NCBI GenBank assembly: GCA_005880795.1
Contig: VBGP01000024.1
Location: forward strand, 1 to 40,469
Length of the DNA stretch: 40,469 nucleotides
Origin: Chloroflexota bacterium
Lineage (GTDB): Bacteria > Chloroflexota > Dormibacteria > Dormibacterales > Dormibacteraceae
Direction: 5' to 3'
The position numbers were made by a program, and so were the translations under genes. The notes under the pieces were generated by a model. That model was not told the origin of the DNA. It did no database searches and saw only the letters and a program-made list of their open reading frames with translations. Below, piece after piece: positions 1 to 40,469 of this stretch. Within the stretch, counting starts at the first letter, position 1. Each line of letters opens with the position of its first letter.

Positions 1-513
1 CCCGCTTGTCAGATTCAGTCCTCCGCCGGCGGCGTCGTCACCACCTGGTCGTTCAGCAACCTCCCGACCCAGACGGTGGCCGCCGGCGTGTGGAGCTTCA
101 AGATGTACTGGACCGGAGGAAACGGCAATACCAGCGACACTGTGAGCGTCGCGGTCGGCGTATCCGCGACGTCGAGCTGCGCTGCATTCGTGCCGCTGAT
201 CCCCAACGTCGGTTCGACGTGGACCACGACCTACGGGTCGAGCCCCGCCATTACGACGAGTCCCTTCACAGTCAGCACGAGCGCCAGCCAGCTGCCGCTG
301 GTGATCACCGCCGGAGGCTCGCTGTGCGTCCAGGTGACTCTCACCCATAACACCGGCGGCAAACCCTCTCTCGTCTACGACGGCCCTGCCGGTTCGGGAG
401 ACACGAACATCGTCGCGCCCAGCATCATCGTGCCCGAATCACTGCTTGGTTTCTTCGGATTCGCCGTGGTCATTCCGATCTTTGCGTCACGCCTGGTGAG
501 GAGGCGTCGATGA
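1..513 (+). CDS. Secreted surface protein with PEP-CTERM-like sorting tail (5' partial)
   Basis: The frame is open from base 1, so the N-terminus and signal peptide lie outside the window; 170 residues remain. The visible part is rich in Ser, Thr, Gly and Val in alternating patterns that suggest a beta-sandwich surface domain. The C-terminus has a tripartite sorting signal: a short V-P-E-S motif, a hydrophobic helix of about 18 residues (LLGFFGFAVVIPIFASRLV) and a terminal run of four arginines. This is the architecture of PEP-CTERM and related exosortase substrates. The stop codon overlaps the start of the exosortase-family gene (ATGA), which suggests a dedicated substrate-enzyme pair. The first GTG inside the frame (base 76) is not a credible start because the sequence before it continues the same fold. 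Family of the ectodomain not recognised. Confidence 0.7.
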   Translation, partial: PACQIQSSAGGVVTTWSFSNLPTQTVAAGVWSFKMYWTGGNGNTSDTVSVAVGVSATSSCAAFVPLIPNVGSTWTTTYGSSPAITTSPFTVSTSASQLPLVITAGGSLCVQVTLTHNTGGKPSLVYDGPAGSGDTNIVAPSIIVPESLLGFFGFAVVIPIFASRLVRRRR

Positions 514-1091
514 AGACTCGCGATCGGGACAACATCAACCTGACGCTGATCGCGCTGACGTGCGCCATGCTCATGCTGCTCCCGCTCGTCACCACATTCG
601 ACGACCTCCTCACGACCTGGGCGATGCAGCTGGGCGCGAACAATCCGCTGCAGGCGATCGTGCCCGCGGAATCCCGGATGGTGGTGAGCCTGCTCAGCCT
701 GGTCGGCATTCACGCTGCCGCCTCGGGCAGCCATCTCGTCGTATGGGATGGCTCCGGGTCGATGCACACGCTGTACATCTCCTGGAACTGCATCGGCTGG
801 CAGAGCCTGATCCTCTTCGGAGTCAGCCTCATCTCAGGCCTGCGAGGCACGCAGTCCGTAGAGTCGCGCGTGCAGGTGGTCTGCATCGGACTGGCGGGCA
901 CGATGCTGCTCAACCTGGTCCGCGTGTCCGCGGTGGCGGCGATCGCCGCGACCGTGGGCGTGACGCCGGCCATCCTTTTTCACGACTACGGCGGCACCGT
1001 CTTGTTCGTCGGCTTTCTCTTCGCGTTCTGGGCTTTCGCGCAGCGCTGGATTCTCGATTCGCCGGCGTCTCGGCAGGAGATGACCGCATGA
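510..1091 (+). CDS. Exosortase/archaeosortase family transpeptidase
   Basis: A 193-residue polytopic membrane protein with about five hydrophobic helices. It carries the three hallmark residues of the exosortase/archaeosortase superfamily in the right order: Cys94 in SWNCIGWQSL, Arg138 in LLNLVRVS and His158 in FHDYGG. Members cleave a C-terminal sorting signal in the membrane and transfer the protein to an anchor or glycan. It is shorter than classical EpsH-type exosortases (about 280 residues) and close to a minimal core. Start ATG 510 follows GAGGAGG-like sequence at 497-504 and overlaps the preceding stop by 4 nt. The gene ends in another ATGA overlap with a glycosyltransferase gene, so sorting and glycan genes are translationally coupled. 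Subfamily not assigned. Confidence 0.85.
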   Translation: MKTRDRDNINLTLIALTCAMLMLLPLVTTFDDLLTTWAMQLGANNPLQAIVPAESRMVVSLLSLVGIHAAASGSHLVVWDGSGSMHTLYISWNCIGWQSLILFGVSLISGLRGTQSVESRVQVVCIGLAGTMLLNLVRVSAVAAIAATVGVTPAILFHDYGGTVLFVGFLFAFWAFAQRWILDSPASRQEMTA

Positions 1092-3316
1092 ACCGCTGGC
1101 TCCGGCTCGGGCTGCAGACAGCCTTCGGGCTGGGTCTCCTCTGGCTGTGGCTGCGTACCGTATCGCTGCCCGAGATCCTCAGCCACGCGCGCGTGCACAG
1201 CTGGTGGGTGGTCGCGGTGATGCTCTTGCTGGCCCTCACGACGAGCGTGATCCGCGCCCGGCGCTGGCTCATCCTCCTGCGACCGCTGGCTCCCGTGGGC
1301 ATGGTCAGGGCGTTTGCGATGAACGCCGGGGCAAGCCTCCTCAACTATGTCCTTCCCATTCGCTCCGGGGACGCCGCGCGCTACTGGTGGCTGTGGCGCC
1401 GCCATCGCGTGCCGTCAGGCTCGGCGCTGGCCACGATCGTCATCGACAAGTCCTGCGACCTCGCGGGTGTCGCGATCGTCCTCGGCGGGCTGTCGCTCGT
1501 CGCCTCGACCGGGCTCGTGAGCGCGCCCCGCGGTCTGTTCGGCGCGGCGGCGCTCGCCATCCTGCTGCTGGCGGCTGTGTTCGGCACTGCCGTCCTGGGT
1601 CCGCGCATCGCCGGCTCGGCACGAATCCGGCGCCGTTTGCCGCTGTCCGTGGCCGCCGGCATGTCGGGCCAGGCGTTCGCTTTTCGGGCCGTGGCCCGGG
1701 GGCTGTGGACACCTGCCGTCGTCGGTCGCCTTGCGGCGCTCACCGGGATCGCCCTCGTGATCGACGCCTTCAACTTCAGCCTGCTCTTCTGGGCGCTCGG
1801 CGTCTCGGTGCCGACGCTGAAGGCGATGGCCGCCTACCCGGCGCTGCTGCTGGCGTTCGCCGTGCCCGCAGGACCTGGTTACGTGGGCAGCCTCGAGGTC
1901 GCGGGAGCGCTGGTGCTCGGCGGTGGACTCGGCCTCAGCTCGTCGATCGCGGCCGGCGCGATCGTGCTCTACCACGCGATCACAGCGGGGTACTCGCTCG
2001 GGCTGGGACTGTTGGGCCTGCTCCTGGTCGGCGGCAAGCGAAGGACGAAGGCCGGAGGACCGCGGCGAGTCGCCGTGTTTCACTGCGGTTTCACCTACGC
2101 GGGCGGTGGCGAGCGATTGGTGATCGAGGAGGTGCTCGGCCTGCGGCGTCGCGGCTATGACGTCGAGTGTTACGCGCCCACGATCGACGCGTCTCGCTGC
2201 TATCCCGACATCATTGGTGAGGTGCGGGTCAAAACCTTCCTGCCCCAGCTGCCCCGCTGGTTTCCTTACCGAGAGGCGGTCCAGATGGCGGCGACCTCTC
2301 TGCTCATGCCTCTGTATGCCTGGCGCTTCAGGGGAGTGGACGCAATCGTCGGCTGCAACCAGCCGAGCGCATGGATCGCCTGGTGGGCGGCACGGCTGAT
2401 GGACGTGCCCTACGTCGTCTATCTCAACCAGCCCAACCGGCTGGTCTACCCGCGCAACATCGACCGCCAGACTGGATGGATCTCCAACGCGGACTACCGG
2501 CTGCTCGCCGCGATCGTGCTGCGGGCGACGCGCTTTGTCGCGTGGGCGGACAGGCGCTCGATCCAGGAGGCGGACCTGCTGCTCGTCAACGGCAAGTACA
2601 TCGGCGACATCATTCGCAAGACGTACCGCAAGGAAGCGCTGGATTGTCCGGCGGGTTGCCACGTCGCAAGCTCTGGTTTTCCGCTGCCGGTCGAATCGCG
2701 TTTCAGCGGAGGGCTGACCATCAACGGGTATCCCATCCGGCGCCCCTACGTTCTCCTGACCAACCGGCATTACCCGCAGAAGCGATTCGACCTGGCGATC
2801 CGCGCCATGGCCGAGGTCCGAAAGAAGCATCCCCGCGCGCAGCTCGTCATCCCGGGTCCAGCCACCTCGCACACCGCTTCGCTGAAGACGCTCCTGGCCG
2901 AGCTCGGCATGGACGACGCTGTTCTTTTCCTAGGTCCGATCAGCGAGGACGAGCTTCAGTCGCTGTACGAGGGAGCCGCGGTGTACGTCTACCCCGCGCC
3001 TGAGGAAGACTTCGGAATGGGCGTGATCGAATCGATGGCCAAGGGCGTGCCGGTGGTCGCGTGGAACCAGGCCGGCCCGACGGTCACGGTGGCCACGGGG
3101 ACCGGGCACCTCGCCGAACCGCTCGACGTAAGCGATTACGCCGCCGGAATCATCCGGCTGCTCGACAGCCCGGCCGAAAACCAGGCGACTGGCGAGCGCG
3201 CGTTTGCATGGGCGCGGCGCTTCGACTGGGAGCGGCACATCGATGTCCTCGAGGAAGCCGTGCTGGACGTTGCCCGAGCGCACGAGCAGGTCGCACTGGA
3301 AGCAGCAACCGCTTGA
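1088..3316 (+). CDS. Fusion of UPF0104/LPG-synthase-like membrane domain with GT4 glycosyltransferase
   Basis: 742 residues in two parts. Residues 1-315 form a polytopic domain of the lysylphosphatidylglycerol synthase TM / UPF0104 (flippase-like, AglD-related) family, with the typical P-IRSGDAARYW (90-100) and AGPGYVGSLE (261-270) motifs. Residues 325-742 form a GT-B glycosyltransferase of family 4, similar in its N-terminal part to ALG2-type mannosyltransferases (HCGFTYAGGGERLV at 332-345). It has the EX7E motif E640-E648 in EEDFGMGVIESM and a nucleotide-binding loop near AGPTV. The two parts are usually separate proteins. Fusion suggests glycosyl transfer at the membrane face coupled to lipid-linked substrate handling, which is inference. 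Starts in the stop of the exosortase gene (ATGA). Confidence 0.85.
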   Translation: MNRWLRLGLQTAFGLGLLWLWLRTVSLPEILSHARVHSWWVVAVMLLLALTTSVIRARRWLILLRPLAPVGMVRAFAMNAGASLLNYVLPIRSGDAARYWWLWRRHRVPSGSALATIVIDKSCDLAGVAIVLGGLSLVASTGLVSAPRGLFGAAALAILLLAAVFGTAVLGPRIAGSARIRRRLPLSVAAGMSGQAFAFRAVARGLWTPAVVGRLAALTGIALVIDAFNFSLLFWALGVSVPTLKAMAAYPALLLAFAVPAGPGYVGSLEVAGALVLGGGLGLSSSIAAGAIVLYHAITAGYSLGLGLLGLLLVGGKRRTKAGGPRRVAVFHCGFTYAGGGERLVIEEVLGLRRRGYDVECYAPTIDASRCYPDIIGEVRVKTFLPQLPRWFPYREAVQMAATSLLMPLYAWRFRGVDAIVGCNQPSAWIAWWAARLMDVPYVVYLNQPNRLVYPRNIDRQTGWISNADYRLLAAIVLRATRFVAWADRRSIQEADLLLVNGKYIGDIIRKTYRKEALDCPAGCHVASSGFPLPVESRFSGGLTINGYPIRRPYVLLTNRHYPQKRFDLAIRAMAEVRKKHPRAQLVIPGPATSHTASLKTLLAELGMDDAVLFLGPISEDELQSLYEGAAVYVYPAPEEDFGMGVIESMAKGVPVVAWNQAGPTVTVATGTGHLAEPLDVSDYAAGIIRLLDSPAENQATGERAFAWARRFDWERHIDVLEEAVLDVARAHEQVALEAATA

Positions 3317-4971
3317 AGCTGCGCTTGCCGCGCATCCTCGCCAGCGAAGATGAGGACGAGGAGGAGGACCGGCCGAGTGCTGCCATCTCGGGAGCCGGGC
3401 AGGAGGAACATCCGCAACCTTCGCCACTGCCGTGGGGTTGGATGGGCCTGGTTATCGCGGCGGCGCTGGTCACTCGGCTTGGTTACCTGTTTTTGTTCGC
3501 CGATCCGCAGAACGCAGGCGACGGTTTCACCGACGCTTATCACCACTGGCAGATCGCTTACCTGACCAAGGAGGTAGGGCTTTCCCATGGCCCGAGGCTG
3601 TGGGACATGCGCGGCTGGGAGTACTTCTGGGGACCTGTCCACCCGCTGTTGATGAGCTTGCTGTTTTTCGCGACCGGGTCGACCTCCATCGTGCTCGCAC
3701 GGTTGCTCAGCCTCGCGTTCGGCACCTTTGGGGTGGCATTGATCTTTCTGCTCTGCAGGCGGTACTGGGGACTTGGCGTGGCAGTCTTCGCGGGTGCGTT
3801 CGCCGCGCTATCACCGGTGGCGATCTTCAACGACACCGCTGGTATGGCGGAACCGATCGCCATCGCGCTACTCCTCTTCGGCATCTGGCTTTTGCCGCGC
3901 TGGGGCTTCTGGGCCGGACTCGTGTGGGCTGTGGCCGCGATGGCCAGGGTCGAGGCGTGGCTCTTCGGGCTTGGCCTGGTGGTGGCCTGGCTCGTCGGAG
4001 CCAGAAAGCTGCGGGGGTCGCGCGCGCCGCTAGTGATTGGATGGCTGCTCGGCATGGGCGTTTACGCGAAATTCCTGCTCGACCAGACCGGAAACCCTAT
4101 CTACCCGCTCTACATCAACTTCCAGTTCGTTGGCCTTTCGGCCGGGGGAACGGGTGGTCAGGCGGCTGGGGGAACTGTGTTGTGGTTGATGTTCGGCCTC
4201 GCGTCGACAGCATGCATGGCGGTCGTCGCGTGGTCGCTGTGGAAGCGGCCGGCATCCTACCTGCTGCTCACGCTTGGCTTCGGCTACTCAGCCCTCAGCC
4301 TCGCGACCTTTCTTCGTTACGCGACGGAGTGGAAGGAGCGCCGCTTCGAGTTTCCACTCGATTTCGCCGCGATCCTCGTAGCCATCGCCCTGGTCAAATT
4401 GCTTCCAGAACGAAAGGCACTTCCGCGCGCGGTGTCGTGGTCGGCAGCCGCCGCGGGCTTGCTCGCGGTTCAGCTGCTGTGGGTTCCGGTCCAAACGACA
4501 TATGCGTCGACGGAGCCCTTGTTCGCCTATGAGGTGAGTCTCGCCCACCAGATCGGCGCCGTCTACAACCAGCCCCAATATCGCGGTGGAGTTCTCAACA
4601 TGCCAGGCGACGAGCCCACGCTTCTGTATGTGATGGTCCGCGACGAAGGCTTGAAGGGAAGCAATGTGACGAGCCAGTTCTACGATCCCTTCTACTACCT
4701 TCCGGCCGGTTATCACTATGCCGACCATCCGAACGTCGTCGGGCCGCTACTCCAGTGCTGGCTAACCGACAGCAAAACCCGTCTGTTCCTGGTCTCGCCC
4801 CCAGGTCCGCTCAGCCGATCCGTCCCCGACTACAAGGCGTACTTCGGGGACCACCCCCAGTGGTTCGAGGACTCGGGCGCGAAGCTTCCGAACGGCTGGA
4901 GCCTCGTCGCGGTGAATGCTCCGAGCCCCACCCAAGCAGAATGCAAGGCCGCGAGATCAGCGAGCCGGTAG
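3313..4971 (+). CDS. GT-C membrane glycosyltransferase, ArnT/GT39-like
   Basis: 552 residues if translation starts at TTG 3313, which overlaps the preceding stop (TTGA). An acidic cytosolic N-terminus (about 40 residues with a D/E run) precedes about ten hydrophobic helices. The first external loop has GDGFTDAYHH (Asp70, Asp74), matching the acidic catalytic position of GT-C polyprenyl-phosphate-sugar transferases. WGPVHPLLMSL (106-116) resembles the Y-P-P-x-P-L-L segment of GT39/ArnT-like proteins. The C-terminal 150 residues are a soluble extracytoplasmic domain. Probably transfers a sugar from a lipid carrier to a surface glycan or protein; donor and acceptor cannot be read from sequence. 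An alternative start is ATG 3442, but this would remove the conserved cytosolic lead-in. Confidence 0.75.
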   Translation: MKLRLPRILASEDEDEEEDRPSAAISGAGQEEHPQPSPLPWGWMGLVIAAALVTRLGYLFLFADPQNAGDGFTDAYHHWQIAYLTKEVGLSHGPRLWDMRGWEYFWGPVHPLLMSLLFFATGSTSIVLARLLSLAFGTFGVALIFLLCRRYWGLGVAVFAGAFAALSPVAIFNDTAGMAEPIAIALLLFGIWLLPRWGFWAGLVWAVAAMARVEAWLFGLGLVVAWLVGARKLRGSRAPLVIGWLLGMGVYAKFLLDQTGNPIYPLYINFQFVGLSAGGTGGQAAGGTVLWLMFGLASTACMAVVAWSLWKRPASYLLLTLGFGYSALSLATFLRYATEWKERRFEFPLDFAAILVAIALVKLLPERKALPRAVSWSAAAAGLLAVQLLWVPVQTTYASTEPLFAYEVSLAHQIGAVYNQPQYRGGVLNMPGDEPTLLYVMVRDEGLKGSNVTSQFYDPFYYLPAGYHYADHPNVVGPLLQCWLTDSKTRLFLVSPPGPLSRSVPDYKAYFGDHPQWFEDSGAKLPNGWSLVAVNAPSPTQAECKAARSASR

Positions 4972-5780
4972 CGCCCGCCGCCTCGTTCGATTACGAGGCC
5001 AAGCGCTGGGGCGCCGCGCCGCTGCGGCCCAGGCCCTGGTACATGAACGGTCTCAAGCTGCGCTACCTGCTCGAGGACCTTGCCGGCGTTCACGGCCACG
5101 TGCTCGACGTTGGATGCGGCGGGGGATCGGTCGCCAAAGCGGTCAAGCGCGAGCGTCCGGACCTCGTCGTTTCCGGCTGCGACGTCAGCCGCTCGGCATT
5201 GGCAGCTGCCGAAGCCTCGCCAGCAGGTGTCGACTTCCGCCTCGCCACGGCGGAGCGACTTCCATTCGCGAATGGCGAGCTGGACTTCGTCTGGATCTTC
5301 GACGTGCTCGAGCATGTCGACGAACCCGAGCGAGTGCTTCGTGAGGTCGCGCGCATCTTGAAACCCGGCGGAGGATTCCACATCGTCCTGCCGCTGGAGG
5401 GCCAGCCGGGCACCCTATACCGGCTGGTCGGGTGCGGCAAACGCTGGACGGCAAAGGTCAGGCACGGCGGACACATCCAGATCTTTTCCGCGAAGCGATT
5501 CAGTGACATCGCAGCCACGTGCGGCCTGCCATTGACGCGGACGCGGTGGAGCTATCACGTGACGCTGCAGGTCCTCGACCTTCTCTACTTCTCTTGGCTC
5601 GACCTGCGAGGGCCGGTCGGTGGTTCGGTGGAGGACATGTCCGTCGCGCGGCGCGGCGTCGGCGGCAGCCTCATGCGCGGCGTCAGCAGGGCGGTCGCCA
5701 CGACGGCGTGGGGCGAGGCTCGACTGTTGCGCCGGCTACCGGGCGGATGCGGTCACTTCACGTGCAAGCGCTCGGGCTAG
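4941..5780 (+). CDS. Class I SAM-dependent methyltransferase
   Basis: 279 residues. Motif I VLDVGCGGGSV (54-64), the acidic loop after beta-2 (GCDVS, 79-83) and motif IV/post-motif (DFVWIFDVLEHVDEPERVLREV) are those of UbiE/Methyltransf_11 proteins, with KPGG at 141-144. The ATG at 4941 overlaps the glycosyltransferase gene by 31 nt; a longer in-frame extension exists upstream but would run deep into that gene. Last gene of the plus-strand glycan operon, so it probably methylates a sugar, lipid carrier or lipid. Its stop shares the palindrome CTAG (5777-5780) with the stop of the convergent epimerase gene. Confidence 0.8.
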   Translation: MQGREISEPVAPAASFDYEAKRWGAAPLRPRPWYMNGLKLRYLLEDLAGVHGHVLDVGCGGGSVAKAVKRERPDLVVSGCDVSRSALAAAEASPAGVDFRLATAERLPFANGELDFVWIFDVLEHVDEPERVLREVARILKPGGGFHIVLPLEGQPGTLYRLVGCGKRWTAKVRHGGHIQIFSAKRFSDIAATCGLPLTRTRWSYHVTLQVLDLLYFSWLDLRGPVGGSVEDMSVARRGVGGSLMRGVSRAVATTAWGEARLLRRLPGGCGHFTCKRSG

Positions 5781-6802
5781 TTGACCGACTCAGCCCAGGA
5801 GATGAGGTCGCGCAGCCCTCGATCGAATGCGAACCGTGGCTCCCAACCGAGGTCGCGTTTTGCCTTGGTGACGTCGCTGACGTAGAACTTCTGGTCGCCT
5901 TCGCGCCAGCCGGCGAAGGTGAACTGCGGTTTTTTCCCGGTCAGCTCCCCGATCTGGTCGATCACCTCAAGCAGGTTGCGCTGGTTTTCGGGGCCTCCGC
6001 CGACGTTGTAGATCTCTCCGCGCGTGATCCCGATCTTGTCGATGACGGTCGCGTAGAGCGCGCTCAGGTCGCGAGCATCGAGGAGGTCGCGGACCTGCGT
6101 GCCGTCGCCGTAAATCGTCAACGGCCTGTCCTTGAGGATCGAGTGCACGAAATGCGCCACCCATCCCTGGTCTTCGGTGCCGTACTGGTGCGACCCATAG
6201 ATGCAGCTCTGGCGCAGCACGACCGTGTTCATCTGGAAGCAGCGCGCGTAGTCGCGTACATACTGGTCGGCCGCGCCCTTGCTGCAGCCGTACGGGCTGT
6301 GGAAGTCGATCGGTTGGCTTTCACCGCAGGGGCCATTGTTGTGGTCTAGCTTTCCGTAGACCTTGTTCGTCGAGGCGAAGACCAGCGGCGCGTCGTGGTT
6401 GTGCAGACGCACCGCCTCGAGCATGTTGAGCGTGCCGCGCGCGTTGACGTCGAAGTCAGTGTTGGGGTCGGCGAGCGACGTGGTGACCGCGACCTGACCG
6501 GCGAGATGGAGGATCGCGTCCTGGTCCCTCACGTGCTCCGGGAGGGCGGCGGCGTTCCTCACGTCCTCTTTGACGAAGGTGATGCGGTTGGGGTAGCGCG
6601 TGAGGAGCCACTTGAGGTTGCGCTCGGTACCAGGCCGGCTCAGGTTGTCGAGCACCGTCGCGTTCCATCCTTCCTTTACTAGGTGGATGGCCGCGTTGAC
6701 CCCGAGAAAACCGGCCCCTCCGGTGATCAAGATTCTCCGATCGGGCTCGGCTGGCATCGGCGGTCGCGATTTGGTCTTGCTGTTCCGTGCGGAGGGGTCC
6801 AT
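5777..6802 (-). CDS. NAD-dependent sugar-nucleotide epimerase, CDP-paratose 2-epimerase-like
   Basis: 341 residues, extended short-chain dehydrogenase fold. It shows the NAD-binding TGGAGFLG (27-34), the active-site Thr in FASTNKVYG (142-150) and the catalytic YGCSK (Tyr171, Lys175). The segment DNLSRPGTERNLKWL (52-66) is characteristic of the CDP-tyvelose/paratose 2-epimerase (RfbE) branch rather than GalE. It would supply an unusual sugar nucleotide to the facing glycosyltransferases; exact substrate is inference. The N-terminal 15 residues are basic and poorly conserved, so Met16 may be the true start. Third gene of a minus-strand operon, 14 nt after the small membrane protein gene. Confidence 0.8.
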   Translation of the reverse strand: MDPSARNSKTKSRPPMPAEPDRRILITGGAGFLGVNAAIHLVKEGWNATVLDNLSRPGTERNLKWLLTRYPNRITFVKEDVRNAAALPEHVRDQDAILHLAGQVAVTTSLADPNTDFDVNARGTLNMLEAVRLHNHDAPLVFASTNKVYGKLDHNNGPCGESQPIDFHSPYGCSKGAADQYVRDYARCFQMNTVVLRQSCIYGSHQYGTEDQGWVAHFVHSILKDRPLTIYGDGTQVRDLLDARDLSALYATVIDKIGITRGEIYNVGGGPENQRNLLEVIDQIGELTGKKPQFTFAGWREGDQKFYVSDVTKAKRDLGWEPRFAFDRGLRDLISWAESVN

Positions 6803-6816
6803 CAGCGGCGCTTACC

Positions 6817-7191
6817 TTAGCCTGTGAAGATCCCTCTCAGGTACGCGATGCTGACGATCCAGCACGCGCCGGCCAGGATCAGCGTCTCGCGCCGGTCGTC
6901 ATTTCCGCCTCGCGAGTAGAGGTACGCACCTGGCAGCGCCAGCACCGCGAAGACTCCGTACACCATGTGCAGGAGCCCTTCACGTGCGCTCCCGCCGGCA
7001 ATCAGGGCAGCCACGCCAAGCAAGCCCTGCACCGCAGTCAACCCGGCCATGATCAGGTAGCTCGAGCGAAAGCCACCGCTCAGCCGCTGATTGCGGAAGT
7101 AGGTGTAGGTGCCCCAAAGACCGAGCACCACGGCGAACGTGAGCAAGGCCCGCGCACCGAGCGCGTGGGAGAAGTTGAGGGTGTTAAGCAC
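6817..7191 (-). CDS. Small four-helix membrane protein
   Basis: 124 residues with four hydrophobic helices (about 13-31, 45-66, 72-90 and 104-120) joined by short loops, one of them basic (YSRGGNDDRRE). No enzymatic motif and family not recognised. The layout is like small integral membrane proteins of terminal-oxidase or quinone-associated type, but nothing decides this. Its start lies 8 nt inside the upstream epimerase gene, so translation is coupled to it. The position between two sugar epimerases suggests a link to envelope glycan metabolism, though it may simply be carried in the operon. Confidence 0.65.
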   Translation of the reverse strand: MLNTLNFSHALGARALLTFAVVLGLWGTYTYFRNQRLSGGFRSSYLIMAGLTAVQGLLGVAALIAGGSAREGLLHMVYGVFAVLALPGAYLYSRGGNDDRRETLILAGACWIVSIAYLRGIFTG

Positions 7192-8125
7192 TGAGGCGTG
7201 AGATCTGGTCCCGGAAGTAGTCCACCGTCAGGCGCAGCCCTTCTTCGAGCTGGATGCGCGGCTCCCACCCGAGCTGCATCTTCGCGCGCGTGTTGTCGAG
7301 CGCGATGCGGTACACGTCGCCCTTGCGCGATGGACCAAATCGGGGCTCCAGCCTGTACTCGGTGAGGATCGCCAGCTTGCGAAAGATGTCGTTGACGGTG
7401 ACCGGGATCCCCGTGCTGATGTGGAACGTCCCTCCGTCTCCTCGTTCGAGGGCCGCCACGTTGGCCATGGCGATATCGCCCACGTGCAGCATGTCGCGCG
7501 ACTGGTTCCCGTCTCCGTCGATGGTCACGGGCTTGTTCTCGATCATCCGGCTCGCGAAGATCGCCACGACTCGTCCTTCCTCAGCGGCGAAGTCCTGGCG
7601 GGCGCCATAGACGTTCGCGTAGCGAAGGGTGGTGAACCGCAGGCCGAAGGTTCGGTCGAAGGTCGCGAGATACTGCTCGAACGCGAACTTGCTCGTGCCA
7701 TAGGGGGACAGCGGCCGGATCGGATGGTCCTCGTCGGCCGGAACCAGGTCGGGCTCGCCGTAGAGGGCACCGCCGGTGGAGCTGAAGATCACCTTCCGCA
7801 CCGAGCTGTCCGCGGACGCGCGCAGCACGTTGAGCCCGCCTACGACGTTCACATGCGCGTCATAGCCAGGATCGGCCACCGATTTCGGCACCTCGGACTG
7901 CGCCGCGTGGTGGTTGACGACCTCTGGCTGGAAGGAGGCGAAGACTTGCTGCACCTGGGCGAGATCTCTGATGTCCACGCGATGCAATCGCGCGTCTGGG
8001 TTGACGTTTTCTTCGCGCCCCGTCGTGAGGTTGTCGATCACCGCGACCTCGTGCCCGGCGGTCACGTAAGCGTCCACCACGTGCGAGCCGATGAAACCGG
8101 CGCCGCCAGTGACGAGAATCTTCAC
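7184..8125 (-). CDS. NAD-dependent epimerase/dehydratase, UDP-glucose 4-epimerase-like
   Basis: 313 residues. Starts with the canonical nucleotide-binding TGGAGFIGSHVVD (6-18), then the strand-two acidic residue VIDNLTTG, a Ser/Thr active-site segment FSSTGGALYGE (114-124) and catalytic YGTSK (Tyr142, Lys146). Length and motifs fit the UDP-glucose/UDP-N-acetylglucosamine 4-epimerase group (GalE/WbpP-like); substrate cannot be fixed. GTG start at 8125, only 5 nt from the divergent GTG start of ybeY. First gene of the minus-strand operon that continues with the four-helix protein and the RfbE-like epimerase. Confidence 0.85.
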   Translation of the reverse strand: MKILVTGGAGFIGSHVVDAYVTAGHEVAVIDNLTTGREENVNPDARLHRVDIRDLAQVQQVFASFQPEVVNHHAAQSEVPKSVADPGYDAHVNVVGGLNVLRASADSSVRKVIFSSTGGALYGEPDLVPADEDHPIRPLSPYGTSKFAFEQYLATFDRTFGLRFTTLRYANVYGARQDFAAEEGRVVAIFASRMIENKPVTIDGDGNQSRDMLHVGDIAMANVAALERGDGGTFHISTGIPVTVNDIFRKLAILTEYRLEPRFGPSRKGDVYRIALDNTRAKMQLGWEPRIQLEEGLRLTVDYFRDQISRLSA

Positions 8126-8130
8126 CGACC

Positions 8131-8586
8131 GTGACTGTAATCGAAGCGGAAGTCGTGAAGGTGGTGCCGGCCGACGTGCCCCCTGCGTTCATCCGCGGCG
8201 TGCTTGCCCGCGCGGCAAAACTGCCTGAGATCGCGGCGCGCCTGCCTGAAGGGCATCCGACCGTGGCGGTCAGGTTGACCAGCGATGAGGAGCTGCGCCA
8301 TCTCAACCTTACGTTCGCGGGGGAAGACCGTGCCACCGACGTGCTCTCGTTCGCCGGCCAGGGCGAGCATCTTGGAGACATCGCGATTTCGTGGCCGGCC
8401 ACGGTTCGCCAGGCGGCGCGGTTCCGGCAGCAGGAGAAGACCGAGCTCGCCCTTCTGTCCGTGCACGGCCTGCTCCATCTCTTGGGGTGGGACCACGCGA
8501 CGGCGACCGAGCGCACGGAGATGACCCGCCTCACGGTCGCTGCACTGCAGGCGTCTCGGATCAAGCTCGCTCCTCGGCGCCTCTAG
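8131..8586 (+). CDS. ybeY: Endoribonuclease YbeY (rRNA maturation factor)
   Basis: 151 residues, usual length. The zinc-binding signature HGLLHLLGWDH (His112, His116, His122) is complete, and the preceding segment ATDVLSF (68-74) matches the conserved T-D-V-L-S-F of the family. YbeY acts in 16S rRNA 3' processing and ribosome quality control. Start GTG 8131 gives TVIEAEVV, a sensible first strand. The gap to pth is 48 nt, and the two are probably co-transcribed at the head of the housekeeping block. No promoter fits in the 5 nt separating it from the divergent epimerase gene. Confidence 0.93.
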   Translation: MTVIEAEVVKVVPADVPPAFIRGVLARAAKLPEIAARLPEGHPTVAVRLTSDEELRHLNLTFAGEDRATDVLSFAGQGEHLGDIAISWPATVRQAARFRQQEKTELALLSVHGLLHLLGWDHATATERTEMTRLTVAALQASRIKLAPRRL

Positions 8587-8634
8587 ACTCAACGACAGGT
8601 CTGCGGCGCTCGCCGCGGGCCTTATTGCGTCTGC

Positions 8635-9243
8635 ATGGAACAAGAGAAACGAGAAATCTTGATCGTTGGGCTCGGCAACCCCGAGTCGGAGTTTGCCGAT
8701 ACGCGCCACAACCTCGGTTTTGCCTGCGTGCGCGAGCTCGCTCGCAGGCTCGGCACCCCGATCGAGAAGAAGCGCTGGCAGTCGCTGGTCGGAAGGTCGG
8801 ACGCGCGCGGTGTCTGGTTCGTCCTGCCCCAGACGTACATGAACCTCTCCGGCCAGGCGGTGGCGAAGGCGCTGAAAGACACGGGCCTGACACCGGAGCA
8901 GACCTGGGTGGTCTACGACGAGCTCGACCTGCCGATGTGCCGCATGCGGATCCGGCGCGGCGGATCGGGCGCGGGGCACAACGGCGTGCTCTCCATCATC
9001 GACTCACTCGGGACCGACGGCTTCATGCGCTTTCGCGTCGGCATCGGTAAGCCCGCGCGCAAGGGTTCCGCGTCGGGCGTGCACTACGTCCTTGGCCGTT
9101 TCACCAAGGCCGAGGCGGAGCGCGTGCCCATGGTGATCAAGGGCGTGGCGGACGCGCTGGAGCTGGCGCTCGACACCGGGATCGAGCGCGCGATGGACCG
9201 CTACAACCGCGCCGGCGCGTTGGGCTGCGAGGAGTTGCCTTAA
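8635..9243 (+). CDS. pth: Peptidyl-tRNA hydrolase
   Basis: 202 residues, the usual size. Motifs: VGLGNPESEFADTRHNLGF (11-29) with catalytic His25, YMNLSG (68-73), YDELDLP (94-100, with the catalytic Asp95) and GSGAGHNG (110-117). It releases peptides from peptidyl-tRNAs that drop off ribosomes. Stop TAA is immediately followed by the ATG of mfd, so the pair is coupled. Confidence 0.96.
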   Translation: MEQEKREILIVGLGNPESEFADTRHNLGFACVRELARRLGTPIEKKRWQSLVGRSDARGVWFVLPQTYMNLSGQAVAKALKDTGLTPEQTWVVYDELDLPMCRMRIRRGGSGAGHNGVLSIIDSLGTDGFMRFRVGIGKPARKGSASGVHYVLGRFTKAEAERVPMVIKGVADALELALDTGIERAMDRYNRAGALGCEELP

Positions 9244-12200
9244 ATGAAGCTGTGGCAGGCCACGATCGGCGCGTCGCCGCGGCTCGAAGGATGGGTCGGG
9301 CGAGGCTCGTCCGAGGTGCACGTGGCGCGACTACCCCGCCCCGCATGGCCGATCGTGGCCGGCGCGGTGGCTCGAGCGTCCGTGGAACGCGGAAAGCCAG
9401 TCCTGGTGCTGGTCCAGAATCCAGAACGATTCGCCGACGAGCTCCGGATGTGGCTGGCGGGCAACCCCAAGACCTACGTCTTCGCCGAGGTCGGCGTTTC
9501 GTTTCTCGACCGTCCACCCGCCTTCGATGAAGCGGTCAACCGCCGGCTCGAAGCATTGACATCCCTCGCCAACGCGCACGACGAACCAATCGTCGTCGTG
9601 TCCTCGCGCCGCGCCGCCACGCGGCAGACGATCTCGCGCGACGATCTCGTCCGGAGCACGGTGGTCCTGAAGCCAGGTCAGGGACCGGACCCCGTTACCG
9701 TCGCAGGACGGCTCGTCGAGCTCGGTTACACCCGCGAGGCGTTGGTCGAGCAGCGCGGACAGTTTTCGCTTCGGGGCGGAATCCTCGACGTGTTCGGCTC
9801 CGCCGAGGACGCTCCGGTCAGGGCCGAATGGTCGGGAGACGTGGTCGACACGCTGCGCCTCTTCGACCCGGAGAACCAGCGCTCCGTGATGGCGATCGAG
9901 GAGGCGGTCATCCGCACTGGTCGCGAGCTGCTCATCGGACCCGAGCGCGGCCGTGCCGCCGTCGAACGTCTGCGCAAGACGGTCTCGCTGAGGGAGCTCC
10001 GCGGAGATGTCCGGTCGGAGTGGGAGGACGAGCTTGGGCGGCTGGCGGAAGGCGCCGCCTTCGCCGGTGTGGAGTTCTACGCCGCCTACCTGGACCCCTC
10101 CCGGGCGTCGCTGTTCGACCACCTGCCCGAAGGCACGGTCGTGCTGGATTTCGAGCCGGGCCGCCAGCTGGCGGAAGCCCGGACGGTGCTCGACGAGACC
10201 GCGATGCTGGCGGCGGCCGAGTCGGGGGGCGGGGAGCTGCCGCGTGAGTTCACGCTGCCGACCGTGCACCGGCTCGAGGAGCTCGGCGAGAGGCCACGAC
10301 TGGTCCTGACCGCCGGCGAGGGTGCACCTGACGCGCTCGACCTGGGCTGGTTCGAGGGCGAGCCACTGGTCGGCCAGTCGCGCGCCCTGGCTGGGTTTGC
10401 GGGCCGAGGCGAAGGCGCGGACGTCGTCTTCGCCACCGAGCAGGCCGAGCGGCTGCGCGCGCTGCTGGACGAGGCCGGCGTCAAGAGAGCCCTTCAGGAG
10501 ATCGACCTGGACCTGGACCTCGATCTCGAGACCGCGATTCACCACGCGTCGGTCGACCTCGTTGCGGGCTGCGCCCAGCCGGCGATCGGTTTTCACCTGG
10601 CCACCGACGCCGAGCTCTTCGGCCGCGTCCGGCGGCCATCCCGGGGCAGCCGCGCCGCGCGCACGCGGGCCGAGGACCTGACCCGCGAATTCACGCTCGA
10701 CTTTGCGCCGGACGAGCTCGTGGTCCACGTCGACCATGGGGTCGCGCGCTTCAAGGGGATGCGGCTGATCGAGTCGGATGGCGCGCATCGCGAGTACCTC
10801 GAGCTCGAATACGCTGAGGGAGACCGCCTGTTCGTGCCGGTCGAAAACCTCGACCGGGTGCAGAAGTACCTGGGTGGGGCGGAGGGGACCCCCGCGCTGC
10901 ACCGGCTCGGCACCTCCGACTGGACGCGCGCGCGGGGACGCGCCCGCAAGGTCGTCCAGGACGTGGCGGAGGACCTGCTGAAGATCTACTCGATGCGCGA
11001 GGCCCGACCTGGCATCGCGTTCGCGCCGGACACCGCATGGCAGCAGGAGCTCGAGTCTTCCTTTCCTTATGAAGAGACGCCGGACCAGGTCGCGGCGCTG
11101 GCCGAGATCAAGGCGGACATGGAGTCGGACCGCCCGATGGACAGGCTCCTGTGCGGCGACGTCGGCTTCGGCAAGACCGAGCTTGCGCTGCGCGCAGCGT
11201 TCAAGGCAGCGATGAGCGGGAAGCAGGTCGCGGTGCTCGCGCCGACGACTGTGCTGGCACAGCAGCACTTCCACGTTTTCAGCGGCCGACTCAAGAACTT
11301 CCCGGTCGTGGTCGAGATGCTGTCGCGATTCGTCGACGACGAGGCGGCGGCGCGCACTGTCGAGGGATTGAAGAGCGGACATGTCGACATCGTGGTCGGC
11401 ACGCACCGCCTCCTCCAGCGCGATGTTCGTTTCAAGCGACTCGGCCTGCTCGTCGTCGACGAGGAGCACCGTTTCGGCGTGATGCAGAAAGAGCGCTTGA
11501 AGAAGCTGCGGACGCAGCTCGACGTCCTCTCGCTTTCGGCGACGCCCATCCCGCGCACTCTGCACATGGCGGTCGGCGGCATCCGCGACATGAGCGTCAT
11601 CCAGACTCCGCCCGAAGAGCGCCAGCCGATCAAGACGTACGTGACCGCCGATGAGGACGAGCTGATCACGGAGGCGATCGGGCGCGAGCTGCACCGGCAG
11701 GGGCAGGTGTACTTCGTGCACAACCGCGTGAGGACGATCCAGAAAGCCGCCGAGCGCGTGCGCAAGCTGGTCCCCGAAGCGCGCATCGCCATCGGTCACG
11801 GCCAGATGTCGGAAGACGAGCTCGCGACGGTGATGGTGGACTTCGAGTCCGGCAAGTTCGACGTGCTCGTATGCACGACGATCATCGAGTCCGGCCTCGA
11901 CATCCCGAACGTGAACACGATCCTGGTCGAGCGCTCCGACCGATTCGGGCTGGCCCAGCTCTACCAGCTGCGCGGACGCGTCGGTCGCTCCGGCAGGCGC
12001 GCCTACGCGTATTTCCTCTACGACTCGGGGCGCTCGCTGACCGAACAGGCGGACAAGCGGCTCGACGTGATCTCCGGCCTGCACGAGCTCGGGCAGGGGT
12101 TCAAGATCGCCCTCCGCGACCTCGAGATCCGCGGTGCTGGGAACCTGCTCGGCACGGAGCAGCACGGCGCCATCGCCGCGGTGGGCTTCGAGATGTACCT

Positions 12201-12735
12201 GCAGATGCTGCAGGGCGCGGTCAACCAGCTGCGCAGCGGCTCAGAGGAGACGGCCGTCGCGGACGTCCTTTCGACTGCCGAGATGAACCTCGACCTCCCG
12301 CTCGACCACTTCATCCCGCGCTCCTACATCCGCGACGAGAAGCTGCGCCTGGGCGCCTACCGGCAGCTTGCCGGCGCCGAGGAGGAGGGCGAGCTCGAGT
12401 CGATCCTGCGCTCGCTCAAGGACCGCTACGGCAACGCGCCCCCGCAGCTCGACAACCTGGCGTACTCGCTGCGCGTGAAGCTGAAGGGGCAGCGCATGGG
12501 CTTGCGCGGGGTGATCGCGGAGGGCCACGACATCGTGATTCGCGTCGACCCGCAGCGTTTTCTCGACGTCGAGGAGCTGTCACGGCGGCTCGCCGGGCGC
12601 ATCTCGCTTGGCCCGAACCGAATCAAGATGCGGCGGCAGGGCGAGGGCTGGGAGCAGGATCTCACGATGCTGCTGGACGAGATGGCGCAGCTCTACCAAT
12701 CGGGTCAGCCGGCGGCGGTTCCGTCGCCTTCATAG
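9244..12735 (+). CDS. mfd: Transcription-repair coupling factor Mfd
   Basis: 1163 residues, full length. Domains in order: UvrB-like N-terminal module (about 1-420), the CarD-like RNA-polymerase interaction domain starting near residue 480 (DELVVHVDHGVARFKG), translocase lobes with Walker A GDVGFGKTE (around 638-646), DEEH box near 739, LSATPIPRTL motif III and GRVGRSGR motif VI, then the C-terminal TRCF domain. It removes stalled RNA polymerase and recruits UvrA. A short hydrophilic-hydrophobic repeat (DLDLDLDLE, encoded near 10504-10530) sits in the linker before the polymerase-interaction domain. ATG directly abuts the pth stop. Confidence 0.97.
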   Translation: MKLWQATIGASPRLEGWVGRGSSEVHVARLPRPAWPIVAGAVARASVERGKPVLVLVQNPERFADELRMWLAGNPKTYVFAEVGVSFLDRPPAFDEAVNRRLEALTSLANAHDEPIVVVSSRRAATRQTISRDDLVRSTVVLKPGQGPDPVTVAGRLVELGYTREALVEQRGQFSLRGGILDVFGSAEDAPVRAEWSGDVVDTLRLFDPENQRSVMAIEEAVIRTGRELLIGPERGRAAVERLRKTVSLRELRGDVRSEWEDELGRLAEGAAFAGVEFYAAYLDPSRASLFDHLPEGTVVLDFEPGRQLAEARTVLDETAMLAAAESGGGELPREFTLPTVHRLEELGERPRLVLTAGEGAPDALDLGWFEGEPLVGQSRALAGFAGRGEGADVVFATEQAERLRALLDEAGVKRALQEIDLDLDLDLETAIHHASVDLVAGCAQPAIGFHLATDAELFGRVRRPSRGSRAARTRAEDLTREFTLDFAPDELVVHVDHGVARFKGMRLIESDGAHREYLELEYAEGDRLFVPVENLDRVQKYLGGAEGTPALHRLGTSDWTRARGRARKVVQDVAEDLLKIYSMREARPGIAFAPDTAWQQELESSFPYEETPDQVAALAEIKADMESDRPMDRLLCGDVGFGKTELALRAAFKAAMSGKQVAVLAPTTVLAQQHFHVFSGRLKNFPVVVEMLSRFVDDEAAARTVEGLKSGHVDIVVGTHRLLQRDVRFKRLGLLVVDEEHRFGVMQKERLKKLRTQLDVLSLSATPIPRTLHMAVGGIRDMSVIQTPPEERQPIKTYVTADEDELITEAIGRELHRQGQVYFVHNRVRTIQKAAERVRKLVPEARIAIGHGQMSEDELATVMVDFESGKFDVLVCTTIIESGLDIPNVNTILVERSDRFGLAQLYQLRGRVGRSGRRAYAYFLYDSGRSLTEQADKRLDVISGLHELGQGFKIALRDLEIRGAGNLLGTEQHGAIAAVGFEMYLQMLQGAVNQLRSGSEETAVADVLSTAEMNLDLPLDHFIPRSYIRDEKLRLGAYRQLAGAEEEGELESILRSLKDRYGNAPPQLDNLAYSLRVKLKGQRMGLRGVIAEGHDIVIRVDPQRFLDVEELSRRLAGRISLGPNRIKMRRQGEGWEQDLTMLLDEMAQLYQSGQPAAVPSPS

Positions 12736-12748
12736 AATCGACACGGTG

Positions 12749-13555
12749 ATGGAAAAGCCTTACTCCGACGGGATCGCCGCGATCTTCGAGGTCGTGCGCC
12801 GGCTGCGCGCGCCCGGCGGATGCCCATGGGACCGGGAGCAGACGCACGAATCGCTGCGGCCGTACTTGCTCGAAGAGACGTATGAGCTGCTCGAGGCGAT
12901 CGATTCGCGCGACGACGACAAGATGATGGAAGAGCTCGGCGACCTGCTCCTTCAGGTTGCGATGCATGCGGAGATCGCGGCTGAGGAAGGGCGGTTCGAC
13001 GCGACGAAAGTGTCCGAGGCCGTGGCGGCGAAGATGGTCAAGCGCCACCCACACGTCTTCGGCGATGTGTCGGTCGCCAACGCCGACGAGGTGCTGCGCA
13101 ACTGGGAGCACCAGAAGATGCACGAGTCTCGCAAGGCGGGCAGCGAAGAGTCGGTCGTCGACCGCGTGCCGGCCAGCTTGCCCGCTCTCGCGTGGGCGCT
13201 CGGCCTGCAGAAGCGGGCCGCGCGCGTCGGCTTTGACTTCGCGTCTCCCACCACGGCTGCCGAATCTGTCGCGGAAGAGGCGCGCGAGCTGGCGGAGGTC
13301 ACCGACCGGGAGCGCGCCTTCGATGAGCTGGGCGACCTGCTGTTCGCCATCGTCTCACTGGCGCGGAGCCTGAAGGTGAACCCGGAGGATGCTCTCCGTG
13401 TCGCGGGCCAGAGATTTCGCACGCGCTTCGCCGCGACCGAGGCCTCCCTGCGCAGCGAGGGCAAGACCTTCACCGACGTCGATGAGGCGGAGAAGCGTCG
13501 ACGTTGGGAGGAGTCCCAGCCCCATCCCCCGGCTTCGCCGGGTACTTCCCCATAA
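12749..13555 (+). CDS. mazG: Nucleoside triphosphate pyrophosphohydrolase MazG
   Basis: 268 residues with two MazG domains. The first contains LLEETYELLEAI (40-51) and EELGDLL (61-67), the EExxE plus ExxD metal-binding set. The second contains AEEARELAE and DELGDLLF. The enzyme hydrolyses aberrant or signalling NTPs to NMP. ATG 12749 is chosen because YSDGIAAIFEVVRRLRAP is the normal N-terminus. The last 13 or so residues (from SQPHPPASP) and the TAA stop are encoded by a GC-rich palindromic repeat, so the native C-terminus was probably elsewhere. Follows mfd by 13 nt. Confidence 0.95.
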   Translation: MEKPYSDGIAAIFEVVRRLRAPGGCPWDREQTHESLRPYLLEETYELLEAIDSRDDDKMMEELGDLLLQVAMHAEIAAEEGRFDATKVSEAVAAKMVKRHPHVFGDVSVANADEVLRNWEHQKMHESRKAGSEESVVDRVPASLPALAWALGLQKRAARVGFDFASPTTAAESVAEEARELAEVTDRERAFDELGDLLFAIVSLARSLKVNPEDALRVAGQRFRTRFAATEASLRSEGKTFTDVDEAEKRRRWEESQPHPPASPGTSP

Positions 13556-13564
13556 ATGGGGAAG
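13512..13564. repeat. GC-rich double-hairpin repeat, copy 1
   Basis: Two adjacent inverted repeats: CCCGGC-TTC-GCCGGG (13528-13542) and a palindrome with core TCCCCATAAATGGGGA (13547-13562, extended by CT/AG to 13545-13564). The same 16-base core recurs exactly at 34101-34116. The leading AGTCCCAGCCCC (13512-13523) recurs at the 3' end of rpsA (21368-21379). The element encodes the tail of MazG, and the mazG stop TAA lies at the centre of the palindrome. It may also act as a transcription barrier before the next promoter. Confidence 0.75.
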
Positions 13565-13580
13565 ACGTTGGAAGACCATT

Positions 13581-13589
13581 TGATATAGT
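13581..13589 (+). promoter_or_regulatory. Extended -10 promoter for the FtsB-like gene
   Basis: TGATATAGT is an extended -10 element (TG, one base, then TATAGT, five of six matches to TATAAT). A clear -35 is not present, as is common with extended -10 promoters. The predicted start is near 13596, about 30 nt before ATG 13627. The leader holds an AT-rich inverted repeat CGTTTT-TG-AAAACG (13606-13619). The palindromic repeat of copy 1 ends 17 nt upstream. Confidence 0.5.
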
Positions 13590-13626
13590 CGGCACCTCTT
13601 CCGCTCGTTTTTGAAAACGTCGCAGC

Positions 13627-13995
13627 ATGAGACACAGCAGAGCATTGACAGTCGCGGGAAGTGTGCGCACCAGATCGTTTGGGCTGCGCAAGATGGTGCT
13701 GCTCATCGCCGCCGCCGTCGTGTTGGTGTGGGCCGGCATTGCATTCGCGCAGGAGGCTTACCTCAGTCATCGTCTGAGCCAGCAGGTATCCGACCTCCGC
13801 CGGCAGAACGCCCAGATCACCGCGCAGAACGCCGGGTATCAGAAGGACGTGCAGGCGCTGACCTCGGGGACGGCAGACGAGGAGGAAGCGCGACTCAACG
13901 GCTACGCGAAACCGAACGAGAAGCTGTACCTGGTCACGACTCCGCCGAGCCCATCGCCACTGCCCTCTGCCTCTCCGTCCGCCAAGGCCCACTAA
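13627..13995 (+). CDS. FtsB/DivIC-like septum formation initiator
   Basis: 122 residues. A basic cytoplasmic N-terminus (RTRSFGLRK) is followed by one transmembrane helix (about 23-41), a coiled coil (about 48-78, RLSQQVSDLRRQNAQITAQN) and a C-terminal block ARLNGYAKPNEKLYLV resembling the A-R-x-x-x-G-x-V-K-P-G-E-x-x-Y segment of FtsB/DivIC. Such proteins bridge FtsL and FtsQ in the divisome. A proline/serine-rich tail (PPSPSPLPSASPS) is probably disordered. Transcribed from its own extended -10 promoter, upstream of the tRNA genes. Confidence 0.8.
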   Translation: MRHSRALTVAGSVRTRSFGLRKMVLLIAAAVVLVWAGIAFAQEAYLSHRLSQQVSDLRRQNAQITAQNAGYQKDVQALTSGTADEEEARLNGYAKPNEKLYLVTTPPSPSPLPSASPSAKAH

Positions 13996-14006
13996 AGACC
14001 CGGCGG

Positions 14007-14012
14007 TATACT
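14007..14012 (+). promoter_or_regulatory. -10 element of the initiator tRNA gene
   Basis: TATACT matches TATAAT in five of six positions and lies 6 nt before the first tRNA base, so the predicted transcription start coincides with tRNA position 1. No good -35 is visible in the end of the preceding gene (13984-13990). Read-through from the FtsB-like gene is an alternative source of this tRNA. Confidence 0.4.
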
Positions 14013-14018
14013 TTTCCT

Positions 14019-14093
14019 CGCGGAGTGGAGCAGCGGCAGCTCGTCGGGCTCATAACCCGAAGGTCCTTGGTTCGAATCCAAGCTCCGCAACCA
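14019..14093 (+). tRNA. Initiator tRNA-fMet(CAU)
   Basis: 75 nt including an encoded CCA. Bacterial initiator hallmarks are all visible: an unpaired C1:A72 at the end of the acceptor stem (C14019 opposite A14089), three G:C pairs at the base of the anticodon stem (TCGGG at 14044-14048, CCCGA at 14056-14060), loop CTCATAA with anticodon CAT at 14051-14053, and a GGTTCGAATCC T-arm. The discriminator is A14090 and CCA is 14091-14093. The D-loop is short by about two bases compared with E. coli. Confidence 0.95.
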
Positions 14094-14132
14094 TTCTTTT
14101 TCCAATCCCCCAGTGCATTCGTGCCCGAGGCC

Positions 14133-14216
14133 ATGAACAAGAGAAAGCGCGTCGCCATCGACAAGCACCGCAGAAAGAAAAAGAAGCTGAAGGCGCGAGC
14201 TCAAGCCGCTCGTTAA
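14133..14216 (+). CDS. 27-residue basic microprotein, bS22/AURKAIP1-like
   Basis: A 27-residue reading frame between two tRNA genes; 15 of its residues are Lys or Arg and one is His. The pattern R-K-R, five residues, K-H-R, then K-K-K-K-L-K-A-R aligns with the actinobacterial small-subunit protein bS22 (AURKAIP1/COX24, mitochondrial mS38 family: RKRM-x3-KHR-x-LLRR-x-R). A role as a tiny ribosomal protein is therefore likely but unproven. It lies 39 nt after the initiator tRNA and 12 nt before the next tRNA, so it shares a transcript with them. No strong ribosome-binding site (CGAGGCC is the nearest). Confidence 0.6.
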   Translation: MNKRKRVAIDKHRRKKKKLKARAQAAR

Positions 14217-14228
14217 GCTCGTTCCGGC

Positions 14229-14304
14229 GGTGCCGTAGCTCAGGTGGTAGAGCGCGCGACTCATAATCGCGTTGTCGGTGGTTCGAGTCCACCCGGCACC
14301 ACCA
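14229..14304 (+). tRNA. tRNA with CAU anticodon (Ile2 or elongator Met)
   Basis: 76 nt with an encoded CCA. Acceptor stem GGTGCCG / CGGCACC (14229-14235, 14294-14300), discriminator A14301, CCA 14302-14304, T-arm GTGG-TTCGAGT-CCAC. The anticodon stem CGCGA/TCGCG encloses the loop CTCATAA with anticodon CAT. The anticodon arm and variable region resemble bacterial tRNA-Ile2 (C34 changed to lysidine by TilS), and tilS follows directly, favouring Ile2. Elongator Met cannot be excluded because both share the CUCAUAA loop. The last A is also the first base of the tilS ATG. Confidence 0.9.
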
Positions 14305-15626
14305 TGAGCCCGGATTCCGCATCACTGACGCCAGACGTGCGTATCGAGGCCCTCTTAAACGCACTGCTGGCGTCAGACGTGCGGAATCTGAGGGTGCTCG
14401 TCGCGGTGTCGGGCGGCCCCGATTCCACCGCTCTGCTCATCGCCCTCCAGGAAGCCGGGCACGACGTGGTCGCCGCGCATTACGACCACGCGTTGCGTGA
14501 AGGCTCTGACGCGGTGGGGGGCAACGTGGCCGCGCTTTGCGAGCGACTTGGCCTCCGGCTCATCACCGAGCGCCGAAGCGAACCGCTGGCCAAAGGTTCG
14601 CTCCAGGCCGCCGCGCGCACGCTCCGTTACGCGTTCCTGGACCAAGCCCGAGCCGAGTCCGGTGCGGAGGTCATCGCGCTGGCGCACACCGCGGACGACC
14701 TGGTGGAGGGGGTCGTCCTTCATCTATTGCGCGGATGCGGACTCGCGGGCTTCCGCGGCATGCCTGCGCGGCGCGGCCATTACGTGCGTCCTTTCCTCGA
14801 CGTTTGGAAGAGCGACGTGCGCGACTTCCTGAGACGCCGTGGGGTCGTGCCTCATGAGGACCCCGCGAACCTCGACCCCCGGTTCGCACGCGTGCGTGCG
14901 CGACTGCAAATCCTTCCGACGCTCGAACGCGACCGGCCTGGGATTACAAGACGTTTCCATGCGGCGGCCCTTGCAGTGGCCAGGCTGCAAGGGGTCGCTG
15001 AGCACGCCGCGTCGGGTCCGATCGACCGAAATCGAATGCGCTCGATGCAGGAGCCCGCGGCGGTGGAAACCCTGAAGCTGCTCTACACGAACGCCGGCGG
15101 GGCCGCGCCCGGACTGTCCCGGACCCACATCGATGCGATGTTGAGCCTGGTCGGCCCCGGTCGGGGCGGCCGGGGCGTCGATCTTCCCGGCGGCCTGCGT
15201 TTCCGTATCGTGGGGGACCACATGGAAGTCGTCGCCTCCAAGCCCGCAGCCGCCGACCCGCCTCGACTCGAGGTTCGGACCTGCCCTGGCTGCGACGACG
15301 CTCAAGCTGCCCACCTTCGGGCCGGCCTTCATTTAAACGTGGGATTCCGGCGCCCGGGCCTTCGACTTCGGCCGGCCGGCGGCCGCGGCTCGCGCAAGCT
15401 GCAGGACATCTTTGTCGACGCGCGCGTGCCGCGCGAAGAGCGCGATGGCTGGCCGCTCGTCTTCGCGGGCGAGAAGCTCGCATGGGTTCCCGGTCTCGCC
15501 GTCGACGCCGACCTGGCGCCGATCGCCGGGCAGGAGGTGCTTCACGTGGCCATCGCACCTATGCCGGCTCATTTGGGCCACAAAGTTGTTAGGCTAGAAA
15601 CTCCAAAAGCTCTCGAGGAGATCTGA
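14304..15626 (+). CDS. tilS: tRNA(Ile)-lysidine synthetase
   Basis: 440 residues. The PP-loop ATPase motif VSGGPDST is at 35-42, followed by HYDHALR. A central tRNA-binding region and a C-terminal TilS_C domain ([20 protein letters not shown]) are present, so it is the long form. It ligates lysine to C34 of tRNA-Ile(CAU), allowing AUA decoding. The ATG at 14304 uses the terminal A of the upstream tRNA's CCA; no ribosome-binding site can exist other than within the tRNA. A later start would remove few conserved residues (first in-frame candidate well before the PP-loop is not obvious). Ends 1 nt before the TTG of ftsH. Confidence 0.94.
14313..14388. repeat. Imperfect inverted repeat in the first codons of tilS
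   Basis: The 22-base arms at 14313-14334 and 14367-14388 pair with 19 matches (outer 9 and inner 9 bases perfect, three mismatches between them), separated by 32 nt. In the mRNA this gives a long hairpin starting 7 codons' length or less after the tilS start codon. CAGACGTGCG is additionally repeated directly at 14332 and 14374. Confidence 0.6.
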
Positions 15627-15627
15627 G

Positions 15628-17472
15628 TTGAGTCGCTTTCCCCGCTCCAGCCTCTTTTATTTCGCATTGGTCGTGGTACTCGGCCTCATCTTCTGGTTCA
15701 CCTGGACCTCGCTTCAGAGCCAGAACCAGGGCGACTGGGATTACTCGACGATGCTCACGAAGGCCGCCGACCACCAGGTGACCGCGGTCGAGATCAACGG
15801 CACCGATGGCATCGCCACAAGCACGGACGGCAAGAAGCACAACGTCGTCCTGCCGGATTGCTCGGGCCAGTGTCAGTTCGTGACCGACCTCCAGAACGCA
15901 GGGGTCGACGTGAAGTACGACAAGAGCCAGACGGGCAGCTACCTGATCAGCGTCCTGCTGCCGAACATCATCCTCGTGATCCTGATCGCCGCCTTCATGT
16001 GGTGGGTGCTGCGCCAGACGCAGAGCGGCAACAACCAGGCAATCTCGTTCGGGCGATCGCGCGCGCGGCTGATCGCCGGTGACAAGCCGGCCATCACCTT
16101 CGCCGACGTTGCGGGCGTCGATGAGGCGAAACAGGAGCTCTCGGAAATCGTCGAGTTCCTCAAGTACCCCGAGAAGTTCGTCGCGTTGGGTGCGCGCATT
16201 CCCAAGGGCGTGCTGCTCGTGGGTCCTCCTGGAACCGGCAAGACGCTGCTCAGCAAGGCCGTCGCCGGTGAAGCCGGGGTGCCGTTCTTCTCCATCTCGG
16301 GATCTGAGTTCGTCGAGATGTTCGTCGGTGTGGGCGCGAGCCGCGTCCGCGACCTGTTCGACCAGGCCAAGAAGAACTCACCGTGCATCGTGTTCGTGGA
16401 CGAGATCGACGCCGTCGGCCGCCAGCGAGGCGCCGGGCTTGGGGGCGGTCACGACGAGCGCGAGCAGACCCTCAACCAGCTGCTGGTGGAGATGGATGGA
16501 TTCGACACCAACACCCACGTGATCGTCATCGCGGCCACCAACCGCCCCGACGTTCTCGACCCCGCGCTCTTGCGGCCGGGTCGTTTCGACCGCCACGTCA
16601 CGCTCGACCGGCCGGACATCAAGGGCCGCCGCCAGATCCTGGACGTGCATGCGCGAAACAAGCCGCTCGACTCGACGGTCGACCTCGACGTCCTCGCGCG
16701 CCAGACCCCAGGCTTCAGCGGAGCCGACCTGGCCAACCTGATCAACGAGGCCGCCATCCTGGCCGCCCGAGCCAACCAGAAGGTGATCGGCATGAACGAG
16801 CTCGAGGAGGCCATCGCCCGCGTCATCGCAGGCCCCGAGCGCAAGAGCCGCCGCATCTCGGACAAGGAGAAGGAGGTCATCGCCTATCACGAGACCGGCC
16901 ACGCGCTGGTCATGAAGGCGCTGCCGCACACCGACCCCGTGCACAAGGTCTCGATCATCTCCCGCGGAATGGCGCTCGGCTGGACGCTGAGCCTGCCCGA
17001 GGAAGACAAGTACCTGGTCTCGCGCGACGAGCTGTACGACCAGATCGCCGGCATCATGGGCGGCCGGGTCGCCGAAGAGATCGTCTTCAACGACATCACG
17101 TCCGGTGCGGAAAATGACATCCAGCGTGCGACCCAGCTCGCGCGCCGCATGGTGACGCAGTGGGGCATGTCGGAAAAGCTCGGCACCGTGACCATGGGCC
17201 ACAAGGAGGAGCTCGTGTTCCTCGGTCGCGACCTCGGCGAGCAGCGGAACTACTCGGAGGAGATCGCCGCGGTGATCGACGAAGAGATCCGTTCCATCAT
17301 CAACCACGGCTACCAGACCGCCCGGACCATCCTCACGCAGCAGCGCAGCAAGATGGACGCGGTGGTGGAGCGGCTGAAGGTCGTCGAGACGATCGACGGC
17401 AAGGAGCTCGACGAGATCATCAACGGCGCAGTGCCGCAGCGGCCGGCCGCGGCCAGCTCGTCAGCCTCGTAG
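15628..17472 (+). CDS. ftsH: ATP-dependent zinc metalloprotease FtsH
   Basis: 614 residues. Two membrane helices (about 9-27 and 106-127) flank a small periplasmic-side domain. The AAA domain has GPPGTGKT (199-206), the [12 protein letters not shown] Walker B region and the second region of homology [18 protein letters not shown]. The peptidase has HETGH (421-425) and third zinc ligand Asp497 in [11 protein letters not shown]. It degrades membrane and regulatory proteins. TTG start at 15628 is placed by the GAGGAG at 15615-15620 and by the usual short N-terminus; the tilS stop is 1 nt upstream, matching the common tilS-ftsH order. Confidence 0.96.
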
Positions 17473-17508
17473 AGACCCACTCGGCGAGTCGGGAAGGGTT
17501 GTTCGGAA

Positions 17509-17548
17509 CCCCCCACCCCAGTCCCCTCCCCGGCTAGCGGGGAGGGGT
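17509..17548. repeat. GC-rich hairpin repeat after ftsH
   Basis: A C-rich run is followed by the inverted repeat CCCCTCCCC (17523-17531) / GGGGAGGGG (17539-17547) around GGCTAGC. It belongs by composition to the same family as the other double-hairpin repeats here. It ends 8 nt before the start of the next gene. It could weaken transcription from ftsH, but no T-tract follows, so it is not a standard terminator. Confidence 0.55.
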
Positions 17549-17555
17549 TGCGGTG

Positions 17556-18392
17556 ATGCCACAACCAACTCTCACGGTCGCAGGCCGAGGCAATCTCGGC
17601 CGCAGCCTGGCTCGCGCCATCCACGCGCGCCTCGTGCCTGCGCGAGCCGGTTTCCGGATGCCGCGCCGTGGCCTGCTTTTCCTGGCCGTGCCCGATGGCG
17701 CTGTCAGCGAGATGGCGACTCGCATTGCTCGCATGAAGCCGCCGGCGGAGCTCGGCGTCGTGCATGTGAGCGGTGCGCTGGGACTTGACGCACTCAGCGC
17801 CCTCGAAGGCAACCCTCGCGGTTCGTTTCATCCACTGCAGTCCTTTCCGATGCCGCGCGACCCATCGGCCTTTCGCGGGATCGCTGTCGCGGTCGATGCA
17901 ACTACTCCGACTTTGATGCGGCAGCTGCGTGCCCTGGGCCGGGCGATCGGCGCCAAACCCAGGCACGTCGGAGACGGGGAGCGTGTCCTGTATCACGCCG
18001 CGGCGGTCTACGCCTCGAACTTCGTCGACGTGGTGGTGGCGGAGGCGGTGCGGCTGCTGGGTGAGATCGGTTGGACCGAGCGGGTGGCCACGGAGGCGCT
18101 GATGCCACTGGTGGAGGGGGCGGTGTCGAACATCCGCCGGCGCGGTGTGGTGGGAGCGCTCACGGGGCCGATTCGGCGGGGGGACGCTGAGACCGTGGCG
18201 CGGCATCTTGAGGCGCTGGGGACGCTTGGTATCAGCCCCTCCGGCGGGGCCCCATCTGAGCTTTATCGTATGCTCGCCCTGGTTGCGCTTCGGATCGCGC
18301 TGGAGGCGGGACTCGATCCCGCGGCGGCCGAGCGGACCAGAAGGGCGCTGACCCGGCATGTGGCAGCGACCCGGAGGAGAGGTGGCGCATGA
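17556..18392 (+). CDS. Rossmann-like / DUF2520 oxidoreductase
   Basis: 278 residues from ATG 17556 (a GTG directly before it is also possible). An N-terminal Rossmann motif GRGNLGRSLA is followed by LFLAVPDGAVSEMA, as in NADP-dependent 6-phosphogluconate/ketopantoate reductase relatives. SGALGLDAL and SFHPLQSFPMP are the signature segments of the Rossmann-like plus DUF2520 family. The C-terminal half is helical. It overlaps panB by 4 nt (ATGA). No panE is seen in the window, so this protein is a good candidate for the ketopantoate reductase of the pathway; the function is inferred from context. Confidence 0.8.
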   Translation: MPQPTLTVAGRGNLGRSLARAIHARLVPARAGFRMPRRGLLFLAVPDGAVSEMATRIARMKPPAELGVVHVSGALGLDALSALEGNPRGSFHPLQSFPMPRDPSAFRGIAVAVDATTPTLMRQLRALGRAIGAKPRHVGDGERVLYHAAAVYASNFVDVVVAEAVRLLGEIGWTERVATEALMPLVEGAVSNIRRRGVVGALTGPIRRGDAETVARHLEALGTLGISPSGGAPSELYRMLALVALRIALEAGLDPAAAERTRRALTRHVAATRRRGGA

Positions 18393-19237
18393 CCACTGTG
18401 CTGGACGTCCAGCGATTCAAGGACGATGGCCGACGTTTTGCCGTGCTCACCGCGTACGACTTCCTGACCGCGAAGATCCTCGACGAGGCGGGGATCCCGG
18501 TCCTCCTGGTCGGTGACAGCCTCGGGATGGTCGTGCTGGGGCACCCCACGACGCTCCCGGTGACGCTCGACGACATGCTGCATCACGCCAAGGCGGTCGC
18601 CCGCGGCGCTCGCCAGGCGCTCCTGGTGGGCGACATGCCGTTCATGTCCTACCACGCGTCGGTCGAGCAGGCGATCACCAGCGCCGGCCGGTTCGTGCAG
18701 GAGGCCGGCATGCATGCGGTCAAGCTCGAGGGCGGCGGCAGGGTGATCGAGATCACGCGGCGCCTGACCGAGCTCGGAATTCCCGTCATGAGCCACGTCG
18801 GGCTGACGCCGCAGTTCGTCCACCAGATGGGCGGATTCAAGGTGCAGGGCAAGACGGACGCACAGGCGGCGCAGATCCTGGCCGACGCCAAAGCCCTCGA
18901 GCAAGCTGGCGCGTTCAGCATCGTGCTGGAGGGCGTGCCGAGCCAGCTCGCCGCGCGCGTAACCAAGGCGCTCCACATCCCGACCATCGGGATCGGCGCC
19001 GGCCCGGGCACCGACGCCCAGGTCCTGGTGCTGCACGACATGCTCGGACTCACCACCGGCAAGGCGCCGAAGTTCGTCAAGCGTTACGCGAACCTGGCGG
19101 AGGAAATCTCCAGGGCGGCGACGAGCTATTCGGACGACGTCCGCAAAGGCACGTTCCCGGGGCCGGAGCACGAGTACTCGGCCAACGGTTCGGCACCGGC
19201 AAAGGACCGCGAAGAGGTCAAGTACGGCCCCGGATAA
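18389..19237 (+). CDS. panB: 3-methyl-2-oxobutanoate hydroxymethyltransferase
   Basis: 282 residues. It shows the family segments LTAYDFLTAKILDEAGIP, LVGDSLGMVVLGH (metal-binding Asp), GDMPFMSYH, AVKLEGG and GIGAGPGTDAQVLV. It makes ketopantoate from alpha-ketoisovalerate and methylenetetrahydrofolate, the first committed step of pantothenate synthesis. The tail after residue 255 is longer and more hydrophilic than in E. coli. Coupled to the DUF2520 gene upstream and followed closely by panC. Confidence 0.96.
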   Translation: MTTVLDVQRFKDDGRRFAVLTAYDFLTAKILDEAGIPVLLVGDSLGMVVLGHPTTLPVTLDDMLHHAKAVARGARQALLVGDMPFMSYHASVEQAITSAGRFVQEAGMHAVKLEGGGRVIEITRRLTELGIPVMSHVGLTPQFVHQMGGFKVQGKTDAQAAQILADAKALEQAGAFSIVLEGVPSQLAARVTKALHIPTIGIGAGPGTDAQVLVLHDMLGLTTGKAPKFVKRYANLAEEISRAATSYSDDVRKGTFPGPEHEYSANGSAPAKDREEVKYGPG

Positions 19238-19268
19238 CGGCCTGGTCGTAATCGAAACCCCCGGCGCG

Positions 19269-20084
19269 ATGCTCGACGCGTCGCGCCGGTGGCGCCATGA
19301 AGGGAAGTCGATCGGCCTCGTGCCAACGATGGGTGCGCTGCACGCCGGCCACCTGAGCCTGGTTGACGCCGCGAGACGCGAGAACGACGTCGTGGTGGCC
19401 AGCGCTTTCGTCAATCCGATCCAGTTCGGGCCCGGCGAGGACTTCGAGCGCTACCCCCGCGACCCTGACCACGACGCGGCGCTGTTTGCGCGGGCCGAGG
19501 TCGACGCCGTCTACCGGCCCTCGACCCAGGCGATGTATCCGAGCGGAGCCAGCACGCGCGTTCACGTGAGCGGCGTGTCCGAGCCTCTCGAGGGAGAGGC
19601 CAGGCCAGGCCACTTCGAGGGCGTGGCCACGGTCGTCACCAAGCTGTTCGCCGCGGTCGAGCCGGACCGGGCCTACTTTGGCCAGAAGGACGCGCAGCAG
19701 GCGGCGGTGGTCAAGCGCCTGGTCAGCGACCTCGACCTGCCGGTGGAGATCCGTATCGTCCCGACCGTGCGGGAGCCCGACGGCCTCGCTCTCAGCTCGC
19801 GCAACGTGTACCTGACGCCGGACGAGCGCAGGGGCGCCGTGGCGCTCAGCTCAGGGTTGCGGGCCGCGGCGGAGGCGTACGCGGCGGGCGAGCGCCGCCA
19901 CAATGTGCTGCGAGCCGCGCTGCTCAGCCGGCTCGACGCCGAACCCCTGGCGCAGGTCGAATACGCGGAAATCGTCGATCCCGAGACGTTCCTGGCGCCT
20001 GGCCGGCTCGCGGTGCTCGCGGTCCGATTCGGCAAGACGAGGCTGATCGACAACCACGACCTCGGAAAGGCGTTTCCCGGGTAA
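19269..20084 (+). CDS. panC: Pantothenate synthetase
   Basis: 271 residues from ATG 19269. Nucleotidyltransferase motifs: LVPTMGALHAGHLSLV with the HxGH signature, FVNPIQFGPGEDFERYPR, YFGQKDAQQ and LALSSRNVYL. It joins pantoate and beta-alanine. The ATG start lacks the first beta-strand that aligns with the E. coli N-terminus (LIIET). The in-frame sequence immediately upstream reads VVIETPGA after CTG 19242, so the real start may be CTG 19242, only 4 nt after the panB stop. No ATG, GTG or TTG is available in frame closer to that position. Confidence 0.93.
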   Translation: MLDASRRWRHEGKSIGLVPTMGALHAGHLSLVDAARRENDVVVASAFVNPIQFGPGEDFERYPRDPDHDAALFARAEVDAVYRPSTQAMYPSGASTRVHVSGVSEPLEGEARPGHFEGVATVVTKLFAAVEPDRAYFGQKDAQQAAVVKRLVSDLDLPVEIRIVPTVREPDGLALSSRNVYLTPDERRGAVALSSGLRAAAEAYAAGERRHNVLRAALLSRLDAEPLAQVEYAEIVDPETFLAPGRLAVLAVRFGKTRLIDNHDLGKAFPG

Positions 20085-20131
20085 CCGACTTTTGTGCGGT
20101 AATATTGACGCTCGATTTGGCGGAGGCCGTT

Positions 20132-20159
20132 TTGACGACCAATACCACACCAATAATTT
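20132..20159 (+). promoter_or_regulatory. Possible rpsA promoter
   Basis: TTGACG (20132-20137) and TAATTT (20154-20159) are separated by 16 nt in the AT-richer 91-nt gap between panC and rpsA. The -10 matches only three of six positions. A second weak -10-like TAATAT occurs at 20100-20105. Only the location is persuasive. Confidence 0.3.
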
Positions 20160-20175
20160 CTAGGGGGTTCGTATT

Positions 20176-21369
20176 TTGGCTACTGAGTCTGGTGTCGTCC
20201 TGACCGAAAACGAGGAGGGTACCGACCAGGATTCATCGGCATCGATGACGATGGAGGACTACCTCCACTACGAGGAGGAGGCCTTCAAGACCCCCAACCA
20301 CGGGGACATCGTGGATGGGATCGTTGTGCGAGTGGACCCGGACGAGGTCCTGGTCGACATCGGAGCCAAGGCCGAAGGCGTGATCTCGAGCAAAGAGCTC
20401 GGCATGCGGGGCGACCTCGACTCCGTCGGGCTCGAGCCCGGAGACCAGATCAAGGTCTACGTCCTGCAGCCCGAGAACGAGGAGGGCAACGTCGTCCTCA
20501 GCCTGCGGCGCGCCCGGGCCGAGACCACGTGGATCGTCGCTGCCGAGAAGCAGACCGACGGAACGGTGATCGACGCCGACGTGCGCGAGCAGAACAAAGG
20601 CGGGCTGATCGTGAACATCCTCGGCCTGCGCGGCTTCCTGCCGTCGAGCCAGGTTGCGCGTGCATACGCCGGCAGCCTCGAGACGCTGGTCGGCAAGCGC
20701 ATCCCGGTCAAGATCCTGGAGGTCAACCGCAAGCGCAACCGGCTGATCGTCAGCCAGAAGGCGGCGGAGGACGAGGATCGAGCACGCAAGCGCGAAGAGC
20801 TGTTCAGCCGGCTGCAGACCGGGTCGACCGTGAAGGGCACGGTCTCCGGGATCACCAGCTACGGCGCTTTTGTCGACATCGGCGGCGCCGACGGCCTGAT
20901 CCACATCTCCGAGCTGTCGTGGGACCGCGTTTCCAAGGTGACCGACGTGCTGCAGCTGGGCGAGGAGGTCTCCGTGAAGGTGATCAAGCTCGACCCGGAG
21001 CAGACCCGGATCTCGCTGTCGCTGCGCCAGCTGCAGCAGGACCCGTGGGAGCGGCTGGTCCAGTCCATGCCCGTGGGCTCGATCGTCGAGGGCCAGGTGA
21101 CGAAGACCAAGAAGTACGGAGCGTTCCTGCAGATCATGCCGGGCATCGAGGGCCTGCTTCACATCTCCGAGCTGTCGTGGGACCACGTGGAGCGGACCGA
21201 GGACGTGCTCAAGGTCGGCGAGACGGTGCAGGTGAAGGTCATTGGCATCGACACCGCGCGGCGCCGGATCTCGCTCAGCCTGAAGCAGCTGTCGGCGCCG
21301 CCGGCGAGTCTGGCCGGGGCTCGAACGGACCACCGCCCGGACGAGTACCCCGAAGAAGAAGAGGAGTAG
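20176..21369 (+). CDS. rpsA: 30S ribosomal protein S1 (four S1 domains)
   Basis: 397 residues with four S1 RNA-binding domains at about 42-112, 127-195, 216-284 and 301-370. Domains 3 and 4 carry the classic YGAFVDIGG / YGAFLQI and GLIHISELSWD / GLLHISELSWD. Acidic N-terminal and C-terminal tails (ending in EEEEE) flank them. This four-domain form is typical of high-GC Gram-positive and related phyla, against six domains in E. coli. TTG start at 20176 is preceded by TAGGGGG (20160-20166). The last bases run into a C-rich repeat. Confidence 0.94.
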   Translation: MATESGVVLTENEEGTDQDSSASMTMEDYLHYEEEAFKTPNHGDIVDGIVVRVDPDEVLVDIGAKAEGVISSKELGMRGDLDSVGLEPGDQIKVYVLQPENEEGNVVLSLRRARAETTWIVAAEKQTDGTVIDADVREQNKGGLIVNILGLRGFLPSSQVARAYAGSLETLVGKRIPVKILEVNRKRNRLIVSQKAAEDEDRARKREELFSRLQTGSTVKGTVSGITSYGAFVDIGGADGLIHISELSWDRVSKVTDVLQLGEEVSVKVIKLDPEQTRISLSLRQLQQDPWERLVQSMPVGSIVEGQVTKTKKYGAFLQIMPGIEGLLHISELSWDHVERTEDVLKVGETVQVKVIGIDTARRRISLSLKQLSAPPASLAGARTDHRPDEYPEEEEE

Positions 21370-21393
21370 TCCCAGCCCCTCCCCCGAGCTTCA
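21368..21393. repeat. Half-copy of the GC-rich repeat at the rpsA 3' end
   Basis: AGTCCCAGCCCC begins in the rpsA stop codon and is identical to 13512-13523 in mazG; the following TCCCCCGAGCTTC parallels ATCCCCCGGCTTC there. The second hairpin with the ATAAAT core is missing, so this is a partial element. It separates the convergent rpsA and O-antigen-ligase-like genes. Confidence 0.5.
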
Positions 21394-22923
21394 CCCACCC
21401 AGCGCCGCTAGGCGCTGCGCCGCCGGGCTGAAGTAGGGGTCGATCTGTAGCGCGCGCTGGTAGGCGCGGCGTGCCGCGGCGCGGTTGCCGAGCTGCGCTT
21501 CGCGGTCGCCCAGCTGGACGTACAGGTCCGGCTCGGTCTCGCCCAGGTCCGCCGCCTTGCGCAACTCCTCCACCGTGCCGATGGCCCAGTGGTACCGGGC
21601 TTGCAGCGGGTCGACTCTTACGGCGAGGTCGGCGCGGCCTTTGAGGTACCAGACGTCGGCGAGGACGGGGAGGACGGCAAACGCGACCGCCACCAAAACC
21701 AGGAGCGTGGCGCTGATCCCCCTCACCCCACGAAGGTGGGGCCCCTCTCCCCTGGGTGAGAGGGTCTCTCCCACGCCCGTTGCACTCCACAGCGTGCCGG
21801 CGAGGAGCCAGAACATGCCGGTGGCGGGGGCCCAGTCGAAGTTGAAGAGCACCCAAACCGTGTAGCCGACCAGCGCGGCGCTCAGGGCACCGACATCACG
21901 GTCGAATCGCTGGCGCCATGCTCCCCTGGACAGCACCAGGAGCACCCAACCCAGTGCAGCCAGGCCGAGAACGCCCTCGGTCGCCGCGATGTCGAGCGGG
22001 CCGGAGTGGATGCGGTCGAATGTCACCAAGGATGCGTAGTCCTGGCTCAAGAAGTGGCCGAACGAGAGCCCGGTGGCGTCCTCGCCCCACCCGGTCAGGG
22101 GCCGCGCCGCGATCATGCGGAGCCCGTCCCCCCAGAGATGGAGCCGCAGCTCCGGCGGGTCGTTGTTGAGGACCCGTGCCGGCGATGCCAGCATCCCGAA
22201 CACCCCGATACCCATGATCCAGAGCGCCGTCAGGGCGGCTCCTATCACCAGGCGGCCGCGGGTCGCGAACACTGCCAGGGTCAAGCAGCCGGCGAGGACG
22301 CCGAAGTCGCCGCTTCGCGAAGTGGTGACGAGCAGTCCTGCCACCAGGACCGGGATCGCCGCCACCCAGGCGAGCACGAAGACCCCACCGCGAAGGGCCC
22401 GGTCGACCGCCAGCGGCACCGCCATGGCCACCAGGGCCGCCAGCAGGTTCGCGTTGCCCAGGTTGCCGTCCGGGCGGAAGGCCACGTGCGCGGCCCACTG
22501 CTGCACTCCCTCGAGCGACGCCACGCACGTGCCGAACACGAATCCCGCCACCACCCAGTCGCGGTGTCTCTGCTCGCGCAACAGCCATACCGCTGATGCC
22601 AGCAGCCCGAGGTAGCTGAGGCGCATTGGCAAAGACTCGTATCGTGTCCAAGAGCCGGCCAGGCTCAGCGGCCAGGAGACGGAGAAGGCGAACGCCAGGG
22701 CGGCCGTCGCGGCTGCCGCCAGAAGTGGCCAGCGCAGAGGCCCGAGGCGGGGGCCGGCCTGGGTCAGCAGGGCGAGTCCGACACCCAGGCACGCGCCCGC
22801 GATCACGAGCGATGCGCGAGGGAGGATGTAGGTATCGCTCGCGGTGGGTATAAAGACGATTGGCAGGAGACCGGCGACCACCGCAGGGAGGAAGCCGCTA
22901 AGCCGGCCGAGAAGGCGTTGCAC
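21391..22923 (-). CDS. O-antigen ligase-like membrane protein with TPR tail
   Basis: 510 residues with about a dozen hydrophobic helices. Wzy_C/WaaL-type segments are visible: RPDGNLGNANLLA (150-162), TTSRSGDFG (200-208), the large loop with TGWGEDATGLSFG and HSGPLDIAATEGVLGLAALG (306-325). After the last helices (403-422) come TPR-like repeats (about 427-507). Members polymerise or ligate glycan chains on lipid carriers or glycosylate proteins. Residues 385-402 (around ETLSPRGEGPHLRG) are encoded by a palindromic repeat element inserted in frame between two hydrophobic segments. Convergent with rpsA; the start faces away from clpC, 139 nt apart. Confidence 0.82.
   Translation of the reverse strand: MQRLLGRLSGFLPAVVAGLLPIVFIPTASDTYILPRASLVIAGACLGVGLALLTQAGPRLGPLRWPLLAAAATAALAFAFSVSWPLSLAGSWTRYESLPMRLSYLGLLASAVWLLREQRHRDWVVAGFVFGTCVASLEGVQQWAAHVAFRPDGNLGNANLLAALVAMAVPLAVDRALRGGVFVLAWVAAIPVLVAGLLVTTSRSGDFGVLAGCLTLAVFATRGRLVIGAALTALWIMGIGVFGMLASPARVLNNDPPELRLHLWGDGLRMIAARPLTGWGEDATGLSFGHFLSQDYASLVTFDRIHSGPLDIAATEGVLGLAALGWVLLVLSRGAWRQRFDRDVGALSAALVGYTVWVLFNFDWAPATGMFWLLAGTLWSATGVGETLSPRGEGPHLRGVRGISATLLVLVAVAFAVLPVLADVWYLKGRADLAVRVDPLQARYHWAIGTVEELRKAADLGETEPDLYVQLGDREAQLGNRAAARRAYQRALQIDPYFSPAAQRLAALGG
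21717..21765. repeat. Double-hairpin repeat inside the O-antigen-ligase-like gene
   Basis: Two hairpins: CCCCAC-GAAG-GTGGGG (21726-21741) and CCCTCTC ... GAGAGGG (21743-21749, 21758-21764). Composition and twin-stem layout match the other repeats. It is read in frame as a Pro/Arg/Gly-rich peptide in a gene whose neighbours on both sides are hydrophobic helices. Confidence 0.65.
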
Positions 22924-22943
22924 CCGCCTACTCTTAACCGAAA

Positions 22944-22970
22944 TCGACTGCCGGAGTTGGACGTTATATT
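22944..22970 (+). promoter_or_regulatory. Probable clpC promoter
   Basis: The -10 TATATT (22965-22970) matches five of six consensus bases. A weak -35 TCGACT (22944-22949) lies 15 nt upstream. The predicted start is near 22977, giving a leader of about 86 nt for clpC. Confidence 0.4.
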
Positions 22971-22978
22971 AGGTGCGG

Positions 22979-22996
22979 AGGTACCGCTAGGTACCA
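22979..22996. promoter_or_regulatory. Tandem direct repeat, candidate clpC operator
   Basis: AGGTACC occurs at 22979-22985 and 22989-22995, a 10-base period (one helical turn), right at the predicted clpC start. The spacing (7 bases, 3-base gap, 7 bases) is that of CtsR boxes, but the heptad differs from the CtsR sequence AGGTCAAA. GGTACC is itself palindromic. No binding protein can be named. Confidence 0.4.
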
Positions 22997-23062
22997 AAGC
23001 AACGTTAGAGGAGGTGCTGGCCCCACCTAAGTTCGAGAAAGGAGTCCAGGAGGATAGGGACC

Positions 23063-25567
23063 TTGTATCCGTTTGAAAGATTCACTGAGCGGGCCAAAAA
23101 AGTTCTGACGCTCGCCCAGGAAGAAGCAGAAAGATCGCACCACAGTTACATCGGCACAGAGCATCTCCTCCTCGGACTGCTCCGTGAGGGTGAAGGCCTG
23201 GCCGCCAAGGTTCTGAACAACCTTGGGGTCGAGATCGGCAAAGTCCGCCAGACGATCGAGTCCGTCCTCGGTCGCAACGAGCGGATCATCATCCAGCAGA
23301 TCATCCCGACGTCGCGTGTGAAGAAGGTCATCGAGATCTCCTTCGAGGAAGCGCGGCGCATGGGCCACAACTACGTCGGCACCGAGCACCTGCTGCTTGG
23401 TCTCCTCATCGAGGGCGAGGGCATCGCGGCCCACGTGCTCGAGGACCTTGGCGCGAACCTCGAGAAGGTGCGTGGCGAGATCGAGCGCCTGCTGCACGAT
23501 TCAAGTGCCGAGACAGAGGCCGAGCCGGCGCCGAAGAAGCCGTCCAAGACCCCACTGCTCGACCAGTTCGGCCGCGACCTCACCGAGCTCGCGCGCCGCA
23601 ACCAGCTCGACCCCGTGATCGGGCGCGAGACGGAGATCGAGCGCGTGATTCAGATCCTCAGCCGCCGCACGAAGAACAACCCGGCGTTGATCGGCGAACC
23701 CGGCGTGGGCAAGACCGCCATCGCGGAAGGCCTCGCACAGCAGATCAACCTCGGCAACGTGCCCGAGTCGCTGCAGCACAAGCGCGTGCTGACGCTGGAC
23801 ATGGGCGCACTCGTCGCCGGTACCAAGTACCGAGGCGAGTTCGAGGAGCGCTTGAAGAAGATCCTGGACGAGATCCGCTCCAGCCGCGAGGTGGTGCTGT
23901 TCATCGACGAGCTGCACACGCTCGTCGGCGCCGGCGCAGCCGAAGGCGCGATCGACGCCGCCAACATCCTCAAGCCCGCGCTCGCGCGCGGTGAGATCCA
24001 GTGCATCGGCGCGACCACGCTGAACGAGTACCGCAAGTACATCGAGAAGGACGCCGCGCTCGAGCGCCGCTTCCAGCCGGTGTTCGTCGACCAGCCCTCG
24101 CTGGCGGAGACGACCGACATTCTCAACGGAGTCAAGCCGCTGTACGAGAAGCACCACCGCGTGACCATCACGGACGCGGCGGTCCATGCCGCCGTCGTGT
24201 TGAGCGACCGCTATGTCAGCGACCGCGCCCTGCCCGACAAGGCCATCGACCTGATCGACGAGGCTTCGGCGCGGGTGCGCATGAAGCTCACCACGACACC
24301 GGATGACCTGAAGGAGCTCCAGAAGGAGATCCGCCGGCAGCGCGCCGAGCAGGACGAGTCGGTCAACAAGCAGGACTTCGAGGCGGCTGCGGGCGTCCGC
24401 GACAAGGTGAAGAAGCTGCAAGACAAGCTGGCTTTGAAAGAGGCAGCGTGGCGCGACAAGCTCGGTGAGACCGTGCCCGAGGTGGGTGAGGAGGACATCG
24501 CGCAGATCGTCGCCGCTTGGACCGGCGTGCCTGTTTCTCGATTGGTCGAGGAAGAGAGCGCGCGGCTGCTGCGCATGGAGGAAGAGATCCACAAGCGGAT
24601 GGTCGGTCAGGACGAGGCGATCATCACCGTCTCGCAGGCGGTGCGCCGCGCGCGTGCGGGCCTGAAGAATCCGCGCCGGCCGATCGGATCGTTCATCTTC
24701 CTGGGGCCGACCGGGATCGGCAAGACCGAGCTCGCGCGCGCCCTCGCGGAGTATCTCTTCGATTCCGAGGACGCTCTCATCAAGCTCGACATGTCGGAGT
24801 TCATGGAGCGACATACGACCGCTCGATTGGTCGGCTCGCCTCCTGGATACGTCGGCTACGACGAAGGCGGGCAGCTAACCGAAGCGGTGCGGCGCAGGCC
24901 TTACTCGGTGATCCTTTTCGACGAGATCGAGAAGGCGCATCCCGAGGTCTTCAACATGCTGCTGCAGATCCTCGAGGACGGCCGGTTGAGTGACGCGAAG
25001 GGCAAGATCGTCAACTTCGCGAACACTGTGATCATCATGACCTCCAACCTCGGCATTCGCGATGTGAACCAGGCGGGCACGGCGTTGGGCTTCCAGCCGG
25101 CTGTGGTCGACGAGACAGAAGAGGTGGAGCGCCGCCACCAGAACACGAAGCAGAAGATCGACGACGAGCTCAAGCGGATGTTCCGCCCCGAGTTTCTGAA
25201 CCGCGTCGACGCGGTGGTCGTCTTCAAGAGCCTGACCACGCACCAGATCCGCGAGATCGTGGACCTGCAGCTGGACCGTCTCAGCAAGCACCTGACCGAG
25301 CAGCAGATCACGATCGAGGTGACGGATGCCGCGAAGGACCTGCTGGCGAAAGAGGGCTATGACCGGACGTATGGGGCGAGGCCGCTGCGTCGCGTGATCA
25401 CGAGCCGGATCGAGGATCAGCTCTCCGAGCACTTGCTGCGCGGCAAGATCTCGCGCGGTGACGATGTGCAGATCGACGTCGAAGGCGAGGATGCGCTGAA
25501 GTTCACGCCGACGAAGCACCGGCACAAGGAGCCCGCGGCCGCGGCGCCGGGTCCGACAAAACCGTAG
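23063..25567 (+). CDS. clpC: ATP-dependent Clp protease ATPase subunit ClpC
   Basis: 834 residues. Two Clp_N repeats (about 3-72 and 80-145), AAA-1 with GEPGVGKT (211-218) and [14 protein letters not shown], a middle domain with UVR-like motif [18 protein letters not shown] (about 434-451), AAA-2 with GPTGIGKT (548-555) and a C-terminal D2-small domain. The chaperone unfolds substrates for ClpP. TTG start at 23063 is fixed by AGGAGG at 23048-23053 and by [14 protein letters not shown], the standard N-terminus. No ctsR, mcsA or mcsB is adjacent, unlike in Bacillus, so the gene stands alone. Confidence 0.96.
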
Positions 25568-25571
25568 GGAC

Positions 25572-25596
25572 GGCCGCCGCGCGGCCCTTAGGGGCC
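25572..25596. terminator. Possible bidirectional stem-loop between clpC and the response regulator
   Basis: Overlapping hairpins GGCCG-CCGCG-CGGCC (25572-25586) and GGCCC-TTAG-GGGCC (25583-25596) lie between two convergent stops. There is no T-tract on either side, so termination is only suggested by position. Confidence 0.25.
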
Positions 25597-25986
25597 GAGC
25601 CAGTCTTTCAGGCGCTCGGACAGGCGGGCCGGCGTGGTCTGGCTCTTGATCAGGTGGTCCAGGGCTCCCAGCTTCACCCCGCGTTCGACCAGCTCTTTTT
25701 CGTTCCAGTTGGACAGGATGACGACCGGGATCGGGGCGGTCGTCACGTCGGCGCGCAGAGCTTCGAGGACTCCGAGGCCATCGAGTTTCGGCAGCCTGAT
25801 GTCCAGAAAGATGATGTCGGGATGCAGCGTCCTTGCTTTTTCCAGCGCGACAAGGCCGTCCCCGGCGACATCTACGGTATACCCGTCCAGCTCGAGCTTG
25901 AGCCGGTACATCTGCGCGACTGATGCATCGTCCTCAACGAAGAGGACCCTTACATCATCCGCATCGGGGGCCACGCGCTGATTCAC
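25588..25986 (-). CDS. Single-domain response regulator (CheY-like)
   Basis: 132 residues consisting of one receiver domain. Acidic pocket Asp19/Asp20 (VEDD), phospho-acceptor Asp62 in FLDIRLP, Ser92 in VVILSNW and Lys114 in LIKSQTTP are all present. There is no output domain. Proteins with this LSNWNEKELVERGVKLGALDHLIKSQ type sequence are common in uncultured Chloroflexota-like and candidate-phylum genomes. GTG 25986 is used, preceded by AAAGGA on the coding strand. No kinase gene is nearby, so partners are unknown. Confidence 0.88.
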   Translation of the reverse strand: MNQRVAPDADDVRVLFVEDDASVAQMYRLKLELDGYTVDVAGDGLVALEKARTLHPDIIFLDIRLPKLDGLGVLEALRADVTTAPIPVVILSNWNEKELVERGVKLGALDHLIKSQTTPARLSERLKDWLGP

Positions 25987-26050
25987 TTCTCATCCTTTAC
26001 CTTTGTGCAACGCTTGCCTCGACCTTTATGACACTGTTGGGATCTGATAC

Positions 26051-26893
26051 GTGAGCGTATCGGCACCGCTCCGGCTGCGCCCGCTGGAGATCGGCGACCT
26101 CTTGGACGAGACCTTTCGCATGTACCGTCGCCATTTCGTTTTGTTCGCGGGGATCTCGGCGATTCTCTCCATCCCTTCGGCTGCGCTCTTCGCGCTGCTC
26201 CTGGGTTCATTCAGCTCAGTCCTGCAGCAGTCCAACGGCGCCGTGACTGACTTCAGCTTTCTCGCGCCCCTGCTGGCAGCCTTCGCCGCAGGTCTTGTGG
26301 TCAGCATCGTGATCCTGCCCTTCACGATGGGAGCCGTCATGTACGCGGCCTGCGAGTCCGCGCTGGGACGGCCGGTGACCGCGGGTGGCGTCTTTTTCGG
26401 CGTGATGCGGCGTTACTTCCCGCTCCTCGGCTACTGGGGGCTCTTCCTCTTCTCCCTATACGTCGCGCTCGCGCTGTGCATCCTGCCCGTCATCCTCTGG
26501 ATCTGGATCTTCGTGTCGTGGATCGCCGTGACGCCCGCGATGTTCGTGGAGAACATCGGCCTCGGTGCGGCGATGGGTCGCAGCTGGCGGTTGGTGGAGG
26601 GTCGCTGGTGGAGGACGTTCTTGATCCTCTTCCTCATGGTCATCCTCTGGTGGGTTGTGCAAATTGCGCTCGGGGCTTTCCTTCAGCTGGGCCAGCTGCT
26701 GCTCCAGCTTTTCGTGTCGCCTTTTCTGGCGGCGGCCATCGCAGCGGCCAGCGGCCAGATCGTCGGCGCGGTGGTCAATCCGATCCTGCAGATCGCGATC
26801 GTGCTGATCTACTTCGACCTTCGCGTGCGCAAGGAAGGCATGGACCTTTTCCAGATGGCGCACCGGCTGTCAGCTCCCCCGGCAACATCCTGA
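26051..26893 (+). CDS. Polytopic membrane protein, glycerophosphoryl-phosphodiesterase membrane-domain-like
   Basis: 280 residues with about six hydrophobic helices. The N-terminal signature LRPLEIGDLLDETFRMYRRHF is typical of the family annotated as glycerophosphoryl diester phosphodiesterase membrane domain/DUF7544; no phosphodiesterase catalytic domain is present. GRSWRLVEGRWWRTF is the other conserved segment. Start GTG 26051 leads straight into the conserved N-terminus. First gene of the MoxR cluster; the next start lies within 15 nt of its stop. Function unknown, probably membrane organisation with its DUF4129 and DUF58 neighbours. Confidence 0.75.
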   Translation: MSVSAPLRLRPLEIGDLLDETFRMYRRHFVLFAGISAILSIPSAALFALLLGSFSSVLQQSNGAVTDFSFLAPLLAAFAAGLVVSIVILPFTMGAVMYAACESALGRPVTAGGVFFGVMRRYFPLLGYWGLFLFSLYVALALCILPVILWIWIFVSWIAVTPAMFVENIGLGAAMGRSWRLVEGRWWRTFLILFLMVILWWVVQIALGAFLQLGQLLLQLFVSPFLAAAIAAASGQIVGAVVNPILQIAIVLIYFDLRVRKEGMDLFQMAHRLSAPPATS

Positions 26894-26907
26894 AAGCCTC
26901 CAGCGTC

Positions 26908-27801
26908 GTGCGAATCGTGGTCGCGCTTGTGCCAGCGCTCATGCTCTTGCCGGCCACGGCTACTGTTGCGTCCGCCGACCCGTTGCCGCCGCCGAGCTAC
27001 ATCGAGGCGGCGCAGCGCGCCCACGACATCATCCAGGACGCGGCGCCGCTGGATCCGCTCCCTGCCGAACAGGCCACGCAAGTCCTGATCTCCGGCACCG
27101 GCTACAGCCAACCCGAGATCCTGAACGACCTCAGGGCCCGGCCGCCCCTCTACGCGGATGCAAGCCAGCGACTGACCTCGTTGCTCGAGGCGCTCGGCCA
27201 GCCCATCACCACCACCGATCCCGCCCTCGCGCGCCAGCACCTGCATGACGTGATGTCGATGAGCCGCTACGACGCGCTGCACCGTCCGCCGTCTTTGCTG
27301 GACCGTTTCGGCCAATGGGTGCAGGATCGGATCACCGCGCTGCTGCGGCTTTTGTTCGGCAACGGAAGAGGCGCCCAACCGCCGGCGCTCTGGCTCTACG
27401 CGATCGGCATCGCTGTTTTGCTCGCGGTCGTCGTTGTCGTCGTCCGCGCAGCACGAGGTCGCTTCACGGGTTCGATCAGCGTGCCGTCCGACGGTCCTCG
27501 GCCGGCGGCTGACTATTTCGCCGAAGCCGACCGCCTGGCCGCGAGGGGCGATCGAGTCAATGCGATCCGCGCGCTCTGCGCCGCAGTGGCCGCGACCCTT
27601 GCCGGAGAGCGTTCGTGGGAAGGAAGCCCGCTGACAGTGCGCGAGATATTTCAGCGCGCGCCGGATTTCGCCGGCCTGCGGCCACTGCTGCTGCCCTTCG
27701 AGGCGGCGATCTACGGCGGTCGTGAGGTCGATGAGGCGACGTACGCGCGGGCGGCGCGGATCGCCGCCACGTACCGGCAACCGGTGGAGGTGGCGGCGTG
27801 A
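26908..27801 (+). CDS. DUF4129 domain membrane protein
   Basis: 297 residues if GTG 26908 is used. A signal peptide (RIVVALVPALMLLPATATVASA) precedes an extracytoplasmic helical region, one transmembrane helix (encoded around 27390-27450) and a cytosolic C-terminal DUF4129 domain (YFAEADRLAARGDRVNAIRALCAAV ... LTVREI). CTG 26890, overlapping the previous stop as CTGA, and GTG 26917 are alternative starts; no clear ribosome-binding site decides. DUF4129 proteins accompany MoxR/DUF58 pairs in many genomes. Its own stop overlaps the next start (GTGA). Confidence 0.75.
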   Translation: MRIVVALVPALMLLPATATVASADPLPPPSYIEAAQRAHDIIQDAAPLDPLPAEQATQVLISGTGYSQPEILNDLRARPPLYADASQRLTSLLEALGQPITTTDPALARQHLHDVMSMSRYDALHRPPSLLDRFGQWVQDRITALLRLLFGNGRGAQPPALWLYAIGIAVLLAVVVVVVRAARGRFTGSISVPSDGPRPAADYFAEADRLAARGDRVNAIRALCAAVAATLAGERSWEGSPLTVREIFQRAPDFAGLRPLLLPFEAAIYGGREVDEATYARAARIAATYRQPVEVAA

Positions 27802-28922
27802 AGGGCGCGCGCGGCTGGATCATCGCCGCCGGAATCGCGATCCTTATCGCGGGCGCCGCGTACCTCCTGCAGCCTCAGCAAGACTCGCCTGAGCACAGCT
27901 CCAACAGCGACGCGGCCAATGGCGCTTCCGCGGCGTTGCTTTTTGCGCAGGCGATGGGCCATCCGGCGGATCAGATCACTGGCTCGTTTGCAGCGCCGCC
28001 CCCGTACTCGATGATGTTCGTGTTCTCGCCCACGAGCCCCTACACCGCTGACGAAGCGGCCAATACCCGGGACTGGGTGCGCTTCGGTGGCGTGCTCGTC
28101 TACGCCTCGGAGCAAGGCGACCCCCAGCTCGACCGGTCGCTCGGAGTCAACCGGCTTGGCGGTTACGTCTCGGGCGGGAACTACAAAGCCACGCCGGCGG
28201 TTGCGGGAGTGAGCACGGTGGGCGGGACCAACGGCGATCTCATCCCCCTCGATCCGTCACCGAACCAGGTCACCATCCTGCGCACCACACAAGGCTTCGC
28301 CGCGGGCTACATAGAGAAGATCGGTCTCGGGAGGGTCATCGTGCTGGCAGATCCGCTGGTGCTGTGCAACGGATACCTGGAAAAAGCTGACAACGGGAGG
28401 CTGCTCGCCGACCTGATCGGCACCGTCGACCCGAGCTCGCACGTGGCCTTCGACGAGTACCACCACGGCCTGACGGGCAGCGACTTTGCGCCGCAGGCCT
28501 GGATCACCACCCCCTGGGGCGCCGCTCTGCTCTGGCTCCTGGTCGCGGTGTTCTTCGGCCTGTTGCTGCGCGGCAGGCGGTTTGGGCCGCTCCTCGGGAG
28601 GCCGGCCGAGGTCGCTCGCTCCGACGCGGAGTGGTCGGTCGCCGTCGGCCAGCTGCTGCGCCGTTCGAGCGCGCGAGGGGTCACGCTCGGGCTGCTTGCG
28701 GCGGCAACTGAGCGTGCGGTGGCGGCTCGCACGGGACTTCCCCTGCAGCCGCGCGAGCGATTCTGGAATGCTCTTTGGGTGCGGGCACCCGAGGTGGCAG
28801 GCGAGCTGGCGCAGATAGAAACGGCGCTTTACGCGGCTTCGAACAACGAGCGCGATCTTTTGAACGCGGCTCGCAGCTTGCATGAAATCGCTCACCCAAC
28901 GCCCCGCCCAGTCCGCAGATGA
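27798..28922 (+). CDS. DUF4350 domain membrane protein
   Basis: 374 residues. N-terminal helix (about 7-24), an extracytoplasmic DUF4350 domain related to glutamine-amidotransferase-like/GldG folds (VFSPTSPYTADEAANTRDWVRFGGVLVYAS; FDEYHHG), a second helix (about 236-256) followed by RRFGPL, and a cytoplasmic helical tail. Orthologues occupy the same slot beside moxR in Mycobacterium (Rv3691-type). GTG 27798 overlaps the previous stop and the gene ends in ATGA with moxR. Confidence 0.8.
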   Translation: MKGARGWIIAAGIAILIAGAAYLLQPQQDSPEHSSNSDAANGASAALLFAQAMGHPADQITGSFAAPPPYSMMFVFSPTSPYTADEAANTRDWVRFGGVLVYASEQGDPQLDRSLGVNRLGGYVSGGNYKATPAVAGVSTVGGTNGDLIPLDPSPNQVTILRTTQGFAAGYIEKIGLGRVIVLADPLVLCNGYLEKADNGRLLADLIGTVDPSSHVAFDEYHHGLTGSDFAPQAWITTPWGAALLWLLVAVFFGLLLRGRRFGPLLGRPAEVARSDAEWSVAVGQLLRRSSARGVTLGLLAAATERAVAARTGLPLQPRERFWNALWVRAPEVAGELAQIETALYAASNNERDLLNAARSLHEIAHPTPRPVRR

Positions 28923-29884
28923 CGGACACCACAGCTACTGTCGCGACGCAATTTTTTGCGCGTTTTCGGGAACAGCTGACGAAGGCGATCGTCGGGCAGG
29001 ACGAGGCGATTCGCTTGTGCGCGATCGCGCTCGTCGCCGAAGGCCACGTGCTGCTCGAGGGTGTGCCGGGGACCGGCAAGACGCTGCTCGCGAAATCCAT
29101 CGCCCGCGCCCTCACCCTCGACTACGGCCGCGTCCAGTTCACGCCCGACCTGATGCCCGCCGACATCGTGGGCACGTCCGTGTATGACCTGACGACGCGA
29201 ACCTTCGCGCTCCGCCGCGGACCGATCTTCACCAACGTCCTGCTCGCCGACGAGATCAACCGCGCGCCGGCGAAGGTGCAGTCGGCGCTGCTCGAGGCGA
29301 TGGAGGAGCGCGGCGTGACGCTGGAGGGACAGCAGCTGCAGCTCCCCCCGCCGTTTTTCGTTCTGGCCACGCAGAACCCAGTCGAGTACGAGGGCACGTA
29401 CCCCTTGCCCGAAGCGCAGCAGGATCGCTTTCTCTTCAAGGTCCGCCTCGATTACCCCACGCCCGCGGACGAGATGGAGGTGCTTCGTCGCTGGGAGTCG
29501 GGCATCGAGCTGCGTGACCCGGCGAAAGCGGGCGTCGAGCCGGCCCTTGGCAAGGCGGACATCGACGAGTGCCGCGCCGAGGTCGGCAAGGTTGTGCTGG
29601 ACGAGAAGATCCGGCGCTACATCGTCGACCTCGCTTCCGCAACGCGCGCCGCGCCCGAGATCGCGCTCGGCGCCAGCACGCGCGCCGAGGTGCTGCTGAT
29701 GCTGGCGGCGCGTGCCTATGCGGCCTTCGACGGCCACGATTTCGTCACGCCCGACCACGTCAAGGCACTGCTCGGGCCAGCGTTTCGGCATCGCCTGATC
29801 CTTCGTCCGGAGGCTGAGGTGGCCGGCCAGACCCCGGACAGCGTGCTGGACGCCGTGGCCAGTCGCGTCGTACCGCCGCGCTGA
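28919..29884 (+). CDS. MoxR-family AAA+ ATPase
   Basis: 321 residues. AAA_3 domain with Walker A GVPGTGKT (48-55), Walker B LLADEINRAP, sensor 1 ATQNPVEYEGTYPLPEAQQDRF and a C-terminal lid domain. MoxR proteins act as chaperones or activators for vWA-domain partners; the adjacent DUF58 protein is the expected partner. ATG at 28919 overlaps the DUF4350 stop (ATGA). Confidence 0.93.
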   Translation: MTDTTATVATQFFARFREQLTKAIVGQDEAIRLCAIALVAEGHVLLEGVPGTGKTLLAKSIARALTLDYGRVQFTPDLMPADIVGTSVYDLTTRTFALRRGPIFTNVLLADEINRAPAKVQSALLEAMEERGVTLEGQQLQLPPPFFVLATQNPVEYEGTYPLPEAQQDRFLFKVRLDYPTPADEMEVLRRWESGIELRDPAKAGVEPALGKADIDECRAEVGKVVLDEKIRRYIVDLASATRAAPEIALGASTRAEVLLMLAARAYAAFDGHDFVTPDHVKALLGPAFRHRLILRPEAEVAGQTPDSVLDAVASRVVPPR

Positions 29885-29889
29885 TCAAT

Positions 29890-31230
29890 TTGAGGCGCGC
29901 CCTCGATTTCGCTCGAGGTCTGGCGCCGCAGCCACGGCTCATCTGGGGGGTCGCCATCGGCGCAGGGCTGATCGCGCTCGCCGTCGCCTCGCCCCTGATC
30001 GGCTTCATCGCGACCGTCTACAACGCAGGGCTGGTCATCATCGCGGCGCGGGACCTGGCCCTCCTGCCGGGCCGGTCTGGGTACAGCGTCCGCCGGAGCA
30101 TGCCCGAACCCTTTTCCCTTGGCGAGCCGGAAGAGGTTGCGGTGGTGATTCAGAATCGCTCCGCTGCGGGATTGATGGCGAACGTCGCGGACCATGCCCC
30201 GGGTGGGCTGCGTCCCACGCCGCGAGAGCTCCCGGGCCAGTTCGATTCCAACGGGTTGCTTAAGGTCTCCTACAGGACGTACTCGCCCCGGCGCGGCGCC
30301 TACGCGTTCGGGCCGGTCGACCTGCAGGTCTGGCGCGAAGACGGGTGGTGGCGCCGCCAGGTCCGGCTGCCTGACCCGCAGGAGGTCGCGGTTTTTCCAA
30401 ACGTGGTGGCGATCAAACGCATCCAGCTGTCTTTGCGGCGCGGGCTGCGAGCGATGGCCGGCATGCGTCGCGCGAGGCCGCCGGGCGCATCCACCGCGTT
30501 CGCGGGCTTGCGCGAGTACGTCCGTGGTGACGATGTGCGGCGCGTCAGCTGGACGGCTACGGCAAGGCGTGACCGCCCGGTGGTGGTCGAGGTCGAGGCG
30601 GAGCGAGGACAGCAGATGATCATCGCGCTCGACTGCGGAAGGTTGATGACCGCGCCCGCCGGCGACCTCGACAAGCTCGACCACGCGGTGAACGCGGCGC
30701 TGATGCTCGCCTGGGTCGCGCAGGCCTACGGCGACCGCGTCGGTCTGATGACGTTTGACGATCGGGTCACGAGTTTCATCAAGCCCGAGCGGGGCCCGAT
30801 CCAGCTGCGCCGCATCACCGAGGCGCTTTACGCGATCCGGCCGGATTACGTCGAGCCCGATTTCGGACACGCGATGACGCACCTCGCGCTGCGGGTCGGG
30901 CGGCGTTCGATGATCGTCATGCTCACGGACGTGCAGGACCCCGAGGCGTCGCGCGAGCTCGTCGCGCACGCGCTGCGGCTGGCCGCGCGCCACCTCGTGC
31001 TCGTCGTAGCGATGTCCGATCCCGCAGTGCTCAGCGCGCGCGGTGATCCAATCGTAAGCACCAGCCGTGCTTATGAATGGGCCGCGGCCGAGGAGTTCGT
31101 TTCCAGCCGGCGGGAGAGCTTCGAGATCCTTCGTCGGGGCGGGGTGCTCGGCCTCGACGTGGTCGCCGGCCGACTGTCTCCGGCCCTCGTCGAGCGATAT
31201 TTGGAACTGAAAGAGCGCGCGCTTCTTTAG
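29890..31230 (+). CDS. DUF58 (vWA-like) membrane-anchored protein
   Basis: 446 residues. Two N-terminal helices (about 15-55), a beta-rich middle region and the DUF58 signature FAGLREYVRGDDVRRVSWTATAR, then a vWA-like domain. The MIDAS DxSxS is replaced by DCGRL (in IIALDCGRLM), so metal binding there may be lost or altered. TTG 29890 sits 5 nt after the moxR stop and gives a typical N-terminus. Expected to work with the MoxR ATPase. Confidence 0.88.
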   Translation: MRRALDFARGLAPQPRLIWGVAIGAGLIALAVASPLIGFIATVYNAGLVIIAARDLALLPGRSGYSVRRSMPEPFSLGEPEEVAVVIQNRSAAGLMANVADHAPGGLRPTPRELPGQFDSNGLLKVSYRTYSPRRGAYAFGPVDLQVWREDGWWRRQVRLPDPQEVAVFPNVVAIKRIQLSLRRGLRAMAGMRRARPPGASTAFAGLREYVRGDDVRRVSWTATARRDRPVVVEVEAERGQQMIIALDCGRLMTAPAGDLDKLDHAVNAALMLAWVAQAYGDRVGLMTFDDRVTSFIKPERGPIQLRRITEALYAIRPDYVEPDFGHAMTHLALRVGRRSMIVMLTDVQDPEASRELVAHALRLAARHLVLVVAMSDPAVLSARGDPIVSTSRAYEWAAAEEFVSSRRESFEILRRGGVLGLDVVAGRLSPALVERYLELKERALL

Positions 31231-31260
31231 GGAAGAAGTGCGCCCTGCGCGCGCCCGGCT

Positions 31261-32262
31261 CTAGTGGAGAGGTACCTGCAGCTTAAGCAGCGCGCGCTCC
31301 TTTGACGTCACGCGGCGCGGCCGGCCGCTGAGCAGCAGGTACGAGTAGAACAGCGCGCCTGTCACGAGCCCGATCGACACCTTGAGCACGAACGGCGCGC
31401 CCGACGGCGAGATGTTGCCCTCGATCGTCCCCGCGACCACCAACAGAGGCGCGAGCCCGAGCAGCAGCGTGAATGCACGACGAGCCGCGATGACAAGCGC
31501 ATCGGAGCGCTTGCGGTTGCCTGGCGAGACCAGGGCCCAGCCCATCATCAATCCGCCCGCGCCCTGTGTGATCACGATCGACAGCTCGAGCACCCCGTGC
31601 GCGATGACGAACTCGAACAGGCCGCCGGCGAGCCCGTAGGCCTGCGTCAGGCCAAAAAGCCCGCCCAGGCTGATGCCGTTGGAGATCATCACCCAGATCA
31701 CCGGGAGGCCGAAGGCGACCCCGAAGCCGAAGGCCAGGATCACCACGTAGATGTTGTTGACCATGATCAGCCCAGCGGCCTGCACGCGCTCGTCCTGCGG
31801 GATGTTCGTCCACAGCTGGTGATGGTGGACCTGGTCGATCAGGCGAGGGCTCGCGATGGCATAGGCCGCGTCCGGCTGGGCGAGGACGATGAAGAAGCTG
31901 ACGAGCGCCGGCACGAAAAGAAGGGCTGCCGACGCGAGCAGAAACGGCCAAGACCGCCGGTACGTGCGAGGCAGGGTTTCGACGTAGAAGCCGCGGATGC
32001 GCTTCCACACCTCGCCGCCGCGGCGATAGACGATGCCGTGACCGCGCGCAACCAGGCCGTTCAGGTAGCGATGCACGGGCTCCCCTGGCCAGTCGCGCTG
32101 GGCACGCGCCAAGTCGGCCGTGGCGCGGCGGTACAGGGCGGACATGGTCAGCACCTGGGCCGGCGTGAGGGCGTTGAGGTGGCCGGCGCCCGCGCGCGAC
32201 AGCAGGTCCTCGAGCCGGTTCCAGTCGTTTCTCCTCAACGCGACGAAGTCCTCTGCTCTCAT
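31261..32262 (-). CDS. SpoIIM-like stage II sporulation protein M family protein
   Basis: 333 residues. A soluble N-terminal region (MRAEDFVALRRNDWNRLEDLLSRA) leads into about six hydrophobic helices of the SpoIIM/DUF95 family, with the conserved NNIYVVILAFGFGVAFGLP and FEFVIAHGVLELSIVITQGAGGL. Such proteins are found beside MoxR/DUF58/RDD in non-sporulating actinobacteria, so sporulation is not implied. The ATG at 32262 is chosen because upstream sequence is unlike the family and overlaps the RDD gene. Convergent with the DUF58 gene. Confidence 0.88.
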   Translation of the reverse strand: MRAEDFVALRRNDWNRLEDLLSRAGAGHLNALTPAQVLTMSALYRRATADLARAQRDWPGEPVHRYLNGLVARGHGIVYRRGGEVWKRIRGFYVETLPRTYRRSWPFLLASAALLFVPALVSFFIVLAQPDAAYAIASPRLIDQVHHHQLWTNIPQDERVQAAGLIMVNNIYVVILAFGFGVAFGLPVIWVMISNGISLGGLFGLTQAYGLAGGLFEFVIAHGVLELSIVITQGAGGLMMGWALVSPGNRKRSDALVIAARRAFTLLLGLAPLLVVAGTIEGNISPSGAPFVLKVSIGLVTGALFYSYLLLSGRPRRVTSKERALLKLQVPLH

Positions 32263-32288
32263 GGTCCTGAGCAGTAACTTAACAAGAC

Positions 32289-33101
32289 ATGCAGGAGCCG
32301 CTACCTGATACCGACCTGGTCGTCGCGACGCCCGAACGGGTGTCGTTCGGCTACCAGGTCGCGGGACTCGGCACGCGGGCGATCGCCCAGATCCTCGACC
32401 TGCTGATCCTGGGTGGAGTCCTGCTGGGCCTGACCTTCGCTGCGATCGCGATCGGCCAGGCAGGCTTCGACGTCGTCGCATACCTGCTGGCCATCCTGGG
32501 CGGGTTCGTCGTCGTCTTCGGTTACTTCTGGGCGTCCGAGGCCTTCTGGTCGGGGCAGACGATCGGCAAGAAGGTTTTCCGGCTCCGGGCGGTGGGGGAC
32601 CGGGGCGAGCCGATGACCTTCGTGCAGGCCGGCATCCGGAATGTCGTACGGATCGTCGACTTCCTGCCGTACGGCTACGGCGTCGGTCTCGTCGTCCTGT
32701 TCGTCAACGGCAAAGGTAAGCGGCTCGGTGACCTTGCAGCGGGCACCATCGTGGTCAAGGATTCCGAGTCCATCGGGCTCTGGCAGCTGGCGGGCGGCCA
32801 AGCCACCGTTCAATCAGTGCCTTCGACCCCTCCTCCTCCACCAGGTGCGCCGCCTGTGCCGGCGCAGGTGCTGCCCTTTGCTCCCGCGACCCAGGCCGAG
32901 GTCATCCTGCGCAGTCTTGACCCGGAGCTGAGGCGGTTCATCACCTCATACGCGCGACGGCGGCCGGAGCTGCCGGTGCCGATGCGCGCCCAGCTTGCCG
33001 GCCAGGTGCAGGCGAGCCTCTCCGCGGCGGCGCCAGATGTGTTCAACCAGCACGGTCCCCTGGCGGCGCTGGATTACCTCGCTGACCTGGAGCGTCAATA
33101 A
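32289..33101 (+). CDS. RDD family membrane protein
   Basis: 270 residues. The RDD domain spans about 20-155 with GTRAIAQILDLLIL, FWSGQTIGKKVFRLRAV and GKGKRLGDLAAGTIVV. It is followed by a proline-rich linker (STPPPPPGAPPVP) and a helical C-terminal domain (EVILRSLDPELRRFI). Transcribed divergently from the SpoIIM-like gene across 26 nt; both promoters must lie in or near this gap. RDD proteins are the usual companions of SpoIIM in this cluster. Its stop overlaps that of the convergent dehydratase-like gene by 7 nt. Confidence 0.88.
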   Translation: MQEPLPDTDLVVATPERVSFGYQVAGLGTRAIAQILDLLILGGVLLGLTFAAIAIGQAGFDVVAYLLAILGGFVVVFGYFWASEAFWSGQTIGKKVFRLRAVGDRGEPMTFVQAGIRNVVRIVDFLPYGYGVGLVVLFVNGKGKRLGDLAAGTIVVKDSESIGLWQLAGGQATVQSVPSTPPPPPGAPPVPAQVLPFAPATQAEVILRSLDPELRRFITSYARRRPELPVPMRAQLAGQVQASLSAAAPDVFNQHGPLAALDYLADLERQ

Positions 33102-34045
33102 AGCCAGCTGCGGATCTGATCCTCGGTCAGGTTGCCGCCGGTCAGCACCGTGGCGACGCGCTTGTTTTCGAATTCGTGTGCGCGTTGGGCGATGGCCGCG
33201 ACGCCTGCCGCGCCGGCGGGCTCGACGACAAGACCCGCGTCCGCAAAGAGAGCCCGCATGGCCGCGAGCATCTCGTCGTCGCTGACCAGCATCACTTCGT
33301 CGATGGTGCCGGGCATGATGCCGACCGCTTCGGCGATCGGGACGCGGACCGCGATGCCGTCGGCGATCGTCGTGCTGGGAGCCGCGACTGGCTTTCCCGC
33401 CTTCCACGACAGCGCCATCGATGGAGCCGTCTTCGCGCAAACGGCGATGACCTGCGTGCTCGGCGCGGAATGCTTGAGCCAGGTCCCCATCCCGTTGACG
33501 AGCGAGCCGTTGCCGAGCGGAACGAAGACCGCATCGATGGGCTCGGTCTCGTGCGTGAGCTCTACGGCGATGGTGCCGGCGCCTTCCGCGATCGCGCCGA
33601 GCAAGCCATCCTCGACGTACACCTCACCGTTTTGCTGTGCGTGAAGCTTGGCCGCGTCCTTGGCCTCGTCGAAGTCATCCCCTTGCAGCTCGACTTTGGC
33701 CCCGAGTGCGCGCATGCGCTCGATCTTGAGCGGGTTGGCTGCGCGCGCGGCGAAGACTGTGAGCGGACGCCCACGCTTGCGGCAGGCATACGCCATGCCC
33801 TGGCCGAAGTTGCCGGCCGACGCGCAGACGAGTCCCTGCGCGCCATCTCCTAGTCGATGTAGGAGATAGTCGGTGCCGCGGCCCTTGAAGGTGCGAATCG
33901 GGTTGACCGTTTCCACTTTGAGCACGGTGGTGACGCGAAGATGCGCGCTCAGCGGTTCGCAGACGAATTCAGGGGAGTGGAGGAAGACCGGGTCGACGAC
34001 CTTCGCGGCTTCGCGGATGTCGTCGAGAGAGATCGAGGCGTCCAC
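33095..34045 (-). CDS. Threonine/serine dehydratase-like PLP enzyme
   Basis: 316 residues, fold type II PLP enzyme. PLP lysine Lys54 in RTFKGRG (51-57), SAGNFGQGMAYA phosphate/substrate loop, PLGNGSLVNG glycine-rich PLP-phosphate loop and GGNLT near the C-terminus. It fits the threonine ammonia-lyase / serine racemase group without an ACT regulatory domain. Exact substrate unsure. GTG start at 34045. No amino-acid biosynthesis gene is adjacent. Confidence 0.85.
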   Translation of the reverse strand: MDASISLDDIREAAKVVDPVFLHSPEFVCEPLSAHLRVTTVLKVETVNPIRTFKGRGTDYLLHRLGDGAQGLVCASAGNFGQGMAYACRKRGRPLTVFAARAANPLKIERMRALGAKVELQGDDFDEAKDAAKLHAQQNGEVYVEDGLLGAIAEGAGTIAVELTHETEPIDAVFVPLGNGSLVNGMGTWLKHSAPSTQVIAVCAKTAPSMALSWKAGKPVAAPSTTIADGIAVRVPIAEAVGIMPGTIDEVMLVSDDEMLAAMRALFADAGLVVEPAGAAGVAAIAQRAHEFENKRVATVLTGGNLTEDQIRSWLY

Positions 34046-34084
34046 CTCCGCGGAGCTTAGAGCTTGGCATCACCCGGCCCCTCC

Positions 34085-34118
34085 GGCGCTTCGCGCCACC
34101 TCCCCATAAATGGGGAGG
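34085..34118. repeat. GC-rich double-hairpin repeat, copy 2
   Basis: GGCGC-TTC-GCGCC (34085-34097) followed by a palindrome CC-TCCCCATAAATGGGGA-GG (34099-34118). The 16-base core is identical to copy 1 at 13547-13562, and the order of the two stems is the same. It is intergenic here, between the dehydratase-like gene and radA. The rest of the gap, 34119-34240, holds TTGACG at 34154-34159 without a convincing -10. Confidence 0.75.
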
Positions 34119-34240
34119 AGCAGGGCCGCCCCGGGGGTAGTCAGGGCGGCGCCTTGACGCTCACCAGATAAAACGCGAGGGGCTGTAAACGGTAACGGGC
34201 GTGCTTGTCAAAACCCCGATCATGGGTCCACAGTCTCCCC

Positions 34241-35644
34241 ATGCCGAAATCGACCATCACCTTTGTCTGCACCGAGTGCGGCGGCGAGAGCCTCCGCTGG
34301 GCCGGCCAGTGTCCGCACTGCCGCGCCTGGAACACGCTCCAGGAGTTCCAGGTCAGGAAGGCGGCAAAGGACTCCAAGCCGAGGCCGCTCGAGCCGGTCC
34401 GCGCCCAACCTCTGGAATCGATCTCGGTCGAAGGTGCCCCGCGGCAGCGCCTGGCGTGGGGCGAGCTGAACCGCGTCCTGGGCGGCGGGATCGTGCCGGG
34501 GAGCATGGTCCTGATCGGCGGGGAGCCAGGGGTCGGCAAGTCGACGCTCCTGATGCACGCGGCAGCGCAGGTGGCCAGGGGCGGACCGGTGCTCTATGTC
34601 TCGGGGGAGGAATCCGGGCACCAGGTGCGCATGCGGGCCGAACGCCTGGGCGCCCTCGAGCCGGGCATCCTGCTCCTGGCGGAGAACGACCTCGACGCGA
34701 TCTGCGAGGCAATCCGGGCGGAGTCCCCTCGGCTGGCGATCGTCGACTCGATCCAGACCGTCTCCGACGCCGGGCTGGAGGGCAGCGCCGGCAGCGTGAC
34801 CCAGGTTCGGGAGTCGGCCGCCAGGCTGATGCGGCTCGCCAAGGAGATCGGGGTGCCGATCTTCCTCGTGGGCCACGTGACCAAAGACGGTTCCATAGCC
34901 GGACCCAGGGTCCTGGAGCATATCGTTGACACCGTGCTTTACCTCGAGGGCGACCGCCGGCAGGAGCTGCGGATCCTCCGCGCCACCAAGAATCGCTTCG
35001 GCTCCGCCGAAGAGATCGGCGTCTTCGCCATGGGCGAGGCCGGGCTCGAGGAGGTGCCGGATCCGTCGGCGGCGATTCTCGCCACTGCCGCGCCCGCGTC
35101 TCCTGGCACGGTGATCGTCGCCGCACTCGAAGGCACCCGGCCGCTTCTCGTCGAGGTTCAGAGCCTCGTCAACAGGAACGAGAACGCGATGGTGCGGCGA
35201 ATCGCGAACGGCATCGACGTCAATCGCCTGCACATGATCCTCGCCGTGCTCGAGAAGCGACTCAAGTTCTCATTCGCGAAATCCGACGTCTTCGTCAGCG
35301 TGGCGGGCGGCATCCGAATCACGGAGCCGGCCGCCGACCTCGGTCTTGCCCTCGCAATCGTCAGCAACGAGATCAACAGGCCAATGCCGGACGGCCTGAT
35401 CGTGATCGGCGAGCTGGGGTTGTCGGGCGAAGTGCGCCGCGTGGGCCAACTCGAGCGCCGCCTTCATGAGGCGGCGAGGCATGGCCTGACGCGCGCTTTG
35501 ATTCCGGCTGGCGCTCGCGCCGGCCGGCCATCCGGCCTCGACGTCGTCGAGGTTCGGTCGGTGGCGGAGGCAGTCTCCGCCGCGTTTCCTAATCCCATCC
35601 AGTCCGGCGCATTGATCAAGGAGGCCGGGCTAACGGTCTCTTGA
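34241..35644 (+). CDS. radA: DNA repair protein RadA
   Basis: 467 residues. N-terminal zinc finger Cys10, Cys13, Cys24, Cys27 (VCTECGG ... CPHC), RecA-like domain with Walker A GEPGVGKST (95-103), the RadA-specific KNRFG (250-254) and a C-terminal Lon-protease-like domain lacking the catalytic Ser/Lys role. It is a branch-migration helicase in recombination. ATG 34241 gives the standard PKSTITFVC start. First gene in radA-yacL-ispD-ispF order. Confidence 0.96.
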   Translation: MPKSTITFVCTECGGESLRWAGQCPHCRAWNTLQEFQVRKAAKDSKPRPLEPVRAQPLESISVEGAPRQRLAWGELNRVLGGGIVPGSMVLIGGEPGVGKSTLLMHAAAQVARGGPVLYVSGEESGHQVRMRAERLGALEPGILLLAENDLDAICEAIRAESPRLAIVDSIQTVSDAGLEGSAGSVTQVRESAARLMRLAKEIGVPIFLVGHVTKDGSIAGPRVLEHIVDTVLYLEGDRRQELRILRATKNRFGSAEEIGVFAMGEAGLEEVPDPSAAILATAAPASPGTVIVAALEGTRPLLVEVQSLVNRNENAMVRRIANGIDVNRLHMILAVLEKRLKFSFAKSDVFVSVAGGIRITEPAADLGLALAIVSNEINRPMPDGLIVIGELGLSGEVRRVGQLERRLHEAARHGLTRALIPAGARAGRPSGLDVVEVRSVAEAVSAAFPNPIQSGALIKEAGLTVS

Positions 35645-35655
35645 GGAGGTAACCC

Positions 35656-36741
35656 GTGAAACGTTCCGAGTATCTGGCCCGCTGGGCCGGAGCCGGGCTC
35701 GGAGTGATCGGTGGTTTTCTGCTCGGTTATTTCATCGTCCGGGGTCTGGGCGGAAGCGCTCATCCCGGCTGGGCGATCATCGGGCTGACCACGCTGGAAG
35801 GATTGATATTCGCTTACCTCAGCACGCCGTACGTGCTGGGCGGGTGGCGAAATTTCAACTTCCGGCTGACGAGCACCCCGCTGCCGGATTTGCTGAGTGG
35901 ACTGCTGGGCATGATCGTCGGTCTTGTCATCGCTGTCCTCATCGGATTCTTCGTGCGCGACCTGCCGTACGGCTACGACCTGTCGGCGGTGCTCGCGCTT
36001 CTTCTTGCGGCGCAGGGCGCGTCGGTTGGCCTGACGCGCCGCGCAGAGCTGACGTCGCTGTTCTTCGGCGGCAATGCCGAGGTCGATTCCCACCGCATGC
36101 CCGCCGTGCTGCTCGATACGTCGGTCATCATCGACGGCCGCATCCTCGACATCGCGAAAACTGGCTTTCTCGACATGCCGCTCATCATCCTGTCCTCTGT
36201 CCTGCACGAGCTGCAGATGGTTGCCGACTCCGGTGACGTCACGCGCCGGCGTCGCGGCCGCCGTGGCCTCGACGTTCTGACCGACATGCAGAAGGAGCCG
36301 TCGATCAACCTGCAGGTCACCGAAGACGAGACACCTCCGACTGGCGAAATCGACGCGCATCTCGTCCGCACCGCCAAGCGGAAGGGTTGGGCGATCATGA
36401 CCAACGATTTCAACCTCAACCGGATCGCGCGCCTCGAGGGCGTGGCGGTCTTGAACCTCAACGAGCTCGCCCAGGCCATGCGGCCGATCGCGATTCCAGG
36501 CGAGGAGATCGTCGTCACCGTGGCGAGAGAGGGCAAGGAGCCGGGGCAGGGCGTCGGCAGCCTCGACGACGGCACCATGGTCGTGGTCCAGAACGGGCGG
36601 CGCCTGCTCAACCAGACGATCACCGCGGTCGTCACGTCGGTGATCCAGACGTCGGCCGGGCGGATGATCTTTGCCGAACCCGCGGGTGGCGAAGTGCGAC
36701 GGCAGCCCAATCGCGTCAAGCCGCGCGAGGAGTCCGCGTAA
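35656..36741 (+). CDS. YacL-type membrane PIN/TRAM domain protein
   Basis: 361 residues. About four N-terminal membrane helices (to residue 120), then a PIN domain with the acidic set Asp154 (LLDTSVIIDGR), Glu185, Asp233 and Asp251 (TNDFNLN), then a TRAM domain (about 283-342). This matches Bacillus YacL, whose gene lies downstream of radA and disA. GTG start with an ideal AGGAGGT (35645-35651). disA is missing between radA and this gene here. Likely a membrane-tethered RNase; its targets are unknown. Confidence 0.93.
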   Translation: MKRSEYLARWAGAGLGVIGGFLLGYFIVRGLGGSAHPGWAIIGLTTLEGLIFAYLSTPYVLGGWRNFNFRLTSTPLPDLLSGLLGMIVGLVIAVLIGFFVRDLPYGYDLSAVLALLLAAQGASVGLTRRAELTSLFFGGNAEVDSHRMPAVLLDTSVIIDGRILDIAKTGFLDMPLIILSSVLHELQMVADSGDVTRRRRGRRGLDVLTDMQKEPSINLQVTEDETPPTGEIDAHLVRTAKRKGWAIMTNDFNLNRIARLEGVAVLNLNELAQAMRPIAIPGEEIVVTVAREGKEPGQGVGSLDDGTMVVVQNGRRLLNQTITAVVTSVIQTSAGRMIFAEPAGGEVRRQPNRVKPREESA

Positions 36742-36742
36742 G

Positions 36743-37438
36743 TTGGCGCCCTCGGTCGGCGCCATCGTCGCGGCGGCGGGGACCGGCTCACGCCTGGGCC
36801 GCGGAAGCAAGGCGCTCGTCCGCCTCAACGGCCGGACGACTCTGGCGCGCGTCCTCGAGCTCTTCCTTGCGTTAGACGAGGTCGACCGGATCGTCGTGGT
36901 CGGCCCGCCCAGCAGGCTCGAAATCGCCGAGCATGAGGTGGAGGCGCTGCTGCCTCGAAAGCCTGTGATCGTCAAGGCGGGGGGGGAGAGCCGGCAGGCG
37001 TCGGTGCGCGCCGGCCTGGCCGCGCTCGGCGACTGCGACTTCGTGCTCGTGCACGACGCCGCACGACCCCTCGCCACGGCGGCTCTCGTGCGACGGGTGC
37101 TGGCGGCCGCGATGGAGTCCGGGGCCGCGTTTCCGGCGATCACGCCGCGCGACGCGGTCAAGCGCGTCGAAGGCAACCGCCTGGTCGAGAGCCTCGATCG
37201 CTCGCGCGTCGTGCTCGCGCAGACGCCGCAAGGCTTTTCCTATGAGCTGCTCGCGCGCGCCCACCGCGAAGCCGCCGACGCCGGGCTGGTCGGCGACGAC
37301 GACGCCCAGCTCGTCGCGGCGACGGGGCACGTGGTGACCGTCGTGCCCGGCGAGCCGGCGAACATCAAGCTCACAACCCCAGAGGACCTCGAGGTGGTGG
37401 AGGCGCTGATCAGGGAACACGAGACCGCGGATCGGTGA
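36743..37438 (+). CDS. ispD: 2-C-methyl-D-erythritol 4-phosphate cytidylyltransferase
   Basis: 231 residues, normal length. Motifs GAIVAAAGTGSRLGRGSKAL, GGESRQASVRAGL, VLVHDAARPL, AQTPQGF and the C-terminal INIKLTTPEDL-type segment (NIKLTTPEDLEV). It forms CDP-methylerythritol in the MEP isoprenoid pathway. TTG 36743 is 1 nt after the yacL stop and yields the expected short N-terminus; upstream in-frame ATGs overlap the previous gene and encode unrelated sequence. Coupled to ispF by GTGA. Confidence 0.93.
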   Translation: MAPSVGAIVAAAGTGSRLGRGSKALVRLNGRTTLARVLELFLALDEVDRIVVVGPPSRLEIAEHEVEALLPRKPVIVKAGGESRQASVRAGLAALGDCDFVLVHDAARPLATAALVRRVLAAAMESGAAFPAITPRDAVKRVEGNRLVESLDRSRVVLAQTPQGFSYELLARAHREAADAGLVGDDDAQLVAATGHVVTVVPGEPANIKLTTPEDLEVVEALIREHETADR

Positions 37439-37902
37439 GGGTGGGAATTGGATACGACGTGCATCCGCTGGTGCCGGGCCGTCCGCTTGTGCTCGGTGGC
37501 GTGCGAATCGAGCATCCGACCGGTCTCGACGGACATTCCGACGCCGACGTCCTGACCCACGCCGTGATCGACGCGCTCCTCGGCGCGGCGGGGCTGGGCG
37601 ACATAGGGACTCTTTTTCCCGCGGACGATCCGAGATACAGGAACGCCTCGAGTCTCGACATGCTGAGATCGGCCGCCAAGCTGCTGGCCGACGCCGGCTA
37701 CCGGGTTGTGAACGTGGATTGCACCGTCATCGCGCAAGAACCTCGGCTGCACGCTCACCTGGCGACGATGAGCGCCAATCTGGCCGGCAAGCTCGGCACC
37801 GTCGACGTGAACGTCAAGGGCAAGTCCCCGGAAGGGCTTGGAGCGCTTGGCCAGGGCGCCGGGATCGCGGCGCAGGCCGTGGCGACTCTCGAGGAAATTT
37901 AG
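37435..37902 (+). CDS. ispF: 2-C-methyl-D-erythritol 2,4-cyclodiphosphate synthase
   Basis: 155 residues. Zinc ligands Asp8, His10 (GIGYDVHPL) and His42 (SDADVLTH), with GLGDIGTLFP and GKSPEGLGALGQGAG near the end. Follows ispD as in many bacteria and performs the next-but-one MEP step. GTG start overlaps the ispD stop. The stop overlaps the convergent HNH gene's stop (TTAG, 37899-37902). Confidence 0.96.
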   Translation: MRVGIGYDVHPLVPGRPLVLGGVRIEHPTGLDGHSDADVLTHAVIDALLGAAGLGDIGTLFPADDPRYRNASSLDMLRSAAKLLADAGYRVVNVDCTVIAQEPRLHAHLATMSANLAGKLGTVDVNVKGKSPEGLGALGQGAGIAAQAVATLEEI

Positions 37903-39002
37903 TCCGGCCCTCTCGGCAACCCGAATGTGACCGTGGGCGCGATGGTCGAGATCTGGCCGTCCTCGTATTTGATTACCTGCCAGCCGCCTTCATGCACCAT
38001 CCGATGATGCCGCCGGCACAACAGGACCAGGTTGTTGAGGTCGGTCGGGCCGCCCTCTATCCAGTGCGTGAGGTGATGGCCGTCGCACCGCGATGCCGGA
38101 CGTTCGCAACCCGGCCACCGGCAGTGTCCGTCGCGCATCGCTAGCGCTTTTCGGATGGCTCCTCCGATCACTCGCTTGGAGCGACCGACATCGATCACCA
38201 GTGACTCCTGGCTGAGCAGGACGCGGGTGACGCTGCAGTCGCAGGCCATGCGCTGAATCGCGGTGGAGGAGATCGGCAGCGAGAACTCCATCTCACCCGC
38301 CGCCGCTCCGGCCAGCCCCTTCAGGGTCTCGATGCTGGCGGTGACCTGCAGGGTGGCCGGCTTGCCCGCGGAGGCCAGCTCGACCAGGGCGTCGGCGTAG
38401 CGCTGAGGCAGCATGCGGTCGTCGTGGGCGCCCGACTTCTGGGCCAGCGGCTCGAGCGCGCTGCGCACCGCCGCCCCGCCTACCGGGTCGAGCACACCGT
38501 TGATCAGCAGGTGGCCGTCTTCGCCCATGCTCAAGGACAGGTGATGGTTGATGGCCTGCTCGGACTGCTCCTCGGCATAAGCCTTGGGGTCGACCGAGTG
38601 CCGGTAGTGGAGGGATTTGTAATAGAACTTGCCCGGGGTGAGGTCGAGGGCCAGCCCGAGGAGCTTGCGCTCGTCAAAGGACTTGCCCACCGCCTCGGCC
38701 GTGCGCGCCATCACGCTGATGTGGCTGTAGCCGATCTGGCCGTCGCGCATGTAATCCACGCTCATCGGCATCTCGGCCAGGTGCTCGCCGACCTGGATCC
38801 GGTCGCCGGCGACCTTGTCCGTTAGGTGGCAGTTGAAGCGCAGCCAGTCGGTGGGGCTGTTGTAGCCGGCGTCCTCCAGGAAGCCGGAGCTGTCCAGCTC
38901 GGCGACGAGCATCGAGGCCTCCAGCTGGAGGAGAGAGATCTGGTGCTCGAGAAAGACCAGCTCCTGGGCGATCTCCTGGTTCGAAACCGCCGACTGGAGC
39001 AT
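37899..39002 (-). CDS. DUF222/HNH endonuclease domain protein (13E12-type)
   Basis: 367 residues from ATG 39002. N-terminal DUF222 region and a C-terminal HNH nuclease motif at about 294-340: CRWPGC, DGHHLTHW, NNLVLLCRRHH, VHEGGW, with the zinc Cys pairs and the His-Asn-His set intact. These genes are multicopy in actinobacteria and relatives and move within genomes; cellular role unknown. A TTG at 39017 would add five residues, but the promoter -10 overlaps that position, so ATG 39002 at the predicted transcript start is preferred. It separates ispF from cysS. Confidence 0.88.
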   Translation of the reverse strand: MLQSAVSNQEIAQELVFLEHQISLLQLEASMLVAELDSSGFLEDAGYNSPTDWLRFNCHLTDKVAGDRIQVGEHLAEMPMSVDYMRDGQIGYSHISVMARTAEAVGKSFDERKLLGLALDLTPGKFYYKSLHYRHSVDPKAYAEEQSEQAINHHLSLSMGEDGHLLINGVLDPVGGAAVRSALEPLAQKSGAHDDRMLPQRYADALVELASAGKPATLQVTASIETLKGLAGAAAGEMEFSLPISSTAIQRMACDCSVTRVLLSQESLVIDVGRSKRVIGGAIRKALAMRDGHCRWPGCERPASRCDGHHLTHWIEGGPTDLNNLVLLCRRHHRMVHEGGWQVIKYEDGQISTIAPTVTFGLPRGPD

Positions 39003-39008
39003 GCCCAA

Positions 39009-39037
39009 ATCATACAAACAAACGTACGAGGTGTCAA
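39009..39037 (-). promoter_or_regulatory. Near-consensus promoter of the HNH gene (leaderless)
   Basis: On the minus strand: TTGACA (39037-39032, six of six), a 17-nt spacer and TATGAT (39014-39009, five of six). An AT-rich stretch (39038-39060) lies upstream like an UP element. Transcription should start about 7 nt after the -10, at the A of ATG 39002. Confidence 0.75.
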
Positions 39038-39059
39038 GTAAATTATTAGCAATTCTAAT
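39031..39059 (+). promoter_or_regulatory. Possible divergent cysS promoter
   Basis: On the plus strand: GTGTCA (39031-39036, four of six), a 17-nt spacer and TCTAAT (39054-39059, five of six). Predicted start about 39066, giving an 80-nt leader before GTG 39146. Its -35 occupies the same bases as the -35 of the HNH promoter on the other strand. No T-box features are visible in the leader. Confidence 0.45.
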
Positions 39060-39145
39060 TCAGACCAGCACTCCCCGAGGCCGCCAGACCCACCTCCAAC
39101 GCCCCCTTCCCAGCCCTTCTCCCCGATTTCCGCGAGACTAACCCC

Positions 39146-40469
39146 GTGCCGCTTCGCCTCCACAACACGCTCACCGGCGCCAAAGAATCCTTTGAACCGC
39201 TGGAGAAGGACCACGTCCGCATGTACACCTGCGGTCCCACGATCTGGAACTACGCCCACGTCGGCAACCTGCGCTCGTTTCTCTTCTACGACCTGGTGCG
39301 CCGCCACCTGCGCGTGTCGGGCTACAGGGTCACGCACGTCATGAACCTCACCGACATCGACGACCGGATCCTCGACCAGGCCATGCACGCGGGAATGACG
39401 ATCGGCGAGTACACCAAGCCCTTCGCCACCGCCTTCTTCGAGGACATGGCGGCCCTGCGCGCGGAACGGGCCGAGCACTACCCGCGCGCCACCGAGCACA
39501 TCCCCGAGATGGTCGAGATGATCGCGACCCTCCTCGAGGGCGGCAACGCCTACGTCGCGGACGGCGACGTGTACTTCCGGATCGCCAGCTTTCCGAAGTA
39601 CGGCGAGCTCTCGCACCTCGACCGAGCCGGGCTCAGGGCCGGCGCGCGCGTGGCGACCGACAAGTACGACAAGGAGAACGTGAGCGACTTCGCGCTCTGG
39701 AAGAAGGCCCAGCCGGAGGACGAGAACATCGGCGCGGCGTGGGATGCCCCGTTCGGGCGCGGACGGCCCGGGTGGCACATCGAATGCTCGGCGATGAGCA
39801 AGCGATACCTCGGCGACACGCTGGACATCCACGCCGGCGGCGTCGACCTGATGTTTCCGCACCACGAGAACGAGATCGCCCAATCCGAGGCGGCCAACCA
39901 CCAGCAGTTCGCGCGCGTCTGGCTGCACTCGGAGCATCTCTTCGACGCGACCGGCGAGAAGATGTCGAAGAGCGCGGGCGGTTTCACGACGCTTCGCGAC
40001 CTGGTCGAAGCCGGACACGATCCGCTCGCGATCCGCTTCTTCCTGATCGCCAACGCGCACTATCGCTCCCGCCTGCGCCTCAGCGCCGAGGCGCTGCATG
40101 CGGCGGCTGAGCAGGTCCGGCGCTTGCGTGAGTTTTTCGACCGCGTGGAGCGGACGCCTCCTGAAGGCTCGGACGATGAGGACCTCGAGCAGAGGACGGT
40201 GGCGGTCCGGGCGGCCTATCGCGAAGCGCTGGACGACGACCTCAACCTTCCCCAGGGAATCGGCGTCGTCTTCGACCTCATCCGCGAGGCCAATGCAGCC
40301 CTCGACTCCGCCCGCGTCGGGCCTCGCAACAAGGCCTCGCTGCTCGGGCTGATCGACGAGGTCGACGCGCACCTCGACTTGGTCCATGCTGAGGAGCCGG
40401 GACTCGCCGAGGAGGTGGAGCGCCTGATCGCGGAGCGCGAGGCGGCGCGCCGGACGCGCGATTTCGCGC
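39146..40469 (+). CDS. cysS: Cysteinyl-tRNA synthetase (3' partial)
   Basis: 441 residues before the right edge cuts the gene. Class I synthetase: Cys29 and the HIGH-equivalent HVGN (38-41) in MYTCGPTIWNYAHVGNLRS, zinc site in GWHIECSAMS and the GVDLMFPHHENEIAQSE segment, KMSKS at 272-276. The anticodon-binding region has begun at the edge. The HIGH motif ends in Asn instead of the more frequent His. GTG start at 39146 begins the usual LRLHNTLTG strand. In Bacillus, cysS also lies near the radA-yacL-ispDF genes. Confidence 0.94.
   Translation, partial: MPLRLHNTLTGAKESFEPLEKDHVRMYTCGPTIWNYAHVGNLRSFLFYDLVRRHLRVSGYRVTHVMNLTDIDDRILDQAMHAGMTIGEYTKPFATAFFEDMAALRAERAEHYPRATEHIPEMVEMIATLLEGGNAYVADGDVYFRIASFPKYGELSHLDRAGLRAGARVATDKYDKENVSDFALWKKAQPEDENIGAAWDAPFGRGRPGWHIECSAMSKRYLGDTLDIHAGGVDLMFPHHENEIAQSEAANHQQFARVWLHSEHLFDATGEKMSKSAGGFTTLRDLVEAGHDPLAIRFFLIANAHYRSRLRLSAEALHAAAEQVRRLREFFDRVERTPPEGSDDEDLEQRTVAVRAAYREALDDDLNLPQGIGVVFDLIREANAALDSARVGPRNKASLLGLIDEVDAHLDLVHAEEPGLAEEVERLIAEREAARRTRDFA

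Follow-up and report, generated by a model that had tools for sequence, protein, structure and literature searches.

The short exosortase-family protein encoded next to a set of glycan genes in the genome of this soil bacterium of the Dormibacterota raises the question of which substrate it serves, and whether enzyme, substrate and glycan genes together form a system for protein sorting and glycosylation. The window analysed here is a stretch of 40,469 nucleotides and covers contig C121 of a draft genome from end to end. Its start lies inside the upstream gene, so that the sequence-only reading saw just the end of this gene.

The upstream gene and its fusion to a glycosyltransferase

The features of the locus, all on the plus strand, are the following:

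1..429, plus strand: C-terminal part, predicted secreted jelly-roll domain of a family-2 glycosyltransferase (GT2) fusion protein; the GT2 part, the internal signal sequence and the start of the domain are on contig C115
430..510, plus strand: C-terminal sorting-type tail of VPES (430-441), hydrophobic helix and RRRR (Arg4, 499-510)
510..1091, plus strand: short exosortase/archaeosortase-family protein of 193 amino acids (Cys94 789-791, Arg138 921-923, His158 981-983)
1088..3316, plus strand: fusion of LPG_synthase_TM (flippase-like) and GT4, an operon neighbour not constant among relatives
3313..4971, plus strand: polytopic membrane protein with weak PMT_2 (GT-C-like) similarity, operon neighbour
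4941..5780, plus strand: class I methyltransferase (PF08241), operon neighbour with a 31-nt overlap

The open frame 1-513 has the C-terminal sequence VPESLLGFFGFAVVIPIFASRLVRRRR and terminates in IIVPESLLGFFGFAVVIPIFASRLVRRRR, followed by the stop codon at 511-513, which the exosortase ATG at 510 overlaps by 4 nt. The tail and the overlap with the 193-residue exosortase gene were thus confirmed as first described, and so was the flippase-GT fusion, since PF03706 (LPG_synthase_TM) and GT4 domains are found in one protein. The three glycan genes had been described as following with 4-nt overlaps; this applies to two junctions (1088-1091 and 3313-3316), while the third, between the GT-C-like and the methyltransferase genes, is 31 nt long (4941-4971).

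Searching the genome with the protein of a relative showed that the last 171 bases of contig C115 are identical to positions 1-171 of the window. Joining the two contigs yields a 799 amino acid protein, in which a GT2 is fused to a cassette carrying the VPES tail. N-terminal membrane helices lead into the GT2; behind it come more helices, a stretch rich in basic residues, a hydrophobic segment, the domain and the tail, with helix positions read from the relative P0006. The GT2 part has the motifs DDS, DxD, TED and QxxRW and the flanking membrane helices of a processive synthase. GT2, domain and tail form one uninterrupted frame in sixteen relatives, all Dormibacterota assemblies, and a shortened frame of the same kind (437 amino acids) in L002. 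An artefact of frame or assembly was considered and rejected, as the frame is open in these sixteen relatives, in archaea and across the exact 171-bp contig overlap. The upstream protein, previously taken for a simple secreted protein, is instead the C-terminal cassette of a GT2 synthase. Of the signal peptide expected by extending leftwards none was found at the N-terminus, but one is present inside the protein, behind the GT2.

This internal hydrophobic segment is preceded by a basic flank, just as a basic flank follows the tail helix, and ends in ...VRAPVVKA/AGNPLYLHG with a signal-peptidase-like site V-K-A/A-G. In all 24 proteins in which the site was located the pattern is of the signal-peptidase type: position -1 is Ala, position -3 is small, and -2 is hypervariable and may be charged (K, R, D, E; also Q). 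By hydropathy, the GT2 domain is followed by three helices before the basic linker begins, so that the linker would be outside unless one helix was missed or does not span the membrane.

The secreted domain of about 170 amino acids has no match in Pfam or NCBIfam (P0001 hit 0 NCBIfam families at a limit of E 10), and sequence search found no solved structure for it. The AlphaFold model of the secreted part is a beta-sandwich (mean pLDDT 81.6), whose best fold match is the jelly-roll domain of CocE-type hydrolases (E 3.8e-6, TM 0.55 of query), with weaker matches to carbohydrate-binding modules, e.g. CBM61.

The internal segment could also be an uncleaved transmembrane helix, in which case the jelly-roll would stay an extracytoplasmic accessory domain of the GT2, for example for glycan guiding, and the exosortase would do no more than swap the C-terminal anchor, so that the synthase becomes attached to a lipid or glycan. 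The in-frame fusion, found in nearly all genomes bearing the domain, suggests that the parts may need to stay together, and the predicted fold is in line with such an accessory role. However, the small residues at -3 and -1 around a variable, often charged -2 look like a signal peptidase site, the archaeon G260 encodes the domain on its own, behind an ordinary signal peptide, and free-standing copies occur in G492; we regard this explanation as rather unlikely.

Upstream of the GT2 gene lies an intergenic element of about 65 nt (L073:878-940 on contig C115; also L003:2963, L012:2865, L035:10097 and others), present in one copy per genome and almost invariant in family f1, including G027 where the GT2/exosortase pair is lost. 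On its minus strand a C-rich stretch (CCUCACCCCCC) precedes a hairpin and UUUUUU, and the fold z-score is -3.6, making the element a candidate small RNA; an Rfam search of the element gave nothing above the gathering score. One exact copy, again upstream of this GT2, is found in G044, which belongs to a different family (f17) within the phylum. The operon is probably regulated by the product of a small gene (L073:1145-1501), which has two helix-turn-helix repeats and overlaps the GT2 start in TGATG with its end; the G044 counterpart of this small gene (L116:1779-2339) has three HTH_17 repeats.

The short exosortase and the sorting tail

The 193 amino acid protein scores 32.9 bits against the general exosortase/archaeosortase model TIGR04178 (cut-off 23), and relatives score 34.9, 36.4 and 47.7 bits. 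Cys94, Arg138 and His158, together with the remaining residues of the proposed C-x-G-W-x-S active site, bear out their assignment, as Cys94, Gly96, Trp97, Gln98, Ser99, Arg138 and His158 are invariant in an alignment of nineteen sequences. None of the named subfamily models (XrtG, XrtX, XrtY, ArtC, thaumarchaeosortase and cyanoexosortases) is matched above its cut-off, the best scores being 32.8 bits for TIGR04297 (cut-off 250), 28 for XrtX (170) and 17.7 for XrtG (102.75). The suggestion that no described subtype fits therefore holds as far as NCBIfam goes. The structure model is of moderate quality (pLDDT 72.5), and comparison to solved structures gave no match by fold or by sequence. In a tree built without other exosortase subfamilies, the short sequences linked to a GT2 form a group apart from the long thaumarchaeosortase-like ones of archaea (support 100/99). 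From these sequence comparisons we read the enzyme as an unnamed exosortase subfamily with a dedicated substrate made as a GT2 fusion.

The tail, VPE[S/A/G/H] followed by a helix and a basic end, is present on the upstream frame beside the exosortase in all eighteen bacterial relatives of the locus (L002-L019), a recurrence beyond chance, and P-E is nearly invariant among tails of bacteria and archaea. Motif, transmembrane helix and basic cluster at the extreme C-terminus are thus arranged as in PEP-CTERM proteins. No curated C-terminal signal model of NCBIfam matches the tail, and the signal sequence is internal instead of N-terminal, the unfused archaeal P0013 having an N-terminal one.

In the genome of the window the VPES tail is the only significant one (E 1.8e-13) detected with a profile of 26 tails, in which some of the detected tails were themselves included. 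The next candidate (E 0.3) aligns with model positions 10-30 alone, a range without the VPE motif, so the genome-wide search found no other tail carrying the motif. Six other genomes also have one significant tail, and G402, which has two exosortases, has two. Elsewhere the number is higher: at least five in G123, three in G163 and several, including stand-alone copies, in G492. A single dedicated substrate per genome is a frequent state, though not one found everywhere.

L034 (G123) and L100 and L103 (G163) encode large secreted repeat proteins that end in VPE-like tails, and stretches in several of them carry an xLYLx motif resembling the one at the start of the GT2-fused domain. These proteins are a multi-substrate version of the system.

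Distribution in bacteria and archaea

Comparison of 110 genomes of the class detected the exosortase in 38 and the domain in 37, with both present in 36 and neither in 71 (Fisher p 2e-25, a value which ignores relatedness). The three exceptions are G520, in which a contig end cuts off the domain, and two genomes, G027 and G509, with only C-terminal exosortase remnants and no domain. As the neighbours of G027 are intact on both sides (an RmlD-like gene and the flippase-GT4), exosortase and domain were lost together. Four genomes (G511, G522, G531 and G532) have two exosortases each, with an adjacent domain beside each one. Out of 201 genomes sampled from the phylum seven have the domain, all of them with the exosortase. 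Outside the class, but within the phylum, G123 has a response regulator-GT2-domain-tail protein next to one exosortase and a secreted tail protein of more than 1000 amino acids next to a second. The GT2 type is also present in G163, where it is divided between two contigs. The partners being present or absent together across the class, and the tail being the sole significant one in this genome, uphold the proposal of a dedicated exosortase-substrate pair.

The same module occurs in archaea, judging from their gene sequences, and the substrate domain is there joined to the GT2, joined to the exosortase or encoded on its own. In L065, L066, L067 and L068 the exosortase is followed by GT2, domain and tail as a single ORF. 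In L070:2043-3353 (P0011, G402) the exosortase itself is fused in frame to a secreted domain with its own sorting tail. In L071 (G260) the substrate is a separate 268 amino acid protein (P0013) and the GT2 lacks the domain. Of 250 genomes from the phylum to which the archaeon L020 (Ca. Terraquivivens) belongs, 8 have the short enzyme. The split frame in L020 and L064 was not accepted as a genuine arrangement and is attributed to frameshift or decay, given the single ORF in L065-L067. The tail of the L070 fusion reads V-V-S-E-N and not V-P-E-N, and the fusion adjoins a second exosortase with the histidine motif HNY.

These distributions also bear on the possibility that the tail is a membrane anchor only and that the exosortase acts on other proteins, being nearby as part of a generic glycan locus. 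Cleavage of the tail is a prediction and no named C-terminal signal model matches it, as such an anchor would allow. However, the absence of any other tail in the genome, the co-occurrence and co-loss of exosortase and domain, the near invariance of P-E in both domains of life and the exosortase-tail fusion in G402 make this very unlikely.

The same comparison applies to the downstream glycan genes, since flippase-GT4, GT-C and methyltransferase might build a glycan attached to the substrate within a five-gene operon, as the sequence-only reading had it. The gene overlaps of the window, which recur in most relatives from family f1, agree with this, as does a similar GT-C-like gene directly after the locus in L018 and near the archaeal L071. 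However, L016, L037 and the archaeal L065-L067 have the pair without these genes, and G027 has kept the genes without the pair. A five-gene unit is thus not borne out and we consider it unlikely; the downstream glycan genes are optional company and not a constant part. After the glycan genes of L003 a large polytopic membrane protein is encoded (10536-12545) with a weak match, below cut-off, to PTPS_related, a family which occurs in XrtG loci.

Proposed processing and relation to known systems

In our probable interpretation, mechanism included, the exosortase of this locus is dedicated to a single substrate, which the neighbouring gene produces as a C-terminal cassette behind a processive-type GT2. 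The GT2 with its membrane helices, the internal signal sequence, the extracellular jelly-roll and the VPES-helix-Arg4 tail would be made as one chain. The internal signal peptide implies a second cut, by which signal peptidase would free the jelly-roll domain from the GT2. The exosortase, through Cys94/Arg138/His158, would cleave the tail at VPE and link the C-terminus thus created to an acceptor, either lipid or glycan, by analogy to PEP-CTERM sorting (PMC1569441) and ArtA (PMC7157517), and the fusion would ensure one-to-one production of synthase and surface protein. Fusion, motifs, exosortase linkage, co-occurrence and co-loss and the archaeal alternatives were all read from the gene sequences, whereas cleavage and the attached moiety follow from the analogy. 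Weighing against this interpretation are the three-helix topology, the multiple tails in G123, G163 and G492 and the moderate exosortase model.

As acceptor the GT2's own product is natural, being suggested by the fusion, but is the least supported part. Extended to bacteria and archaea this would be a polyprotein-type sorting, with synthase and surface protein made as one chain and parted by signal peptidase, and with the dedicated exosortase joining the freed C-terminus to the polymer or lipid-linked glycan produced by that same synthase, giving a one-to-one protein-polysaccharide conjugate; we put this forward tentatively and hold it to be doubtful.

Among the closest known systems is PEP-CTERM/exosortase (EpsH, XrtA), with a median of eight secreted proteins per genome that carry a signal peptide at the N-terminus and, apart from one family of three members, lack membrane helices between it and the tail, and with EpsH homologues of at least eight predicted helices (PMC1569441). 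Shared with it are the tripartite tail (P-E motif, helix, basic end), a polytopic enzyme with invariant catalytic residues and the link to exopolysaccharide genes. Here, in contrast, there is usually one substrate, fused behind a GT2, and the enzyme has 193 residues. Exosortases with an associated glycosyltransferase gene, as here, are XrtG, XrtP and XrtY (TIGR03110/TIGR03111, NF053846, NF046083/NF046085). Our exosortase does not come near the cut-offs of XrtG and XrtY, and the GT2 is set apart by model score from the XrtG- and XrtP-associated glycosyltransferases, being far below their models (31.1 bits against the XrtG-associated TIGR03111, cut-off 364).

Thaumarchaeosortase (TIGR04297) and ArtA have a related catalytic region, and the present group too has archaeal members, but those enzymes are longer (about 300 amino acids for the TIGR04297 model) and the tail motif of ArtA is PGF, differing from the one here. 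ArtA cuts and lipidates the C-terminal tail, combining peptidase and lipid transfer via its active-site Cys (PMC7157517). For the GT2 the best-scoring characterised models are PgaC/IcaA, NodC and cellulose-synthase-type enzymes, which share DDS, DxD, TED and QxxRW. Unlike these it has the secreted jelly-roll and the sorting tail in addition, and it is far below the equivalog cut-offs (88 bits against 422 for TIGR03937, PgaC/IcaA). A literature search of non-exhaustive coverage found no paper naming an exosortase in Dormibacterota and no earlier description of a GT-exosortase-substrate fusion. The parts are of known kinds; what appears to be new is the arrangement, an exosortase substrate carried by a glycan synthase, in two domains of life.

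The locus is real, and its interest differs from the one first seen in it. The frequent neighbourhood of exosortases to polysaccharide genes has been a correlation since 2006 (PMC1569441), and this module bears on the open question of what is added to the substrates of exosortases. Two genes, found in both bacteria and archaea, form a closed module of glycan synthase, substrate and sorting enzyme. Physical fusion ties the three functions together, the substrate being part of the synthase chain or, in one archaeon, of the sortase chain. Such fusions bring a test of the link between synthase, substrate and sortase down to two genes and give the exosortase class an unusual, dedicated and testable substrate.
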